This document shows positions 1-64,000 of a stretch of DNA of 64,000 nucleotides, in pieces (position 1 is the stretch's first letter; every line of letters starts with the position of its first letter). Origin of the DNA: Paludisphaera rhizosphaerae (GTDB lineage Bacteria > Planctomycetota > Planctomycetia > Isosphaerales > Isosphaeraceae); NCBI RefSeq assembly GCF_011065895.1, contig NZ_JAALCR010000005.1, positions 1 through 64,000 on the forward strand. The letters are read 5' to 3'. The position numbers and the translations under genes were made by a program. The notes beneath the pieces were generated by a model. The model worked only from the letters and a program-made list of their open reading frames with translations, was not told the origin of the DNA and did no database searches.

Positions 1-193
1 TAATAGTATCAGGAGATCGCCGGACGTCAACAATCCTCCCCGGTTTCTCCCCGATTTTTTCTCAGAGGGCTCTCGGCGGGTCCTTGCGTCGCCTCCTGGG
101 CCCTTCTACCATGTCGGTCGATTCTCATAAGTCGTGCTGCATCTCTTGAATCGTCAGCGCCTGCGGCGAGGCGGGTGCGTGGGGAGGCTGCTC

Positions 194-2332
194 GTGACGT
201 CGGTTCCTCTTCTGGCCGCGGCCGCCCCTTTGATCTCGATGGGCCCGCTGGACGTGGCGATCATCGCCATCTACTTCGTCGTCGTGCTGGGGATCGGCTT
301 CTATCTGAAGAAGTACGTCAGCACGGGCGAGGACTTCTTCATGGCCGGCCGGAAGATGACGGCCTGGATCGCGGGGTTGAGCTTCATCTCGGCGAACCTC
401 AGTTCGCTGGAGACGATGGGCTGGTCGGCGATGGCCTATCAGTACGGGATGCTGGGCGCGCACGCCTACTGGTTCGGGGCCGTGCCGGCGATCCTGTTCC
501 TGGCCGTGGTGATGATGCCCTTCTATTACATCTGCAACACGCACTCGGTTCCCGGCTATCTGAAGCTGCGGTTCGACGAGAGGACGAGTGCGCTGGCGGG
601 GATCTCGTTCTCGTTCCTGACCGTGCTGGTGAGCGGGGCGAGCATGTTCGCGATGGCGAAGATCCTCAACCTGCTGCTGGGCTGGGACATGAACGTCAGC
701 ATCTGGGTCTCCTCGCTGACGGTGGCCGTGTACGTGACGCTCGGCGGCCTGATCTCGGCGGTCTTCAACGAGGTCTTGCAGTACTTCCTGATCTGGTTCG
801 GGTCGTTGCTGATCCCGATCCTGGGTCTGATCGACGCCGGCGGCTGGAGCGGGCTGGTCCAGAAGATTGAGCGTAACGTGCCGGTGATCCATCCCACGGT
901 GGCCAACGCCAACTTCACGAGCCTCTGGCAGAACCTCGGCTCGTTCGACGCCAACCCGATGGGGGTGGACTGGATCGGCATCGTCTTCGGCCTGGCGGTC
1001 GGGGTGGGGTTCGGCTACTGGTGCACCGACTTCCTGCAGGTGCAGCGGGTGATCGTGGCCAAGGATCTGCGAGCCGCTCAGAACGGGACGATCATCGGCG
1101 CGGCCTTGAAGATGTGCGTGCCATTGATCGTCACCCTGCCAGGACTGCTGGGGCTGGCGGTGCTCTTGCACTCGGACGGATCGCCGATGGTGCTCGTCTC
1201 CGAGGCCGACCCCCGGGCGAACATCACGCATCGGACGTACAACGACGTGCTTCCTTTATTAATGGGAAGATATCTTGGCCCCGGGCTGCTGGGACTTGGC
1301 GTAACGGCGATGATCGCCGGGTTCATGTCGGGGATGGCGGGGAACGCCAGCGCCTTCGCGACGGTCTGGACCTACGACGTTTACCGGACGCTGATCCGCA
1401 AGAACGCCAGCGACGCTCACTATCTGGCGATGGGGCGGTGGTGTTCGCTGCTGGGGATCATGATGTCGGTGGGGACGGCGTACTCGCTGTTCTACTTCTC
1501 GAACATCCTGGAGTTCCTCCAGGTCCTGATCTTCTTCTTCATCGTGCCGCTGTTCGGGGTGGTCATTCTGGGGATGCTCTGGAAGAAGGCGACGCCGACC
1601 GGGGCTTTCGTCGGTTTTCTGACGGCCATCCTGGCGTCGATGGCGATGTGGGCCTTCGTCCACACCTTCCCCGACGGCCACCGACCCTCGCCAACCGCGT
1701 TCCTCGACCCCGGCGCGGTGGTGCGGGTCGAGAAAACGGGCGAAGGCGACGCGGCGGTCATCCATCGCGTGATCGTCGAAAAGGGGACCGTCCGGACGAC
1801 CAACGTCCCCATCGAGGCGCCCGGCGAGACCCCGTGGGCGGCAGGAGACAAGACGCTGGAGAAGGAGGCCGCCGCGCCTTCGAAGGTGACCGAGAAAGAC
1901 AAGACGGTCCCCGTTCGCCTGATCGCGCCCGGCGTCACCCTGGCCGACTCGAATGCCGCCGACAAGTTCGGCGCGGAGGGGGCGGACGTGGTCTTGAAGC
2001 CGGGAGTGCGGGTGGTGGCCTCGGACGTGACGCAGACCTTCAATCCGGCCGAGTTCAACCCCGCTCACGCGAAGTACATCGCCCGGTCCGAGAAAGCCAA
2101 GCCGATGGCGGTCAACGTCTACAGCTCCATGTGGACGCTGCTCATCTGCATGTCGGTCCTGATTGTCGTAAGCCTGTTTACGACCCCCAAGCCCGAATCT
2201 GAGTTGCACAACCTCGTTATGGGCCTCACCCCCCTGCCCGACGACGGACCCGCCCCGTGGTATCGGTCGCCGAAGCTCTGGGCGAGCGTCGTGGCCATCG
2301 TGCTCGTCGCGCTGAACATCATCTTCTGGTGA
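194..2332 (+). CDS. Sodium:solute symporter (SSS) family transporter with a large hydrophilic insert
   Basis: Integral membrane protein of the SSS family, which couples solute uptake to Na+; the substrate cannot be read from sequence. Many hydrophobic segments run from about residue 18 to 490, with family-like stretches such as GEDFFMAGRKM and FISANLSS near the N terminus. I chose GTG at 194 (712 aa) because GGGGAGG lies six bases upstream; GTG 134 and ATG 239 are in frame but have no such site. Between about residues 490 and 640 a hydrophilic block rich in Val, Lys, Glu and Pro separates the last helices, followed by a helix near 645-665 and a final one at the C terminus. This block is not usual for the family and is probably extracytoplasmic. 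Family confident, substrate unknown. Confidence 0.9.
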   Translation: MTSVPLLAAAAPLISMGPLDVAIIAIYFVVVLGIGFYLKKYVSTGEDFFMAGRKMTAWIAGLSFISANLSSLETMGWSAMAYQYGMLGAHAYWFGAVPAILFLAVVMMPFYYICNTHSVPGYLKLRFDERTSALAGISFSFLTVLVSGASMFAMAKILNLLLGWDMNVSIWVSSLTVAVYVTLGGLISAVFNEVLQYFLIWFGSLLIPILGLIDAGGWSGLVQKIERNVPVIHPTVANANFTSLWQNLGSFDANPMGVDWIGIVFGLAVGVGFGYWCTDFLQVQRVIVAKDLRAAQNGTIIGAALKMCVPLIVTLPGLLGLAVLLHSDGSPMVLVSEADPRANITHRTYNDVLPLLMGRYLGPGLLGLGVTAMIAGFMSGMAGNASAFATVWTYDVYRTLIRKNASDAHYLAMGRWCSLLGIMMSVGTAYSLFYFSNILEFLQVLIFFFIVPLFGVVILGMLWKKATPTGAFVGFLTAILASMAMWAFVHTFPDGHRPSPTAFLDPGAVVRVEKTGEGDAAVIHRVIVEKGTVRTTNVPIEAPGETPWAAGDKTLEKEAAAPSKVTEKDKTVPVRLIAPGVTLADSNAADKFGAEGADVVLKPGVRVVASDVTQTFNPAEFNPAHAKYIARSEKAKPMAVNVYSSMWTLLICMSVLIVVSLFTTPKPESELHNLVMGLTPLPDDGPAPWYRSPKLWASVVAIVLVALNIIFW

Positions 2333-2346
2333 CGCCGGCCGATTTC

Positions 2347-2376
2347 GTTGGTTTCGACGATTTCGACGAAACCAAC
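2347..2376 (+). terminator. Hairpin downstream of the symporter gene
   Basis: Ten-base arms GTTGGTTTCG and CGAAACCAAC are perfect inverted repeats around a ten-base loop, starting 14 bases after the symporter stop. No T-run follows, so it is either a weak intrinsic terminator or an mRNA 3'-end stabiliser. Confidence 0.45.
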
Positions 2377-2486
2377 CGCTGCAATCGCCGAATCAGATGG
2401 ATCTAGCGTCCAACCGCCTCTAGACTGGAATCAAGTTCCCAGGGGTCCCGACAAAGCGACTCCGGGACGTAATCGAGGCGAGAGGC

Positions 2487-3242
2487 ATGAGCGAGCACAA
2501 CGATCGGGCGGCGTGGTTTCAGGGCGGCGAAGCCCATTGCAGCGTAAAGCCGGAGGCTCGGAAGCGGGCGTATCGGTTGGTTTTGCTGGGTCCGCCGGGG
2601 GTAGGCAAGGGAACGCAGGCTGAGTTGCTTTGCCACAAGCTGGGAACCTGCCATCTCTCCACGGGCGACGTTTTCCGGGCGGCGGCCTGCCAGGATCACC
2701 CGAGCCCGGCGCTCCAGACGGCCCTCGCCGCGATGAAGCGGGGGGATCTGGTGTCGGACGGGTTGGTCGTGACGATGGTCGAGGAGCGATCGGTCTGCCT
2801 GTCGTGCTGCGGCGGGTTCCTGCTGGACGGGTTCCCCCGGACGGTCATGCAGGCCGAGGCACTCGACGAATTGCTGGACGAACAGGGGGTGAAGCTCGAC
2901 GCGGTCCTCTCGTATGAGTTGCCGCTGTCGGAGATCGTCGATCGCCTGAGCGGTCGGCGGACCTGCTCGAAGTGCAAGGCTGTCTACCACGTCACGGCTC
3001 GGCCTCCCCAAAAGGAGGGCGTCTGCGACGCCTGCGGCGGCTCCTTGATCCAGCGAGAGGACGACCGGCCGGAGTCGATCCGGGTCCGGATGAAAGCCTA
3101 CGAGGAGAGCACCCGCCCCCTGGCCGACTATTACGAGAAGGACGGCCGCCTGATCCGCGTATCGGCCGACGGAAAGCCGGAGGAGATCCTGGAGCGGTCG
3201 ATCCAGGCGCTGGAGGAGCGGACGGTGGCGGTGCGGAGTTGA
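2487..3242 (+). CDS. adk: Adenylate kinase with zinc-type LID
   Basis: Cytosolic enzyme converting ATP + AMP to two ADP. The P-loop GPPGVGKGTQ is at about residues 35-44, the AMP-site stretch LSTGDVFRA follows, then LLDGFPRT and a LID with two Cys pairs (CSKC and CDAC), which in this family bind zinc. The C-terminal part contains RPLADYY. At 251 aa it is longer than the usual 210-220 aa because of about 30 residues before the P-loop, with no internal Met offering a better start; a GAGAGG-like site precedes ATG 2487. The gene stands alone rather than in the secY-adk-map order common elsewhere. Identification is secure; the N-terminal extension is unexplained. Confidence 0.93.
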   Translation: MSEHNDRAAWFQGGEAHCSVKPEARKRAYRLVLLGPPGVGKGTQAELLCHKLGTCHLSTGDVFRAAACQDHPSPALQTALAAMKRGDLVSDGLVVTMVEERSVCLSCCGGFLLDGFPRTVMQAEALDELLDEQGVKLDAVLSYELPLSEIVDRLSGRRTCSKCKAVYHVTARPPQKEGVCDACGGSLIQREDDRPESIRVRMKAYEESTRPLADYYEKDGRLIRVSADGKPEEILERSIQALEERTVAVRS

Positions 3243-3338
3243 AGATGCGAGGCTGATTCATGGCGAAAGGCGGGCGGGTCGTCGGTCGCTCGCCATTCGC
3301 GTCAGGTCGAGGTGAAAGCCCTCAACCCGAAGGACGCC

Positions 3339-4343
3339 ATGAAAACTCGCTTCATTTTCGCCGTCGCGTTATTACCCCTGGATTTCTGGAATGAGGCCGT
3401 TGGACAGGAGACGCCGACGACGGCCGCCGTCCACGCCGCAGTGGCCGCGCCGCGGCCGATCCTCGACGGTTTCACCGCCGACCCGTCCATCCGGGTGTTC
3501 GGGGACACGTATTACGTCTACCCGACATCCGACAAGCCGAACTGGCTGACGACGGATTTCTCGGTCTGGTCTTCGAAGAACCTGATCGACTGGAAGCGTG
3601 AGGGGCAAATCCTGGACGTCACCAAGGACCTGGCCTGGGCCCGGATCAAGGCGTGGGCCCCCGACTGCATCGAGCGCGACGGCAGGTACTTCTTCTACTT
3701 TTGCGCCGAGGGGATGATCGGCGTGGCGACGAGCGACCGGCCGACGGGGCCGTTCAAGGACGCGCTGGGGCGTCCGTTGATTCGCAAGGGGGGGAAGGTC
3801 GACGTCCACCAGACCATCGACCCCTTCGCCTTTATCGACGACGACGGTCAGGCCTACCTCTATTTCGGCAACGGTCCCTTCGCCCAGGTCTTCCGGCTGA
3901 AGCGAGACATGATCACCCTGGACGGCGACCCGACGCGGATCCCGCTCAAGGAGTTTCGCGAAGGCATCGTCGTCTTCAAGCGAAACGGCAAGTATTACTT
4001 CATGTGGTCGGTCGACGACGCCCGCAGCCCGGACTACCGCGTGGGTTGGGGCGTCGCCGACACCCCCTTCGGCCCGGTCCAATCGCCGACCGAGGGCTTT
4101 ATCGTTCTGAAGAAGAACGGCCCGGCCGTCGGCACCGGGCATCACGGCGTCGTGAACGTCCCGGGGACGGACCGCTGGTACGTCGCCTACCACCGACACG
4201 CGATCCCCAACGGCAGCGGCTATCAACGAGAAGTCTGCCTCGTCCGCATGGAGTTCAACCCCGACGGCTCCATCCGCCCGATGGACCCGCTGTCGAACCC
4301 GTTCCCGCCTGGCTCCCTGGGTGAACCGATCTCACGACCGTAG
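3339..4343 (+). CDS. Glycoside hydrolase family 43-like protein, secreted
   Basis: Predicted exported five-bladed propeller glycosidase; GH43 enzymes mostly cleave arabinose- or xylose-containing polymers. ATG 3339 gives a short hydrophobic leader (FIFAVALLPL). The family pattern is visible: ADPSI near residue 46 (catalytic base Asp), a DPFAFIDDDGQAYLYFG stretch (pKa-modulating Asp) and REGIVVFKRNGKYY (acid Glu), then GTGHHGVV and a C-terminal WYVAYHRH motif. In-frame GTG 3312 would add nine charged residues before the leader and is less likely. The gene is not in an obvious polysaccharide-utilisation cluster. Exact substrate is not deducible. Confidence 0.85.
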   Translation: MKTRFIFAVALLPLDFWNEAVGQETPTTAAVHAAVAAPRPILDGFTADPSIRVFGDTYYVYPTSDKPNWLTTDFSVWSSKNLIDWKREGQILDVTKDLAWARIKAWAPDCIERDGRYFFYFCAEGMIGVATSDRPTGPFKDALGRPLIRKGGKVDVHQTIDPFAFIDDDGQAYLYFGNGPFAQVFRLKRDMITLDGDPTRIPLKEFREGIVVFKRNGKYYFMWSVDDARSPDYRVGWGVADTPFGPVQSPTEGFIVLKKNGPAVGTGHHGVVNVPGTDRWYVAYHRHAIPNGSGYQREVCLVRMEFNPDGSIRPMDPLSNPFPPGSLGEPISRP

Positions 4344-4498
4344 AGAAGATAGGACCAGAACAACTCCTTCATCCGATCGCCTACTCCTTCTCTCTGGGAA
4401 AAACGGGCTGGCACCGAACGCTTTCAGATCAAAGACTCAAACTGATTTCTGGGACGTGCTCACGGCACGCATTCCTACATTCTTTGGAAGACTCCTCT

Positions 4499-4927
4499 AT
4501 GTCTATTTTGCTGTCGGCCTTCGTCGCGATGCTGCTCATCGATCCAGAACCGTCTGAAAAGAAGGATCTCGACGCGATCCAGGGGACTTGGAGTGTCGCC
4601 TCAATGGAAAACGAAGGCCGGAAGCAGCCCAGGAATCCGCTCTTCCCCGTGAAGTTGATCTTTGAGAAAGACGAGGTCCTGGCGCAGGCGGGCCGGAGGC
4701 AGCCGGAGACACAGGGGACCGTCAAACTCGATCCAAAACAGACGCCGAAACACTACGACTTCAAGACGCTGGGAGGCGTCGTCGTCCCTGGGATCTATGA
4801 ACTGGATGGCGACGCATTCAAAGTCTGCCTGGGAAGCCCGGGCGACCGACCGTCGACGTTCGCCACCCAACCCGGTGATCGACGGACCTTGATCGTCTAC
4901 AAGCGAGAGAAGCCGCCGCAGAAGTGA
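4499..4927 (+). CDS. TIGR03067-type protein
   Basis: Short exported or surface-associated protein of unknown function (142 aa). After a hydrophobic start (SILLSAFVAMLLI), the sequence LDAIQGTWSV and the later GIYELDGDAFKVCL match the pattern of the planctomycete TIGR03067 domain, whose members resemble small lipocalin-like beta proteins. An upstream TTG at 4484 is in frame but the ATG places the hydrophobic stretch at the N terminus, as expected. No partner genes are suggested by the neighbours. Confidence 0.75.
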   Translation: MSILLSAFVAMLLIDPEPSEKKDLDAIQGTWSVASMENEGRKQPRNPLFPVKLIFEKDEVLAQAGRRQPETQGTVKLDPKQTPKHYDFKTLGGVVVPGIYELDGDAFKVCLGSPGDRPSTFATQPGDRRTLIVYKREKPPQK

Positions 4928-5115
4928 TGCTCAGGATGCCAAGCCCAGGGAATCTCAGGGTCATCGGTCAAGCTTCCACAGCCGTTTGAAAACGCGAACC
5001 AGGCCGATCAGAACTTGTCGAGACCGCCACAAGCCCGGGCATTTGGGGGTCATTAAAGGCATGTCATGACGGTCCTCCGTGGGGAGGGCATGTGGCCGGA
5101 GGGACTTCCTCGCGT

Positions 5116-6132
5116 TCAGGGGCCGACCAGCGCCAGAACCACTCGAAAGCCCAGGCCGGAGCCGCGCTGGTCGGCCTTTCCCGAGCCTCGCGACGTCGAG
5201 AGGCACATGGAACCCCAGTTGTGCCAGCAACCGCCGCGCATCACCCGGTCTGGCGAGTCGGAGGTTTGGAGCGGGTCCACGCCTCCCGAAGGCTGCGGGA
5301 GGTAGCCGTCGAGGCACCATTCCCAGACGTTGCCGTGCATGTCGTGGAGGCCCCAGGCGTTGGCGGGGTAGCGGCCCACCGGGGTCGTCTCGCGGAGATA
5401 GGGGCCGGCGGGCGCGCCGTTGACGGGCCGGGAACCGTCGAAGTTGGCCTGGGTGCTGCTGGGCTGGTCGCCGAAGGCCGTGGCCGTTGCGGTTCCGGCT
5501 CGGCAGGCGAACTCCCATTCGGCCTCGGTCGGCAGCCGATATTCCCACCCCGGCTCGAGCCGACCCGCGCGGCGCTCGGACTCGGTGAGTTTGCGACAGA
5601 ACTCCTCGGACTCGGCGTGGCTGACGAAGTAGATGGGATGGTCGGGGCCTTCGCCGACGTGGTCGCGCGTGGTGCCGTCCCCGACGGGGCGGGGCTGGGT
5701 CGGGTCCTTGGCCCGCTGCTCGCGCAGGGTCGCCCCCATGACGCTTTGCCACTGGGCCTGGGTCACCTCAAACTTGCCCATCCAGAAGCCGTGACGAAGA
5801 GTCACCTCAACGGGAATGGCGACATCCCGAAATCGACCCAGTTGGTCCGGGAGCCGCCCCATCTGGAAGGATCCGGGAGGACACCAGCAGAACCTCATCC
5901 CCAGCCCGTTGTCGTCCCGCTCCCTCCCAGCCCGGGGCAGGTCGTCGGGGTTGATGCGAACGGGCGGCCCTTCCGGGGGGCGCAGCGCCGGTTTCGCCAC
6001 CGGGGTGGGTGCCTCGTCGCCCCGCGGGAAAGTCGCCCGCAACCGGTCGACCAGATAGAGCAACGCCAGAACCGCCGCCGCGGATGCGACAACACCCTTC
6101 AAAAGAGGAAGCCGTCCGATGGGGTGCTTCAC
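5116..6132 (-). CDS. SUMF1/formylglycine-generating-enzyme-fold protein, membrane anchored
   Basis: 338 aa. Residues about 8-27 form a single membrane helix or uncleaved signal (LLKGVVASAAAVLALLYLV), followed by a Pro-rich linker and a SUMF1-type domain from about residue 85. Hallmarks are PPGSFQMG, WMGKFEVTQAQW, YRLPTEAEWEFACRAG, ANAWGLHDMHGNVWEW and a C-terminal GFRVV. Families with this fold either convert Cys to formylglycine in sulfatases or act in unrelated nonheme-iron or structural roles; planctomycetes carry many copies with no adjacent sulfatase, as here. I cannot find the two active-site Cys of a true FGE in the expected region, so catalytic formylglycine formation is doubtful. Confidence 0.85.
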   Translation of the reverse strand: MKHPIGRLPLLKGVVASAAAVLALLYLVDRLRATFPRGDEAPTPVAKPALRPPEGPPVRINPDDLPRAGRERDDNGLGMRFCWCPPGSFQMGRLPDQLGRFRDVAIPVEVTLRHGFWMGKFEVTQAQWQSVMGATLREQRAKDPTQPRPVGDGTTRDHVGEGPDHPIYFVSHAESEEFCRKLTESERRAGRLEPGWEYRLPTEAEWEFACRAGTATATAFGDQPSSTQANFDGSRPVNGAPAGPYLRETTPVGRYPANAWGLHDMHGNVWEWCLDGYLPQPSGGVDPLQTSDSPDRVMRGGCWHNWGSMCLSTSRGSGKADQRGSGLGFRVVLALVGP

Positions 6133-6944
6133 GGTAACGCTCGAAGAGCCGAGAACGGTCGGAAGCCAGGGATCGATTCCGGGATCCTACCGCTTCCCGC
6201 TGAACGGCTGTAGGGACAGGCGTACCCGGTCGAAGGCTGCGGCAGCTCCGATGGGGAGGACGGCGATCCAAAATTTCGACCGCCCGTCCGCCGCCAGCCC
6301 AATCGCTCTCGTCGCCCCAATCCGAATTCTCGTCCCACCAACCCGATCCTGCGCCATGTTATTGGATAGAGGACGATCTTTCACAATTCGTGATGCGGTG
6401 TTGAAGCGAGGCAGTCGATGCGGCCTCGGCCCGAGAGGAAAATGGTCGAACGAACCCGCCGTCAGGGGCGACCGCGCTGACTCAAATCGCTTTCAACAAA
6501 CAAGTTGCGTATCATGAACCGATCGTCGTCGAAAGCGAGGGAAGCCAATCGAAGCCGGGACTCGGGGAGGATCTGCGGCAAGTCGACCACAACCGTCGAG
6601 CGGCCTACGACGAACCTTCCCCCTGGCATCGACGAAGGGAGTGAAGAGTCTTCTCTCGCGGAGGTCTTGGTCGACAGGCCGGCCTCTTCACTCGGAGGGG
6701 CTCGAAAAAGCGTCGAACGAACCCAATTTTGGATCCGTAAACCACGCTCCAATCATGACTTGCGGATTCTGGGCGGATTCATCCTCGACGAACGAAGCCG
6801 GCGGCGAGCGAGGCCGGCTTGATTCTTGCGAAAGGGAGGAGGACGCGCCCGGAAATCCTCGTGGGTTACGATCCAGAGGGGCGTCGAAGGGGGCGGTGCA
6901 GTCGCGTTATGGAAACGACGGCGCACCCCAGTTTTCCCATGTGA
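6133..6944. other. Intergenic region without a credible gene
   Basis: About 0.8 kb between the start of the SUMF1-like gene (minus) and the promoter-like box of the YiiX-like gene (plus). Short open frames exist on both strands (for example plus 6505-6822 and minus 6462-6752) but none has a ribosome binding site, a recognisable motif or planctomycete-like residue usage. Base composition is visibly lower in GC than in flanking genes. It should hold the two divergent promoters; the rest may be a decayed gene. Confidence 0.6.
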
Positions 6945-6950
6945 TATAAT
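6945..6950 (+). promoter_or_regulatory. Perfect TATAAT -10 box
   Basis: TATAAT within GATATAAT, about 108 bases upstream of the YiiX-like gene, standing out in GC-rich surroundings. No good -35 is seen 17 bases upstream. The same eight-base string occurs before rimO. Confidence 0.45.
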
Positions 6951-7057
6951 CCTACGTATTGGACGTCGACGCCGGCGTCACTCGTCGGCCTTCCGGCACG
7001 TTTTCCAAAAAACGCGCGGGTGCGCCGCCGCGATCCAATACACCGGAGATTGGCCCC

Positions 7058-7906
7058 ATGGTTACCTTTCTGCTTCTCGTCGCTCCATGGATTCTGAACC
7101 CACCCGAGGAGCGGGAGATGACGGAACGAATGGTCCCCGCCGGCTTCCACGGCAATTACTGGGGACCCGCGGCCACGGAGGCCCGTAAGGATGGTCGTCT
7201 ACCGAAGATCACGCTGACCCCTCAAATGCAGCGCTGGGATGAATGGGGTCGGAAAAACCTCCGGAGCGGCGACATCGTCTTCCGCCTTGGAGACGCTCGG
7301 GTGGCGAAGGGCTGGTTTCCGATGAGCCGGTTCCTGGCCAATGCCAGTAACAGTAAGTTCTCACACACGGGCGTGGTGTCGGTCGAGGACGGCGAGCCGT
7401 TCGTTTACGACACCACGCGGACGAGCGTCGCCCGCCAGCCGTTCTGTGTGTGGATTCTGGACAACGTCGGGCATTTCGGGGTCAAGCGGCTGAAGCCGGA
7501 ATACCGGTCTCAGATCCCGCAAGTGGTCGACTATGTGCACGACGTGTTTGAAAAGCAGGTTCCGTTCGACTACGAGCTAGGGCTGGACGACAAGGCCCTG
7601 TACTGCATCGAGTTGACCGAGAAGGCGTTCCGTCACGCCGGGCTGAAGCTCTCCGACCCGATCCGGCTGGGCGACATGGAACGCGCTGCGGAGTTCCCTG
7701 TGCAGATGATCGGGATCGCGCAGGCCTCGCAGTTCGCGCTCAAGAGCCCGCTGACCTTCGAGCAGGAGGTCTTCTTCCCCGGCAACGAGCGGCACGGGAT
7801 CTGGTCGTCCGACAAGCTCCAGGTCGTCGTTCCGCCCACGTTCACCCCGGGCTATCCGTTCATGGCGGACCACGGCCTGCCCCAGGACGTCGCTTCCGCG
7901 AACTGA
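7058..7906 (+). CDS. YiiX/YebB-like NlpC/P60-fold cysteine hydrolase, exported
   Basis: 282 aa from ATG 7058, preceded by GGAGAT. The N terminus (VTFLLLVAPWIL) looks like a signal peptide. The permuted NlpC/P60 pattern of the YiiX family is readable: SGDIVFR, then NSKFSHTGVV with the His, and later PFDYELGLDDKALYCIELTEKAF with the catalytic Cys. Such proteins are thought to cleave amide or ester bonds in lipids or peptides at the envelope. The convergent downstream gene ends 30 bases away. The frame is open back to 6959, but upstream residues are basic and look non-coding. Confidence 0.8.
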   Translation: MVTFLLLVAPWILNPPEEREMTERMVPAGFHGNYWGPAATEARKDGRLPKITLTPQMQRWDEWGRKNLRSGDIVFRLGDARVAKGWFPMSRFLANASNSKFSHTGVVSVEDGEPFVYDTTRTSVARQPFCVWILDNVGHFGVKRLKPEYRSQIPQVVDYVHDVFEKQVPFDYELGLDDKALYCIELTEKAFRHAGLKLSDPIRLGDMERAAEFPVQMIGIAQASQFALKSPLTFEQEVFFPGNERHGIWSSDKLQVVVPPTFTPGYPFMADHGLPQDVASAN

Positions 7907-7936
7907 TCTCAGCCGAATCCTGGGAGGGGCCGTCCA

Positions 7937-8557
7937 TCACCCGACGACGGCTTCTTCCCTTGGATTCAGGGCCGAGCCGGGCGCTCGACGTCGAGCCCCC
8001 TGCTCCAGCAGCGCCAGGGCGATCAGTCCCTGGATCGTCAGTTCGGCCCAGGTGTTGATCCTCGTCCCGGCCACGAACCGGAAGAGGAGGGCGTCGACGT
8101 TGTGCCACGACGTCGCCCGGATCGCGTAGAAAGCCAGCAGCAGGAGCACCGGCGCAAGGATGACGAGATCGCGACGGGATTCCCGGCCCGTGGCGAGTCG
8201 ACGGACCATGAGCACGCCCAAAGCGGCTGCGACGATAGAGGCGGCGATGATGCCGACCTGGACCGGGCCTCGAAAGTGATACCACTCCTCGTGGATCGCC
8301 TCTTGCCTCAGCAGGTCCGTCAGCGCCCCTTGGGCGTCCACCAGCTTGCCCGCCCCCAGAACCGCGAAGAGGATCATCAGGCCCGGCCATAGCCACGAGC
8401 CGGAAGGCCTCCGAAGTCCGTCGCGCCTCCAGACCCAGAGGGCCAGGCCGACCAGGACCAGATAGGCCAGCGCCACGAACCAGGGGCGGATGAACGAGCG
8501 ACTCGGCTGATCCACGGCGATCAAGGCGAACGATACCAGCAAGATCGGCGTCCTCAA
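7937..8557 (-). CDS. Polytopic membrane protein of unknown function
   Basis: 206 aa with about four or five hydrophobic segments (near residues 5-15, 26-45, 57-70, 98-118, 130-147) and an Arg-rich C terminus. I recognise no family motif. It is transcribed away from the ubiquitin-like/DUF4132 pair, with about 117 bases between the divergent starts, so shared regulation is possible but unproven. Confidence 0.7.
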   Translation of the reverse strand: MRTPILLVSFALIAVDQPSRSFIRPWFVALAYLVLVGLALWVWRRDGLRRPSGSWLWPGLMILFAVLGAGKLVDAQGALTDLLRQEAIHEEWYHFRGPVQVGIIAASIVAAALGVLMVRRLATGRESRRDLVILAPVLLLLAFYAIRATSWHNVDALLFRFVAGTRINTWAELTIQGLIALALLEQGARRRAPGSALNPREEAVVG

Positions 8558-8674
8558 AGCGAAGTAGGTTCCGTCCAGTCGGCGACCGAGGCCGTCGCGA
8601 ATCGCCCCGGACGGACCTATCCTAGGCTAAATAAGCACCTGGAATCGACTCCAACCCAACCGGGAGGTCCATCC

Positions 8675-9079
8675 ATGGCCGCCACCCTCACCATCCGCGA
8701 CGAAACGCCCGCCGGCGCAGTCTCGGACGCCTGGTCCCTGGAATTCCTGACCGAGACCATCACCGTCCGCGACCTGATCCGCGAGCGCGTCTACCAGGAA
8801 GTCCAGGACTACAACCTCAAGCGCAACTCCACGGCCCCCTACCGAGGCCTCGTCCAACCCGAAGGCCTGGAGAAGGCGCTGAATGCCCCCAAACCGGCCG
8901 ACGCGTTCCGCCCGATCGACTGGAAGAAGCAGTACGAGAAAGCCGTCGAGGCGTTCGAGACCAACCGCATCCTCATCCTCATTGACGACAACCAGGCCGA
9001 ATCCCTCGACGAAACCTTCACCATCGGCCCCGCGACGGCCGTGACCTTTTTGAGGCTGACGCTGCTGGTCGGGGGATGA
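8675..9079 (+). CDS. Small protein with ubiquitin-like (beta-grasp) pattern ending in Gly-Gly
   Basis: 134 aa, start ATG 8675 with GGGAGG seven bases upstream. Seen: a strand-like segment LTIRD (4-9), a second (22-25), TETITVRDLIRERVYQEV (26-43, strand-turn-helix as in ubiquitin), a roughly 50-residue insert, then RILILIDD (98-105), SLDETFTIG, and the terminal VTFLRLTLLVGG with the stop directly after the second Gly. The order and the C terminus resemble ubiquitin (LHLVLRLRGG) and other conjugated or sulfur-carrier beta-grasp proteins. It precedes the DUF4132 gene by 61 bases on the same strand. No E1, E2, JAB or ThiF-like gene lies nearby. The fold assignment is my inference; MoaD/ThiS are much shorter and not a match. 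It may instead be an uncharacterised planctomycete protein with a chance GG end. Confidence 0.6.
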   Translation: MAATLTIRDETPAGAVSDAWSLEFLTETITVRDLIRERVYQEVQDYNLKRNSTAPYRGLVQPEGLEKALNAPKPADAFRPIDWKKQYEKAVEAFETNRILILIDDNQAESLDETFTIGPATAVTFLRLTLLVGG

Positions 9080-9140
9080 TCAAAGGACGGGGAGGTACAG
9101 TCGGTGGATTCCTTCCTTGGCGATTCCGTTGGAGGCGATC

Positions 9141-11720
9141 ATGGGCAGGGCTGACTTGAGATCGCCTGACGAGTTGGACGAGTTGATCGAGACGCTTCTG
9201 AGCGAGAAGCCGACCGGCAAGTACGAAAACAGCTGGTACGGAATCGAACTGGCTGACCTTGAGAGCGGGAAGCGGCTTATCGCCCTGGATCGCGAAGCGC
9301 AGGCCAAGGCCGTCGATCGCCTCGTGGAACGCCTCATCGACGTCGATCAACGCACCTTGATGCTGGCGAAGGCGGCTGCTCGCTCAGCGGTATTCTTGAT
9401 GAGCCCTGAGCAGCGAGAACTCAACGAGGAGCGGAGGCTTCTCCTCCTGGGCCTCGTCGCCCTGATGCGTCGCAGGCTCCCGTTCTCCGAGGAAACGGTC
9501 GTCGCTCTGTTGAACTGGATCGCTCAATACCCCGATCCCGGCCCACATACTCACCCCCTCGGGGCGATTGCGAAGGCCGTCGAGAATCTGAGTGGCGGCT
9601 CTTCGCCGGGAGAGAAGGTCAAGCACGCTGGCCAGGCCGCCGTGAATCGTCTGAAGACGCAGGTCGTACTCAACTCCGATATTCGCAAGCCTCTCGGAGA
9701 GCTGGTGAGACTGATCTCCGACGACGAACCGATCCAGATCGAGCCCGGCGAGGGCTGGTCCGACGCCGCACTCGCCGACCTCGCTTCCATGTCTCCGGAG
9801 CTACGGTCGGCCTGGACCGTCCTGCTCGCGACCTGTCAGCAGGGGGGCACGGGGAGCAAGCCGACGGCGAAGTGGATCAAGTCGGTCAAACCGCTGATCG
9901 AGGCCATCGGTCGGGATGAATTCCGCTCGAAGTTCATCCGTTGGGGAAGACTGGTCGGGAAGAACCCGCCAAGCCTGGACAGGCACCCGTCGGAATGGTC
10001 GTCGCCCTATGACAATCCGGTCATCCCGCCGCACGTCGACCTCTGGAAAGGCCTCGCCTGGTGCGCGGGGCTCGAAGCCGACCGAGAACTCGCAAGAGCG
10101 TTAGGCGCACTGGCGCGTTCGGCCTATGACCTGCGAATCCTCGCGCTGGGGACCGCCGTCGCGACGGCCCTCGGGATGATGCCTGGACTGGACGCGATCG
10201 GCCAACTTGCCGTCTTAAAGCTCAAGGTCAAGCTCCCCGCCGCCCAGAAGCAGATCGAAAAGGCCCTGTCCGCGGCCGCCGAACGCGAGAAGCTTCCACG
10301 AAGCGAGATCGAGGAGTTGGCCGTTCCGACTTACGGCCTGACCGAAGTCGGCCGCCGTGTGGAGACGTTCGGGGATTACACGGCCGAGATCGTCGTCGAG
10401 GGCCCCGACGCTCACCTGCGATGGAGCAAGGCGGGCAAGCCGATCAAGTCGGTCCCGGCCGCGTTGAAGAAGGAGCACGCGGAGGAGGTCAAGGAGTTGC
10501 AGGCCGCCGTCAAGGACGTGGGCAAGATGCTCACCGCCCAGCGCGAGCGGATCGACGGCCTCTTCCTCGCTCGCAAGTCCTGGCCGTTCGCGGCCTGGCG
10601 GGAACGGTATCTGAACCACCCCCTCGTCGGCGGGATCGCGCGAAGGCTGATCTGGGTTTTCGAGGACGACGGCAAGCCCGTCGCCGGCGCGTGGCTGAAG
10701 GACGGGATCGTCGGCGTCGACGACGCGGCGATGGAGGGGCTTGGCGATTCGACGAGGGTCTCGCTCTGGCACCCGATCGACAGGACCGTCGAGGAGGTGT
10801 CGACCTGGCGCGACTGGTTCGACCGCCATCAGGTCCGCCAGCCCTTCAAGCAGGCGTATCGCGAGGTCTACGTCCTCACCGATGCCGAGCGGAACACACG
10901 GGTGTACTCGAATCGGTTCGCCGCCCACATCCTCCGGCAGCACCAGTACCACGCCCTCTGCGCCGCCCGGGGATGGCGGAACCGGCTTCGGATGATGGTG
11001 GACGACTCGTATCCCCCGACCAGCCGCGACCTCCCCGAGTGGGGCCTCCGCGCCGAGTTCTGGGTGGAGGGGATCGGCGACAACATGACCGACTCCGGAG
11101 CGTACGCCTATCTGAACACCGATCAGGTCCGGTTCTACGAGATCGCGGCCCCTCAGGTGGAAGCCCACGCCGGCGGCGGAGGGTACTCGGCGGGTTGGAG
11201 ACAGGCCCAGGCCGAGCCCGTTCCGCTCGACCGCATTCCGCCGCTGGTCCTCAGCGAGATCTTCCGCGACGTCGACCTGTTCGTCGGCGTGGCGAGCGTC
11301 GGCAACGACCCGAACTGGTCCGACGGCGGCCCCCAGGGACGCCACGTCGACTACTGGCAGAGCTACAGCTTCGGCGACCTCAACGCCAACGGCAAGACCC
11401 GCAAGGATGTGCTGGAGCGCTTGATCCCTCGGCTGAAGATCGCGTCCCGATGCTCGTTCAGCGACAAGTTCCTGGTCGTCCGCGGCGACATCCGGACCTA
11501 CAAGATCCACCTGGGGAGCGGCAACATCCTGATGGAACCGAACGACCAGTACCTCTGCATCGTCCCCAAACGAAGCACGCCCGAACCCCAGGGCCAGGGC
11601 GTCTTCCTCCCCTTCGAAGGAGACAACGTCCTCTCCATCATTCTCAGCAAAGCCTTGATGCTCGCCGATGACAAGAAGATCACCGACGCCACCATCACCA
11701 GCCAGATCGGCCGGAAATGA
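9141..11720 (+). CDS. DUF4132-type large protein (MolR/YehI-like)
   Basis: 859 aa, soluble. ATG 9141 is preceded by GGAGG five bases upstream; TTG 9117 is in frame but has no such site. Residues 1-400 look helical; the centre (about 420-620) has the DUF4132-like block with YGLTEVGRRVETFGDY, a run around LARKSWPFAAWRERY, then LIWVFEDDGKPVAGAW and SLWHPIDRTVEEV. The C-terminal third contains DVDLFVGVASVGNDPNW, SYSFGDLNANGKTRKDV and YKIHLGSGNI, as in the domain that usually follows DUF4132. Function unknown; relatives occur in multi-gene loci with MoxR ATPases and vWA proteins, none of which is present here. Its likely partner is the upstream GG-ending protein. Confidence 0.75.
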   Translation: MGRADLRSPDELDELIETLLSEKPTGKYENSWYGIELADLESGKRLIALDREAQAKAVDRLVERLIDVDQRTLMLAKAAARSAVFLMSPEQRELNEERRLLLLGLVALMRRRLPFSEETVVALLNWIAQYPDPGPHTHPLGAIAKAVENLSGGSSPGEKVKHAGQAAVNRLKTQVVLNSDIRKPLGELVRLISDDEPIQIEPGEGWSDAALADLASMSPELRSAWTVLLATCQQGGTGSKPTAKWIKSVKPLIEAIGRDEFRSKFIRWGRLVGKNPPSLDRHPSEWSSPYDNPVIPPHVDLWKGLAWCAGLEADRELARALGALARSAYDLRILALGTAVATALGMMPGLDAIGQLAVLKLKVKLPAAQKQIEKALSAAAEREKLPRSEIEELAVPTYGLTEVGRRVETFGDYTAEIVVEGPDAHLRWSKAGKPIKSVPAALKKEHAEEVKELQAAVKDVGKMLTAQRERIDGLFLARKSWPFAAWRERYLNHPLVGGIARRLIWVFEDDGKPVAGAWLKDGIVGVDDAAMEGLGDSTRVSLWHPIDRTVEEVSTWRDWFDRHQVRQPFKQAYREVYVLTDAERNTRVYSNRFAAHILRQHQYHALCAARGWRNRLRMMVDDSYPPTSRDLPEWGLRAEFWVEGIGDNMTDSGAYAYLNTDQVRFYEIAAPQVEAHAGGGGYSAGWRQAQAEPVPLDRIPPLVLSEIFRDVDLFVGVASVGNDPNWSDGGPQGRHVDYWQSYSFGDLNANGKTRKDVLERLIPRLKIASRCSFSDKFLVVRGDIRTYKIHLGSGNILMEPNDQYLCIVPKRSTPEPQGQGVFLPFEGDNVLSIILSKALMLADDKKITDATITSQIGRK

Positions 11721-11740
11721 GGGACGGAAAGGCCTCGGCC

Positions 11741-12202
11741 TCATTCATTCTCAACGACGATCGCATCTCCGACGCGGATCTCCCCCCCTTCGAGCACGTC
11801 GGCGCCGATCCCGCAACGGCGGCCGAGGTGCTTGAAGATCGCGACCTTCCCGGAGGTCTGCACGATGTGCATGCACGGCGGCCAGGGCTTGCGGCCGTAC
11901 AGGACCACCCGTTCGCCGATCCGAAAGCGTCGACCAACCAGAGAGGTCAGGTCGACCCCGAGCGTGACGAGGTTCCGCCGCAGGTCCATCGGCTCCAACC
12001 CCTCGCCGCCCGGCGCATCGAAGGGCTCGCGTTCGATGAGCGTCACCTGGGCGTCCCACTCGGCCATCCCGGAATAGAAGCCCTGGCCCGTCGCATAGCG
12101 GTCGCCGACGATCCCGCGACCTGCCAGCACCTCGACCGCCGGGTGGTCGCCCACGGGCGAGCCGCTGGCTGGGGATGTGAGAATCGCGACGATCCGGCCC
12201 AT
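11741..12202 (-). CDS. MOSC domain protein
   Basis: 153 aa, essentially a lone MOSC (molybdenum-cofactor sulfurase C-terminal) domain, a beta-barrel thought to carry sulfur or bind molybdenum cofactor. Readable pattern: GIVGDRYATGQGFYSG near residues 30-45, QVTLIERE, RRNLVTLGVDL, and PPCMHI with the family-conserved Cys. It ends 20 bases from the end of the convergent DUF4132 gene and lies 69 bases downstream of the spermidine-synthase-like gene on the same strand. YiiM-type detoxification of N-hydroxylated compounds is one possible role. Confidence 0.85.
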   Translation of the reverse strand: MGRIVAILTSPASGSPVGDHPAVEVLAGRGIVGDRYATGQGFYSGMAEWDAQVTLIEREPFDAPGGEGLEPMDLRRNLVTLGVDLTSLVGRRFRIGERVVLYGRKPWPPCMHIVQTSGKVAIFKHLGRRCGIGADVLEGGEIRVGDAIVVENE

Positions 12203-12271
12203 CGCCCTTCCCTCGGATGCAGTTCAAGCGGAAGACCGCCCAAGAAAACCGGCCTACGAGCGGGGGGACCC

Positions 12272-13171
12272 TCAACGCGACTGAAGACCACCGACCATCG
12301 GGTGGAACAGGAACGGGGCGTTGAAGCGGGCGTCGAGTCGGTCGGTTTCCTCGTCGATGGCGGCCTCGTCCCACTTCTTCTGGGAGGTGGAGGCAACGAC
12401 GACGAATCCCTCGTATCCGGTGAGTCGGAACACGTAGGTGTTCGGGAAGACCTTCTTGATGGTCCGAATGTCCTGGTTGATATCCGGGTGGGGGTTGAGG
12501 TTGAAGACGACGACGCCGTCGGGGTTGAGCCGCTCACGCACGATCGTGTCGTAGAACTGCTCGGTCTTCAGGTGCCTGGGCACCCCGACCAGGTCAGTAC
12601 CGGCCGAGGGGCGGAGAAAGGCGTCCATGTAGATGACGTCGTACTTCTCCTTCGCCTCCTTCAGGTAGAGCAAGCCGTCGCCCACCTTGACGTCGACGTT
12701 CCCCTCGGTTCGGACCCCGAAGAAGCGATCGGCGACGCTGACGACCAGGGGGTCGATCTCGACGACGTCCACCTTGAGGCTGGGATCCTTGGCCTTGAGG
12801 AAGTGGACCATCGCCCCGCCCCCAAGCCCCACGATCAGCGCCCGCTTGGGCTGGGGGTTGAAGACGTAGCTGAGGAACATGAAGCGGGTGTACTCGACCA
12901 GCAGGTCGTCGGGCCGGCTCAGGTCGACCTTGCTCTCGACGACGTGCTGGCCGTTGGCCCGGACGAACCAAAGCGTGCGGACGTCGCCGTCGCGCGTGAC
13001 CTTCATGTGCGAGTACTTCGACTTCTGATCAAGGAGGGGCTGACCGGGAACCTGCCCCATCGCCACGTGGATCAAACCCGTGGAGACGATCGTCGCCGCG
13101 ATCACCAGCCCCAACGCCAGGACGCCTCTCGCTCCCAGCGGGACCTTCCGCGAGATCGAACTCAAAACCAT
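12272..13171 (-). CDS. Spermidine-synthase-like methyltransferase-fold protein with N-terminal membrane helix
   Basis: 299 aa. One hydrophobic segment (about residues 14-38) anchors or exports it. The rest follows the polyamine aminopropyltransferase fold: RALIVGLGGGAMVHFL (SAM-type loop), VDVVEIDPLVVSVADRFF, VGDGLLYL and DVIYMDAF. In planctomycetes such proteins are commonly annotated as fused or orphan spermidine synthases, without biochemical proof. No SpeD or polyamine gene is adjacent, so polyamine synthesis is only a family-based guess. Confidence 0.75.
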   Translation of the reverse strand: MVLSSISRKVPLGARGVLALGLVIAATIVSTGLIHVAMGQVPGQPLLDQKSKYSHMKVTRDGDVRTLWFVRANGQHVVESKVDLSRPDDLLVEYTRFMFLSYVFNPQPKRALIVGLGGGAMVHFLKAKDPSLKVDVVEIDPLVVSVADRFFGVRTEGNVDVKVGDGLLYLKEAKEKYDVIYMDAFLRPSAGTDLVGVPRHLKTEQFYDTIVRERLNPDGVVVFNLNPHPDINQDIRTIKKVFPNTYVFRLTGYEGFVVVASTSQKKWDEAAIDEETDRLDARFNAPFLFHPMVGGLQSR

Positions 13172-13234
13172 GGGATGCTCCTCAATCGTCGGCGACGACG
13201 CCTGTCGACCTCGACCCAGATTCCGCTCCTGGGA

Positions 13235-13933
13235 TTACGACCGGCGAGTATACCAGGCGCGGATGAGACCGGTCTGGAGGAACTGGATCGGCGGCTCGAA
13301 TCCGCCGGCCGAAATGACGGCCCCGACCTCGTCCGGAGGGAGCACGGCCACATCCCGGTCATAGGCCGCTTGCATCTTCTCGATGGCCTCGGGAGTAAGG
13401 TCTCCGTCCCGCATCACCCGAAACCAGACGTCGCGCAGGCTCTGGTAGGCCGACGGGTTCGTGGCGGACGCCAGATCCGAGTCGATCAGCAACCCGTCAG
13501 GGCGAAGCCGATCGGCGATCCCTCGAAAGAAACCGATCCGCGCCTCGCGATCCAGGATGAACTGCGAGACGAGGAGACACGTGGCCGCGTCGAACGGCTC
13601 TCCCGGAGGGAGCGTCTCGAGGTAGCCCTCGTGGAACTCGCAGCGGGCGGCGAACCCGCGTTCCTCGGCCTTACGGCGGCAGACGTCGAGCATCGGCCCC
13701 GACGGCTCGACCGCGACGAATCGCCACGTTGGGAAACGCTCGGCCAGGTAGATCAGTTCCGGGCCCGTCCCCGCACCGACGCACAAGATCCTCGCGTCGG
13801 TTTTCAATCCCGAAAGCACCGCCCCGATGAGGAGGTGGAGGGCGTCCCTCAGCGGGGCCATCCTCGACCACTGCTGGTCATACCCCGAAGCGCGCTTCTG
13901 GTCGAAGACCTTTTGAAGCTCTTCCCGTTCCAT
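13235..13933 (-). CDS. Class I SAM-dependent methyltransferase
   Basis: 232 aa. Motif I is ILCVGAGTGPELIYLAE (about residues 53-69) followed by FVAVEPSGPMLDVCR, and later FDAATCLLVSQF and LRPDGLLIDSDLAS: the seven-strand Rossmann methyltransferase order. The ATG at 13933 (MEREELQ) begins at the expected distance from motif I, although the frame stays open to 14110. The substrate is unknown. It lies just beyond the tRNA-Arg gene on the same strand. Confidence 0.8.
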   Translation of the reverse strand: MEREELQKVFDQKRASGYDQQWSRMAPLRDALHLLIGAVLSGLKTDARILCVGAGTGPELIYLAERFPTWRFVAVEPSGPMLDVCRRKAEERGFAARCEFHEGYLETLPPGEPFDAATCLLVSQFILDREARIGFFRGIADRLRPDGLLIDSDLASATNPSAYQSLRDVWFRVMRDGDLTPEAIEKMQAAYDRDVAVLPPDEVGAVISAGGFEPPIQFLQTGLIRAWYTRRS

Positions 13934-14137
13934 GGGCCTTCCAAAGTGCGAGTCGCCGAGGTCGGTTCCGGAACCTCTCCCACGCTCCTGGCGCGAGGCG
14001 ACGGATCTGTTGAGACCATCGAGCGAGGCGATCTGGCGTTCGGCGACAGCTCGATTCCGGTAGACAACCGGAGAGTGGCCGTCATCGCCGCAAGCGGCGG
14101 GCTGACGCAAATCGCGTCAACGGCGAGGTTTGAGAAG

Positions 14138-14210
14138 TGCGCCCGGCAGGATTCGAACCTGCAACCTTCTGATTCGAAGTCAGTGACTCTATCCGTTGAG
14201 CTACGGGCGC
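14138..14210 (-). tRNA. tRNA-Arg (anticodon UCG)
   Basis: Reading the minus strand gives a full cloverleaf: seven-pair acceptor GCGCCCG/CGGGCGC, D stem GCTC/GAGT, anticodon loop CTTCGAA (anticodon TCG), T stem GCAGG/CCTGC with TTCGAAT loop, discriminator A. CCA is not encoded. The outermost pair of the anticodon stem reads A-A, a mismatch. It decodes CGN arginine codons, chiefly CGA. Confidence 0.95.
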
Positions 14211-14362
14211 CTGTGGGGGATGAGTATACCGAAGGAACCGGCTTCGGCAACAGATCGACTCATGGATTCCGCCTCGTTCGGACGGCCGGGGGATCATCCA
14301 GGTTCGTGCCCGATCCCGGAATCTTCCCCGGATTGGGGGGCCACGAACGGGGGGCGGAGGGA

Positions 14363-14368
14363 TATAAT
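14363..14368 (+). promoter_or_regulatory. Perfect TATAAT -10 box upstream of rimO
   Basis: TATAAT within GATATAAT, 64 bases before the rimO start codon; the same eight-base string as upstream of the YiiX-like gene. The -35 region is not convincing. Confidence 0.45.
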
Positions 14369-14431
14369 GAGGTCCGACCGAGCCCCTTCGTGCGCGCCTC
14401 GGCCCCACGATCGAACACCACCACGAGCCCC

Positions 14432-15877
14432 ATGACGCCAGAACATTCGACCGATCCCGAAGTCCGGGGGACGATCTCGTTCGTCAGCCTCGGCTGCTCC
14501 AAGAACACCGTGGACTCCGAGCGGATGCTCGGTCTGCTGGCTCAGGAAGGCTATGCGCTGGTGCCCGAGGGGAAGGATTCCGACCTCGTCATCGTCAACA
14601 CCTGCGGCTTCATCGACGCCGCCCGCAAGGAATCGTGCGGCGTCATCGAGGAGATGCTCGACCGCAAGCGCGAAGGCCGCGTTAAGGGCGTGATCGTCGC
14701 CGGCTGCCTCGCCGAGCGGCAGAAAGACGTCCTGCTGGAAGAATACCCGGACGTCGACCAGATCGTCGGGGTCTTCGGACGCGAGCAGATCGCCCAGGTG
14801 TCCAATCGGATCCTCGGCGGCCTCCACGAGCAGCGCACGCTGTTCAACCCCGCTCCGGTCAACGCCCAGGACGACCGCGCCCGGCTCCGGATCACCCCGC
14901 GGCACCTCGCCTACCTGAAGGTCTCCGAGGGCTGCGACCGGCTCTGCACCTTCTGCGCGATCCCCTACATGCGCGGAAAGCACGTCACGAAGCCGATCGA
15001 GATGGTCGTCGACGAGGCCCGTGAGCTGGCCCGGGACGGCGTCCGCGAGCTGATCCTCGTCGCCCAGGACATGACCTACTACGGCATGGACCTTTACGGC
15101 GAGCCCCGCCTGGCCGAACTGCTCCGAGAACTGGACCAGATCGAGGACATCAACTGGATCCGGATCCTCTACAACTATCCCCGGCACTTCACCGACGAGT
15201 TGTACGAGACGATCGCCGGGGCCAAGCGGATCATCCCGTATCTCGACATGCCCTTGCAGCACATCAACGACCGGATGCTCAAGGTCATGAACCGCCGCCA
15301 CACCCGGGCGGAGACCACGACGATCGTCGACCGGCTGCGATCCTCGATCCCCAACCTGGTCCTTCGCACCACGTTCATCGTCGGCTTCCCCGGCGAGACC
15401 GACGCCGAGTTCCAGGAGATGGCCGACTACGTCGCTGAGGCGAAGTTCGAGCGGCTGGGGGTCTTCACCTACTCGCTCGAGCCCGACACGCCGGCCGCCA
15501 AGCTCCCGAACCAGTTGCCGGACGACCTCAAAAACGCTCGGCGTGAGCGGATCATGCAGATCCAGCAGCCGATCGCCGAGGCGTTCAACAAGACCCTCAT
15601 CGGCAACGAGCTGGACGTGCTGATCGACGGCCGCGCGCCCGGCCAGGACGACCTCTGGATCGGCCGGACCTACGCCGACGCCCCGGACGTCGACGGCGTC
15701 GTCCTGATCCCGGACCCCAACCTCCAGACCGGCGACTTCGTCCCCTGCGAGATCCTGGGCACCCAGGGTTACGACTTCGTGGGACGCTCGCTGGCCCTCC
15801 CCACGCGGCGGAAGCGGGCCCGTCCCCGCCCCCGCAAGCGGCCTGGGTCGTCGCTGACCATCCTCGACGGAATGTAA
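14432..15877 (+). CDS. rimO: Ribosomal protein S12 methylthiotransferase RimO
   Basis: Radical-SAM methylthiotransferase that modifies Asp of ribosomal protein S12. The N-terminal domain has three cluster Cys in LGCSKNTVDSERM, VNTCGF and AGCLAERQ; the radical SAM motif is CDRLCTFC (CxxxCxxC) near residue 170; MRGKHVTKP and YNYPRHF follow, then a TRAM domain from about residue 390 and a basic tail. 481 aa, slightly longer than E. coli RimO because of the N-terminal lead and Arg-rich tail. The reading frame is open for kilobases upstream, but those codons lie antisense to three minus-strand genes and a tRNA; ATG 14432 sits just before the conserved domain. YNYPR and lack of MiaB-type features favour RimO over MiaB. 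Confidence 0.93.
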   Translation: MTPEHSTDPEVRGTISFVSLGCSKNTVDSERMLGLLAQEGYALVPEGKDSDLVIVNTCGFIDAARKESCGVIEEMLDRKREGRVKGVIVAGCLAERQKDVLLEEYPDVDQIVGVFGREQIAQVSNRILGGLHEQRTLFNPAPVNAQDDRARLRITPRHLAYLKVSEGCDRLCTFCAIPYMRGKHVTKPIEMVVDEARELARDGVRELILVAQDMTYYGMDLYGEPRLAELLRELDQIEDINWIRILYNYPRHFTDELYETIAGAKRIIPYLDMPLQHINDRMLKVMNRRHTRAETTTIVDRLRSSIPNLVLRTTFIVGFPGETDAEFQEMADYVAEAKFERLGVFTYSLEPDTPAAKLPNQLPDDLKNARRERIMQIQQPIAEAFNKTLIGNELDVLIDGRAPGQDDLWIGRTYADAPDVDGVVLIPDPNLQTGDFVPCEILGTQGYDFVGRSLALPTRRKRARPRPRKRPGSSLTILDGM

Positions 15878-15898
15878 GAAGCCAAGGTGATACCCGCC

Positions 15899-16519
15899 AT
15901 GCCTCCCGAGACCTCCGCCGTCGCCGAGCCCGACGCCCCAGCGCGGCCGGCCGGCCGGTTCTGGAACGTCCCCAACACGCTGACCGTCGGCCGCCTGGTG
16001 CTGTCGGTCTTCGTGTTCGCGGCGATCTCGATGGAGTGGTACGGTTGGGCCTTCGGCCTGTTCGTCGTCGCCGCTCTCTCCGACGCCCTCGACGGCTATT
16101 TCGCCCGCCTGCTGAACCAGGATACGCCCCTCGGCCGCCAGCTTGATCCGTTGATCGACAAGGTGATCGTCGCCGGCGCGTACATCTACCTGGCGGCGAT
16201 CCCAGGCACCGGGATCTTCCCCTGGATGGTCACCACGATCGTCGTCCGCGAGTTGCTCATCCAGGGTCTCCGCAGCCTGCTGGAAGGCCAGGGCCAGGCG
16301 TTCGGCGCCAAGATGGCCGGCAAGTTGAAGACCCTCTTCCAGTGCCTGTCGATCTCGGCCGCCCTGCTCTGCCTCTGGTTCGTCACGCCGCATCAGGGAT
16401 TGACGATCCTGCGCGACGGCTTCACCTGGATCGCCGTTTTCCTGACCGTCTACAGCGGGGCGAGCTATCTTTGGGGTGCAGGCCCCGCCCTCAGGGCCGA
16501 GGCCGCCCGGGGACGTTGA
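15899..16519 (+). CDS. pgsA: CDP-diacylglycerol--glycerol-3-phosphate 3-phosphatidyltransferase
   Basis: Membrane enzyme making phosphatidylglycerol phosphate, first committed step to phosphatidylglycerol. The CDP-alcohol phosphatidyltransferase signature (DGxxAR, then GxxxDxxxD) is present as DALDGYFAR and LGRQLDPLIDK, near residues 61-86, within several membrane segments. 206 aa from ATG 15899; GTG 15887 is an alternative four codons upstream. It starts about 20 bases after rimO, probably in one transcript with rimO and uppP. Confidence 0.87.
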   Translation: MPPETSAVAEPDAPARPAGRFWNVPNTLTVGRLVLSVFVFAAISMEWYGWAFGLFVVAALSDALDGYFARLLNQDTPLGRQLDPLIDKVIVAGAYIYLAAIPGTGIFPWMVTTIVVRELLIQGLRSLLEGQGQAFGAKMAGKLKTLFQCLSISAALLCLWFVTPHQGLTILRDGFTWIAVFLTVYSGASYLWGAGPALRAEAARGR

Positions 16520-16555
16520 CCCACCCGCTTTCCTCATGAGTCGGATGGCCGCCGA

Positions 16556-17560
16556 ATGCTGATCGAATGGATCGAGGCCCTGGTCCTCGGCGTGGTCCAG
16601 GGCGTCACGGAGTTCCTCCCGGTCTCCAGCGACGGCCACTTGCTCGTCACGCAGCAGTTCTTTTCCTGGCTGACAGGCGTCGACCGCGGCGGCGCGGCGA
16701 ACATCTTCCGCGACGTCATGCTCCACCTGGGGACGACAGCCGCCATCCTCTACCACTACCGCGGACCGATCCGACTCGGAATCCGCGGCTTGCTCAGCGA
16801 CGACCCCGACGTCGGCCCGGACTTCCGCCGGCCCAAGGTGATGCACGTCGTCCTGCTGGCCCTGGTCGCCACTCTGCCGCTCGTCCCGTTCGCGCTGTTC
16901 CTGAAGAAATGGGTCGACAGCCTGTTCGAGAGCGACGTCGCCGCGCCGATCGGCTTCCTGATCTCGGCGGCCGTACTGGCGCTGGTCTCGTTCAAGATGC
17001 GGGGCCCTGACGGCCACGGCCGAGGCCCGTCGGAGACGACCTGGGTCGACGCCCTGGTGATCGGCTCGGCCCAGATGCTGGCCCCCCTCCCCGGGGTCAG
17101 CCGCAGCGGGACGACGATCGTCGCCGCCCTGCTGCTGGGGCTCTCACGCGTCTGGGCCGTCCGGTTCAGCCTGATGATCGCCGTCCCCGCCGTCCTGGGA
17201 GCCGTCGCCAACGAGCTGAAAGACGCGATCAAACACCCGGAAGAACTGGGCCTGGCGGCCGACAACGTGGCGCAGACGCTGGTCGCGATGGTCCTCGCAG
17301 GACTCGTCGGTTACATGGCCATCCTCTGGCTGATCCGCGTTGTCCGCTCGGGGAAAATGTGGTATTTTTCTGTATACTTAGTGTTGCTCGCGGCGGTGGT
17401 GCTCGGGCTGGTTTCGGCGAAGGGAGGCAGGAGTGGCGGCGACGCCTCACCGAACGCTCTGGACGGGCCCTCCCGGCGCAGCGATGTGCGAACGCCTGCT
17501 GCAACTGGACCCGACGGTCCGCGAAGCCCAGTGGATCGTCCCGACTCCCCTCTGCCGTGA
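16556..17560 (+). CDS. uppP: Undecaprenyl-diphosphatase UppP (BacA)
   Basis: Integral membrane phosphatase recycling undecaprenyl pyrophosphate for peptidoglycan and other polymer synthesis. The two family motifs are clear: QGVTEFLPVSSDGHL near residues 16-30 and LPGVSRSGTTI near 179-189. Multiple helices end near residue 285 (YFSVYLVLLAAVVLGLV). The remaining roughly 45 residues are Gly/Pro/Asp/Arg-rich and unlike the family; they are encoded within the region shared with the next gene, overlapping it by 128 bases in another frame. 334 aa against a usual 265-300. Confidence 0.92.
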   Translation: MLIEWIEALVLGVVQGVTEFLPVSSDGHLLVTQQFFSWLTGVDRGGAANIFRDVMLHLGTTAAILYHYRGPIRLGIRGLLSDDPDVGPDFRRPKVMHVVLLALVATLPLVPFALFLKKWVDSLFESDVAAPIGFLISAAVLALVSFKMRGPDGHGRGPSETTWVDALVIGSAQMLAPLPGVSRSGTTIVAALLLGLSRVWAVRFSLMIAVPAVLGAVANELKDAIKHPEELGLAADNVAQTLVAMVLAGLVGYMAILWLIRVVRSGKMWYFSVYLVLLAAVVLGLVSAKGGRSGGDASPNALDGPSRRSDVRTPAATGPDGPRSPVDRPDSPLP

Positions 17561-20500
17561 TCGAACGATCCGCGAGCTGGCCCTGCGGCCCTCGCGCGAA
17601 ACCCACGGCGCGTCTCCTCGCGTCCGGTGCTGGGCCGACCTCTGGCGCTGGGTGGCCTCGTCCGTCAAGGACGCCCCGGGGCTCCTCTCGGTACCAGCCG
17701 CGACGGCCGTCTTCGAAGAGGCCCTGAGCGACGAGACGAACGGCGGCCGTCGAAAGCCGCTCGGCCCGCTGGCGGGCCAAGCGGGATGGCGTCGCCGCCT
17801 GCGACGCCGGATCGCCGCGTGGACGACCCAGGAACGCCATCGCGACCGCGACTGGGCCGAACCGGCCGACGAGACCGCCGCCGCCGAGCGCTCGGTCTTC
17901 CACCGCTACCGCCGCCTGCTGGAGCAGTTGAAGGCCGAGGACGAGGCCGGATTGGCCGTCTGGGCGTCGATCCGCCTCCGCGATCGCGCCGCCCGCTCGG
18001 GAGGCGACGGCGACCACCTCGTCTTCCTCGACTTTCCCGACGAGTCCCCGGCGCAGTGGCGGACGCTCATCGACGTCCTCGAACGCCCTCGATCCGTCGA
18101 CGTCACGCTCTGTTACGAGAACGCCGAGGACCGCGCCGAGCTGTACCTGGCCGCCTCCTCCCTCCGCGAGCGGCTTCTCGAACGTGGGATGACGGAATCG
18201 GCCGTGCCTTCCTGCCCCCAACGGCCGGCTGGGCTGCGGGCGGTCGACGCCCTGCTCTTCAGCGAGACCGACCTGCGGATCGAGACCAGCGATGGACTCC
18301 ACATCCGAGGCGGCCCCGTCGGTATGGACCTGGGCCGGATGGTCGCCCGAGAGGTGAAGAGCCTGCACGATCAGGGAGTCGATCCCGACGAGATCCTGGT
18401 GGGCTTCCCACGCTGGGACGACCAGGCGGAGGCCGTCTGCGAGGCCATGCGCGGGGCCGGCCTGCCGATCCACGACGCCGCTCCGAAGGCGCTCGACCGC
18501 GATCCAGGGGTCGCCGCGGCACTCCAGGCGGCGCGGATCCCGGCGGCTCACCGGCCGGGCGAGGAATGGGAAGCCGATGCCGTCGTCCGCCTCCTCCGCA
18601 ACGGCCGGCTCCAGCCGAGTTGGGACGGGGGGATCGACCGCTTCGCCCTCGCCGAGGCCGCTTCGACCCTCCGCCGCCTGGACGTCTTCCGCGGCGGCAA
18701 ACGAATCCTCACGGCCCTGGCGCGCGAGATCGCTCGCAGCGAGGAGGCGGCCGATCCTGCCGAGCAGGCCAGTCGCAAGCGGCGGATCGAGCAGGCCATG
18801 CGGGCCCACCCGATCCTGGAAAACCTCATCGGCGCGCTCGACACGCTCAACCGTCCTCGCCCCCGGGGCGAGCACGTCGCCGAGCTTCGCCGCGCGGTCG
18901 GCTCGCTGGGGATCGGCCGAAACGAGTGTCGGGCGTTGGAGACCCTTTGGGACGCCGCCGAGGAGCGTGCGGACGTCCTCGAACGCCTGGGCCGCGACCG
19001 GGCTGAGATCGCCTGGGTCGACTTCGTGGACGAACTCGCGGACCTCGCCGCCGAGACCGCCGCAACGCCGACGTCCCCGGCCCCTGGGTCAACCCGCACG
19101 ACGCTCGTCGACGACCTGCCGGGCTGTCGCGCCGGGCACGTCGTCCTGGCCGGTCTGGTGGAAGGGAGTTTCCCCCGCCGGCCGGCCGTGCAGCCGTTCC
19201 TGACGCTGAAGCCCGGCGAGGAGATCCCGGCCGACGCCCGTCGCCAGTACGCCGTCGAGGCGCTCCGATTCGCTCGCGCCCTCGGGGCGGCTGACCGCGG
19301 GGCCCACCTGTTCTACCCCACCACCGACGCCAAGGGTCAGCCGCTCTTGCGGGCCGGATTCCTGGACGACCTGGTCAACGCCCTGTCGCCGACCGCGGAC
19401 GCCGCCTGCCACGTCGCTCGGGCGCGGTTCCACCCCGCCTTGATCGGCGACGAAGACCTGGCCATCGCCCCCAGCGACGCGCGCGTGCTCGCCGCGGCGA
19501 AGGCCGCCGAACAGGGCCGCATGGGGAAGCTCCGCGCCCTGGCTCGCGATCCGGCTCATCGCGAACCGCTGGAGGGCGCGGCGGCGGCGCTGTACGCCCT
19601 GGAGAGCCGTCGCAAGGGGATGCCGTTCGGCTCGTACGACGGGCTTTTGGAAGACGCCGACGCCCTGGGGAGGCTCGCCAAGGAGTTCGGCCCGGCCGAG
19701 CACACGTTCAGCCCCAGCCAGCTTGAGACGTACCTCCTCTGCCCGTTCCAGTTCTTCAGCCGGCACGTCCTCCACCTGGAGCCGATCATCGAACGCCACG
19801 AGCTGGACGAGGACTACACCGAGCGCGGCAGCCGGCTGCACGACATCCTGGAGGAGTTCGAGCGGCGTCGAATCGAGGCCGCCGGAGCCGTCGCCGACGA
19901 CCGGCTGCTTGTCGAGGCCGTCGACAAGGTGCTCGCCCACGAGCTGAACGACCTCAGCGAGTTGGAGCTGGGTCTCCGCGAGATCGAGCAGGCCCAGACG
20001 CGTCGGGTCATCGAACAGTACGCCCGCCAACGCTCCGACTACGAATCGAAGTCCGAGACGCCGCCGATCCCAAGGCACTTCGAATTGAACTTCGGTGAGC
20101 CGGGAGCCGAGCATCCGGAGTTCGAGCTGGCCCTCGGCGCGGAGGTGGTGCGGCTCAAGGGGCGGATCGATCGGGTCGACGTGGTGGAGACCGGGCCGGT
20201 CCCGCAATTCCGCGTGATCGACTACAAGAGCGGCCACGCCCCCAGCGGCAAGGACGTGACCGAGCAACGGATGCTCCAACTCCCCCTCTACGCGATGGCC
20301 GTCGAACGGCTCGTCTACCAGAACGGCGGCGCGGCGCTCCTGGACGTCGGTTACTGGGGGTTGAAGGACAAGGGCTTCAAACCGATCCTCCTGGAGCAGT
20401 GGGCCGAATTCCGCGAGGCCCTGATCGAGCGCGTTTTCGCCGTCGTCAAACGTCTCCAGAGCGGGACCTTCCCGGTCGCCCCCCAGAAGGACGGCTGCGA

Positions 20501-20651
20501 GTCGTATTGCGAGTACCGGAGCGTCTGCCGGATCCGCCAGGTCCGCAACGCGGACAAGGCGATCGAGGTCGTCCCCGGTCCCTCCACAGACAAGACGTTG
20601 AGCGGCCGGCCGGCAAAGAAGCCCGGTCGCTCGAAGGCGGGCCGATCATGA
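17433..20651 (+). CDS. AddB-like exonuclease subunit (PD-(D/E)XK nuclease)
   Basis: 1072 aa, probable partner of the downstream AddA-like helicase in processing double-strand DNA ends. The nuclease motif is GRIDRVD (about residue 910) followed by FRVIDYKSG (about 928). Four Cys suited to an iron-sulfur cluster surround the nuclease: one in LLCPFQFF (about 770) and three in CESYCEYRSVC (about 1023-1033), as in AddB. The N terminus TLWTGPPGAAMCERL sits where AddB has a Walker A loop, but GKT is missing. GTG 17433 is supported by GGGAGG five bases upstream although it overlaps uppP by 128 bases. Stop overlaps the next start as ATGA, implying translational coupling. Confidence 0.85.
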   Translation: MAATPHRTLWTGPPGAAMCERLLQLDPTVREAQWIVPTPLCRDRTIRELALRPSRETHGASPRVRCWADLWRWVASSVKDAPGLLSVPAATAVFEEALSDETNGGRRKPLGPLAGQAGWRRRLRRRIAAWTTQERHRDRDWAEPADETAAAERSVFHRYRRLLEQLKAEDEAGLAVWASIRLRDRAARSGGDGDHLVFLDFPDESPAQWRTLIDVLERPRSVDVTLCYENAEDRAELYLAASSLRERLLERGMTESAVPSCPQRPAGLRAVDALLFSETDLRIETSDGLHIRGGPVGMDLGRMVAREVKSLHDQGVDPDEILVGFPRWDDQAEAVCEAMRGAGLPIHDAAPKALDRDPGVAAALQAARIPAAHRPGEEWEADAVVRLLRNGRLQPSWDGGIDRFALAEAASTLRRLDVFRGGKRILTALAREIARSEEAADPAEQASRKRRIEQAMRAHPILENLIGALDTLNRPRPRGEHVAELRRAVGSLGIGRNECRALETLWDAAEERADVLERLGRDRAEIAWVDFVDELADLAAETAATPTSPAPGSTRTTLVDDLPGCRAGHVVLAGLVEGSFPRRPAVQPFLTLKPGEEIPADARRQYAVEALRFARALGAADRGAHLFYPTTDAKGQPLLRAGFLDDLVNALSPTADAACHVARARFHPALIGDEDLAIAPSDARVLAAAKAAEQGRMGKLRALARDPAHREPLEGAAAALYALESRRKGMPFGSYDGLLEDADALGRLAKEFGPAEHTFSPSQLETYLLCPFQFFSRHVLHLEPIIERHELDEDYTERGSRLHDILEEFERRRIEAAGAVADDRLLVEAVDKVLAHELNDLSELELGLREIEQAQTRRVIEQYARQRSDYESKSETPPIPRHFELNFGEPGAEHPEFELALGAEVVRLKGRIDRVDVVETGPVPQFRVIDYKSGHAPSGKDVTEQRMLQLPLYAMAVERLVYQNGGAALLDVGYWGLKDKGFKPILLEQWAEFREALIERVFAVVKRLQSGTFPVAPQKDGCESYCEYRSVCRIRQVRNADKAIEVVPGPSTDKTLSGRPAKKPGRSKAGRS

Positions 20652-23600
20652 GCGGACACGTCGGCGACGACCAGGTCCGGCTCACAAGCGAGCAGCGCGG
20701 GCCGTTGATCGAGCGGCGGTCGAGCGTGGCGCTGGCGGCCGGAGCCGGCTGCGGCAAGACGACCGTCCTCACCGAGCGGTTCCTGGGGGAGATCGACGGC
20801 CTCGAAGGCCGCGCGCTGCGGTCGCTGGCCGTCATGACGTTCACCGAGAAGGCGGCGCGGGAGCTTCGCCAGCGGATCCGCGGCCGTTGCCGGGCGAAGC
20901 TCGCCGCCGGGGCCGATCCGGCGTGGTGGACGACGGTCCTCCGCGCCCTGGAAGCGGCCCCGATCGGCACCTTCCACGAGTTCTGCGGCCGCGTGCTGCG
21001 GACTCGCGCCGGCGCGGTCGGCGTCGACCCGGAGTTCGTCGTCCTCGACGACGTGGTCGCCGGCGCGCTCCGGGCGCAGGCCGTCGCCGCGACGATCCGC
21101 CGCCTGATCGCCGACCGCGACGCCGACATGCTGCTCCTGTCGGTCTCGCACGGCCTACGCGCGATCCGCGAGATGCTCGAGGACGCTTTGGCGAGACGGA
21201 CCCCCGACGAGGTCGATCCGCTCGGCGATCTGGAGCCGCCCCAGATCGTCGCCCGCTGGCAGGACGTCTGGACGAAACGCGCCCGCCCGGCGACCCTCGC
21301 GCGGCTCGATCCGCTCTTTCGCGCCTGCCGCCGCACGCTTGAACCGCTCGTCGGCGTCAGTCCCAAACTGACGGCGCTGCGGGGCGAGGTGCTTGATGCG
21401 CTCGACGCCGTGGAATCCGACTCGTGTCGCGACGATGACCTCGACCGCCTTCGAGAGGCCGCCAAGGTCGCCGGCCTGCGCGGCAAGAACGACTGGCCCG
21501 ACGATGACGTGAAGGCTCGCGTGGGGAAGGTCTTCGAGGATCTTCGCGGCAAGATCCGCGACCTCGGCAAGAAGCTCTCCTGGGACGAGGACGTCACGCT
21601 CGCCGCGGCCGAGGAGACGGCGCAGTTCGCGAGGCTCGTGAAGGCCGCCCGCGAGGAGTACGACCGCCTGAAGCGCCGACGCCGCGGTCTGGACTTCTCC
21701 GACCTGATCGTCCTGACCCGCGAGGCCCTCCGCGCGACGCTCGCCCAGGAGGACGCCGACGAGCCGGAGGTGGAGCCCACGGCGATCGACCTGGTGCTGG
21801 TCGACGAGTTCCAGGACACCGACGAGGTGCAGAGCGACGTCCTCCGCCTGCTGGCCCGCGAGGGCTTCCGCGAGGGCCGCATGTTCGTCGTCGGCGACGC
21901 CAAGCAGTCGATCTACCGCTTCCGGGGCGCCGAACCGGCCGTCTTCGGCCGCTGGCGCGAGGAGTTCCCCGAGCCGGGCCGGCTGCGCCTCTCGGAGAAC
22001 TTCCGGACGGTCCCCAAGCTGATCCACTTCGTCAACGCCCTGTTCGCCGATTCCTTCTCAACCGGCTCCGAGCCCGACCCGGCCTCGGTCCGGCTGTCGC
22101 CCGTCCGCCCCGACCACGCCGACGACCCGGGCGTCCACTTTTTCTGGGTCGAGCCGCCCGCCGCCGCGGACGGCGAGCCCGCGCCGAAGCCCTCCGCACG
22201 GGAGTGCCGCGTCCGCGAGGCCGACGCCCTGGCGCGATGGCTCCGCGCCGAACTCGACGCCGGCTGGACGGTGATCGACCGCAAGGCGCGCGAGCCTCGC
22301 AACGCCCACGCCGGCGACGTGGCGATCCTGCTCCGAGCCATGACCGACGTCTGGCCCTACGAGACAGCGCTCGCTGATCAGGGGTTCGAGTACCACACCA
22401 TCGGCGGATCGGCCTTCTATGCGCAGCAGGAGATCCTGGACGTCGTCAACCTGCTCTCGGTCGTGGAGGACCCGCTCGACGAGACCGCTCTGGCCGGCTG
22501 CCTGCGGAGCCCGTTCTTCGCCCTCAGCGACGAGGGTTTGTTCTGGCTCTCGCGCGGGGGCGGCCTGAGCCGGGGTCTGGAGCGGGCGGCCGACGTGCCT
22601 GGGCTCTCCAACCGCGACCGCGAACAGGCCCGCCGCGCCCGTCGGTTGCTCGCCGGATGGCGGGCGTTGAAGGATCACGTCCCGATGGCCGAGTTGCTGT
22701 CGCGGATGCTCGACGAATCGGGTTTCACAGCGGCCATCGTGTGCGAGTTCCTGGGCGCGCGGAAGCTGGCCAACGTGCGCAAGCTCGTCGAGACGGCCCG
22801 CGAGTTCGACCGCCGCGGCGGGTTCGGCCTGGCGGACTTCGTCGGCCGCCTCCGCGCCTTCGCCGACGACCCGCCGCGCGAGGAGCAGGCGTCGACCACC
22901 GAGGAAGACGGCGAGAGCGTCCGGATCATGACCGTTCACCAGGCCAAGGGCCTGGAGTTCCCCATCGTCTTCCTCCCCGACCTGAACCGCGACGCCGGCG
23001 TCCGGACCGGCTCGATGGGGTTCGACCGCGATCTTGGGCTCGTCCTTCGCCCTCAAGTCCTCGCGACCGAGTTGGAGAACCTGGACGGCAACGGCGAGAG
23101 CCTGGGCTGGCTGGCGTACCGGGCGATCGAGGAACGCGAAGAACGCGAGGAAGCCCTGCGGCTCTTCTACGTGGCCGCCACCCGGGCGCGCGACGACCTG
23201 ATCCTCTCGTCCGGCTTCGACAAGCCGCTGGCCGAGGTCGCGGCCTCGGTCTCGAAGCTCTCGCCCGCGCTGAACCTGTTGTGGGAGCGGTTCGACGGTC
23301 GCACCGGCCGCCGAACCGCCGTCATCCCCGAGGACTGGCCCGACCCCGAGGTCGCCGTCGTCGACGTCGCCGCGATCGGAGCGACTGAGGAGCGTTCTCG
23401 CCCCGAATGGGTGAAGCTCCCCGAGATCGTGGGAGCGATCCTCGACGCCCCCCGTGAAACACCCGTCGAAGCGTCGCCGCCCGCCGCGCCTCGGTTCGTC
23501 GACCTGGAAGCGCCCCGGCTCTCGGACACGCGCTCCAGCCGTCTGGGCGAGATCATCCGAGCGGCGGCCGTCGACGCCGAGTTGCTCGCGGGGGCGGATC

Positions 23601-24055
23601 CCCAGAAGGTCGTCGCCAGGTTGGCCGCGAGGCGAACGCCGGCCGCGGGGAAGTCGCTGCAGGCCGAGGCCGTCGCCTGGCTCCGAACGTGGGTCGACAG
23701 CTCGTTCTTCACCAGACTCCGGGCCGCCGTCCAGTCGCCGGCCGACGTCCGCCCGTCCGAGGCGTGGGTGCTCCAGGGCGCGACCACGGTCAGAGGCTCG
23801 ACCGACGCCCTGATCCGCGGCGGGGAGGACCGTCGCTGGCGGCCCTTGACCTTCCTCGCCCCTGGAGAGCCCGAAGCCTGGGGCCGACTGCGAGCCTCGC
23901 TCGCTGCGGCTGCCCTCGAAGCGAAGAATGTCGGCCCGCTAGGCCCCTCGTGGCTCCTGATCGTCACGACCGGCGGCGAGTTGAAGGCCGAGCGTTGCAA
24001 CCCAATTACCGACGCCGAGCGTGACCGGCTGCTGCGAGAGATGGCGGCCGTTTGA
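20648..24055 (+). CDS. UvrD/AddA-like superfamily I helicase
   Basis: 1135 aa SF1 helicase, likely the motor of an AddAB-type complex. Motifs in order: Q-like LTSEQRGPLI (about 12), Walker A AAGAGCGKTT (about 29-38), MTFTEKAARELRQRI, Walker B VDEFQDTDEVQ (about 384), GDAKQSIYRFRG (about 416), MTVHQAKGLEFPIVFLP (about 761) and YVAATRARDD (about 840). The C-terminal segment, where AddA has its PD-(D/E)XK nuclease, reads RGSTDALIRGGEDRRWRPL with no following D-x-K, so nuclease activity is probably lost. Start fixed by ATGA overlap with the AddB-like gene; convergent neighbour begins ten bases past the stop. Confidence 0.88.
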   Translation: MSGHVGDDQVRLTSEQRGPLIERRSSVALAAGAGCGKTTVLTERFLGEIDGLEGRALRSLAVMTFTEKAARELRQRIRGRCRAKLAAGADPAWWTTVLRALEAAPIGTFHEFCGRVLRTRAGAVGVDPEFVVLDDVVAGALRAQAVAATIRRLIADRDADMLLLSVSHGLRAIREMLEDALARRTPDEVDPLGDLEPPQIVARWQDVWTKRARPATLARLDPLFRACRRTLEPLVGVSPKLTALRGEVLDALDAVESDSCRDDDLDRLREAAKVAGLRGKNDWPDDDVKARVGKVFEDLRGKIRDLGKKLSWDEDVTLAAAEETAQFARLVKAAREEYDRLKRRRRGLDFSDLIVLTREALRATLAQEDADEPEVEPTAIDLVLVDEFQDTDEVQSDVLRLLAREGFREGRMFVVGDAKQSIYRFRGAEPAVFGRWREEFPEPGRLRLSENFRTVPKLIHFVNALFADSFSTGSEPDPASVRLSPVRPDHADDPGVHFFWVEPPAAADGEPAPKPSARECRVREADALARWLRAELDAGWTVIDRKAREPRNAHAGDVAILLRAMTDVWPYETALADQGFEYHTIGGSAFYAQQEILDVVNLLSVVEDPLDETALAGCLRSPFFALSDEGLFWLSRGGGLSRGLERAADVPGLSNRDREQARRARRLLAGWRALKDHVPMAELLSRMLDESGFTAAIVCEFLGARKLANVRKLVETAREFDRRGGFGLADFVGRLRAFADDPPREEQASTTEEDGESVRIMTVHQAKGLEFPIVFLPDLNRDAGVRTGSMGFDRDLGLVLRPQVLATELENLDGNGESLGWLAYRAIEEREEREEALRLFYVAATRARDDLILSSGFDKPLAEVAASVSKLSPALNLLWERFDGRTGRRTAVIPEDWPDPEVAVVDVAAIGATEERSRPEWVKLPEIVGAILDAPRETPVEASPPAAPRFVDLEAPRLSDTRSSRLGEIIRAAAVDAELLAGADPQKVVARLAARRTPAAGKSLQAEAVAWLRTWVDSSFFTRLRAAVQSPADVRPSEAWVLQGATTVRGSTDALIRGGEDRRWRPLTFLAPGEPEAWGRLRASLAAAALEAKNVGPLGPSWLLIVTTGGELKAERCNPITDAERDRLLREMAAV

Positions 24056-24065
24056 ACGCCGATGA

Positions 24066-26042
24066 TTACTTGGCCGTCGCCACGCCTTCTTCAGACGTCG
24101 CCAGGCGTGAGGCTTCGAGGGCGGCGTGGTCTCGCCATCGGCGGTCGAGTTCGGCCACGCCGTCGATCTGGTACGCCCCCTGGAGAGCGGCGTCGGGACC
24201 TCGGCGCTGGGCGTCCTTGAGGAACGTCACGAACTGCGCGGGAGTTCCCTGCGACATCAGGAATTGAGTCAGGGAGACGCTCTGGGCGTAGTAGAGATTC
24301 CAGTCCTTGGCCGCGGGGTAGTCGATGGTCATCAGCTTGTCGAGCCCGAAGACGCGGCCCTCGGCGAGCGGGGCGTTCAACTCGACGGCGCGGCCGACCT
24401 GCTCAGAGACCGGTTCGGCGAGGACGGCCATCCCCTCGTCGGCCCATCGCGGAATCTGCTGGTCGGTGAAGACGTCGGCCAGGACGACGTGCGTGACCTC
24501 GTGGGGAAGAATGGCTGAGATGATTTGGGGGTGATCGGCCCGGAGGTTCACACGTCGTGCGACGACCCGGCCGCCGCCGATGCCCATCGTCGAGAAACCG
24601 GGCGAGGTTTCAGGCTGGCCGGTCATCTTGGCGAAGTCGGCCGGCGTGGGGTAGAGGTAAAGGTCGCAGCGCGGGGACCAGGCCGTCCGGGCCGTGGGAC
24701 TGCCCCAACGGGCGCCCTGCGAAGCTCGCACGGCCTCGGCGGCCTCGGCGGCCCTCGCGGCCAGTTTGGGGTCGGTGTGAAAAATCCGGAAGCTGGCCGT
24801 CTCCAGAACCTGCCAGGAGACGGGCGAAGCGGCCTTCCGAGCGGGAGCCGCCTGCGCAGCCGGTGAAAGCTCTTCGACGGGTGCCGCCGGGACCGGAGCG
24901 GGTGCCGGCAGGTCGTCGGTCGCGGCCGGAAGCTGAAGCTCTTGCGCGGCGGCCTTGCGAGCCTGAGGGTCGACCCGGGGCTTGCGCGGAGCGGGCGTTA
25001 TAGGCTCGGTCTCGGGCTCGTCGGGAGAAGCCCCTCGGACGGAGACGCTCGGCCCTTTGGCGACCGGCCGCCGACCGCTGCGACCCTCGGCCACAAGATC
25101 CTTGAGGTAATCGCCGAACCAGTTCCCCGGCATCAGCTTCTGGACGCTGTCGACCTCGCGGTCGAGTTGTTCCCATTCCTGCTTGGTCTTGGGGCCGGCG
25201 TTGATCCGGGCGACGATCCCGGCCCACCGGCAATACGCCCAGGCCTTGGCCCGCGTATCCGGCAGCTTCCCCTGACGCGCCAATGCCGCGTAGCTCTTCC
25301 CCGCTTGCTCGTACTTCTTGGCGTTGAAGAGGGCGTCGGCCTCAGCCAGTTCATCGCGGGCGGCGGGAGGGGTCGACGCGGGCGTTTCGACCGGATCCGG
25401 AGCGGCGGCGGGGGTCGAGGCGGAGGCCCTGCCGACGCGGTCGTCGCGCGTCCTCGCCGAGGGAGCAGCCGCGGGCTTCGCGGGGGGCGAGGCCGGCCCG
25501 CCGAGCGCCGGGAGTTCGGTCGACTGGTCCGCCAGCGGATCCGAGGGAGGATCGACGCGGGGGATGGCCGTCGATTCAGCGTCCGCAGGAAGCGTCTTGG
25601 GGGATGCCTCGGCTGCAACCTTGGGGGTCGAGGCCGGCGTCGGAATCGGCGGCAGCGAGCGGACCGGAGCGGTCACCGCCGGAGACGGTGCGGCGGCTGG
25701 GGCCGGCGCGGGGCTCGCAACCGCCGGTGCGGGAGTCGTAACTTCCAGGATCGCCAGATCGTCTTCGTAAGCCGCTGCGGACTTCGAGTTCCCGGCGGCC
25801 CGGGCGTCGCGGATCAGGCCCCGGTAGGTTTCCTTGAGCAGATCGACCAGCGCCTTTCGGTCCTCGGCTGAGGGTGTGGGCGAACTGCCGAGGGCCTCTT
25901 CCAGCAGAGCTGCGGCCCCTTTCAGATCCTTGGCGGCGATCTTCAGTCGAGCCTGACTGACCGAATCGGCAGGGGCGGCGACCGCGGAGATGGGTGCCAG
26001 GAGAGCGGCGACGATCGCGAGGGAGCGGAGAGCCTGGCGCAT
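24066..26042 (-). CDS. Exported peptidase-MA-like metalloprotease with repeat and Pro/Ala-rich linker
   Basis: 658 aa with a signal peptide (ALRSLAIVAALLAPISAVAA). An N-terminal helical TPR-like part is followed by a long Ala/Pro/Thr-rich low-complexity linker (about residues 100-230), a second helical part (about 235-320), another Pro-rich stretch, and a C-terminal domain from about 410. The last contains HEVTHVVLADVF with the zinc HExxH motif and IPRWADEGMAVLAE, whose Glu fits the third ligand of gluzincin peptidases. Likely periplasmic or cell-surface peptidase; target unknown. Confidence 0.75.
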   Translation of the reverse strand: MRQALRSLAIVAALLAPISAVAAPADSVSQARLKIAAKDLKGAAALLEEALGSSPTPSAEDRKALVDLLKETYRGLIRDARAAGNSKSAAAYEDDLAILEVTTPAPAVASPAPAPAAAPSPAVTAPVRSLPPIPTPASTPKVAAEASPKTLPADAESTAIPRVDPPSDPLADQSTELPALGGPASPPAKPAAAPSARTRDDRVGRASASTPAAAPDPVETPASTPPAARDELAEADALFNAKKYEQAGKSYAALARQGKLPDTRAKAWAYCRWAGIVARINAGPKTKQEWEQLDREVDSVQKLMPGNWFGDYLKDLVAEGRSGRRPVAKGPSVSVRGASPDEPETEPITPAPRKPRVDPQARKAAAQELQLPAATDDLPAPAPVPAAPVEELSPAAQAAPARKAASPVSWQVLETASFRIFHTDPKLAARAAEAAEAVRASQGARWGSPTARTAWSPRCDLYLYPTPADFAKMTGQPETSPGFSTMGIGGGRVVARRVNLRADHPQIISAILPHEVTHVVLADVFTDQQIPRWADEGMAVLAEPVSEQVGRAVELNAPLAEGRVFGLDKLMTIDYPAAKDWNLYYAQSVSLTQFLMSQGTPAQFVTFLKDAQRRGPDAALQGAYQIDGVAELDRRWRDHAALEASRLATSEEGVATAK

Positions 26043-26241
26043 GACATCCGTGTCCTGCTGAAGGTGCGATCGGTCCGTCGGCTCAGTCTGCGGGGATCCG
26101 TGTCCCGGTTTGAGAGGTCAGTCGGAGTATGTCGGCAAACCGCCGGCTCGTCAAGGGGAGGGCTTGCGATCCGGCCGATGCGTCGGCCATGATCGGGTCG
26201 AGTCCCCATCTCCTCGAACAGGATCAAGAACGATTCGGCCC

Positions 26242-27468
26242 ATGGGAACGACGCACGGACGACGCCGAACCGGCCTGGGAATCCTTGTAGCCGCAGCGTT
26301 CGCCGCTTGCAACGGCCCCGGCGCGGAGAATCCCGATCAACTCTGGCGCGACGCCGAGGCAAGCATTCAAGCGCGACGCTTCGACGAGGCGCAGGCCCTG
26401 TTCGAGCGTCTCGGCAAGGCGCGCGCGCCGCTTCCCCGCGACTGGATGCTGCGAGCCCAGATCGCCCTCGCCCGTGAACAGACCGACGAAGCGCTCGCCG
26501 CGCTGGCGGAGATCCCAGACGACACCCCGCTGGCGTCTCAGGCCCGGCTGCTCGCCGGCCAGATCGAGTTGCGGCGCGACCGAGCTCGGTTCGCTGAGAA
26601 ACATCTCCTGGAGGCGATCAGGCTCGATCCCAGGGCGGCCCAGCCGCTTCGAGAATTGATCTACATCTACGGGATGCAGTTGCGTCGTCGTGAGTTGAGC
26701 GAGCAGTTCGCCGCGCTGGCGGAGGTCTCGGCGCTGCGGTACGAGAACCTCTTCCACTGGTGCCTGATGCGAAACTGCCAGTGGGAGGCCGGCGAGGTCG
26801 CTCAAACCCTCGGCAAGTACCTCGCGGCCGACCCAGACGACCGCGAATCCCGCCTGGCCCTGGCCGACAACGACCGCCGGTTGGGACTCTACGACGAGGC
26901 CGAGGAGGCGCTGGCCCCACTTCCGGAAACCGACGCTCGGGCTCTCGCTCTGCGAGTGATGATCCTGATGGAACGTCGTCAGGAAGACCGGGCCGAGGAA
27001 CTTCTGGCCGCCGACCGCTCGAACGACCCGGAACTGGCCCGACTCAAGGGGCGGATCGCTCTCGCCCGCCGCGACGGGCCGGAAGCCCTGCGCTGGTATC
27101 GGATCGCGTATGACGACGACCGGACCAACCGCGACGCCGTTTTCGGCCTCATCCATGCCTATGAACTCTGCGGCCAGCCTGAAATGGCCGCCCCCCTCCG
27201 CAAGGAAGCCGAGTCCCTGGAAGCGTTTAATTCGCTCGTCCAGCGGATGGCCACGCCCGCCGGCCGCAACGACCCCGACATGATCCGTCAGGCGGCTCGC
27301 GCCTGCGCGCAGGCGGGACTCATCCCCGAGGCCCGTGGATGGCTCAAATTAGCCATCAGCCGCGACCCGCTTGACGCCGCCGCCCAGCAGGAACTCTTCC
27401 GCTTCAACGAGAAGCACCCACCTGAAAAGGACCGCCTCGCCAAGGCGCCCGGCGCCAACAAGCCTTGA
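26242..27468 (+). CDS. TPR-repeat lipoprotein
   Basis: 408 aa from ATG 26242. The N terminus (GLGILVAAAFAACNG) is a lipoprotein signal with a Cys directly after AA. The mature part is almost entirely helix pairs typical of tetratricopeptide repeats (for example ARRFDEAQALFERLGKA and GLYDEAEEALAPLPE), which usually serve protein-protein contact. It is divergent from the peptidase-like gene, 199 bases start to start. No enzymatic motif is seen. Confidence 0.8.
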   Translation: MGTTHGRRRTGLGILVAAAFAACNGPGAENPDQLWRDAEASIQARRFDEAQALFERLGKARAPLPRDWMLRAQIALAREQTDEALAALAEIPDDTPLASQARLLAGQIELRRDRARFAEKHLLEAIRLDPRAAQPLRELIYIYGMQLRRRELSEQFAALAEVSALRYENLFHWCLMRNCQWEAGEVAQTLGKYLAADPDDRESRLALADNDRRLGLYDEAEEALAPLPETDARALALRVMILMERRQEDRAEELLAADRSNDPELARLKGRIALARRDGPEALRWYRIAYDDDRTNRDAVFGLIHAYELCGQPEMAAPLRKEAESLEAFNSLVQRMATPAGRNDPDMIRQAARACAQAGLIPEARGWLKLAISRDPLDAAAQQELFRFNEKHPPEKDRLAKAPGANKP

Positions 27469-27562
27469 CCTCACCGTCGCACGTCCGGTCTTCGAAGACG
27501 CGACCGCGGCACGGATGTTGCTTGAAGAGATGTTGCGTAGACAGTGGTCGGGAGGGAGCATC

Positions 27563-28078
27563 ATGAAGACCAAGTCGACGGACAAGGCGACCCCCGAACG
27601 CTGCGTCCTGATCATCGACGACAACGAGGACCTGGCGCTCTCGCAGGCCAGCCTCTTGCAATACTATGGATGTCGGGTGGATGTCGCGCACGACGGCTGG
27701 GAAGGGCTGCGACTCGCAACCCAAAAGCCGCATGACGTCATCTTTATCGACATCGGGCTGCCGGGAATGTCGGGTTATGAGGTCGTCCGCGCCATCCGAT
27801 CGGCCCTCGCCGATCCGCCGATCCTGCTGGCGCAGACGGCATACGGCCAGCCCGAGGATCTCCGGAAATCACGCGAAGCCGGCTTCGACGCCCACCTCGT
27901 GAAACCCGTCGACCCCAGCGAGATCATTCGCCACGTTCTGCACGGGCGGGAGGCTCTGAACGACTCGAACGCGGGTTCCGGAGACGACTCTCCGCCGACG
28001 CCCCTCCCCCCTCGAAACATCCGTACGTTCCCTCCGCGATCCGGGTCCGATTGGGGCGAGGCCTGCGCTTACGGCTGA
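27563..28078 (+). CDS. Stand-alone response-regulator receiver protein
   Basis: 171 aa. Receiver domain at about residues 12-130: acidic pair IIDDNEDL, phospho-acceptor Asp in VIFIDIGLPGMSGYE, conserved Thr in AQTAYG and Lys in HLVKPVD. The 45-residue tail is Ser/Pro-rich with no DNA-binding or enzymatic domain. ATG 27563 has GGAGGG six bases upstream; the frame is open earlier but overlaps the TPR gene. No histidine kinase is adjacent, so its phosphodonor must be elsewhere. Confidence 0.88.
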   Translation: MKTKSTDKATPERCVLIIDDNEDLALSQASLLQYYGCRVDVAHDGWEGLRLATQKPHDVIFIDIGLPGMSGYEVVRAIRSALADPPILLAQTAYGQPEDLRKSREAGFDAHLVKPVDPSEIIRHVLHGREALNDSNAGSGDDSPPTPLPPRNIRTFPPRSGSDWGEACAYG

Positions 28079-28090
28079 CGGGATATCGTC

Positions 28091-28648
28091 CTAACGTCGC
28101 GAAAGACAAGGACTCCCGGCGATCGTAAAACGCAGGGGCTCCTGCGCCCATTCCCGGGCGTAGTCCACGCCGATCCGAGGACCCGCCTCAATGGTGAACG
28201 GGGCTCCGAAATCCTTCGGCCGCACGATCGTCAACTCGCCGCCTGAAGTCAGGTCGTGCCCGTACAGCCCGAGATCAATCTCCAGGGCTCGGCAGAGCCG
28301 CCCCGGGCCGTTGGTGGCCCCAGTGATCCCAGCGACGGGTTCCAGCGCCCGTATAAGCACCGCCGACGCGTGATCGTCGGGGCCAGTGACGGCGTTCAGG
28401 CAGTGATACATCCCGTAGATCAGGTAAACATAGGCAAAACCTGGCGGTCCAAACATGACGCGGGTCCGCTTCGTCAGCCCCTTCGACGAATGCGCGGCGA
28501 GGTCGTGTGGACCCAGGTAGGCCTCGGCCTCCACGATTCGACCTACGCGGGGTTCGCCCCTAATCGTCCGAATCACGTGCATCCCCAGGAGTTCCGGGGC
28601 GACCTCCCTGGCGTTTCGGTCGTAGAACGCTCGCGGCAGGATATCCAT
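28091..28648 (-). CDS. DNA-3-methyladenine glycosylase (AAG/MPG family)
   Basis: 185 aa monofunctional DNA glycosylase of the AAG type, removing alkylated purines in base excision repair. Motifs: LPRAFYDR, LGMHVIR, GRIVEAEAYLGPHDLAAHSS (catalytic Glu), MFGPPGFAYVYLIYGMYHCLN and a C-terminal PRIGVDYA. Length is within the family range. It is convergent with the receiver gene, with 12 bases between the stops. Confidence 0.93.
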   Translation of the reverse strand: MDILPRAFYDRNAREVAPELLGMHVIRTIRGEPRVGRIVEAEAYLGPHDLAAHSSKGLTKRTRVMFGPPGFAYVYLIYGMYHCLNAVTGPDDHASAVLIRALEPVAGITGATNGPGRLCRALEIDLGLYGHDLTSGGELTIVRPKDFGAPFTIEAGPRIGVDYAREWAQEPLRFTIAGSPCLSRR

Positions 28649-28774
28649 GCGATCAGACTAACCGCGGATCGGAGGATGCTGCAACGAGGGATGATCGTTG
28701 CCTGACGCTGCCGGGCGTCGTACCCTGATCGTCGCTGTCCAGAGACGAAGACGACGTTCCACGGGAGGGCGACG

Positions 28775-30343
28775 ATGCCGGAACGGGAGTACGTGCGGGG
28801 TGCAGCCTTCTGGATTGCGACGGCGATGGCGCTGTCGATCGGCTGGGGGATTCGGGGAAACTTCGGGCACGAGTACGGGGCGTTGATCCCCGGCGCGCTG
28901 GCGGCCATGGCGGCCGTCTTGCTCTCCGGACGTCGCGACTGGTACGACCGCCTGCCGTTCTTCGCGCTGTTTGGTGCGCTGGGGTGGTCGTTTGGCGGCA
29001 GCATCTCGTACATGCAGGTGATCGGCTATACGCATTCCGGGCATTCGCTGTCAGTCCTCTACGGTTTCGCCGCCCTCTTCGTCATCGGCTTCCTCTGGGC
29101 CGCGCCCGGGGGCGCGGGGACGGCTTTACCGGCGGAGGCCGACCGCGGTCGCCTGGTCGAACTCTTCCCCCCGATCCTCGCTGTTTTCGCAGCCTGGCAG
29201 TTTCAGGGAAGGCTCTTTGAGCCCTGGCTGCGCGGCAGGGGCTTCGACCTGAACTGGTACGACTCCGACTGGTTGGGAGTTGCGACGGCGGCGGCCGTCG
29301 TGCTCCTCTACTCAGCCGTTCGAGGGCGAATCGACCGGGCCTGTTCGCTGATCCTTCACATGGCGGGCGGTTGGTGGGTTGGGTTTGTGCTGCTCGTGCT
29401 GGTGCTCGGCCTGAGGATGACGCCGCCTCGGGGAGACAACTGGGCCGGCATGACCGGGATGGTCGTCGGCCTCTTCGTCTACTGCCTGCGCAACGGGTTG
29501 CCTCAGACAGCGCGGGCTGCGGCGGTTTCGGGTGTGGTAGGAGGGATCAGTTTCGCCGGAGCCTCCATGATCAAGCTGGTCGCCGTGACCAGCGGCTACG
29601 AGACCAACTGGCACAGCGTGCTGGAACAGACGACGGGTCTCATCAATGGACTCGGCCTGGCCGCGGCGGTCGCGGGCCTCGCCATGCGGACCGGGCCGAT
29701 CGACGACGGAACGATTCCCCCAGATCGGCGATGGCCGGAGCGATTGGCGGTCGCCTTCACGTTGCTCATCATCCCGCTGGTGAACTTCCGGAAGAGCGTC
29801 AGCCACTGGGTCGACGTCCAGGCAGTACCGGCCACGATGTACGGGATCGCCGCCGAACATTGGTTCGACCTGGGATTCACGCTCGCCGCGGCGACGCTTT
29901 TCATCCTGATGATCCGCCACGACCGCCGGCCGTTCGCCGTTGTGCCGGAAAGCCCCCTGGGGCGAGGTCAGGCGCTCTTCCTGATGCTGCTGGCGATCGT
30001 CGTGGTCGGCAACTTCGAGAAGGCGGTCGTCAAGTTCGCCGATCAGAGACTCATCACCGAGGGCGTCATCTACGCGAACGCCCTGCTCTGCTCGATCATC
30101 CTGCTGGCGGCCTCGCCGGCGCGTGACGAGACTACGCCAGCGCCGACACCAAAGACCTTCGCCGGTCGTCCCGTCCGTTGGAGGCGGGTCGTTGCGGCGG
30201 GCGTGCTTGCGACGATGGCGGCGATCCTCTCGGACTGGGCGATCGTCAGAGCGATCTACGGCGACCGCTTCGCCGGCCACGCCAACTTGCACATCCGGTT
30301 CGGCCCGAACGCCACGATTCACGGCCCAAACCGACCGGGCTGA
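28775..30343 (+). CDS. Polytopic membrane protein of unknown function
   Basis: 522 aa with about twelve hydrophobic segments spread over the length and short Arg-rich loops. The N terminus includes SIGWGIRGNFGHEYGALIPG, a Gly/His-rich stretch that looks functionally constrained. No transporter or enzyme signature recognised. A GGGAGG-type site precedes ATG 28775. Neighbouring genes do not suggest a role. Confidence 0.7.
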   Translation: MPEREYVRGAAFWIATAMALSIGWGIRGNFGHEYGALIPGALAAMAAVLLSGRRDWYDRLPFFALFGALGWSFGGSISYMQVIGYTHSGHSLSVLYGFAALFVIGFLWAAPGGAGTALPAEADRGRLVELFPPILAVFAAWQFQGRLFEPWLRGRGFDLNWYDSDWLGVATAAAVVLLYSAVRGRIDRACSLILHMAGGWWVGFVLLVLVLGLRMTPPRGDNWAGMTGMVVGLFVYCLRNGLPQTARAAAVSGVVGGISFAGASMIKLVAVTSGYETNWHSVLEQTTGLINGLGLAAAVAGLAMRTGPIDDGTIPPDRRWPERLAVAFTLLIIPLVNFRKSVSHWVDVQAVPATMYGIAAEHWFDLGFTLAAATLFILMIRHDRRPFAVVPESPLGRGQALFLMLLAIVVVGNFEKAVVKFADQRLITEGVIYANALLCSIILLAASPARDETTPAPTPKTFAGRPVRWRRVVAAGVLATMAAILSDWAIVRAIYGDRFAGHANLHIRFGPNATIHGPNRPG

Positions 30344-30350
30344 TGCTCCT

Positions 30351-31097
30351 TCATTCGCCCAGGTCTTCGTTCAGGAACGCGATGATCTCGGCGAGCGCCT
30401 GGTCGCGGTCCCGGTCGTGCAGCGCCAGGTGGTCGCTTCGTGCGAGCGCCACAAGCCGTTTGCGTGATGAGCCGAGACGTTCAAGCAAGCGAGCCGCCCG
30501 GGCCGGTTCAACGACGGTGTCGAGGTCGCCCTGCACGATCAACGTGGGAGCGGCGACCGTCGGCAACGTCGGCTCGACAGCTTCGATCAGTTCCAGGGCG
30601 GAGGCTGCGGCGGGGAGGCTGAACGTCCGAAAGCGGTCGAGCTTCGCCAGGCGGCGGCGGGCCTCGGGATCGCGAACGGCCGGCGATCGGCGGCGGGGGT
30701 TCGGAACAAAGTACGCGAGGGTGCGAACGATCGGTCCGACGCGGAAGGGAAGCCAGTCCGTGTATCGGACGGCGAAGAAGGGCGCGATCAGCGCCAGGCG
30801 TTCGACGGGCCGGCGTGTCGCCAGATGCAAGGCGATCAGTCCTCCCGTCGAGAAGCCGACGACCGCCACAGGCCGTCCCTCCGCGGCCAGTTGATCGAAC
30901 CAACGCTCGGCGGCATCGGTCCATTCAGGCCAGGTCGAGGCGGGCATGACGGGGCCGGCCCCGTCGTGGCCCGGGAGCGTCGGCGCCTCGACGCGACGGC
31001 CCGACTCCAGGAGAGCGTCGAGCAGGGGTTGAAGTTCGTAAGGGCCGCCTCCCAGGCCGTGGAGGATCAGGAGCGCGGGGCGAATGGGATCGTCCAT
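30351..31097 (-). CDS. Alpha/beta hydrolase (carboxylesterase type)
   Basis: 248 aa cytosolic hydrolase. Oxyanion-type ILHGLGGGPYELQPL, nucleophile elbow VGFSTGG (Ser within GxSxG), acid region VQGDLDTVVEP and terminal His in ARSDHLALHDRD. The pattern matches small carboxylesterases acting on medium-chain esters. It starts nine bases after the kinase gene's stop on the same strand, so the two are probably co-transcribed. Confidence 0.85.
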   Translation of the reverse strand: MDDPIRPALLILHGLGGGPYELQPLLDALLESGRRVEAPTLPGHDGAGPVMPASTWPEWTDAAERWFDQLAAEGRPVAVVGFSTGGLIALHLATRRPVERLALIAPFFAVRYTDWLPFRVGPIVRTLAYFVPNPRRRSPAVRDPEARRRLAKLDRFRTFSLPAAASALELIEAVEPTLPTVAAPTLIVQGDLDTVVEPARAARLLERLGSSRKRLVALARSDHLALHDRDRDQALAEIIAFLNEDLGE

Positions 31098-31106
31098 GCC
31101 GCGATT

Positions 31107-32309
31107 CTATCGCATCTCGGCGCGGACGTCGGCGGAGCGGCGGCGAGGATCAAGGTGGCGGGGACGATGACAGTTGACGCCGGTGTTGAGTCGGCGATGG
31201 GCTTCGGCCGCGGCGTTGTCGAGAGCGTCGGCCAGCGCTCCGGCCGACTGGTAACGATCCTGAGGCTCGGGGGCGACGGCCCGGAGGATGACCGGCTCGA
31301 AGCAAGCGGGGAGATTCGGGTCAACCGCCCGGGGAGTCCGCGGCGAGGCCTTGGCGAGCATGGGCGCCAGCGCAGGCAGGGGAACGTCGCGGATCGGCTC
31401 GAACTGGCGGCCAAGCGTCAGGGCCTCGAACAGGGTCGCCCCCATCGAGTAGACGTCGGAGAGGATCTCGTCCGCGGGGTCCTTGCGAAGCCGTTCGGGC
31501 GCCATGTACATGGGAGTCCCAGCGCCGTCGCGCATCTGCTCGCGGGTCGCCTGGTCGAGGTCGCGGCCCAGGCCGAGGTCGCAGAGAAAGACCCCGAACG
31601 GCGACCGCCGCTCCAGCAGAATGTTCGCTGGCTTGACGTCGCGATGGACGATCCGGTGGACGTGGATGCGGTCGAGGGCCCTTGAAGACCGGGCGATCGT
31701 GCGAGCCGCCTCCACGTAATACCTCGCATCGTCCAGGTCGACGATCGGATGGAGCGGTTCGACGGGATCTCCCTGACGGCGGATCCGACGTTCGCGGATC
31801 ACGTCGTGAAGCGTCACGGCCTCAATGAAAGGCATCGCCATGAAGAAGAAGCCGTCGGCCTCGCCGGCGTCGACGACCTGGAGGAGCGACGGTCCGACCA
31901 GCCGAGCCCCACGCTCGGCCTCCCGGCGGAACTGGGCGAGCCTTCGATGGTGGATCGACAATCCGGGGTTGAGGATCTTGAGAGCGACGACCCGATGTCG
32001 ACCTGCGCCGCGGACGGCCTTCCAGACCTCGCCCTGAGCCCCCCTCCCTAGCCGAGCGATCAACCGATACTCGCCGATTCGCTGAAACGGCCGCAACCGC
32101 ATGGCCGGCTGCGGGGCCGAAGACGTCGGAGTCGGCGTCGGCGACAGCCCAACGACGGGCGACTCCGAAACCAGACCCGCGGGTTCGTCCAGCAGCCGCG
32201 ACATCAAAAGGTGAGTCGCGTGGGAATGCAGGCTCGGCTCAACCTCGATTCCTGTCTGGGGGCTGGGAGAGACGCCCCATGACGCCGGATCTTTCGCCGC
32301 GATCATCAT
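31107..32309 (-). CDS. Serine/threonine protein kinase, soluble
   Basis: 400 aa. Kinase domain about residues 80-370: glycine loop ARLGRGAQGEVW, Lys in VALKIL, catalytic HRDVKPANILL, DLG in place of DFG, GTPMYMAPE, and SDVYSMGATLFEALTLG. A Pro/Thr/Ser-rich N-terminal segment of about 75 residues precedes it; no membrane helix or sensor domain follows, only a basic tail. All key catalytic residues are present, so it should be active. Co-transcribed with the downstream esterase. Confidence 0.9.
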   Translation of the reverse strand: MMIAAKDPASWGVSPSPQTGIEVEPSLHSHATHLLMSRLLDEPAGLVSESPVVGLSPTPTPTSSAPQPAMRLRPFQRIGEYRLIARLGRGAQGEVWKAVRGAGRHRVVALKILNPGLSIHHRRLAQFRREAERGARLVGPSLLQVVDAGEADGFFFMAMPFIEAVTLHDVIRERRIRRQGDPVEPLHPIVDLDDARYYVEAARTIARSSRALDRIHVHRIVHRDVKPANILLERRSPFGVFLCDLGLGRDLDQATREQMRDGAGTPMYMAPERLRKDPADEILSDVYSMGATLFEALTLGRQFEPIRDVPLPALAPMLAKASPRTPRAVDPNLPACFEPVILRAVAPEPQDRYQSAGALADALDNAAAEAHRRLNTGVNCHRPRHLDPRRRSADVRAEMR

Positions 32310-32552
32310 GGTCGGTGAGCCTCCTGGGTGTCTTCGAGTCGCGGCCCACGCGCCGTCGCGATTCGGCCTCCCGATTCAACGCTAGGCTCCGACTTCGCAA
32401 TCCGCCGGGAGCCGGCGACGCTTGTTGCCCAATCGCGACGCATGCTGCCTTTCCGCACCATCGACCAGGCGGTGGCGTCGACCGCCGCGGGCCTTTAGGA
32501 TGGTCGCCGTCGCGAGGCTGAAGGGTCGTCAAGTCGGATCGGAGTCTGATCG

Positions 32553-34031
32553 ATGAGTGAGCTTGCGCACGAGGAGAACGACCTCTACGCCACGCCGGCC
32601 GAATCCGTGGAGGAACCGCCGCGATCCTTGGTGAAGGCGCTGGGGCGGATCGGCCCCGGATTGATCCTGGCGGCTGCGATCGTCGGCACGGGCGAACTCA
32701 TCAACACGACGGGCCTGGGAGCGAAGGCCGGGTTCACGCTGCTCTGGCTGATTTTGGCCAGTTGCGTCGTCAAGGTCTTCGTCCAGATCGAGTTGGGGCG
32801 GTACGCGATCGTTCACGGCAAAACGACGCTGGCGGCCTTCGACACCCTTCCAGGGCCTCGGGTGGGGGCGTCTTGGGTCTGCTGGCTCTGGCTGTTCATG
32901 ATGCTGGCGACCCAGGCGCAGATCGCCGCGATGGAAGGGACCGTCGGCCAGGCGGCCCACATGGCCTTCCCAGGAGCGTCCGACTCCATGGCCCAGGCCG
33001 TGGCGGCGGTTTCGCCCTCGTGGGGGACGTTCCTCCAGTCCCACGAGGAGTACATCTGGGCGGCGCTGACGACGATCGCGGCCTCGGCCCTGCTGCTCTC
33101 AGGGGGCTATCGGCGGATCGAGTTCATCACGACGATCCTGGTAGCCGCCGTAACGCTCTTCACCGTCGCCAGCGTGGCGATCCTCCAATGGACGAGGTTC
33201 CGCATCGGTCTGGCGGACGTGGCCTCGGGCTTCACGTTCGCCCTGCCGGCGACGGCCGTGGCGCTGGCGTTCTCGGCCTTCGGCATCACGGGCGTCGGCG
33301 CGGCGGAATTGGTGGCCTACCCTTACTGGTGTATCGAGAAAGGATACGCCCGATTCGTCGGCCCTAAGCCCGTCAGCGACGATTCGAGATGGGTCGACCG
33401 CGCCCAGGGCTGGACGCGTGTGATGCAGCTCGACGCCTGGGTCAGCATGGTCGTCTTCACGATCGCCACGGTCGCGTTCTACATGCTGGGAGCGGCGGTG
33501 CTGCATCCCCAGGGGATGGACCCCAAGGGGCCGGACATGATCCCGACCCTGGCGCAAATGTACCTCGGCCCCCTGGAAGGGACGCCGCTGGCGCCGCTGA
33601 GAGGCGGCGTGAGGATCGCCTTCCTGCTGGGTGCATGGGCCGTTCTGTTCAAGACGCTGTACGTCGCCACCGCAGCCAACAGCCGATTGACGGTGGACTT
33701 CCTTGGGATCACCGGCCTCTGGCGTCCCTCGGGCGAGGTTGGCCGTGAGCGAGCGATCAAGGTCTTCTGCGTCGTCTATCCCCTGCTGGCGCTGGTGCTG
33801 TACTACGCCGTCCGCGAGCCCCAGGGGCTGGTCAAAGCCGGCGGCATGGCCCAGGGGTTGATGCTCCCCCTGATCGCCGGCGCGACGATTTATCTCCGCC
33901 GCCGCGACGACGACCCCCGCGTCGGCCCCTCACGCCTTAGCGACGTCTTCACCTGGATCGCGTTCATCGCCATCTCGGCCGTTGCGGGCTACAGCGTGTT
34001 CGACCTGGCGAGGAGCTTTGTGAAGTCGTGA
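32553..34031 (+). CDS. Nramp-like metal transporter with altered metal-site motif
   Basis: 492 aa, about eleven to twelve membrane helices. The N-terminal helix runs GRIGPGLILAAAIVGTGELINTTGLGA, which follows the Nramp TM1 pattern, but the metal-binding DPGN is replaced by GTGE. ALSFAFGITGVGAAE-like sequence occurs near residue 245. Nramp proteins import Mn2+ or Fe2+ with protons; relatives without DPGN have other specificities. Convergent with the giant cytochrome gene across a repeat-rich spacer. Confidence 0.82.
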   Translation: MSELAHEENDLYATPAESVEEPPRSLVKALGRIGPGLILAAAIVGTGELINTTGLGAKAGFTLLWLILASCVVKVFVQIELGRYAIVHGKTTLAAFDTLPGPRVGASWVCWLWLFMMLATQAQIAAMEGTVGQAAHMAFPGASDSMAQAVAAVSPSWGTFLQSHEEYIWAALTTIAASALLLSGGYRRIEFITTILVAAVTLFTVASVAILQWTRFRIGLADVASGFTFALPATAVALAFSAFGITGVGAAELVAYPYWCIEKGYARFVGPKPVSDDSRWVDRAQGWTRVMQLDAWVSMVVFTIATVAFYMLGAAVLHPQGMDPKGPDMIPTLAQMYLGPLEGTPLAPLRGGVRIAFLLGAWAVLFKTLYVATAANSRLTVDFLGITGLWRPSGEVGRERAIKVFCVVYPLLALVLYYAVREPQGLVKAGGMAQGLMLPLIAGATIYLRRRDDDPRVGPSRLSDVFTWIAFIAISAVAGYSVFDLARSFVKS

Positions 34032-34063
34032 GGCGGTGGATCTCGTCTCCGTCGCCGCCGGTA

Positions 34064-34104
34064 GCCCATCGTTCCCTCTCCCGCCGGGAGAGGGAACGAT
34101 GGGC
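34064..34104. repeat. Perfect 41-nt inverted repeat (REP-like unit A)
   Basis: Two 20-base arms, perfect reverse complements, around a single central C at 34084. The core of the arm is CCCTCTCCCG. It lies 33 bases after the Nramp stop. The strong hairpin could terminate transcription or protect mRNA ends from either side. Confidence 0.85.
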
Positions 34105-34182
34105 CGGGTGAGGGTCGTCGGACTGTAGGCTTAGCGACGGGTCTTCGATCGCCTCCGTCCGACATGCCCTCCGAAATCCCAT

Positions 34183-34230
34183 GACCCTCACCCGCCGCTG
34201 CGCGGCTGCCCTCTCCCGGCGGGAGAGGGA
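34183..34230. repeat. REP-like unit B, inverted relative to unit A
   Basis: Contains GACCCTCACCC, the reverse complement of GGGTGAGGGTC next to unit A, a GCCGC/GCGGC stem and a ten-base-arm palindrome with the same CCCTCTCCCG core (34209-34229). Two units in opposite orientation form a composite like the bacterial interspersed REP pairs. Confidence 0.75.
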
Positions 34231-34273
34231 GCTGCGAATCGCCGCACCGCGGTTGGTGATGTGGGAAACAGCC

Positions 34274-37200
34274 TCACGGCTGTCCGAACGGCTCCGTGGT
34301 CGAGAGGAACTCAACCAGGTCGCGGATCTCGGGCTTGGAGAGGTCCTTGATGATGTCCTCGGGCATGGCCGAGGCGCCGCGGGCCTTCTCCTCGATCTCG
34401 CTCTTGGGAATCACCACCGTGTTCCCCTCGGCCGTGACGAGACGGACCTCTTTCTCGTCCTCGGACTTCACGATCCCCGCGACGACCTGGCCGTTCTCGC
34501 GGGCGATCACCTGGGTTTCGAAGCCCTGGGCGATCTGCTTGTTAGGAATGACGATCGACTCGAGAACGTACTCCCGGCCCTTCTTACGGCCGATGCCGGC
34601 CAGTTCGGGGCCGACCTCTCCGCCGTCGCCAGAGACCTTGTGACAGCGCATGCACTGGACCTCCGCCTTCTCGCGGAAGATCTGACGGCCACGCTCGGCG
34701 TCGCCGCCGGCAAGAGCGTCGCGATAGGCGGCCAGTGGATCCTTCGAGTCGCGGAGCGCCTCGTAGCCCGCCAGCCCCTTCTTCACCTCGGCAGCTTCCC
34801 GCTTCGCGACGGCCTCGGTCAGGTCGAGGCGAACCTCCGGAGGGAGTTCGCCGGCCTGGAGCTTCGTGAGCCACTTCGCGAGGACCGCGTCGGACTTCGC
34901 CCCAGGGATTGAGCCCAGAGTGGCAAAGGCCGCCTGCTTCTCGGACGCCGCGCCGGATTGGAGCACGGTAGAGGCCTCATCGACGGCCCGTTCCGGCTCC
35001 AGGCGGGCGAGGATCCGCAGGCCCTCCGAACGAACGGGGCCGGCCTGGTCCTTCATGGCGGCGGCAACGGACTCGGCGAGATTCTCATCTTTCAACGCAT
35101 CGAGAGCGCGAAGGGCCTCGACGCGCGAGCCAGCCGGGAGCGAGACGTCGGCGGCGAGACCTCGGAGCGACGGCCCGGCGTCGGCGACCTTCAACTCGGC
35201 CACGGCCGCAGCCGTAGCGCTGCGGACCTTGTTGGACGAACCGGAAACCAGCTTGGGAAGCGCCGAGGTCATCGCGGCGACGGCCGGCTCGGCCGAACGC
35301 TTGGACTCGCCCCGCCACAACCCCGTCAGCGGATGCAAGGCCGACGGCTCGCCCCACTTGGCGAGCATCCCCAGAGCCTCGACCCGGATCGATTCGGGAA
35401 CGTCCGAGCGAGCGGCGATCGCGGCGAGAGGGCGTGGGTCGGCCTCGGACCGGCCGAAGCCCTCGCTGGCGGTCAGCACGCGCCGCCAGAGCGCCTCGGA
35501 CAGGTTCGCTTTCGTCGCCATCGCCGCCAGCTTGCCGATCGCCTGTTCCATTCCGGGACGCTCGGTGATGCAGCGGGCGGCTTCCAGCACGATCGCCGGG
35601 ACGGCGTCGTCAAGGAAACGGGCGACGGCCGGGTCGTCGAGCCTTCGCATCGTCAGCAGCACCGCCATGCGGACCTCAACCGAGGAGTCGCCAGCGCGGG
35701 CGACGATTCGCTCGCGAGCCTTCGCGTCCTCGGCGGCGCGGGCCAGCGCGAAGACGGCCGCGTGTCGCAGGTATGGGTCAAGCCCGTCGCCGGCGGCGAT
35801 CCGATCCATGATCGGCCCGACCACTTCGGCCGAGGGTGCCAGCCTGGCCAGGGAGAGCATGGCGAAAAGCCGCACACGGGGGTTCTCATCCTGCACAAGC
35901 GGAAGGATCGCGGCCGGCGGGGTCGCCGTCCATTCCGTCGACGCCCGCGCCGCCTGAGCGCGGACATCGGCGTCGGAGTCCTTCAGCAGGGCGAGCAGGA
36001 CAGGCGACAGCTCGCGACGGCGGGCGTCGTCGGAGCCTCGGAGAACCTGGCCGATCCCCCAGACGCCGTGGAACCGCGAGTGATTCGCGTCGGCCCCCTG
36101 AGCGACGCGGACGAGCGTCGCCTGGGCGTTGCCGCGTCCCGCCTTGGCGCGATCAGCCAGCGTGAACTGGGCCTCCTGGCGGACGCGGCGATCCGGATAG
36201 GACAACAGCCGGCCAAGTTCCTCGTCGGAGCGGCCGTCGAAGCCCTCGGCGATCAGCTTGCGGGTCTCGGCCACGCGGGGGTCGGAAGCGGCCGACGGGT
36301 CGGAGACGCGCCAGATGCGGCCCTTGCCGGTCTTGTCCCAGCCCTTGATCCAGTCGCTCACGTAGAGCGCGCCGTCGGGCGCGAAGTCGCAGTCGGTGGC
36401 CTGAAGGCCCCAGAGGAACTGCCTGGGATCGGCCAGCTCGAACGAGGCCCCCTTGGGCTTGGCGAGGAACGAGCGGACGCCGCTGGTGGCGGCTGCGCCT
36501 CGGAAGTCGCTCAGGTAGAATCGCCCCAGCTCACCGTCGTTGAGGCCAACGCCTGGGTAGTAGGTCAGGCCGGAGGGGCCGTCGGCGAAGTTGATGATCG
36601 GCGGGATCATGTAGGCGGGCTTGCCGTCCCACTCGGGCGTCCACATCTTCTCGCTGTTCCAGACGCCTCGGGCGTTGGGCTTGTTGATGAACTGGAAGCC
36701 GATCCGCCAGCCGCTGTCTCCCCCCTCGACGATGTGGACGAAGCGAGCCTTGTCGCCGCCGTCGGAGTTGTTGTCGACGGTGAAGAGGTCGCCCGAGTCG
36801 TTGAAGGCGAGTTCCTGGGGATTCCGCAGGCCGGTCGCGACCACTTCCAGGTTCGTGCCGTCCGGCTCGCAGCGGAGGACCGAGCCGGTGTCGATCACCG
36901 CGAGTTCCTTGCCGTCCAGCGTCTTGACGTTGAAGCCGCGGTCGCCGATCGAGAAATACAGCTTGCCGTCGGGCCCGAAGATCAGGCCGTGCAGGTCGTG
37001 GCCGAGGAAGCCGACGTGGACTCCATAGCCGTTGTGCAGGAGCTTGCGGACGTCGGCCTTGCCGTCGCCATTCGTGTCCTTGAGCATCCAGAGGTCGGGG
37101 ATGCAGGTGAAGTAGACGTCCCCCTTGCGGGCCAGCACGCCGGCCCCGATGCCGGTCTCGGGAAGGTTGAAGCCGTCGGCGAAGACCTCGGCGTGGTCGG

Positions 37201-37648
37201 CCTTGCCGTCGCCGTCGCGGTCCTCCACCAGCCGAATGCGGTCATGCTCGACGCGGTAGTCGGCGAACTCCTGCAGCGTGAAGAATTTGCGGTACATGGC
37301 GACGCGGTCGGAGACCGTCCGCGCGGCCAGGTCGTCGACCAGCCAGTTCATGTGGCCGCGAGTATCGGTCACGCCGTCGCTGTGGCGGAAGGTCTCGACG
37401 ACGTAAAACCGCCCCTTCTCGTCGGCGTGGAAGGCCACGATGTTCGCCACGTTTGGTTCGGCGGCGAACAGGTCCACCTTGAACCCGGGGAGGACCCGTA
37501 GGGCCTTTTGCGCCGTTTCAGGGTCGGGAACTTGCCCGACGGGCTTCCGCTTGTTCGACTCGTCGTCGGCCGCGGCCGATCGACCGACGGCCGTCGCCAG
37601 CAAGGCGAGGAGGCCAAGAAATGCGACAGCGCCCAGACGTCGAATCAT
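34274..37648 (-). CDS. PVC-type membrane-bound dehydrogenase/c-type cytochrome protein
   Basis: 1124 aa exported protein of the PVC superfamily type. ATG 37648 gives a signal peptide (LGAVAFLGLLALLATAVG). Residues about 50-430 form a glucose/sorbosone-dehydrogenase-like propeller (FAAEPNVANIVAF, DGKLYFSIGDRG, GLRNPQELAFND, LYVSDWIKGWDK). Then about 500 residues of HEAT-like Ala/Leu repeats, and a C-terminal cytochrome c domain with CMRCH and a candidate Met ligand in SAMPEDI. Role presumably extracytoplasmic oxidation of sugars or alcohols with electron transfer to heme; substrate unknown. Confidence 0.88.
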   Translation of the reverse strand: MIRRLGAVAFLGLLALLATAVGRSAAADDESNKRKPVGQVPDPETAQKALRVLPGFKVDLFAAEPNVANIVAFHADEKGRFYVVETFRHSDGVTDTRGHMNWLVDDLAARTVSDRVAMYRKFFTLQEFADYRVEHDRIRLVEDRDGDGKADHAEVFADGFNLPETGIGAGVLARKGDVYFTCIPDLWMLKDTNGDGKADVRKLLHNGYGVHVGFLGHDLHGLIFGPDGKLYFSIGDRGFNVKTLDGKELAVIDTGSVLRCEPDGTNLEVVATGLRNPQELAFNDSGDLFTVDNNSDGGDKARFVHIVEGGDSGWRIGFQFINKPNARGVWNSEKMWTPEWDGKPAYMIPPIINFADGPSGLTYYPGVGLNDGELGRFYLSDFRGAAATSGVRSFLAKPKGASFELADPRQFLWGLQATDCDFAPDGALYVSDWIKGWDKTGKGRIWRVSDPSAASDPRVAETRKLIAEGFDGRSDEELGRLLSYPDRRVRQEAQFTLADRAKAGRGNAQATLVRVAQGADANHSRFHGVWGIGQVLRGSDDARRRELSPVLLALLKDSDADVRAQAARASTEWTATPPAAILPLVQDENPRVRLFAMLSLARLAPSAEVVGPIMDRIAAGDGLDPYLRHAAVFALARAAEDAKARERIVARAGDSSVEVRMAVLLTMRRLDDPAVARFLDDAVPAIVLEAARCITERPGMEQAIGKLAAMATKANLSEALWRRVLTASEGFGRSEADPRPLAAIAARSDVPESIRVEALGMLAKWGEPSALHPLTGLWRGESKRSAEPAVAAMTSALPKLVSGSSNKVRSATAAAVAELKVADAGPSLRGLAADVSLPAGSRVEALRALDALKDENLAESVAAAMKDQAGPVRSEGLRILARLEPERAVDEASTVLQSGAASEKQAAFATLGSIPGAKSDAVLAKWLTKLQAGELPPEVRLDLTEAVAKREAAEVKKGLAGYEALRDSKDPLAAYRDALAGGDAERGRQIFREKAEVQCMRCHKVSGDGGEVGPELAGIGRKKGREYVLESIVIPNKQIAQGFETQVIARENGQVVAGIVKSEDEKEVRLVTAEGNTVVIPKSEIEEKARGASAMPEDIIKDLSKPEIRDLVEFLSTTEPFGQP

Positions 37649-37798
37649 GGATGTCCTCGCGAGCGAGCAAGTGGCAATGGTTGCGGGGACGCCGCAGACC
37701 CACAGGCCGGACCCGCCCCCGTCGAGGACGTCATCGTAGCATATCAATCTCCCGGTCTTCGAGCCGCGTTCCGCGCGATCCAGCCGAGAGACAGGGCG

Positions 37799-38260
37799 TC
37801 AAACAGGCTTCGACCGACGCGTCGAGGGAACCGAAGATCCGCCGCCCTCCGCATACCGGGCGAGCATCCGCCCCCACGCCAGGGACTGAGCCCGACTGCG
37901 CAACCCACAGCCAACGGCGAGCATGAACAGTGCGATCGTCAGCAGTGCCGGAATGGCGAAGGTGGGGAGCGGACCCTTGGGAAGGTTCGAGGCCACCGAC
38001 CAGACGACGAACGAGCCCAGTGTAAAGATCACGCCGGCGGCGAGGCGCGGGACCAAAAGCGCCCCGGCCACCGCGAAATGGGACGCGCCGAGCAGCAATT
38101 GGAGCGTCGGGCTGACCCCCGCCCGTTCCAGCTCCACCGACAGACGGGGTAGAAGCAAACCACAGCCCAACGCCGCGAAAGCAAGAGCGAGAGTGACTCT
38201 AAGGCCGACCAGGGCGAACCGGTCGCGCCTCTTCACAATCTTTCGTCGATCCGCCGCCAT
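37799..38260 (-). CDS. Small four-helix membrane protein (DoxX-like?)
   Basis: 153 aa with a basic N terminus and four hydrophobic segments (about residues 16-35, 52-70, 74-95, 103-122). Overall layout resembles DoxX-type proteins, but no diagnostic residue pattern is visible. ATG 38260 is preceded by AGGAG. Lies just downstream of the export locus on the same strand, 57 bases from its last gene. Confidence 0.6.
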   Translation of the reverse strand: MAADRRKIVKRRDRFALVGLRVTLALAFAALGCGLLLPRLSVELERAGVSPTLQLLLGASHFAVAGALLVPRLAAGVIFTLGSFVVWSVASNLPKGPLPTFAIPALLTIALFMLAVGCGLRSRAQSLAWGRMLARYAEGGGSSVPSTRRSKPV

Positions 38261-38317
38261 TTGGAATGCTCCTCTCAAGCCCCGAGTGGATGAGCGTAGG
38301 GAAGACTCTGCTGAACT

Positions 38318-39478
38318 TCATCCGCCGACCTTCTCGGTCGCCGGGACGGCCGGAGCCGGCGTCGGCTTCGGAGCATCGCCGAACGGATCTTCGGGCCGCC
38401 CCACGGCGTCGAACGCGGCGTCCCAGCGGTCCTTCGGCACCTTGATGTAAACGTCCATCTGCTGGCCCACATAGACCCGATCCTGGCAGCCGTCGGGGAG
38501 CGAATACACCACCCGAAGGACCCGGGTGTCGACCCGTTCGGACGTCGCGCCGGTCAGGCTCTGCTTGGGGATCATGTAGGGTTCGACGTACTCGAATTTC
38601 AGGGCCAGTCGACCATGCGATCGGCCCTTGAGGTAGGCTGCGGCCATCGACGCATGATCGAAAAGCGGGACGTCGTTCTCGTCGATGTCGACCCGGACGT
38701 GCAGGCGGTTGACGTCTCCCAGGACGATCATCGGCTCGTTCCAGTTCGTCGCGGCGAACTGGCCGGGACGGACGTTGAGCTGAAGGACGTCGCCGTCGAT
38801 CGGGGCCCGGACGGTATGTCGGTCGAGCAACAGTTTGCAACTGTCCAGCTCGCTCTGGGCGAGCTTCACGGCGACCTTCGACACATCGACGTCCTCCTGC
38901 CAGCTCCCCTTCTTCACCCTTTCCAGCTCCGCGATAGCGCGGTCGAGAGACGCCTTGGCCGCGTAGTAGGCGAACTTGTCCTTGTCGAGGTCGCTGGAGG
39001 GAACGGCCTGCCGACTGAAGAGTTGCCGGGTGCGTCCCAGGGCCGTCTCGGCGTCGTCGAGCTTGGCCTGCGCCTCCTCGACCGCAGCTTCCAGAGGCGG
39101 CAGGTCTTCAGGACGAGGAGCGGCCTGCAGTTTGTGAAGCTGGGCGCAGGCCGATTCCAACTGAGCCTGCTTGACGCCGATCTGCCCGCGGACCTCGCGG
39201 TCGTCCACAAGGAAGAGAGGGTCGCCCTGCTTCACATGGTCCCCCTTCTTGACGTGAACCTGGATGACGACGCCCGGGATGCTCGCGCCGATCGGGATGT
39301 TCTCGCGACGCGACTCGACCAGGCCCGAGCCTGCGAGCATCCGTTCCTTGGCGGGTCGCGGGTGGGGCTGGATGACGGGCTTCGAGGGCTCGGGCGACTT
39401 CGCCCCCATCACCGTCGAGACGATGGAGTACACGACGCCCGCGATGGCCAGAATCGGGATGATGCGACGGGTCAGCAT
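38318..39478 (-). CDS. HlyD-type membrane fusion protein (DevB-like)
   Basis: 386 aa adaptor linking an inner-membrane exporter to the outer envelope. One N-terminal helix (IIPILAIAGVVYSIVSTV), biotinyl-lipoyl-like half motifs (PGVVIQVHVKKGDHVKQGDPLF and VRAPIDGDVLQLNVRPGQ), a coiled-coil hairpin (about 95-200) and a beta-barrel region. Forms a row with the ATPase and permease in the order of cyanobacterial DevBCA-type exporters. ATG 39478 puts the helix directly at the N terminus. Confidence 0.88.
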   Translation of the reverse strand: MLTRRIIPILAIAGVVYSIVSTVMGAKSPEPSKPVIQPHPRPAKERMLAGSGLVESRRENIPIGASIPGVVIQVHVKKGDHVKQGDPLFLVDDREVRGQIGVKQAQLESACAQLHKLQAAPRPEDLPPLEAAVEEAQAKLDDAETALGRTRQLFSRQAVPSSDLDKDKFAYYAAKASLDRAIAELERVKKGSWQEDVDVSKVAVKLAQSELDSCKLLLDRHTVRAPIDGDVLQLNVRPGQFAATNWNEPMIVLGDVNRLHVRVDIDENDVPLFDHASMAAAYLKGRSHGRLALKFEYVEPYMIPKQSLTGATSERVDTRVLRVVYSLPDGCQDRVYVGQQMDVYIKVPKDRWDAAFDAVGRPEDPFGDAPKPTPAPAVPATEKVGG

Positions 39479-39510
39479 GGCGATCGCCCTATACACGTGG
39501 AAAGGATGGC

Positions 39511-40272
39511 TCAGGCGGCGGGAGACTGGGATCGTTGCTCGTGCTTGGTGATGCGGCCGTCGTCCATGTGGACCGTGCGGTCGCCGTACTGGAAGATCCG
39601 GTTGTCGTGGGTCACGACGATGACGGCGCGGTCAGGTCGGACGACGCTCGAATGGAGCAGTTCCATGACCGTGTGCCCCGTCTCGTGGTCGAGCGCCGCG
39701 GTGGGCTCGTCGCAGACGAGCAGGGCCGGGTCGTGAACCAACGCCCGGGAGATGGCCACCCGCTGCTGCTGGCCGCCGGAGAGTTGCCTGGGGAGGCTCT
39801 CGGTCCGTCCTCCCATTCCAAGCTGTTCCAGCACGTCCCTGCTCCGGCGCACGGCGTCCTTCCAGGTCCACCCGGCCAGCACCAGGGGGACGGCCGCGTT
39901 CTCGGCGGCGGTCAGGGCCGGCAGGAGGTTGTACTGCTGGAACACGAAGCCGATCTTCTGGGCGCGGAAGACCGTCTTGGCGTGGTCGCTCATCCTCGTG
40001 AGGTCCCGACCGAAGACCGAAACCTCCCCCTCGTCGGCGTCGAGAACGCCGGCGATGATCGACAGCAGCGTCGTCTTGCCACAGCCCGAGGGGCCGACGA
40101 TCATCGACATCTCCCCGGCGAACACGTCCCAGTCGACCGAACGGAGCACCGTGACGCGCTGGTTGCCCGAGCCGAAGTGCTTGCACAGGCCCCGGATCCG
40201 CACGGCCGTCTCTCGAGGGAACGCGGCCTCAACCGCCGGATTGAAGATCGGACTTTCGCTCGCGTGCGACAT
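39511..40272 (-). CDS. ABC transporter ATP-binding protein (MacB/LolD/DevA type)
   Basis: 253 aa ATPase. Walker A GPSGCGKTT, Q-loop FVFQQYNLLPALTAAEN, signature LSGGQQQRVAISRAL, Walker B LLVCDEPTAALD and switch His in VTHDNRI. Length and the LPRQLSGGQ context match the LolD/MacB branch that pairs with FtsX-like permeases, which is exactly its neighbour. ATG 40272 gives a normal N terminus; the frame is open further into the permease gene. Confidence 0.93.
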   Translation of the reverse strand: MSHASESPIFNPAVEAAFPRETAVRIRGLCKHFGSGNQRVTVLRSVDWDVFAGEMSMIVGPSGCGKTTLLSIIAGVLDADEGEVSVFGRDLTRMSDHAKTVFRAQKIGFVFQQYNLLPALTAAENAAVPLVLAGWTWKDAVRRSRDVLEQLGMGGRTESLPRQLSGGQQQRVAISRALVHDPALLVCDEPTAALDHETGHTVMELLHSSVVRPDRAVIVVTHDNRIFQYGDRTVHMDDGRITKHEQRSQSPAA

Positions 40273-40334
40273 TCGAGCCCCTCCCCTGCTCCACCAGCCT
40301 CGATCGACGACGATTCCCGATCCGAGGCCGACCG

Positions 40335-41543
40335 TCAGCCCCGGAAAACGACCGCCGGCTCCAGCACCATCACCCGCCGAATACAGAGCAGGCTGGACGC
40401 GACGCAGATGAAGACCACGACCGCCGCCGTGAGCGGAAGCAGAGGCCACCAGACGAAGAACTCGACCTCACCGCCCCCCGCCGACGCTCGGTCGGCGACG
40501 AACGTGGAGATCCCGACCCCGAGCCCGTATCCGATGAGCCCCACCACGGCCGCCTGGAGCAGGATCATCCCGACGATCTTACGGTTCGTCGCGCCCATCG
40601 CCTTCAGGGCGCCGAACTGCTTGAGGTTGTCCACCGTGAAGAGGTAAAACGTCTGGCCGGCGATCGCCGTCCCCACGAACAAACCGAGCAGCGATGTGAT
40701 GCCGAAGTTGATCACGATCCCGGTGTTCGTCAGGAAGAAGAGGATCGTCTTGCGGGCGAAGTCCTCCGCGCTGTAGGCCCCCAGGCCCGTCTTGGTCCGG
40801 ATATTCGTCGCCACGTCGGCCGATTTCCACGTCGGGTCGGTCTTGACCAGGATGAAGCTGAGGACCTTCCGCTCCTGGGCGACGAACTGCTTGGCGCGAC
40901 CGTAAGTCGTGTAGACGACCGCGTTGGAGCCGAACGTGGGGGCCGCCTTGCAGACGCCCACGATCGTCGCGCGGTGATCGTTCATCTCCATGTCCCGACC
41001 GAGGAACCGGTTGTAGAACGCGTCGCCCAGCTTTTCGAGATCCTGCCAGGGCTCTCCGGGGTAGTACTTGGGGAGTTGCATCTTGTCGATGATGATCGCG
41101 TCGGGCATCCGCAGGTCGAGCAACTCGCCGGCGATGATCTTGTCGGGGGTCGGCGCTCCGACGAGGGTGGTGTCGTCCAGGCCGAGCAGGATCACCGACT
41201 CAATCATCGTCGCCGGATCGCCCTTGGCGTCGGTCGTGTTCAGCTTGGCCCGGCCCGACCCCTTGTAGAACGGGACCGCCCATTCGACGCCCTCGACGCC
41301 CCGAACCCGGTGGAGGTTGCTCTCCATCATCGCCTTGACGTCGTCGATGTGGCGGACGTTCGGGTCCATCACCCACAAATCCACGCCTGAAACGTCGTTG
41401 ATTTGACCAGCGGTCCGCCTCATCAGGCCGCAGAAGATGGAGCCCTGCTGCATGATCAGCAGCGCGGCGAATGTGAGCCCGATGAGGATTCCGCAGAACT
41501 TGGCCGTGTCGCCCATCAGCATCTTCAGTGCGATCCGCCACAT
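40335..41543 (-). CDS. FtsX-like ABC transporter permease (DevC-like)
   Basis: 402 aa. One N-terminal helix (FCGILIGLTFAALLIM), a large extracytoplasmic domain of about 230 residues, then three helices, with LKQFGALKAMGATNRKIVGM between the first two, a typical FtsX/DevC coupling stretch. It works with the ATPase and the HlyD-type adaptor. Transcribed from the TetR side, so likely under its control. Confidence 0.9.
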   Translation of the reverse strand: MWRIALKMLMGDTAKFCGILIGLTFAALLIMQQGSIFCGLMRRTAGQINDVSGVDLWVMDPNVRHIDDVKAMMESNLHRVRGVEGVEWAVPFYKGSGRAKLNTTDAKGDPATMIESVILLGLDDTTLVGAPTPDKIIAGELLDLRMPDAIIIDKMQLPKYYPGEPWQDLEKLGDAFYNRFLGRDMEMNDHRATIVGVCKAAPTFGSNAVVYTTYGRAKQFVAQERKVLSFILVKTDPTWKSADVATNIRTKTGLGAYSAEDFARKTILFFLTNTGIVINFGITSLLGLFVGTAIAGQTFYLFTVDNLKQFGALKAMGATNRKIVGMILLQAAVVGLIGYGLGVGISTFVADRASAGGGEVEFFVWWPLLPLTAAVVVFICVASSLLCIRRVMVLEPAVVFRG

Positions 41544-41604
41544 GATCCGGCCCTCGTTGGAATCCTCGTCGAATGGCTCAATCCTCGTCGGCGTTGAGCT
41601 ACTA

Positions 41605-42240
41605 TCACGTCCGTCGCTGTTTCGCGGCTCGCGACCTTTTCACTCCCCCGCCCAGACGCGCCTCCAGCATCACCTTGAGTGTGCGGACCACCTCGGCCCG
41701 TTCGAGGGCCTGAGGGTCGACGTTGAGCTGCATGTTCAGACCGCTCAGCACACCGTGGATGATCGCGGCGAGCGCCTCGACCTCTCCCGCCGCCAACCCC
41801 GCCTCGCGGGCTCGCTCGGATAGGTCGCGGGCGATCATTTTCCGGATGTCGACGTACTCGGCCGCCAACCGCGCCCGGAAGTCCTCGCGATGGGAGATCT
41901 GGGCTAGAAAGGTGTAATTGAGGGCGTCGACCTCGTCGTTCGCGGGCTTCCGATTGATCATGAAGTCGAGCCCGCGCTCCAGACGCTCCCAGCCCGAACC
42001 CGCCGTCGCCATATCCGCATCGCCGACGGCCTTGATCCGGGTCATCGTCTCGTCGAAGACCGCCAGCAGGATGCTCTCCTTGGTCGGAAAGTGATACGTG
42101 AGCACGCCTCGGCTGATCCCGGCTTCATGCTCGATCTCGGAGAGCGACGCCCCCTGGATGCCCTTCTGCTGGATGACCCGACAGGCCGCGTCCACGATCT
42201 GCGCCCGCCGAATCGCCCCAACGTCCACTCGTTCCGCCAT
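41605..42240 (-). CDS. TetR-family transcriptional regulator
   Basis: 211 aa. N-terminal helix-turn-helix: IVDAACRVIQQKGIQGASL, EIEHEAGISRGVLTYHFPTKESI (about residues 15-60), then a helical ligand/dimer domain. The gene heads the permease-ATPase-adaptor row (61-base gap) and is divergent from the RND gene. Two operator-like palindromes lie just upstream of its start, so it probably represses both directions. Confidence 0.93.
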   Translation of the reverse strand: MAERVDVGAIRRAQIVDAACRVIQQKGIQGASLSEIEHEAGISRGVLTYHFPTKESILLAVFDETMTRIKAVGDADMATAGSGWERLERGLDFMINRKPANDEVDALNYTFLAQISHREDFRARLAAEYVDIRKMIARDLSERAREAGLAAGEVEALAAIIHGVLSGLNMQLNVDPQALERAEVVRTLKVMLEARLGGGVKRSRAAKQRRT

Positions 42241-42252
42241 GACGCCCTCGTT

Positions 42253-42268
42253 TAGACTGATCGGTCTA
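42253..42268. promoter_or_regulatory. TetR operator-like palindrome 1
   Basis: TAGACTGATCGGTCTA: outer arms TAGAC/GTCTA are inverted repeats, as in operators of TetR-type efflux regulators. Thirteen bases upstream of the regulator's start codon. Confidence 0.7.
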
Positions 42269-42272
42269 ATAG

Positions 42273-42288
42273 TAGACCATTCGGTCTA
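42273..42288. promoter_or_regulatory. TetR operator-like palindrome 2
   Basis: TAGACCATTCGGTCTA: arms TAGACC/GGTCTA are perfect inverted repeats. Centre is 20 bases from that of site 1, about two helical turns, favouring co-operative binding on one DNA face. Confidence 0.75.
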
Positions 42289-42471
42289 CACGTCAAGAAA
42301 CTTCGCCGACAATTCCTGCAGGGTACTTTGATCGCCGACGACCGGCCTGGGTGCAGCCCCCGGCGCTCTCAAAGCCCGGCCGCCCTGGTAAACTGGCCAA
42401 TCTTTGGCGGCGGCCCGAAACTCGGAGCGGCCGTGGATGGATCGAACTCACCAGGAAGGATCGTCGGACGC

Positions 42472-44952
42472 GTGATCGAACTTCTGCTGCGCTCGCGCTA
42501 CGTGGTCGGGTCGATCGTGCTGGCGTTGCTCGCCTATCTGATCGTCTTCGGCGAGAAGGTCGGCTACGAGCAGTCGATCGGGTCGTTCTTCGCCGAGGAC
42601 GACCCGGACATGAACGTGTACCAGGACGCCGCGACGAAGTTCGGCGACGACAACTTCGTCTTCCTGGTCTATGACGATCCCGACGTGATCAGCCCGGCCG
42701 GAATGGATCGCGCCGCCGATCTGGCCGCGGCCGTCGGGGGCGGGTCGATTCCCGGTGTGATGCGCGTCGAGTCCATCGACGCCATGCCCCTCGTCTGGGC
42801 GATCGACGACGCCCTGCTGGCCGTGGACAGGCTCCCCGGCTTCGCGCGCAAGGCCGCCATGAACGCGGCGCTCGGGGCGGTGAAGAACATCGACCTGAAG
42901 ACCAACAAGATGACCGTCGGCGGGGCCGTCCGCTCGACGGACGCATCTCGGCTGGGCCCCATCAAGGAGCGGCTGACCAAGAACCCGATGTTCGTCGGCA
43001 CGCTGATCGACTCGACGGCAACGACGACCGCCGTCGTCGCGAGGCTCCGGAAGACGAACGACCACGACGTCGTTTCCACCATCAAGGCGCTCCGCGAGAA
43101 GGCCGACGCCTTCGCCGAGCGTCATCACCTGCCCCGGCCGGCGGTCGTGGGCCCGCCGGCGCTTCTGGGGGACGGCTTCGCGGCGATCGAGGTCGACGGA
43201 CGCAGGCTGGCGGCGGTGGGGATGATCCTGATCGCGCTGGTGACGCTCTCCGCCGTGCGAAGCGTCTGGTGGGCGATCGTGCCGATGGCCGCCGGCTGGA
43301 CGGTCTGGCTGGCGACCGAGACCTTGCTGAGCCGCTTCCACATCCGACTGTCGCTCTCGGGCGGGCCGCTTGTGGCTCAGATCATCGTCCTGACGATGCC
43401 GGCCGCGAGCCACCTGGCGATCCACTTCCGCGACGACCGCCGCAAGCTCCCCGCGCGTGACGCCGCCCGCGAAACGCTTTCCAAGGTCTCGACTCCCATC
43501 GTCTGGACGGCGATCACCGGCGCGATCGGCTACCTGGCGCTGTTGACGAGCGACGTCCTGCCGATCCAGCAGTTCGGGGCGATCCTCGGGACCTGCACGC
43601 TGGTCGCCGCGATCCTGGTGATGGCCCTGGCGCCGATCGCCATGCTGCCGCCGTTCCCGCTGGAGATCCCCGTGCGACAGGGCTCGAAGTCGCGCGTCTC
43701 CGGATTGATGAACCGGCTGACGGTGCTGGTCCACCAGCATCCGACGATCGTCGTCGCGACGGTCGCCGCTGTGACTCTGCCCCTGTCGCTAGGCGTCTTC
43801 AGGCTGACCTACGAGACCAACTACATCAACCTGTTCAAGCCGCAGGCCCGGGTCGTTCGCGACTACGGGACCGTGGAGAACAAGCTCGGCGGCATCGGCC
43901 TGGTGGAAATCGTGGCCCCGGTCGGCCCCAAGGGTCTGGACTACGACGCCATCGCGAAGCTCGACCGCGTTGGCCGCACGATTCGCGGCCTCGAACCGGA
44001 GAATCCTCGCGCGATCGCCCAGGTCCTTTCGCTGGCGACGGTCATGGATCCTGACGGCCGGATCGCCGCCCTCGACGAGCAAGCCCGAGCCCGCGTTTTG
44101 GCCGGCAAGCTGGAGTTGATCGAGGCCTCGCCGCAGGCGTCGCTCCTGCGAAGCTTCTGGAATCCCGAGGCGAAGGAGACGCGAATCCTCGTCCGGCTCC
44201 TGGAACAGCAGCCGGCGGCGGCCAAGGCGTCGATCTTCCACCGGGCCGAGGAAGCCGCTCGCGCCGAGTTCGGCCCGGAGGCCCACCTGACGGGCCTGTC
44301 GTTCCTGATGACGAAGACGACCGAAGGCGTCGTCGCCACGCAATGGAGCACCTTCGCCTGGTCGGCGCTGGGCATCCTGGTGATGCTCACGCTGGCCTTC
44401 CGCAGCATCGTCCTGGCGGTGCTCGCGCTCTTGCCGACCTTGCTGTCGGTAGCCTTTGTGCTGGGCCTGATGGGTTGGCTCTCGATCAAGCTGGACATCG
44501 CCACGGCCCTGGTGGCGAGCGTCGCGCTGGGGCTTTCGGTGGACGATACGTTCCACTGCCTGATCCAGTTCCACAAGCTGCGCAAGACGAGAGGATTCCG
44601 CCGGAGCCTGTTCGCCAGTTACGCCGTTTCGGGACCGGGCGTGCTGCTGTCCAGCCTGGCGGTGGCGATCGGCTTCCTGGCGCTTCGGACCAGTGAATTC
44701 GAGCCCTTCGTCAATTTCGGGACGATGGTGGCCGTGGCGACGGCCGGCAGCACGCTGGGAAACCTGGTGCTCCTCCCCGCCTGCCTGACGCTGGGCGAAC
44801 GCCTCCGCCGACGAGCCGTCGCCGCGAGTTCGTCGTCCCCCGCTCACCCCGCCACGTCGCGGGCTCCTCTTCCGCCGGTCGTCCCGCCTCCGGTAATCTC
44901 GGGGGATGCGCCGCCGGCAGCCAGGACGAGCGGCGGGAATGGATCGAGCTGA
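42472..44952 (+). CDS. RND/MMPL superfamily exporter
   Basis: 826 aa from GTG 42472, which follows GGAAGG. Topology: helix at about 8-28, extracytoplasmic domain (about 30-240), a group of five helices, a cytoplasmic break near VRQGSKSRVSG, helix (VVATVAAVTLPLSLGVF), second extracytoplasmic domain and a final five-helix group containing LGLSVDDTFHCLIQFHKL. The repeat layout is RND, of the MMPL/HpnN type that moves lipids or hydrophobic molecules. In-frame codons to 42328 are Pro/Gly-rich and are probably untranslated leader. Divergent from the TetR gene. Confidence 0.88.
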   Translation: MIELLLRSRYVVGSIVLALLAYLIVFGEKVGYEQSIGSFFAEDDPDMNVYQDAATKFGDDNFVFLVYDDPDVISPAGMDRAADLAAAVGGGSIPGVMRVESIDAMPLVWAIDDALLAVDRLPGFARKAAMNAALGAVKNIDLKTNKMTVGGAVRSTDASRLGPIKERLTKNPMFVGTLIDSTATTTAVVARLRKTNDHDVVSTIKALREKADAFAERHHLPRPAVVGPPALLGDGFAAIEVDGRRLAAVGMILIALVTLSAVRSVWWAIVPMAAGWTVWLATETLLSRFHIRLSLSGGPLVAQIIVLTMPAASHLAIHFRDDRRKLPARDAARETLSKVSTPIVWTAITGAIGYLALLTSDVLPIQQFGAILGTCTLVAAILVMALAPIAMLPPFPLEIPVRQGSKSRVSGLMNRLTVLVHQHPTIVVATVAAVTLPLSLGVFRLTYETNYINLFKPQARVVRDYGTVENKLGGIGLVEIVAPVGPKGLDYDAIAKLDRVGRTIRGLEPENPRAIAQVLSLATVMDPDGRIAALDEQARARVLAGKLELIEASPQASLLRSFWNPEAKETRILVRLLEQQPAAAKASIFHRAEEAARAEFGPEAHLTGLSFLMTKTTEGVVATQWSTFAWSALGILVMLTLAFRSIVLAVLALLPTLLSVAFVLGLMGWLSIKLDIATALVASVALGLSVDDTFHCLIQFHKLRKTRGFRRSLFASYAVSGPGVLLSSLAVAIGFLALRTSEFEPFVNFGTMVAVATAGSTLGNLVLLPACLTLGERLRRRAVAASSSSPAHPATSRAPLPPVVPPPVISGDAPPAARTSGGNGSS

Positions 44953-44966
44953 ACGAGGATCGTCGC

Positions 44967-47900
44967 ATGAGCATGTCATGGGTGAATTGGGCGCGAACCC
45001 TCGCGCTAGGGGTTCTGCTGGCGCTCGGCGGCCGAACGATGGCGGCCGATGAGGCGCCGGCGGACGTCGTGCTCCGCGGCGGGACCCTCGTCGACGGCAC
45101 CGGCGCCGCGAGACGCACGGCCGACGTCGCGATCAAGGGCGACCGGATCATCGCCGTCGGCGACCTGTCGGAGATGGCCCGGACGAAGACGATCGACGCC
45201 GCCGGCCTGGTCGTGGCCCCCGGCTTTATCGACCTCCACACCCACTCCGACGACGGCATCGTCGGCGCCAAGGGGCGGCTCAACCTCAACTACATCACCC
45301 AGGGCGTCACCACGATCGTCACCGGCAACTGCGGGATGGGGCCGATCGACGTCGAGGGCTACTTCAAGCGGATCGACGGCTCCGGCGCGGGCTCGAACGT
45401 GATCCACCTGATCCCGCACGGGGCCATCCGTCGAGCGGTTCTGGGCGTCGAGGACCGCGAGCCCAACCGCGCGGAGTTGGACCGGCTCAAGGAGATGACG
45501 AAGAAGGCGATGGACGCCGGCGCGTGGGGGATGTCTACAGGCCTGATCTACGTCCCCAGCCGATACGGCCGCCTTCCCGAACTGGTCGAGTTGGCGAAGG
45601 TCGTGCACGGCTACGGAGGCATCTACGCCAGCCACATTCGCAACGAAGAGTCCGGCCTGCTTGAAGCCGTCGACGAGGCGTTGGCGATCGGCGAGCAGTC
45701 CGGCGCGTCGGTGCACATCTCGCACCTGAAGGCCAGCGGCCGACGTAACTGGGGCAAGACCGCCGTCGCGTTGGAGAAGATCGCCGAGGCCCGCGCCAAG
45801 GGCCGCGTCGCCACGGCCGACCAGTATCCGTACGTCGCCTCCAGCACGTCGCTGGGCGCGATGGTCGTCCCGCACTGGGCCGTCCGCGTGAGCAAGGAAG
45901 AGTTCGCCAAGATGGCGGACGACCCCGTCCAGGGCCCCAAGCTTCGAGAGGAGATCCTCCAGGCGCTCGACGAGCGCATGGGAGGCGCGGCCATCCGGTT
46001 GACCGTCTACAACCCCAAGCCCAGCCGCGTCGGCAAGGACCTGGCGACGATCGCCAAGGAGGAAGGCTCGACCCCGCTCGACGTCGTCCTGGACGTCCAG
46101 CGCCACGGCGGGACGCAGGCGATCAACTTCAGCATGAGCGAGGACGAGGTCCGGAACGTGATGAAGTCCGAGTACGTCGCGACGGCCTCCGACGGCGGTG
46201 CCCGCGGCGAGATCAACGACGAGTCTCGCCCCCATCCTCGCTCCTTCGGCACCTTCCCTCGCAAGATCCGTTACGCCGAAGACGAGCACGTCATCACCCT
46301 CGAACAGGCCGTCCGCGCCAACGCCGGGCTGCCGGCCCAGATCCTCGGCCTCCCGGACCGCGGCGTCGTTCGTCCGGGAGCCTATGCGGACATCGTCGTC
46401 TTCGACCCCAAGACCTTCCGCGACAAGGCGACCTTCGAGGACCCGCAGGTCTACGCCGAGGGGGCGAAGTACGTCTTCGTCAACGGCGTCGCCGTGATCT
46501 CCGAAGGGAAGCGGCCCGATTTCCCGACGAACGCCGACAAGCTCCCTGGTCGGGCGCTTCGACTGAAAAAGGACGGCCCGGCCGACGTCGTTCTGATCCC
46601 CGGGCGAATCTGGACGGGGGATTCCGCCAAACCCTGGGCCGAAGCATTGGCGATCCGCGAGGGCGAGGTCGTCGCTGTCGGTTCGCGTTCCGATGCCCTG
46701 CTCTACAAGGGGCCGTCGACCCGTGTGATCGAGGCCCCCGGCACGCTGGCGACCCCCGGATTGGTCGATGCGCACGGCCACATCCAGCAGCTCGGCGCCA
46801 GCCTGCTCCAACTCGACCTGCGCGGGGTGAAGTCGCTCGACGAGGTGGCGAAGCGAGTGAAGGAGCACGCCGAGAAGCTCCCGCCCGACGCCTGGATCCT
46901 GGGGGCGAACTGGGACCAGAGCCTCTGGCCCGGCGGGGAGTTCCCAGACGCCTCCACACTCGACGCCGCTGCGCCTGGGCGGGCCGTCTGGCTTTCGCGG
47001 GTCGACGGCCATGCCGGCTGGGCCAGCACCGAGGCGATGAAGCGGGCGAAGATCGACGCGAGCACCCAGCCCCCGTCCGACGGCCAGATCCACCACCTGC
47101 CCGACGGTAAGCCCTCAGGCGTTTTCATCGACGGCGCGATGGGGCTTGTCGGTCGAGTCGTCCCGCCCTCCTCACGCGAGGAGCTTCGCGAACAGATCCT
47201 CACCGCCCAGGATCGCATCCTCTCGCTCGGCCTGACAGGCATCCACGACGCAGGAGTCTCGCGCCGAGAGGCTGAGGTCTTTGGAGATCTGGACAAGGAG
47301 GGGGCCCTGAAGCTCCGCGTCTACGCGATGGCGTCGCTCCCGTCGGGTCGCGAGGTCCAGGCCCTCAGCATGGCTCCCGTCGAGAAGCCGACGACGAGCC
47401 GGTTTGAGATGCGCGCCGTCAAGCTGTTCATCGACGGCGCGATGGGCTCGCGCGGCGCCCTCCTGTTCGAGCCCTACGCAGACGACCCGCACAACAAGGG
47501 GCTGTTCCTGATCGATCCGGGCGACCTCGAGAAGATCACCGTCGCCGGCCTGAAAAACGGCTGGCAGATCGCCGTCCATGCGATCGGCGACAAGGGGAAC
47601 GCCCTGGTGCTCGACGCCTTCGCCGCCGCGCGAAAGGCCGTGCCCGAGGCAACCGACCCGCGCCTGAGGATCGAGCACGCCCAGGTCGTCCGCAAGGAAG
47701 ACGTGAAACGGTTCAAGGAGCTGGGGGTGATCGCCTCGATGCAACCCTCACACTCCAGCGACGACATGCGTTGGGCCGACGCGAGGCTCGGCCCCGGGCG
47801 CGTCGACGGCGCCTACGCCTGGCGGTGGTTCCTCGACGCCGGCGTCCCGCTGGCCTTCGGCAGCGACTTCCCGGTCGAGATCGTCGACCCGCAGTGGGGC

Positions 47901-48185
47901 GTGTACGCCGCGCTCACGCGACAGGACGCCCAGGGCTATCCCGCCGGCGGCTGGCATCCCGACCAGCGAATGAGCCTCGACGAAACCCTCCGCGCCTTCA
48001 CCGCCGGTTCCGCCTACGCCGCCTTCGCCGAGAACCGCCTGGGCGTCCTCAAACCCGGCTTCCGCGCCGACGTCACCGTCTTCGACCGCGACCTGTTCAA
48101 GGTCCCGCCGTCGGACGTCCTCGCCTCGAAGATCCGCTACACGATCGTCGATGGCGGCGTGGCGTATGAAGCGAGCCAGCCGTAA
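44967..48185 (+). CDS. Fusion of D-aminoacylase-like and YtcJ-like amidohydrolases, exported
   Basis: 1072 aa with a signal peptide (ARTLALGVLLALGGRTMAA). Domain 1 (about 30-520): VLRGGTLVDGTGA, metal ligands in IDLHTHSDD (about 92), SHIRNE, HISHLKASG, and HPRSFGTFPR, the pattern of N-acyl-D-amino-acid deacylases. Domain 2 (about 530-1072): RIWTGDSAKPWAEALAIREG, GLVDAHGHIQQ (about 600), HAIGDKGN, IEHAQVV and FGSDFPVE, the pattern of YtcJ-like amidohydrolases. Each half is about a full-length enzyme, so this is a genuine two-enzyme fusion without internal stop. Starts 14 bases after the RND gene. Confidence 0.88.
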   Translation: MSMSWVNWARTLALGVLLALGGRTMAADEAPADVVLRGGTLVDGTGAARRTADVAIKGDRIIAVGDLSEMARTKTIDAAGLVVAPGFIDLHTHSDDGIVGAKGRLNLNYITQGVTTIVTGNCGMGPIDVEGYFKRIDGSGAGSNVIHLIPHGAIRRAVLGVEDREPNRAELDRLKEMTKKAMDAGAWGMSTGLIYVPSRYGRLPELVELAKVVHGYGGIYASHIRNEESGLLEAVDEALAIGEQSGASVHISHLKASGRRNWGKTAVALEKIAEARAKGRVATADQYPYVASSTSLGAMVVPHWAVRVSKEEFAKMADDPVQGPKLREEILQALDERMGGAAIRLTVYNPKPSRVGKDLATIAKEEGSTPLDVVLDVQRHGGTQAINFSMSEDEVRNVMKSEYVATASDGGARGEINDESRPHPRSFGTFPRKIRYAEDEHVITLEQAVRANAGLPAQILGLPDRGVVRPGAYADIVVFDPKTFRDKATFEDPQVYAEGAKYVFVNGVAVISEGKRPDFPTNADKLPGRALRLKKDGPADVVLIPGRIWTGDSAKPWAEALAIREGEVVAVGSRSDALLYKGPSTRVIEAPGTLATPGLVDAHGHIQQLGASLLQLDLRGVKSLDEVAKRVKEHAEKLPPDAWILGANWDQSLWPGGEFPDASTLDAAAPGRAVWLSRVDGHAGWASTEAMKRAKIDASTQPPSDGQIHHLPDGKPSGVFIDGAMGLVGRVVPPSSREELREQILTAQDRILSLGLTGIHDAGVSRREAEVFGDLDKEGALKLRVYAMASLPSGREVQALSMAPVEKPTTSRFEMRAVKLFIDGAMGSRGALLFEPYADDPHNKGLFLIDPGDLEKITVAGLKNGWQIAVHAIGDKGNALVLDAFAAARKAVPEATDPRLRIEHAQVVRKEDVKRFKELGVIASMQPSHSSDDMRWADARLGPGRVDGAYAWRWFLDAGVPLAFGSDFPVEIVDPQWGVYAALTRQDAQGYPAGGWHPDQRMSLDETLRAFTAGSAYAAFAENRLGVLKPGFRADVTVFDRDLFKVPPSDVLASKIRYTIVDGGVAYEASQP

Positions 48186-48220
48186 AGTCCAACTGCGTCC
48201 TACGCGGCCGCTCAAGAGCA

Positions 48221-48823
48221 TCACCGGAACGATGCGACCACCATCCGAACGCGATCGGGAGGACCGAGCATCGCCAAGCGGGGAATGGCTTCCTTATAGA
48301 AATCCGGAACGATTTCAGCGTAGGACTCGGTCCACTCCACTTCCACGCCGCCTCGGTGCCACGACGAGTAGCTGATCGGAAGATCTCGTGGCCAACGCTC
48401 GAAGGGAAAGCCTCGTGGGCAGCCGCGGAATAACTCAGCGACGCGCGGATCGACCATCGCCTGCCGCTTCATCAAGCGGGACTCCCAACCGAAGGTGTTC
48501 GACTCCGCAAGCGTGAACCAGTTCGCGTTAAAGCCGTTCACATGCTCGTAGCGTCTGAGCCATTTCTCAAGCGGCTCTGAAAGGTCCGAGGGGAGTCCTC
48601 GACGCGGAGTGACGGACGCGTACGGCTCGTTCGACCGAATGGTAGTGTTCGATCCGTTCAGGATCGCGGTCAACTCCTTGATGCTGGACTCGAACAGCGC
48701 ATGAGGCCGGAATTCGGGCTCATCGTCCTCTGGGTAATACTCGGGGTTGGCCTCCATGCCTCCAGGGAAGACCCACGTCTCATTAAGGAGAACTTCCCCG
48801 TAGCAATAGCTCGTCACACCCAT
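48221..48823 (-). CDS. Protein resembling the MGCDIH-type family, function unknown
   Basis: 200 aa. The layout (Met-Gly start, a short strand, WVFPGGMEANPEYYPEDD, later RRGLPSDLSEPL and ANWFTLAES) recalls small proteins of bacteria and phages beginning MGCDIH and containing a WxTLxEL stretch. Here the CDIH residues are replaced. Acidic and Trp/Tyr-rich; no catalytic motif recognised. Codon use is somewhat less GC-rich than neighbouring genes, which may hint at acquisition. The downstream amidohydrolase gene is convergent. Confidence 0.65.
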   Translation of the reverse strand: MGVTSYCYGEVLLNETWVFPGGMEANPEYYPEDDEPEFRPHALFESSIKELTAILNGSNTTIRSNEPYASVTPRRGLPSDLSEPLEKWLRRYEHVNGFNANWFTLAESNTFGWESRLMKRQAMVDPRVAELFRGCPRGFPFERWPRDLPISYSSWHRGGVEVEWTESYAEIVPDFYKEAIPRLAMLGPPDRVRMVVASFR

Positions 48824-48854
48824 TTCCAGCGTTCCACCCCTCGGCCAGCTCCGA

Positions 48855-48880
48855 GGGCCCTCTCCGATCGGAGAGGGCCC
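48855..48880. terminator. Perfect 26-bp palindrome between two minus-strand genes
   Basis: Thirteen-base arms beginning GGGCCCTCTCCGA, with no spacer. It follows the ThuA gene's stop (minus strand) and precedes the small protein gene. Likely a terminator or repeat; the core CTCTCC resembles the REP-like units at 34 kb. Confidence 0.6.
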
Positions 48881-48901
48881 AAGTGGCTTCTAGTCGCTCG
48901 A

Positions 48902-49819
48902 TCACCGCGTCAGCTTTTTGTAATCCGGCGTGACTTCCTTGATGTTGGGCGTCAGGTCGGCGTCGGCGAGGCCGGTGGACCAGGCAAGGGCCCCGAGGAG
49001 CAGGCTCTGGTAGTTGGGGTTGGTCCAGACGTCCTCGCGGTGGCCCATCGAGGTGTAGAAGACGCGGCCGTCGCCGAACTTGCGGGCCCAGGTGGCCGGG
49101 TAGTCGGGGCGGTCGTACTCATTGCGGGGGCCGCTCTTCATCCCCTCGGTCTTCTGCACGAGGATGACGCGCAGGTCCTCGGGATGGTTCTTCAGGGCGT
49201 ACCATTCGTCGTTGATCTTGAACGACGATGACTTGCCGAAGCCGTCGGCCATGCCCGGGAACTTGGGGTCGACGACTTCCATCGTCGCCACCTGCTGCGG
49301 CCCGTGCGAGACGAACTCGCCGCCGATCATTCGGATGTAGGCGTCTTCGCCGCTCTTGTCCCGCGGCTTGAAGTGGCCGAAGGTGTCGGCGGCGCAGTGC
49401 ATGCCGACGAAGCCCTTGCCCTTGCGGATGGCTTCGTAGAAGGCCTTCTCCCCCTCGGCCGAAAGCGGGGGGTTCTTGTCGGTGCCGGGCGTGGTCAGGT
49501 CGCCCGTCGTGCAGAAGACGAAGCCGTCCCATTCGCCGATCTTGTCGGGCTCGAACAGGCGGCCGTCCTTCGAGGCGACGACCTCGAAGCCGTGTGCCTT
49601 GCCGATCTCGCTGAGGATCTTCTCGGAGTGCGACAGGGCGTCGTCCTTGCGGGCGATCACGGAGTGCTGGAAGCCCGAGCTTTTCGTGAAGTAGAGGATC
49701 TTCTTGGGCGCCCGGGCCGAGGCCCCCAAAGCTTTCGAGAACGCACCGGCGCCAAGCCAGGCGGCACCGGCGCCGGCCATGAGCAATTCACGACGGCTGA
49801 GCTTCGAATCCTGCGACAT
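48902..49819 (-). CDS. ThuA-domain protein with Tat signal
   Basis: 305 aa. The N terminus has the twin-arginine motif SRRELLMAGAGAAWLGAG. The ThuA-like (glutamine-amidotransferase-like) fold follows: ILYFTKSSGFQHSVIAR, WDGFVFCTTGDLT, KGFVGMHCAADT, FVSHGP and GDGRVFYTSMGHREDVW. ThuA is tied to trehalose or other sugar metabolism in proteobacteria, but in planctomycetes these exported relatives have no proven role. ATG 49819 gives the signal directly; the frame remains open to 50086 with unlikely residues. Confidence 0.87.
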   Translation of the reverse strand: MSQDSKLSRRELLMAGAGAAWLGAGAFSKALGASARAPKKILYFTKSSGFQHSVIARKDDALSHSEKILSEIGKAHGFEVVASKDGRLFEPDKIGEWDGFVFCTTGDLTTPGTDKNPPLSAEGEKAFYEAIRKGKGFVGMHCAADTFGHFKPRDKSGEDAYIRMIGGEFVSHGPQQVATMEVVDPKFPGMADGFGKSSSFKINDEWYALKNHPEDLRVILVQKTEGMKSGPRNEYDRPDYPATWARKFGDGRVFYTSMGHREDVWTNPNYQSLLLGALAWSTGLADADLTPNIKEVTPDYKKLTR

Positions 49820-50159
49820 GTCGACGTCCTCCATCTGCGTTGCGGCTGTGACCCTGGGGGGATTTCCGGCGTCCGGGATCGAGTCGAAGGATCCCGTGCG
49901 ACCCTCCTCTTGTACAACGCCCCGACCGACGGTGGAACGGCCCGCCGCCCCGCCGCGCAGATCGTTTCGCCCTCGGAACAAATGCTCAAACGAACACCAG
50001 CCAAAGCGGCTTTCCGCTTGCAACCTCCAGCCGACCGGAGTAATCTCCCTGGAGAACCTGGATTCCCAGGTTTGGACCCTCCTCACGACTCATGCGACGC
50101 ACGGACGCTGACGCCTCGTCAACTAGGTGTCCGGCCGCTGGCCCGGAGACGCTCCAAGG
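49820..50159. other. Divergent intergenic region, no gene seen
   Basis: 340 bases between the ThuA start (minus) and the first of two small genes (plus). Open frames here are unsupported. Probably holds both promoters; no clear box recognised. Confidence 0.6.
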
Positions 50160-50471
50160 ATGACCCAACTCACAGCGCCGCCGGAAGCCGCGGGCAGCTC
50201 TACGCTCTCCCGGCTCTCGGTCTCGATCCGCGGCAAACTCCAGTTCATGGACTACCTGGTTCGCGCGGCCGTCGCCGACGTCGAGCGGTTCCAGGACGAA
50301 CCCGACCCGGGGACTCGGATCTTCATCAAGCAGCTCGTCGAGATGCACACGGCCAACCTCCGGCAGGAAAGCCAGCACATGGACGCCATCGCGGACCTGT
50401 GCGATCAGCTGGAAGCGATGGTTCGCACCCCCGAGACCCGCGGCGCCTTCCCGGCCGGAGATCGCTCATGA
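50160..50471 (+). CDS. Small helical protein, first of a paralogous pair
   Basis: 103 aa, no signal or membrane segment. Mostly helical: SIRGKLQFMDYLVRAAV, then DPGTRIFIKQLVEMHTANLRQESQ. The same spacing and residues recur in the next protein (IKGQAQFLLYLADQI and the DPC...F..KVLGMYSAQLE block), so the two are paralogues. ATG 50160 chosen with a weak GGAG upstream; 50127 is alternative. Stop overlaps the next start as ATGA. Function unknown. Confidence 0.7.
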   Translation: MTQLTAPPEAAGSSTLSRLSVSIRGKLQFMDYLVRAAVADVERFQDEPDPGTRIFIKQLVEMHTANLRQESQHMDAIADLCDQLEAMVRTPETRGAFPAGDRS

Positions 50472-50821
50472 GCGCCACGACCCAGAACGGCGTCCCGAAG
50501 CTGCACGAGTTCCCCAGCCCCGACGACGCCCCGGAGCACGACGAGGGCGCCGCGCCGGCCGATCCGGTCTCGCCGGACCTCCGCCGTTATCTCGCGGAGA
50601 TCAAGGGCCAGGCCCAGTTCCTGCTCTATCTGGCCGACCAGATCGAGGAGTCCCTGGACCAGCTCGGCCAGGAGGGGGACCCCTGCCACGGGGCCTTCCT
50701 CTGCAAGGTGCTGGGGATGTACTCCGCCCAGTTGGAGACCAAGCACCAAGGCCTGGGCGAGAAGATCGCCGAGACCTGCCAGGAAGTCTACATCACCGTC
50801 CGCGGCCGCGAGCACAGCTGA
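50468..50821 (+). CDS. Small helical protein, second of a paralogous pair
   Basis: 117 aa, with an acidic N-terminal segment (about residues 15-35) absent from its partner. Core: LRRYLAEIKGQAQFLLYLADQIEESL and FLCKVLGMYSAQLETKHQ align with the upstream protein. Translationally coupled through ATGA, so equal synthesis and a heterodimer are plausible. No known family recognised. Confidence 0.7.
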   Translation: MSATTQNGVPKLHEFPSPDDAPEHDEGAAPADPVSPDLRRYLAEIKGQAQFLLYLADQIEESLDQLGQEGDPCHGAFLCKVLGMYSAQLETKHQGLGEKIAETCQEVYITVRGREHS

Positions 50822-50912
50822 CGCCGAGGTCGGTTTCAGGTGAAGGGGAGGAAGAGCAGACGCCGCCTCGGTGCGTCGGCCGCGTTTGCACGCGCCCGAC
50901 GCCGCCGTACGT

Positions 50913-50940
50913 CTCGCCTCCCCCGGGAATGGGGGGCGAG
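50913..50940. terminator. Hairpin between convergent genes
   Basis: Ten-base arms (CTCGCCTCCC and GGGGGGCGAG, one G-T wobble) around an eight-base loop, in the 284-base spacer between the small-gene pair and the convergent Mo-cofactor-fold gene. Candidate bidirectional terminator. The rest of the spacer has no gene. Confidence 0.4.
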
Positions 50941-51105
50941 TGGGAGCACCGCGTTGGAACGTTGGCGGCGCCTGCTCGTCCAAACTGCCAAGCCGCGACG
51001 CGACGCTCCGGCTCGCGGCGCGCTCGGTCGCTAGAAAAGGCATCGGCCCCCGCCGCCCGCCTTCATCAATGGTTCCTCCGAAAATCCGGGTTCTGCCGGC
51101 GACCG

Positions 51106-51645
51106 TCAGCGGGGAGTCTCGACGGCCGCCGCCTGCTGAACGGCGATCGACTCGACCATACGCACCCAGCGCGCCGGACGCTTGTCGCCCGGGACGATTA
51201 GTCGCAAAGGCCCGACGGGCTCGGCCATCGGCCGGCCGTCGCGACGGTCCGCCAGCAGGACGAGCTTGTCGCTGACGTCGGGATCCAGCTCCGCCAGGGC
51301 GAAGACCGCTCGGTAGCCGTCGGAAGCCTCCACGACGACGTAGCAGGCCGTCGCCTTGCCTCCTCGCCCCTTCTCACCGAGCGGAGCGCCGGCCTTGCGG
51401 AGGATCTCCACGAGCGGCACTCCCTCGTACTCGGCGCTGACGCCGCCACGGTCGGCCGCCTGAACCTTCGCCCTGGGCATCCCCGCCAGCTCGGTCGCCG
51501 AGAGACGGACGGGTGTATCAACCTGACCTGAGACTCGCAGCGACGCCCCCGCCGGCTCCTGGCCCCGTGTCAGGCCGCCGCCGATGCATAGAGCCAGCCC
51601 GACCATCCCTCCGGCGAACCACGCCTGCAACCGGCTCCCGATCAT
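51106..51645 (-). CDS. Exported oxidoreductase molybdopterin-binding-fold protein, lacking the ligand Cys
   Basis: 179 aa with a signal peptide (FAGGMVGLALCIGGGL). The SUOX-like pattern is partial: VRLSATELAGMPRAKV, YEGVPLVEILRKAGAPLG, LADRRDGRPMAEPVGPLRLIVPGD and WVRMVESI, as seen in small molybdopterin-binding-domain proteins. No Cys is found where sulfite-oxidase enzymes ligate molybdenum; the only Cys are in the signal and in ACYVVVEA. It may bind another ligand or be structural. Family moderate, activity unknown. Confidence 0.7.
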   Translation of the reverse strand: MIGSRLQAWFAGGMVGLALCIGGGLTRGQEPAGASLRVSGQVDTPVRLSATELAGMPRAKVQAADRGGVSAEYEGVPLVEILRKAGAPLGEKGRGGKATACYVVVEASDGYRAVFALAELDPDVSDKLVLLADRRDGRPMAEPVGPLRLIVPGDKRPARWVRMVESIAVQQAAAVETPR

Positions 51646-51760
51646 GACGACGCCTCCACTCGGCACGAGGGCCGGTCGCCGTCGCCCTTCGAAACGACGC
51701 CGCGATCAGGGCCCACCTGAGCCATGATCGCGGGACGTTGGGATCGAATTCAAGCGGCGG

Positions 51761-53038
51761 TCAGCTGGACTGCCGCAGCTTGGTGAAAAGCTGGCTGTAC
51801 GGTGCGTGATCGTGCGGAGCCTCCGCGCGGACGTCGCCGCCGAGGATCGATTCGTCCTCGGCTTCCTCGACGGTCTCGGCGACGGCTTCCTCGCCGTCGG
51901 CCTCGATCTCGTCTTCGACGGCCGCTTCCTGGGCCGGCTGGGTGAGGCGGTCGCGGTTGCGGGCCCACTCAGACCAGGCCTGAAGGGCGGCGTAGTGGTC
52001 CTCGATCAGTTCGCCGTCGGCGGGGGTCGAGGCGGTCATCGCGCCGAAGTCGTGCACGGTCTCTTCCCCGTCGTCCAGGCCGCCGGCCCAGCCGACCTCG
52101 ATCAAACCGTCCTCGACGCGAAGCGGCGGCTTGCTCGGCAGCAGCGACGCCGGCGCAACGATCGGCCGAACCTCGACCACCGTCTCAGCCCGCGGGGGCT
52201 TGCCGTTCGGGAACGCCGTCGCCGGCGGCGAAGCGACCGGCCGGACGACTGGGACGTCCGGGTGCGGAGGAGCGGCCTCGGCCTTCGGAGCCTCCACGAG
52301 AGGTCGAAGACGGACGGGGACCGGCTCCACCGGGCGAGCGGCCGCCAGGGCCAGCAGCCGGCGGGGGTTGCCGACGGCGTCGCGATGCAGCAGTTCCAGC
52401 TCCTCGCCCTCGACGCCGAGCAGCCGACTGGCCTCCTCAACGTCCAGCGGGGGCAAGTGGAGGTGCTTGGAGAGCCTCGCGGCGACGGCCCGCATCGGCT
52501 GCGCGGACATCCGGCGAACCAACTCGGTCCGGCCGACGATCAAGGCTCCGGCGAAGCCTCCCGGCTGACCCAGATTGTCGCAGAGGGTCTCGACCTCGGC
52601 CCAGACGTCGGGCCCGGCGTGGAGAGCGTCCTCGACGACCAGGAGCCACGACCGGCCGTCGCGGGCGTCGTCTTCCAGGACCCGGGCGACGGCCAGGCGG
52701 AGCGTCGACGGCCGCTCGGGGAGCGGAGCGACGCCCAGTTTGGCGGCGGCCAGAGTCAGGAAGTCGACGGCGTCGAGCGACGGCGAAACCTCGACGACCG
52801 CCGCACGCCAACCCGCGGGGAGACCCTCGGCCAGCCGCCGGCGGGTCCAGGTTTTGCCCGCCCCCGGTTCGCCGGTCAGCAGGACCGGACCGGCTTCGGG
52901 GCCGCCCGTCAGGGCCGTCGCCAGCGACTCCAGCGCCGAGCGGCGGCTGGCGACCGCGGCGTTCCACGAGCCCGGCCTCGACCCGGCCCGGGATCCCGGG
53001 GCGACCTCCTGCGGGGTCATCTGCCGATTCCGATCCAT
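51761..53038 (-). CDS. AAA/ExeA-like ATPase
   Basis: 425 aa. P-loop LLTGEPGAGKTWTRRRL (about residues 52-68), Walker B-like SWLLVVEDALHAGP (about 130), then RLSKHLHLPPLDVEEASRLL and a winged region with GNPRRLLALAAARP, as in GspA/ExeA-type ATPases. The second half is Pro/Ala/Glu-rich and acidic without a membrane helix. ATG 53038 is used; 53122 is possible. Divergent from the kinase at 53.3 kb, 228 bases between starts. Confidence 0.75.
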   Translation of the reverse strand: MDRNRQMTPQEVAPGSRAGSRPGSWNAAVASRRSALESLATALTGGPEAGPVLLTGEPGAGKTWTRRRLAEGLPAGWRAAVVEVSPSLDAVDFLTLAAAKLGVAPLPERPSTLRLAVARVLEDDARDGRSWLLVVEDALHAGPDVWAEVETLCDNLGQPGGFAGALIVGRTELVRRMSAQPMRAVAARLSKHLHLPPLDVEEASRLLGVEGEELELLHRDAVGNPRRLLALAAARPVEPVPVRLRPLVEAPKAEAAPPHPDVPVVRPVASPPATAFPNGKPPRAETVVEVRPIVAPASLLPSKPPLRVEDGLIEVGWAGGLDDGEETVHDFGAMTASTPADGELIEDHYAALQAWSEWARNRDRLTQPAQEAAVEDEIEADGEEAVAETVEEAEDESILGGDVRAEAPHDHAPYSQLFTKLRQSS

Positions 53039-53225
53039 GATCGACCCACTCCTTGGTTCGGGTCCTCGGGCGACGCTCCGTCGCCGTCCGGGGCCTCCGG
53101 CTGGTTCCCCCTGCCCCTCCATGATCGACTCTCTACACCTCCACTCTTGAGGGTGTCGGCCGAGGGAGGCCCGGAACGCCTGCACGCGTTGTCCGAACGG
53201 CCTGGATTTCGTAGGATATTGCTGG

Positions 53226-53242
53226 TCGTACAAACTGTACGA
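53226..53242. promoter_or_regulatory. Operator-like inverted repeat before the kinase
   Basis: TCGTAC and GTACGA, perfect inverted six-base arms around AAACT, in the divergent ATPase/kinase spacer, 24 bases upstream of the kinase start. Could bind a regulator or be fortuitous. Confidence 0.35.
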
Positions 53243-53266
53243 ACTTCACCTGCAAAGGGGTTGAGA

Positions 53267-54151
53267 TTGGCGACGAGCGGCGGCGCGGCAAGTGCGGAAG
53301 ATCGTATCGGCGGCTATCGCGTCGTCCGGGTGCTCCATGCCGGCTCCACCGCCCTGGTCATGGAGGTCGTCGATGACTCCACCCATCGTCGCCTGGCCGT
53401 AAAACAACTTGCTCCCTCACGTTGCGACGACTCGTCCGAACGCCGCAAGTTCGCCTTCGAGGCCAAGGTCGGGCTTGATCTGCATCACCCCAACCTGATC
53501 CGAGTCCTGGAGTACGTCCCCGACCGCGAGCCTTACTTCGTCATGGAGTACTTCCAGGCCCCCAACCTAAAGCTTCCCCTGGTGAAGCCCACGGCCTACC
53601 CCATGCCGAAGGACCATCTCCACAAGATCATCCGCCAGGCCGCCACCGGACTGGCCTACATGCATGACAAGGGTTGGGTCCACCGCGACGTGAAGCCGGA
53701 GAACATCCTGGCCAACGCCGCCGGCGAAGTCCGGGTGATCGACTACAACATCGCCCTGAGGGCTCGTTCCGGCCTGGCTCGGCTCTTTTCCGGCAAGGTT
53801 CCTCGCCAGGGGACGGGGACCTACGTGGCCCCGGAGCAGATCCGCTGCGAGTCCCCCGCACCAACGGCTGACATCTACAGCTTCGGCTGCACCTGCTACG
53901 AGCTGACCTGCGGACGGCCTCCGTTTCGGGCCAACTCTCAGCAAGAGCTGCTGAGCAAGCATCAGCGCGAGCGGCCCATACCGCTCTCCTCGCGCGACGA
54001 ACAGATCACCCCTGAGTTCAACGACCTGATCATGCGGACGCTCCGCAAGCAGCCCGAAGAACGCCTTGCGACCCTTCACGAGTTCCTGACCGCCTTCCGG
54101 AATATTCGGATTTATCGAAACGACCCCGATCCGCAAGCCGATAATCAGTAA
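53267..54151 (+). CDS. Serine/threonine protein kinase with atypical nucleotide-loop and DYN motif
   Basis: 294 aa from TTG 53267 with AAAGGGG six bases upstream. Kinase domain from about residue 20: VLHAGSTALVMEVV replaces the GxGxxG loop, Lys in LAVKQL, HRDVKPENIL present, metal-binding DFG reads DYN (VIDYNIAL), then GTYVAPEQI and DIYSFGCTCYELTCGRPPF. The catalytic Asp and ligands remain, so activity is possible. No membrane segment. Divergent from the ATPase gene, 53 bases before accA on the same strand. Confidence 0.85.
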   Translation: MATSGGAASAEDRIGGYRVVRVLHAGSTALVMEVVDDSTHRRLAVKQLAPSRCDDSSERRKFAFEAKVGLDLHHPNLIRVLEYVPDREPYFVMEYFQAPNLKLPLVKPTAYPMPKDHLHKIIRQAATGLAYMHDKGWVHRDVKPENILANAAGEVRVIDYNIALRARSGLARLFSGKVPRQGTGTYVAPEQIRCESPAPTADIYSFGCTCYELTCGRPPFRANSQQELLSKHQRERPIPLSSRDEQITPEFNDLIMRTLRKQPEERLATLHEFLTAFRNIRIYRNDPDPQADNQ

Positions 54152-54204
54152 GAGCCGTATCGCGGATCGATCGAAAGTCCGACGCCCGCCCGTTCCCGAG
54201 GATC

Positions 54205-55251
54205 ATGCCCGCCATGCGCAGCGCCCACGAACAGCGACTCCCCTTCGAAGCCCCCATCTACGAGATGGAGCAGCGGCTCGTCGACATGGAGACGCAGTAC
54301 GCCAAGAACCGCGCCGGGGGCGAAGGCTCGAAGGTCGGCGACCAGATCCGCCTCCTCCGCCGCGAATTGGCCGGGCTGAAGCGTGAGATCTACTCGCAAC
54401 TGGACCCCTGGCAGACGGTGCAGGTCTCGCGGCATCCCCAGCGACCCCAAACGCGCGACTACATCGACCTGATCTTCGACCAGTTCCTGGAGCTGCACGG
54501 CGACCGGGCCATCGGCGACGACCAGGCCATCGTCACCGGTCTGGGCTACCTGGACGACATGAAGGTCATGTTCATCGGCCACCAGAAGGGGAAGAACCTG
54601 GCCGAGCGCACGGCCTGCCACTTCGGCTGCGCCCACCCCGAAGGCTATCGCAAGGCGCTCCTGAAGATGCGGTTCGCCGAGAAGTTCGGCCTGCCGATCG
54701 TCACCTTCATCGACACCCCCGGCGCCTATCCGGGGATCACGGCCGAGGAGCGCGGGCAGGCCGCGATCATCGCCGAGAATCTGATGGAGATGTCGGGCAT
54801 CAAGACGCCCATCGTCTGCGTGGTGATCGGCGAGGGGGGGTCGGGAGGCGCGCTGGGGATCGGCATCGGCGACCACCTGGGGATGCTGGAGCACACGTAC
54901 TACTCGGTCATCAGCCCCGAGGGCTGCGCCACGATCCTCTGGAAGGGGGCCGAGCACGCCCCCAAGGCGGCCGCCGCGCTGAAGTTCACCAGCCGCGACC
55001 TTCTCCGCTTCGGGATCATCGACGAGGTCGTGCAGGAGCCCCTCGGCGGCGCCCACCGCGACCACGCCGAGATGTCCGCCAACCTCAAGCAGTTCCTCCT
55101 CAGGAACCTCCGCAAACTCGTCGGCGTGCCGAAGGACGAGCTCCTCGACCGCCGCTACGAGAAGTACCGCAAGATCGGCGTCTTCCTCGACCAGGCCGCC
55201 GACGCCGAAGCCTCCGAGACGCTCCGCAACGGCCACGCCTCGGCTGTCTGA
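54205..55251 (+). CDS. accA: Acetyl-CoA carboxylase carboxyltransferase subunit alpha
   Basis: 348 aa subunit that, with AccD, transfers carboxyl from biotin to acetyl-CoA in the first step of fatty acid synthesis. Motifs: YEMEQRLVDME, GDRAIGDDQAIVTGL, PEGYRKALLKMRFAEKFGLP, FIDTPGAYPGITAEERGQ, VIGEGGSGGALGI and SPEGCATILWKG. Length is close to the usual 320 residues. AccD and biotin carboxylase genes are not adjacent. ATG 54205 and 54214 are both possible. Confidence 0.95.
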   Translation: MPAMRSAHEQRLPFEAPIYEMEQRLVDMETQYAKNRAGGEGSKVGDQIRLLRRELAGLKREIYSQLDPWQTVQVSRHPQRPQTRDYIDLIFDQFLELHGDRAIGDDQAIVTGLGYLDDMKVMFIGHQKGKNLAERTACHFGCAHPEGYRKALLKMRFAEKFGLPIVTFIDTPGAYPGITAEERGQAAIIAENLMEMSGIKTPIVCVVIGEGGSGGALGIGIGDHLGMLEHTYYSVISPEGCATILWKGAEHAPKAAAALKFTSRDLLRFGIIDEVVQEPLGGAHRDHAEMSANLKQFLLRNLRKLVGVPKDELLDRRYEKYRKIGVFLDQAADAEASETLRNGHASAV

Positions 55252-55286
55252 GGCGACGGTCCCTGACATCACATCAAGGTGCGACG

Positions 55287-55817
55287 ATGGCCGCCGCAAA
55301 GCGCAAGGGGCTCTCCGTCGAGGACCTGATGGTTTTTACCGCGACGGCGGCCGTCGTCCTGTCCTTGATCCCGCAACCATCGGCGCCGCACCGAAGGTCG
55401 GAGGCGCCGTTCATCGCCTGGTGCCTCCTGCCGATCCCCGTCTTCGCGACGAGATGGTATCGCAGAGCTCGCCCAGTCCTGGTCCGTCGCCTGGGAGTTA
55501 GAGGAACGGCCCCCGGGGATCTCGACGACGAATTTGAGATTTCGTCACCCTTCCCGAAGGTCGAGATCCAACCTCGGTTGTTCGACGAACTGGTCGGGAA
55601 CCTCTGGGACGCGCTCGGGGTGATCTGGATCGTCGCCTCGTTGCTCACTCTCATTCCACCAGTCGGGGAGATCATCATAGGCCTGGGATTCATGTGTCTC
55701 GGGACTTTGGCGACGATCCTCCTCCTCAGCGTCCTCGATCGAAACGCCCTCCCCTTCCTGCTGGTCGGGGCCTATGTGATCGGGGGGATCTTGGTAGCCG
55801 TCCTGACCGATCAGTGA
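55287..55817 (+). CDS. Membrane protein, paralogue of the gene at 56.8 kb
   Basis: 176 aa. Opens with SVEDLMVFTATAAVVLSLI, then two further hydrophobic regions (near residues 45-55 and 115-170). The opening closely matches TLGDLMVFTTAAAVSLAVL of the protein at 56809, the two flanking a hydrolase gene. Such short DLMVFT-type openings recur in planctomycete membrane proteins of unknown role. Confidence 0.7.
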   Translation: MAAAKRKGLSVEDLMVFTATAAVVLSLIPQPSAPHRRSEAPFIAWCLLPIPVFATRWYRRARPVLVRRLGVRGTAPGDLDDEFEISSPFPKVEIQPRLFDELVGNLWDALGVIWIVASLLTLIPPVGEIIIGLGFMCLGTLATILLLSVLDRNALPFLLVGAYVIGGILVAVLTDQ

Positions 55818-55897
55818 GATTCACCTACGCGTCTTCTTCGATCAACAATTGTCTCAATCCGGCCGGAGCATTTTTGAGCAAACGGCCTCAGCGGCGA

Positions 55898-56812
55898 ATG
55901 AAATCCTTGCCTCCTCAACGTCCTCTCCTCATCGCATTCCTCGGCTTCGGCATCGCCTGCGGCGGTCCCGTGCCCGATGACGACCCGCCACGCCCGACGC
56001 CCGGCCTGGAGCTTCGCGACGAGGACTACGCCCAGGCCCGCGCCGGCTTCGCGACCAAGCTCGTCCGCCACGGGCCGTCGCCCGCGCCGAGCAATCCCGC
56101 CGCGACGCCGCCCGACGCCGTGGCTGTCGAATACCAGTCTGGCGACCTGCGGCTCCAGGCCTATCGAAACCAAAGGTCAGGCGACGGCGCGAAGCGACCG
56201 GCGGTGTTGTTCCTGCACGGCGGCTTCGCCTTCGGCGACGGCGATTGGGAGATGTCCCAGCCGTTTCGCGACGCTGGGTTCGTTGTGATGACGCCCCTCC
56301 TGCGCGGGGAGAACGGCCAACCGGGAGACTTCAGCCTCTTCTATAACGAGGTGGACGACGTCCTGGCCGCGGCCGAGACGCTCGCCGCCGAGGCTGACGT
56401 CGACCCGCACAACATCTTCGTCACCGGCCACAGCGTCGGCGGCACGCTGGCGATGCTGGCCGCGCTGACGTCCCACCGATTCCGTGCCGCCGCCTCGATG
56501 TCCGGCTCGCCCGATGCGGCCGTTTACCTGCAAGCCAGCCGATCGAAGCCCCCGTTCGATGCGACCGACCCGACCGAAATCCGCCTCCGCTCGGCCGTCG
56601 CCTACGCATCCAGCTATAAGTGTCCGATCCGGCTCTATTGCGGCGACGAGGAGTTCTGGCTGCAAAGTCCGACCCAGCGCACGGCGATCCTGGCAAAACG
56701 GTCGGGCATCGACGCCCAGGCCGTCGAGACGCCCGGCGACCACTTCTCGTCGGTCCCGGAGGCCGTCCGCAGCAGCATCAACTTCTTCCGCAACGTCTCG
56801 GCCTCCGAATGA
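55898..56812 (+). CDS. Alpha/beta hydrolase lipoprotein
   Basis: 304 aa. The N terminus (LLIAFLGFGIACGG) ends in a lipobox-like GIAC. Hydrolase part: VLFLHGGFAFGDGDWEMS, nucleophile GHSVGG (about residue 176), a FDATDPTEIRLRSAVAY stretch, acid region YCGDEEFW and terminal His in GDHFSSVPE. Resembles the dipeptidyl-peptidase/prolyl-oligopeptidase-like branch. Start ATG 55898; in-frame TTG 55874 is alternative. ATGA overlap with the next gene. Confidence 0.82.
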   Translation: MKSLPPQRPLLIAFLGFGIACGGPVPDDDPPRPTPGLELRDEDYAQARAGFATKLVRHGPSPAPSNPAATPPDAVAVEYQSGDLRLQAYRNQRSGDGAKRPAVLFLHGGFAFGDGDWEMSQPFRDAGFVVMTPLLRGENGQPGDFSLFYNEVDDVLAAAETLAAEADVDPHNIFVTGHSVGGTLAMLAALTSHRFRAAASMSGSPDAAVYLQASRSKPPFDATDPTEIRLRSAVAYASSYKCPIRLYCGDEEFWLQSPTQRTAILAKRSGIDAQAVETPGDHFSSVPEAVRSSINFFRNVSASE

Positions 56813-57393
56813 AGAATGCCGCATCATCCAAACCAAAGATGATATCGCAGACCAGGCCACGCCCTCTGTTCACTCTAGGCGATCTGATGGTCTTCACGAC
56901 CGCCGCGGCCGTCAGTCTGGCCGTTCTGGCGTCGTCTCGCCCTGACCGGTTCGCGACTTATAGCTCGGTCTATGCGGCCATCCTGGCACCGGTTCCGTTC
57001 TTCGTCACGATCGCGTTCCGGGCGATTCGTCGATTCTACGCCTGGTATGCGAGCATCGACGTCGAAGCCCCGATCGACGACACGCCTTCCGCGGGCGAAC
57101 GCCCCCACGACATGATCTGCCACTTCCTGCTTGGAGTCCTCGGGATCCTCTGGATGCCCGTCGCCTTCGTCGACGTTCCGTTGGACACGCCTTGCTTCTC
57201 GGCGATACCGATGGCTCTCGGGCTCTGCTTCGTGCCGATGGTGGGGATTTACAGCCTCATGGACCGCGCCTGGTTTCGGCTGGGGTGGATGGCAGCGGCC
57301 TTCATCGTTCTGACCGCTATGCCGGAGGCGCTCTCCTTCGCCCTCCCCTCGTTGTTCTCGATCTACGGCTTCACCACACAAACTCAGAGGTGA
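56809..57393 (+). CDS. Membrane protein, paralogue of the gene at 55.3 kb
   Basis: 194 aa. TLGDLMVFTTAAAVSLAVLA near residue 23 aligns with the opening of the upstream protein; about four further hydrophobic segments follow. ATGA overlap with the hydrolase gene fixes the start and implies coupling. Function unknown. Confidence 0.7.
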   Translation: MKNAASSKPKMISQTRPRPLFTLGDLMVFTTAAAVSLAVLASSRPDRFATYSSVYAAILAPVPFFVTIAFRAIRRFYAWYASIDVEAPIDDTPSAGERPHDMICHFLLGVLGILWMPVAFVDVPLDTPCFSAIPMALGLCFVPMVGIYSLMDRAWFRLGWMAAAFIVLTAMPEALSFALPSLFSIYGFTTQTQR

Positions 57394-57407
57394 CCCTCGC
57401 GCGCGAC

Positions 57408-57437
57408 GACGCCCCGCGACCCTTGGACCGGGGCGTC
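57408..57437. terminator. Bidirectional terminator candidate
   Basis: Nine-base perfect arms GACGCCCCG/CGGGGCGTC with a twelve-base loop, in the 55-base spacer between the convergent membrane-protein and DUF1559 genes. Confidence 0.55.
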
Positions 57438-57448
57438 ACCCTCGGATC

Positions 57449-58441
57449 TCAGTAGGCGTCCGCCGAGATGATCTCACCGTTGGCGCGGGAGATGATGTTG
57501 GCGAACACCTGAATGGTTGCGGTTTCCTTGATGAAATGCACTGAACCGTCGGCGAAGAGGTGATGCGCACCGCCAGGGTGGAAGCTGAAGACCTCGTTGG
57601 CGTTCGTGCAGTTCGTGTGGCAAGGGCCGGGGTTGCTCATGCCGTCCATCGTGAAGCCGTGAAGTCCGTAGGGGCTGTCACGATCGGCCCAGCCGGCGCC
57701 TGAGACGCGGACCCGAGGCGAGGACCCGACCGCGTTCGAGGCCGTAAGCTTGTTGCCCCGCCGCCAGATGTCGGGACGGCCGGCGTCTTCGGAGATGACC
57801 AGCGTGTTCGAGGTCCCGTCCACGATCTCGGCGATCGTCCGCACGACGTTGGCCTGCATGACGCCGGCGTACGTCCCCGGCGCAACGAAGCCGGCGTTGA
57901 CCAGAGTCGCCTGAACGCTGTTGTTCGGGCCGTAGTCGCCGGCGACCGCCTGCCAGCCCTTGAAGCCGCCGGAGTTGTTGGTATCGATCCGCGGCGAGTT
58001 CGGCGTCGAGGGGCACATCATCAGGTTCAGGTTCGTCAGCATGACCGTCGAGTTGCCGCGATCGCGAAAATCGAGCATGAGGTTGTATGAGTTGGCGAGA
58101 TTCCCCTGCTCGGCGAACGGCAGCAGCAAAACCGCCCAGCCATGCTCCACCAACTGGCCCGTGATCAGGGGCCCGACGTTGATGTTGAGCTTCGGGAAAA
58201 CGTCGTCCACGGCCGCCGGCGCGAAGAATCCGTTGGCGCTCTCGAAATTGTGCAGAGCCAGCCCCATCTGCTTCAGGTTGTTCATGCACTGCATCCGCCT
58301 GGCCGCTTCTCGCGCAGCCTGAACAGCGGGCAACAACAGCGAGATCAACACCGCGATGATCGCGATCACCACCAGAAGCTCGATCAGTGTGAATCCGAAC
58401 CGGACTCGACAGCCGCCGAATGAATACTTTTTAATACACAT
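57449..58441 (-). CDS. DUF1559 prepilin-like protein
   Basis: 330 aa. Type-IV-pilin-like leader: short basic head, then GFTLIELLVVIAIIAVLISLLLPAVQAAREAARRMQ-type helix (the processing site at GF). The remainder is the DUF1559 head with SSRIDT-like sequence (TPNSPRIDTN), and near the C terminus FSFHPGGAHHLFADGSVHFI, a signature of this planctomycete family. Hundreds of copies per genome are known; function unsettled, perhaps surface pseudopilins. ATG 58441 used; 58459 is alternative. Confidence 0.92.
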   Translation of the reverse strand: MCIKKYSFGGCRVRFGFTLIELLVVIAIIAVLISLLLPAVQAAREAARRMQCMNNLKQMGLALHNFESANGFFAPAAVDDVFPKLNINVGPLITGQLVEHGWAVLLLPFAEQGNLANSYNLMLDFRDRGNSTVMLTNLNLMMCPSTPNSPRIDTNNSGGFKGWQAVAGDYGPNNSVQATLVNAGFVAPGTYAGVMQANVVRTIAEIVDGTSNTLVISEDAGRPDIWRRGNKLTASNAVGSSPRVRVSGAGWADRDSPYGLHGFTMDGMSNPGPCHTNCTNANEVFSFHPGGAHHLFADGSVHFIKETATIQVFANIISRANGEIISADAY

Positions 58442-58585
58442 GTCGTCCTGTGAACTCATCGGTAAGCATTGAATTCGCACAGAGCAAGGACGACAGGGTA
58501 CTCCTTGAACCTTCGGATCCGATGAATGAAGTGAGAAGAATGCGTTGAGATGCAGGAGCGCGGCGACAGCTTCGCGCAGGCTCCC

Positions 58586-59992
58586 TCAACCGATGACGCT
58601 GAGGTATCCCCGGCGATACCAATCGTCGACGGCGGCTCCGTCGCAGCCGACGGCGGCCGCTTCATCGCGTGTGAAACCTTCGGGAAGGCTGTCCACGAGA
58701 CGGACCAACCGCGGATCCTCGATGTGGACGCCGTGGTAGTCGTGATAGATCCGATCTCCCCGAAGGTCGCACCAGGGGGCGAGGGCGAAGCGGGTCGATG
58801 CACTCATCGGGTCCAGACGATAGCTCATCGGCGGCTGCTTGGTCGCGCCCAGGATCGCGTCGGCGTAGGCTTTGAGTTGATCGGCGACGCTGTAATGGCG
58901 ACGCAAGTAGGCGAGCGTCTCGGGCGACGTCCGTCGACGCTCCCGGAGGATCGCCGCGGCGCGGGCCGCGGCGTCATCGTGATCGTCGAACGGGACCTTG
59001 TCGATCAGGTCGTCGGGCAGGATGGAGCGATTGCTGCTGACGCGGGAAACGATCGCCGGCGTGCCGCAGCCGAGCGACTCGTAGGCCGAGTTGCCGAACG
59101 CCTCCACGAAGCTGCCGAGCACGAGCGTCACGCCGCCCAGGCTGTAATACTCGGGCATCAGCCGGTGCGGCAGCCAGCCGTGGAAGACAAAGACCTCGCT
59201 CAACCCGCGCCGCCGGATCTCGGCGGCCATGTCGTCCAGGTAGCGCGCCATCTCGGGCGTCTCGGGCGCGTCGAACCACTGGGGTGCCAGCACCTTCAGG
59301 TCGTGGAAGCGGTACTGGTTCACGAGACGATCGACGACCTCAATGGTCTGCTTCAGCCCCTTGGTCAACTCGGGCCGATGCGGGTGCAGAACGATTGTGT
59401 GCCGGGAGGGATCGACGCCGAGGATGCCGAGCAATTCAGCGGACGGCGGCGTCGGCCGGAAGAATTCCCAGTCGAAACCGTTGGGGATCACCCGCGTCCG
59501 AGGGCTGAGATCGGTCAGGAATCGCCCGGCGGTGGCCAGCACCGAATCGCGGCAATAGTCGGTCACGGCGATCAGGGCGTCGGCCTGGAACAAGAAGCTC
59601 CCCAGCATCGTCTCCGGATAGACGCAGTCGCGGAGAGAGACCACGCTCGGCACAGCGTGGCAGAGCGCAGGGAAGAGGATCTCGCCGTCGTGGAGGTAGA
59701 GCCGATCCGCGTCTGCCAACTCGTCGGCTACCTGCTGGATGATGTCGGCGAAGCGGTACGCCGGCACGTCGTAGGGCATCGGGAACGGCTGCTTGAAGTT
59801 GAAGCGCCGCTTCACGATCACGCGATCCCCCCAGCGCAGGTCGGTATCCTCGCCGGGTCTCGCCGTGCAGAGGACGGTCACGTCGTGGCCAAGGTCGCCC
59901 AGATGCTCCGCGATCCGCCGCAGGTGCTTTGTCGACCCGCCGATCACCTTGTCGGCGAAGAGCGGGTTGATGGTGCCGATGACGATCTTCAC
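58586..59992 (-). CDS. Glycosyltransferase family 4-type
   Basis: 468 aa GT-B fold transferase. N-terminal IGGSTKHLRRIAEHLGDLGHDVTVL, centre ALIAVTDYCRDSV and IPNGFDWEFF, C-terminal donor domain with FHGWLPHRLMPEYYSLGG, and LVLGSFVEAFGNSAYESLGCGTPAIVSR, where EAFGNSxxESL carries the usual Glu pair. The acceptor is unknown. A second glycosyltransferase precedes it on the same strand (46-base gap), suggesting a small polysaccharide or glycolipid locus. The tail beyond residue 390 is unique. Confidence 0.88.
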   Translation of the reverse strand: MKIVIGTINPLFADKVIGGSTKHLRRIAEHLGDLGHDVTVLCTARPGEDTDLRWGDRVIVKRRFNFKQPFPMPYDVPAYRFADIIQQVADELADADRLYLHDGEILFPALCHAVPSVVSLRDCVYPETMLGSFLFQADALIAVTDYCRDSVLATAGRFLTDLSPRTRVIPNGFDWEFFRPTPPSAELLGILGVDPSRHTIVLHPHRPELTKGLKQTIEVVDRLVNQYRFHDLKVLAPQWFDAPETPEMARYLDDMAAEIRRRGLSEVFVFHGWLPHRLMPEYYSLGGVTLVLGSFVEAFGNSAYESLGCGTPAIVSRVSSNRSILPDDLIDKVPFDDHDDAAARAAAILRERRRTSPETLAYLRRHYSVADQLKAYADAILGATKQPPMSYRLDPMSASTRFALAPWCDLRGDRIYHDYHGVHIEDPRLVRLVDSLPEGFTRDEAAAVGCDGAAVDDWYRRGYLSVIG

Positions 59993-60038
59993 GGGGCCGT
60001 CCCTTCCGAGATCGATGAATGCCAGGCCTTCACGGCGG

Positions 60039-60839
60039 TCAAGCCCGAAGGAGAGCCTGAAAGAGCAGGTCGTGCTCGTCCACCCAGGCCCGCCAGGTGC
60101 GAGTCATGACGTGTTCGCGGAGGGCCTGTCGCTTGGCGACAAGGCCCAGCAGAATACGACGCAGCGCCTCGACGTCGCCGGTTGGGTACTCAATGTGAGG
60201 AAACTCCTCGACCCAACCGATCGGCGGAGCGATGACCTCCTTGCCGCAGGCGAGAGCCTCGAGCATGCACATGGGTCCGCCCTCGTAAAGCGAGCTGATC
60301 AGGATGTAGTCCTGGTCATTGTAGAAGGCGGGCATGCCCGAAACGTCGATCATGCGCCCCCCGCCGGGCCAGCCTCGCCCAGTGAAACTCCAGCGAATCC
60401 CAGGCAGATCGAGGAGCTGCGCGATAATCGCCTCGCCCTTGCGTCCCGAATCATACGTTCGACCGACGACGCCGATACGGACTTCGGGGCGGAAGAAGTC
60501 GAGGTCGACCCCGGGCGAGATGACCGAGACGGCCGACACACCCTTTTGAACCATGGCCTCGGCGTATCGGAGAGACTGGCATGTGCAGTGATCAAAATCG
60601 CGGGCCGCGGCCCAAAACTTCGCCCGACGTTCCTCGTCGGCCTCGATGTGCGTGAAAAAGCCCGCCACCCGAGGTGCCGTGCGGCGAGCGTATGTCAGAT
60701 AGGGGAGGTGGTAACAAAGCGTGGCGCCCGATCGATCGTCGAGGCCATAGGCGACATCGTCGAGTTCCCTCGTCAGCCGCGAGGCGAGTTGCTCGATGAT
60801 CCAGCCCTCATCGCAGATCTTGATGTAGATCGATTTCAT
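60039..60839 (-). CDS. Small glycosyltransferase (GT4-like)
   Basis: 266 aa, shorter than usual GT-B enzymes because the N-terminal domain is abbreviated. Key parts: SVISPGVDLDFFRPE, IGVVGRTYDSGRKGEAII, YILISSLYEGGPMCMLEALACGKEVIAPPIGWVEEF, the donor-binding EGGPxxxLEA stretch. Probably nucleotide-sugar dependent; acceptor unknown. Paired with the larger glycosyltransferase downstream. Confidence 0.78.
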   Translation of the reverse strand: MKSIYIKICDEGWIIEQLASRLTRELDDVAYGLDDRSGATLCYHLPYLTYARRTAPRVAGFFTHIEADEERRAKFWAAARDFDHCTCQSLRYAEAMVQKGVSAVSVISPGVDLDFFRPEVRIGVVGRTYDSGRKGEAIIAQLLDLPGIRWSFTGRGWPGGGRMIDVSGMPAFYNDQDYILISSLYEGGPMCMLEALACGKEVIAPPIGWVEEFPHIEYPTGDVEALRRILLGLVAKRQALREHVMTRTWRAWVDEHDLLFQALLRA

Positions 60840-60868
60840 AAGCCGCGGCGGACGAAAGACTGTTGGGA

Positions 60869-61567
60869 TCAGCGCCGAGCCGATGCCTTAGCCCGGTAGG
60901 ATAAGAAGAGTCGTCCCGAGGCTCCCTGTCGAACCGACTCCAGAACCAACGGTCGAACCGATGCCCCCGGGAAGCCCGCCCCGCCGAACGCCGTGGGAGC
61001 CTTGTCGCCGCCGAAGACGAGGGGGCAAATCGTCAGGTGAATCCGGTCGACCAATCCCGCCGCGATCATGGCGAAATTCAGCGAGCCGCCGCCTTCGAGG
61101 AGAAGATGACGCATGCCGCGTTCACCAAGCTCCGCCACGGCCTGCTCCAAATCGAGATCGCCGGAAGCCGTCGAAACCGCGATGACTTCCGCAGCACCCT
61201 TCAGTCCCTCGACCCGATCCTTTGGAGCGTCGTCGCCGCAGACGACGAACCTTCGGACGCCCGGCGTTTCGAAGAAGCGAGAGCCTTTCACGGGAAAGTC
61301 CAGCGACCGGCTCACGATGACGCCGTCGGGTTGGTCGGGCTTGCCGGCATCGCGTCGGTGGGCGACCTTCTCCACTGCTTTGATGGTGAGCGGCGGGTCT
61401 TCCTCGCGGAGCGTCCCGGCACCGATCATCACGGCGTCGGCCTCGGCGCGGAGGTCTTCCATCAGGGCTCGGTCTTCAGGACCGCCGAAGCCGTGAAGGT
61501 CGCGGTCGGCCGTCGTGAGCTTGCCGTCGATCGAGATCGCGGCGTTCATCGCGATGAACGGTCTCAT
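60869..61567 (-). CDS. RibD C-terminal-type (DHFR-like) reductase
   Basis: 232 aa NADPH-dependent reductase of the RibD reductase-domain superfamily. Motifs: MNAAISIDGKLTTADRD, MIGAGTLREEDPPLT, HLLLEGGGSLNFAMIAAGLVDRIHLTICPLVFGG. No deaminase domain, so it is not a full RibD. It overlaps the upstream FolE2-like gene by four bases (ATGA), placing it with pterin rather than riboflavin synthesis: possibly a dihydropterin reductase. That reading is inferred from context only. Confidence 0.85.
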   Translation of the reverse strand: MRPFIAMNAAISIDGKLTTADRDLHGFGGPEDRALMEDLRAEADAVMIGAGTLREEDPPLTIKAVEKVAHRRDAGKPDQPDGVIVSRSLDFPVKGSRFFETPGVRRFVVCGDDAPKDRVEGLKGAAEVIAVSTASGDLDLEQAVAELGERGMRHLLLEGGGSLNFAMIAAGLVDRIHLTICPLVFGGDKAPTAFGGAGFPGASVRPLVLESVRQGASGRLFLSYRAKASARR

Positions 61568-62586
61568 GTGTCGGCGAAGATCCGATCGAGTTCGGCGACC
61601 TTGAATTCGATCTCCCCCTCCAGGTCGAAGTCGTGGATCGACTCCATGCTGGACGACTGGATTCGAATGGTCGCGTTCGGGTGGTCGCGGGCGATCAGCC
61701 TGTAAACGCTGTACGTCAACTCGCGGATCACATCCTCGAGGAACTGAGCCTTCACGTGCGAGCGGTGGACGTTGAGCAGTTCGAACTCCCTGGGCAGCGT
61801 GTTCTGGCTGCGGACAACCACCTGGTCGAGGCAGGCAACGAGCGGCTCCAGCGGGATCGGCCTCTCGGCGCCGGCGATCGTGATCGTCGTCCGACACCGC
61901 TGGGAATGCGTCAGCAGAGGCATCCGCGTCTCCGAGAGCACGCGATTCAGCGCCTCGTGATCGGGCCCGAAGCTGTTCCGATACGTCTCCTGCACGCAGG
62001 GGCAGGCCGTGATGTGGCTGAACCCCACGCTCTGGGAGAACGTCGCGACGCCGTTTCGCGTCACGGCCTCGGCCGCCAGTTCCAGATGCTCGAGCGACGC
62101 CTTGTTCTTCACGCCCCGGACCTGTTCGAGGTACGTGAGAACGCCACGGACGGCGACTGACGCCGTTTCGCTTTCCTGGACGACCCGCAACTCGTCGTGC
62201 ACGCGACGGGCGTAGTGCGAGAGCGACGAATAGGTCTCACCGGCCAGCCGAGCGAGGAGGTCGCCGATCCGCGAGACGTGGATCCCGCGACGTTCGGCCG
62301 CCAGGTCGACGAAGGTGTCGACGTCGCAGGAAAGGTCGACCGTCCCGGATCCGCCGAGAGGATCGGTCAGCCGCACCGGGATCGAGCTGCGGGTCAACCC
62401 CATGCGCCGGATCTGCAACGGCAGTCGCGCGGCCTGGTTGGGGATGTCGTGGCCCCCGTCGTTCATCGCGGCGATCGTCTGCTCGGCCGTCCTCGCAAAG
62501 GTCTGGTTGAAACCCCGACGAGATCGTTGGTGGCTGGGCGGCGACGCGCTCGAGAAAGGCTGGTCGGGGGTCGGCTGATCCGGCAT
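61564..62586 (-). CDS. FolE2/MptA-type GTP cyclohydrolase
   Basis: 340 aa from ATG 62586. Pattern of the FolE2/MptA branch of GTP cyclohydrolases, which open GTP to a dihydroneopterin precursor: VDLAAERRGIHVSRIGDLLARLAG, SHITACPCVQETYRN (metal Cys), THSQRCRTTITI, and RSQNTLPREFELLNVHRSHVKAQFLEDVIREL. The TACPC stretch looks more like archaeal MptA than bacterial FolE2. A 60-residue N-terminal extension rich in Ser/Gln/Arg precedes the domain. ATGA-coupled to the RibD-like reductase. Confidence 0.85.
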   Translation of the reverse strand: MPDQPTPDQPFSSASPPSHQRSRRGFNQTFARTAEQTIAAMNDGGHDIPNQAARLPLQIRRMGLTRSSIPVRLTDPLGGSGTVDLSCDVDTFVDLAAERRGIHVSRIGDLLARLAGETYSSLSHYARRVHDELRVVQESETASVAVRGVLTYLEQVRGVKNKASLEHLELAAEAVTRNGVATFSQSVGFSHITACPCVQETYRNSFGPDHEALNRVLSETRMPLLTHSQRCRTTITIAGAERPIPLEPLVACLDQVVVRSQNTLPREFELLNVHRSHVKAQFLEDVIRELTYSVYRLIARDHPNATIRIQSSSMESIHDFDLEGEIEFKVAELDRIFADT

Positions 62587-62747
62587 GGTCACCGCGGGGT
62601 CGAGATTCGGGGTGCGTCGTAAATCGGCCCTGGTCGAAGAGGTTCGCCGAGGCGTGCCGCTGGCTGACATTGTAGACGCGAAGGTCCTGGGGGTCCAACC
62701 GACGAGAGGGTCGCGATCCAAGTCAGAGCCTCCGTCGATTGTCCGTC

Positions 62748-63095
62748 TCAAGGGTGGGGTGGATCGGGAGCAACGGGCGCACGGGGATGCAGGGCGGCCT
62801 CGCGATACTTCTTCTTGACACTTTCAAACCACGGGATCATCCGACGAGTCCATTCGGGGTCGAGGAGGAAAGGGTTATCCATGGCTGCCTCGGCCTTATC
62901 GGCTCGGATCGCGGGGTCCATCGCAACGATCTCGCGACAGCGACGTTCCATCCGCTCGGCCGAGTTCGCGCGCCGTCGGTACTCCGCGACCCGGATGCTC
63001 ATCCTCACGAAGTCGATCAATCCGAGCACCATCGCCGCGACGGCCACCAGCCCCATCATCTGCCGTACGGTCAACTTCACGCGGAGGCTTCGCAT
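62748..63095 (-). CDS. Small single-helix membrane protein
   Basis: 115 aa. Basic opening RSLRVKLTVRQMM, then one helix (GLVAVAAMVLGLIDFV) and a charged helical tail. This layout recurs in planctomycetes. Function unknown; its start ATG 63095 precedes the helix directly. Confidence 0.7.
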   Translation of the reverse strand: MRSLRVKLTVRQMMGLVAVAAMVLGLIDFVRMSIRVAEYRRRANSAERMERRCREIVAMDPAIRADKAEAAMDNPFLLDPEWTRRMIPWFESVKKKYREAALHPRAPVAPDPPHP

Positions 63096-63138
63096 TCGTC
63101 GATCCTGGATGGGCTGACGACGACCGGAAGCTCCGCCC

Positions 63139-63951
63139 TCAGTCGTCGCTTCGGGGCTGCAGGATGTAGCCGCACCGGTTCTCATCATCCCGGACGAAGC
63201 CGGCGGCCTCGTAGCCGGCGGCGAAGGCCGAAGTCATGGCCTGTCGGACGGCCTTACGCCAGGCTTCGGCGGCCTGGTGATCGGTCTTGCGGAGGGCGGC
63301 GGCGTCGCGAGGAATCGGCAGCCAGAGGCGATCGCCGGCGGGCGCGGCGACGGCCTCGGGACGACCATCGCGGACGGCGATCAAACTCGGAGCGCCGCCC
63401 GGGTCGGCGATGGGTTTGAGATCCTCCTCCACCTCCCACTCGGCGATGACGCGGTCGGTGGGGACGCCGGCGTTGAGGGCGTCGGTGCGCGGGCCGTACA
63501 TGTCGTCGACGTACTTGCGGACCCTGGCCCCGAGCTTCGCCAGGTTGAACCGTGCGTTGCCGGACTGGAGCGGATCGAAGGCCCAGGCGATGACGGGGAT
63601 CCCCTCGGCTCGGGCGAAGTCGCGCTGGAGCAGCTTCACCTCGCGGCCCAGCCCCAGCGACTGCTTGCCGGGCACGACTCCCGTCAGTTGCGAGTACAGG
63701 CAGAGCCGCCCCTCGACCTTCCCCAGGAAAGCGAACGACATCGCCACGGCCGAGCCGTCCTCCTGAAAGGCTCCCAGCACCAGCCCGCCGTGCAGGTTGG
63801 CCCCGACCATCGTCGCGACCGGGATGACGTAACCGTCCTCGGTGATCCCCCACGCCTTGCGCTGGGCTTCCTGACAGGCGAAGTACTCGGCCGGGGTCTC
63901 CGCTCGACGGAGGACGACGCCGCCATCCAGGACGCGACAAAATTCGGACAT
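63139..63951 (-). CDS. GNAT-type acyltransferase family protein (COG3375-like)
   Basis: 270 aa. The order VVLRRAETPAEYFACQEAQRKAWG, GGLVLGAFQEDGSAVAMSFAFLG, LYSQLTGVVPGKQSLGLGREVKLLQRDFA and WAFDPLQSGNARFNLAKLGARVRKYVDDMYG is that of a GNAT group of unknown substrate; the segment after LGLGREVKL takes the place of the acetyl-CoA loop. Located 44 bases before the small membrane protein gene on the same strand. Confidence 0.8.
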   Translation of the reverse strand: MSEFCRVLDGGVVLRRAETPAEYFACQEAQRKAWGITEDGYVIPVATMVGANLHGGLVLGAFQEDGSAVAMSFAFLGKVEGRLCLYSQLTGVVPGKQSLGLGREVKLLQRDFARAEGIPVIAWAFDPLQSGNARFNLAKLGARVRKYVDDMYGPRTDALNAGVPTDRVIAEWEVEEDLKPIADPGGAPSLIAVRDGRPEAVAAPAGDRLWLPIPRDAAALRKTDHQAAEAWRKAVRQAMTSAFAAGYEAAGFVRDDENRCGYILQPRSDD

Positions 63952-64000
63952 ATCAGCGTTCTTTCGTAGTGGCTTGAACTCAGACTTCCAGCAACAGCGC

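Follow-up and report, generated by a model that had tools for sequence, protein, structure and literature searches.

The window, by which we mean the whole 64,000-nucleotide stretch of DNA analyzed here (contig C5, positions 1 to 64000), carries two co-directional genes (Table 1). The upstream one is a small open reading frame that begins with ATG and encodes a protein ending in LLVGG before a TGA stop. The downstream one encodes a giant protein, for which the ATG at 9141 is the most likely start, giving 859 aa and a gap of 61 bases (9080-9140); the frame is also open from an alternative TTG at 9117. The initial annotation had described such a two-gene unit, with a gap of this length and a ribosome binding site for each gene, and both reading frames and both Shine-Dalgarno-like runs are indeed present.

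Table 1. Coordinates of the two-gene unit and its features within the window.
Feature	Position	Strand	Basis
Shine-Dalgarno-like GGGAGGT ahead of small gene	8662..8668	+	Direct reading of sequence
Gene for predicted ubiquitin-fold protein, 134 aa, ending Leu-Val-Gly-Gly	8675..9079	+	ORF list and AlphaFold2 model
Tail codons, residues 128-134 of small protein (GG codons, 9071-9076)	9056..9076	+	Conservation, pLDDT
Shine-Dalgarno-like GGAGG ahead of large gene	9131..9135	+	Direct reading of sequence
Giant partner, 859 aa, DUF4132 and DUF7737	9141..11720	+	ORF list, Pfam
Predicted alpha-solenoid half of partner (limits approximate, transferred from L023 model)	9159..10304	+	Model helices 147-528, HEAT/ARM-type chain matches
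DUF4132 domain of partner	10434..10976	+	Pfam
DUF7737 domain of partner	11394..11708	+	Pfam
TGC codon of Cys806, the residue covarying with the diglycine	11556..11558	+	Covariation; codon read from sequence

The small protein has a predicted ubiquitin fold and a conserved tail

No Pfam or NCBIfam family matched the small protein of the window, and a PDB sequence search with its family returned nothing significant, the single match having an E value of 0.38. Pfam matches seen within the family were set aside, as each occurred in just one or two of 28 members. The AlphaFold2 model (mean pLDDT, 77.7; pTM, 0.73) predicts a ubiquitin (beta-grasp) fold. In a structure search, ubiquitin chains matched this model at about 2 A over 72-75 residues with a Z of about 7, which the search tool grades as middling, and nearly all of the 50 matches listed appear to be ubiquitin-fold chains. 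The label "ubiquitin-like," which began as a guess, is thus backed by a predicted model and its structural matches, and we refer to the protein as the Ubl.

Residues 131-134 have a pLDDT below 50. The mean frequency of the commonest residue is nevertheless 0.88 in the tail versus 0.65 across residues 1-127 (27 rows), so that the tail is flexible in prediction yet highly conserved. All 27 close-branch sequences, with pairwise identities down to 36%, end in GG followed by a stop. The same ending is found in the window and at 56 of 68 loci; the 12 that lack it all belong to the type-2 branch.

The giant partner combines DUF4132 with DUF7737

The large protein, annotated initially as DUF4132 type, matches that Pfam family (PF13569) at 177 bits and DUF7737 (PF24879) at 141.4 bits, against a curated cutoff of 27 in both cases; the Pfam search found no WGR domain on it, and a PDB sequence search gave no match. 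An NCBIfam match to AmcH (adenylate-forming; E value, 5e-4) would have suggested self-adenylation, but it was repeated in none of seven other Ubl-linked partners and was set aside, as was a Pfam DUF7067 match that did not recur in seven relatives. Neither window protein matched a PADLOC anti-phage model at an E value of 0.1.

For cofolding, the small and large proteins of locus L023 were modeled as one fused chain, with the stop read as Gly and 49 alignment rows. Both the Ubl and its partner are well folded in this model (pTM, 0.61); the tail is not docked, and the tail and linker (residues 130-145) have a pLDDT below 50, so the model weighs neither way on docking. The matches listed by Foldseek for this model are mostly helical-repeat chains. 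A second structure comparison (VIA) gave matches that chiefly span residues 133-526; they include HEAT/ARM-type chains at Z values of 8 to 11, which, the tool cautions, may reflect merely a common helical arrangement.

The two genes are linked across four phyla

A same-strand DUF4132 gene directly adjoins the small gene at 64 of 68 loci (63 of 67 without one duplicate), and these small-gene loci span four phyla. Three of the exceptions end at a contig edge and one is truly alone. Gene order is reversed in L024, L026, L028, and L029, which form one clade, and in L049, with linkage retained. IMG/VR viral contigs yielded no relative, and no new locus emerged from the classes of G035 (3 genomes) and G265 (20 genomes).

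The association also holds when viewed from the partner. Across 392 genomes, DUF7737 was matched at full length 23 times, and 21 of these matches have a Ubl. A scan for DUF4132 gave 52 places, of which 11 weaker ones were left out. The small gene accompanies none of the 18 examined DUF4132 places that lack DUF7737. Thirteen rows without DUF7737 branch off separately in the DUF4132 tree (support, 97/93), and DUF4132 proteins as a whole comprise more than one branch. The neighbors at the four of these 18 places checked by Pfam are MoxR-type AAA, DUF5682, and/or VWA genes, and the DUF4132 protein carries WGR at two of the four. We take these to be the MolR/YehI-type systems, which share the DUF4132 domain with the window unit but differ in lacking DUF7737, in their other partners, and in having no Ubl at any of the 18 places. 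The window unit, for its part, has no recurrent third family beside the pair: of the other ORF families nearby, none was seen at more than 6 further loci among the 33. The gene for a C92 papain-like amidase upstream (6959-7906), which might have prompted a cysteine-peptidase reading, recurs in one other locus only, and that reading was dropped.

The initial annotation is therefore borne out in naming the small gene as the sole companion, and neither outcome that would have spoken against the pairing, genes not adjacent in relatives or DUF4132 always accompanied by other partners without the small gene, was found. Together, the 27 of 27 diglycine endings in the close branch and the 64 of 68 linked loci indicate that the pairing is not chance. 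The idea that the genes are hitchhiking neighbors without joint function has in its favor only that operons in general move together, and we regard it as extremely improbable given linkage across four phyla that survives reversal in two lineages, the near-constant presence of a Ubl beside DUF7737, and the residue-level covariation described below.

The diglycine covaries with a cysteine of the partner

Of 53 partners of GG-ending proteins, 52 carry Cys at residue 806, as does none of the 9 partners of proteins without GG. Among 560 columns, this one tracks the GG state best, agreeing in 61 of 62 rows (runner-up, 57), and within the type-2 branch it agrees in 17 of 18 (runner-up, 15). The 62 pairs exclude L179, a duplicate of L034, and L052, which has no DUF4132; the residue is unreadable at contig ends in L025, L160, L164, and L166. 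L181 is counted by its Cys-bearing partner only; a second DUF4132-DUF7737 ORF there, across the Ubl from that partner, has Pro at 806.

In a phylogeny-aware test, residue 806 gave a likelihood ratio of 22.4 (P = 1.7e-4), with 11.7 for the next of 24 tested columns. Along the 61-row tree, the GG label shifts 5 times, and well-supported branches force 3 of these shifts, which puts the number of switches in the GG state at three or more; this tree is without L091, L095, and L100, and L091 joined the 62-row count once its Ubl end had been found. Corrected for 560 columns, P would be about 0.1, and later predictions accordingly carry weight. The rule holds in all 24 held-out pairs; 6 of them, all type-2 pairs, are informative, and one of the 24 duplicates L034. 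Informative predictions total seven, six of which agree. The seventh, G035, has Val at 806, so its Ubl was expected to lack GG; the visible C terminus, about 16 residues at a contig start, ends in AGG.

This covariation suggests acyl (thioester-type) chemistry between the tail and the partner, and it lends comparative support to the earlier proposal of a modifier and its ligase, to which the fused-chain fold, with its undocked tail, adds nothing. A different explanation would make the Ubl a noncovalent regulatory or assembly subunit whose tail sits in a pocket walled by residue 806, so that the two sites covary by packing and no acyl chemistry takes place. Non-GG pairs stay tight, and 10 of 12 non-GG small proteins keep LAG, their tail being LAGA; a tail still constrained when the Cys is gone points to a noncovalent role too. 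The residues that replace Cys806, however, are F, E, A, L, and V, which differ in size and charge as would be expected if a constraint had been lifted, and not if packing were matched. We rate a purely noncovalent subunit as a serious contender that is nonetheless on the unlikely side.

No dedicated activation machinery accompanies the pair

The window holds no E1, E2, or JAB gene, as the initial annotation had noted: Pfam searches of its own genome placed ThiF matches on contigs C2 and C21 and Prok-JAB matches on C6 and C21, and Prok-E2_B nowhere. Among 20 Ubl genomes, ThiF-family genes occur in all, Prok-JAB in 13, and Prok-E2_B in 1. The missing dedicated E1 and these E2 and JAB counts would suit a noncovalent subunit; if the Ubl is activated, activation would come from a housekeeping MoeB/ThiF-type E1. 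MoaD, ThiS, SAMP, and Urm1 are E2-less Ubls served by MoeB/ThiF-type E1s. The window Ubl resembles them in its predicted beta-grasp fold, C-terminal GG, and putative E1 encoded elsewhere. It differs in its length of 134 aa, in a long insert between the helix and the third strand, and in having a dedicated giant partner where MoaD and ThiS have MoaE/ThiG-type enzymes.

The likeness raises the question of whether the Ubl is itself a sulfur carrier, its GG tail thiocarboxylated by a MoeB/ThiF enzyme and the sulfur handed to a reaction of the DUF4132-DUF7737 protein, with Cys806 as a persulfide or acyl-disulfide partner. The fold matches include small subunits of molybdopterin synthase as well as SAMP1, the Deinococcus radiodurans member has been modeled independently as MoaD/SAMP1-like (PMC9650054), ThiF-family genes are universal in the Ubl genomes, and the GG-Cys pair is compatible with acyl-disulfide chemistry. 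On the other hand, the neighborhood of the pair has no conserved biosynthetic gene, the ThiS Pfam model reaches at best an E value of 0.16 (in 2 of 28 members of the small family), and moeA and moeB are reported to be unchanged on DdrO depletion (PMC8533742). We consider a sulfur carrier unlikely.

The Deinococcus pair is reported as a DdrO target

The homologous pair in D. radiodurans is drA0165-drA0166, whose genes lie 2 bases apart; DRA0165 ends in AGG, and DRA0166 has a DUF5724-DUF4132-DUF7737 architecture with the Cys. DRA0165 has been published as stress peptide SEP068184 and described as Deinococcus-only and without an RDRM (PMC9650054). Its family is not restricted in this way, having members in four phyla, and the RDRM as printed in PMC8533742 was found 82 bases upstream of drA0165. 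A DdrO-type box lies upstream in four of four Deinococcus. The operon is reported to be a target of DdrO with no function assigned to it (PMC8533742), and the published accounts appear to treat peptide and operon separately (PMC9650054, PMC8533742).

Mitomycin C is reported to induce DRA0166 in an IrrE-dependent manner (PMC8533742), and gamma rays and H2O2 to raise DRA0165, whose knockout is more H2O2 resistant (PMC9650054). Coimmunoprecipitation in D. radiodurans gave 157 proteins common to N- and C-terminally tagged SEP068184 (PMC9650054), as noncovalent binding would give. The window unit differs from this pair in its shorter partner and in having no DdrO box within the 250 bases upstream of its first gene, so a stress role for the planctomycete unit would follow by homology only.

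A possible two-protein ubiquitin-like module

Taken together, we give about an even chance to a dedicated two-protein module in which a stress-linked Ubl has its own thioester partner and is activated in trans by a housekeeping MoeB/ThiF-type E1. The flexible C-terminal tail of the Ubl would contact a site within the DUF7737 domain. Where that tail ends in GG, as it does in most members, Cys806 would accept or hold the terminal glycine carboxylate as an acyl (thioester-type) intermediate. The partner might then serve as an E2/E3-like carrier, acting either on a target or on itself, and the Deinococcus module would belong to the DNA damage response. Against this reading weigh the GG tail of G035, the Pro-bearing second ORF of L181, and G320, in which Cys is present at 806 and no Ubl was found. 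A bolder version is unlikely in our estimation: a conjugation system of two proteins that has no dedicated genes for E1, E2, E3, or a peptidase, in which DUF4132-DUF7737 proteins would be a new class of Ubl-transferring enzyme with Cys806 as the thioester site, and the Ubl would mark, or be loaded on, proteins in DNA damage and oxidative stress.

Bil and related bacterial ubiquitin-like operons, like the window unit, place a ubiquitin-fold protein and possible conjugating proteins in one operon, but those described carry E1, E2, and JAB genes (PMC11354881, PMC7159879), whereas the window has no ThiF, Prok-E2_B, or Prok-JAB gene and the pair has no recurrent third gene.

DUF4132 proteins are little studied, with three papers naming the domain in the open-access literature searched. 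The present analysis sets one branch of them apart, identifies for it a constant partner and a candidate active-site cysteine, and proposes a chemistry that can be tested; it also ties a D. radiodurans stress peptide to a four-phylum family and to its own operon partner. That Cys806 is mostly present only with a glycine tail hints at a stripped-down ubiquitin-like chemistry in stress responses; if the acyl link is real, bacterial ubiquitin-like chemistry would exist as a two-gene unit, far smaller than the known operons.

The two-gene unit and its predicted folds

The initial annotation described a co-directional pair with a 61-base gap in which each gene has its own ribosome binding site. Both open reading frames (ORFs) were recovered with this spacing and direction, and a Shine-Dalgarno-like run precedes each. 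The small protein (Ubl) matched no family in Pfam or NCBIfam, and its gene is single-copy in its own genome, where the sole other match has an E value of 1.6. Its partner carries DUF4132 at residues 432-612 and DUF7737 at 752-856 (Pfam). Directly 3' of the pair lies a convergent gene for a MOSC-domain protein; a molybdenum theme is attached also to MolR. On the 5' side is a permuted papain-like amidase, which recurs in one other locus.

Coordinates of the gene pair, its neighbors and features of other loci
Feature	Locus	Position (strand)	Remark
Small ORF (Ubl)	window	8675-9079 (+)	134 aa, ends LLVGG-stop
Large gene (partner)	window	9141-11720 (+)	859 aa, ATG start
MOSC-domain protein	window	11741-12202 (-)	E 1.9e-9
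C92 (YaeF/YiiX) family amidase	window	6959-7906 (+)	
Second DUF4132-DUF7737 ORF	L181, genome G553	8125-9588 (-)	
Ubl with SGRLW end	L106, Bacteroides finegoldii plasmid	7980-8399	
GG-ending small-protein relative	L052, genome G058	1834-2424 (+)	43.6 bits
DUF4132 domain protein	L102	8043-8993	306-316 aa in L102 and L103
DUF4132 domain protein	L103	7755-8675	
Short DUF7737 match	G291:C1	2673940-2674050	open frame 57 aa
Short DUF7737 match	G017:C86	18132-18206	open frame 29 aa

The proposal that the small protein is ubiquitin-like is supported by its predicted structure. The AlphaFold2 model (28 rows; mean pLDDT 77.7, pTM 0.73) has strands at 3-10 and 20-24, a helix at 31-48, an insert, a helix at 83-95, strands at 99-103, 114-116 and 122-127, and a disordered end. 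The top Foldseek rows were mainly ubiquitin-fold chains, at weak E values of 0.01 and up, and included superantigen-like chains, whose C-terminal domain is a beta-grasp. At Z 6.7-8.0, VIA matched the model to ISG15, SAMP1, molybdopterin-synthase small subunits and ubiquitin, the last at about 2 A across 72-75 residues. The Deinococcus radiodurans Ubl has been modeled by others as molybdopterin-synthase-small-subunit- and SAMP1-like (PMC9650054, in excerpt).

The pair is conserved across four phyla

A single-sequence search of 392 Planctomycetota genomes identified the small protein in 19, at 20 places; a profile search added G079, and G035 was added through the last residues of its Ubl, located at a contig end. 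A species-genome scan contributed 13 further loci, planctomycetes throughout, and plasmid records contributed Novosphingobium humi, four Deinococcus and Bacteroides finegoldii. A class search was positive in 28 of 337 genomes and yielded 27 previously unused places, one duplicating locus L034. The total is 68 loci (67 without the duplicate) in four phyla. Distribution is patchy within one genus (g4), where four of the genomes listed carry the small gene and at least four lack it.

A DUF4132 gene immediately adjoins the Ubl gene, on the same strand, in 64 of the 68 loci; the adjacency seen in the window is kept in relatives. Contig ends interrupt three of the other loci (L025, L160 and L164), and the fourth, L052, lacks DUF4132. 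The small-protein relative in L052 adjoins a nucleotidyltransferase (NTP_transf_5), and its genome has no DUF4132 match. Gene order is sometimes swapped, with the Ubl downstream in a single clade (L024, L026, L028 and L029; support 100/100) and in L049. In one comparison set, the distance from the Ubl stop to the partner's first possible start is -11 to +89 bases in 26 of 27 Ubl-upstream loci; in the 27th (L043), as in L172, the partner reads as two ORFs. When the ORFs of 33 loci were compared all against all, no additional family turned up around the pair in more than six other loci, nor did a third family recur next to it, consistent with the Ubl being the DUF4132 protein's sole companion, as first proposed.

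The same annotation had allowed that DUF4132 might always be linked to other partners; instead, 21 of the 23 full-length DUF7737 matches in the 392 genomes adjoin a Ubl, and in the other two genomes (G214 and G320) no Ubl was found, locally or genome-wide. DUF4132 occurs at 52 places in these genomes. The 41 examined, some on short contigs, comprise 21 with the Ubl, the G214 and G320 places, and 18 without DUF7737 or Ubl. Four of the loci lacking both, checked by Pfam, have MoxR-type AAA, DUF5682 and/or VWA neighbors, and in two of them the DUF4132 protein carries WGR. In a DUF4132-domain tree of 52 rows, 27 Ubl-linked rows including the window form one branch (98/98), 13 unlinked rows a separate branch (97/93), and the type-2 rows, which have longer partners, a third with a few odd ones. 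Loci L102 and L103 show a third DUF4132 architecture, with a domain protein beside a protein of ~1,690 aa, which in L103 matched no Pfam family. Two short DUF7737 matches (G291 and G017) look as if they were decayed copies of the unit.

Stress regulation in Deinococcus

The RDRM (DdrO box) printed for DRA0165, in a putative operon (PMC8533742, in excerpt), was found 82 bases before the D. radiodurans small gene, and each of the four Deinococcus has an equivalent box, at a distance of 72-92 bases upstream. Across 57.5 kb of Deinococcus loci, nothing but three of those four boxes comes within one mismatch of the RDRM. According to the same excerpts, DdrO depletion derepresses the putative DRA0165-DRA0166 operon, and mitomycin C raises DRA0166 protein in an IrrE-dependent manner. 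Excerpts of PMC9650054 report that gamma rays and H2O2 raise the level of SEP068184 (DR_A0165), that its knockout has greater H2O2 resistance, that it binds Trx1, and that 157 proteins coimmunoprecipitate with tags at either end. That text also claims SEP068184 to be Deinococcus-only and without an RDRM; the relatives on N. humi and B. finegoldii plasmids contradict the former and the boxes in four Deinococcus, including that upstream of drA0165, the latter.

Among the open-access papers searched, we found no paper joining both proteins as one Ubl system, none naming DUF7737 or DUF5724, and, beyond PMC8533742 and PMC9650054, no title bearing on DRA0165/DRA0166. Three papers there name DUF4132; its co-mention with ubiquitin concerns Leptospira leucine-rich repeat proteins.

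The diglycine tail and Cys806 of the partner vary together

Among 27 close relatives, the mean frequency of the commonest residue is 0.88 in residues 128-134 versus 0.65 in 1-127, and L128, L131, G133 and G134 are invariant. That the tail is conserved although its end is predicted to be disordered argues for contact or reaction. A GG-stop ends the Ubl in 56 of 68 loci (55 without the duplicate); the 12 other ends (10 LAGA, one SG and one SGRLW) all fall in the type-2 branch. The SGRLW end of L106 could be an unprocessed precursor. In that locus, partner residue 806 is Ala, and immediately upstream there is a gene for a rhomboid protease.

When partners of GG Ubls (34) were compared with those of non-GG Ubls (4), one column split them perfectly: Cys806, in the YLCIV motif of DUF7737. 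This rule was fixed before new type-2 genomes were sought as a test. The 24 new pairs that could be read comprise 19 GG partners, all with Cys, and five non-GG partners, with Leu, Glu, Glu, Val and Glu; 18 of these pairs are type 1 and carry little information, and one is a duplicate. The G035 pair breaks the rule, with a GG tail and Val. In L181, the Ubl has a further DUF4132-DUF7737 ORF on its other, upstream flank, with Pro at this position. Overall, Cys806 is present in 52 of 53 GG partners and 0 of 9 non-GG partners. Column 806 is the best of 560 across all rows (61/62; runner-up, 57) and also within type 2 (17/18; runner-up, 15).

A 61-row tree computed with column 806 removed implies five changes of the GG label, and well-supported branches force three of these. 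For example, L048 (GG, Cys) neighbors L050/L051 (AGA, Phe), and L053 (GG, Cys) neighbors L161 (AGA, Leu). Dependent versus independent evolution gave a likelihood ratio of 22.4 for column 806 (p 1.7e-4, 4 d.f.), the runner-up among 24 columns tested reaching 11.7; correction for 560 columns brings p to ~0.1, which makes the later predictions important. The residues replacing Cys806 are mutually unlike, which looks like release from constraint. Outside this residue the motif (Y-x-[IV]-H-L-G-S) is largely kept, so DUF7737 is not in decay.

Possible chemistry of the pair

All 20 Ubl genomes searched have ThiF-family genes, whereas 13 have Prok-JAB and one has Prok-E2_B. All matches to these families in the window's own genome lie on other contigs, in keeping with the first reading that the window holds no E1, E2 or JAB gene. 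We infer that the GG, if activated at all, would find its natural candidate in a housekeeping MoeB/ThiF-type enzyme.

Co-folding, as initially advised, gave a fused-chain model of 998 residues (mean pLDDT 86.3, pTM 0.61) in which one half of the partner is an alpha-solenoid and the other is alpha/beta; the Ubl tail and linker remained disordered. We propose that the Ubl would dock on its partner and present its tail to DUF7737 and that, in pairs having both GG and Cys, the tail and Cys806 would meet chemically. Sulfur transfer by the Ubl seems improbable as the function of the pair; a purely non-covalent subunit role is somewhat less so, while still unlikely. We give an even chance to acyl transfer in which the partner is E2/E3-like. 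The LAGA lineages suggest docking retained without chemistry.
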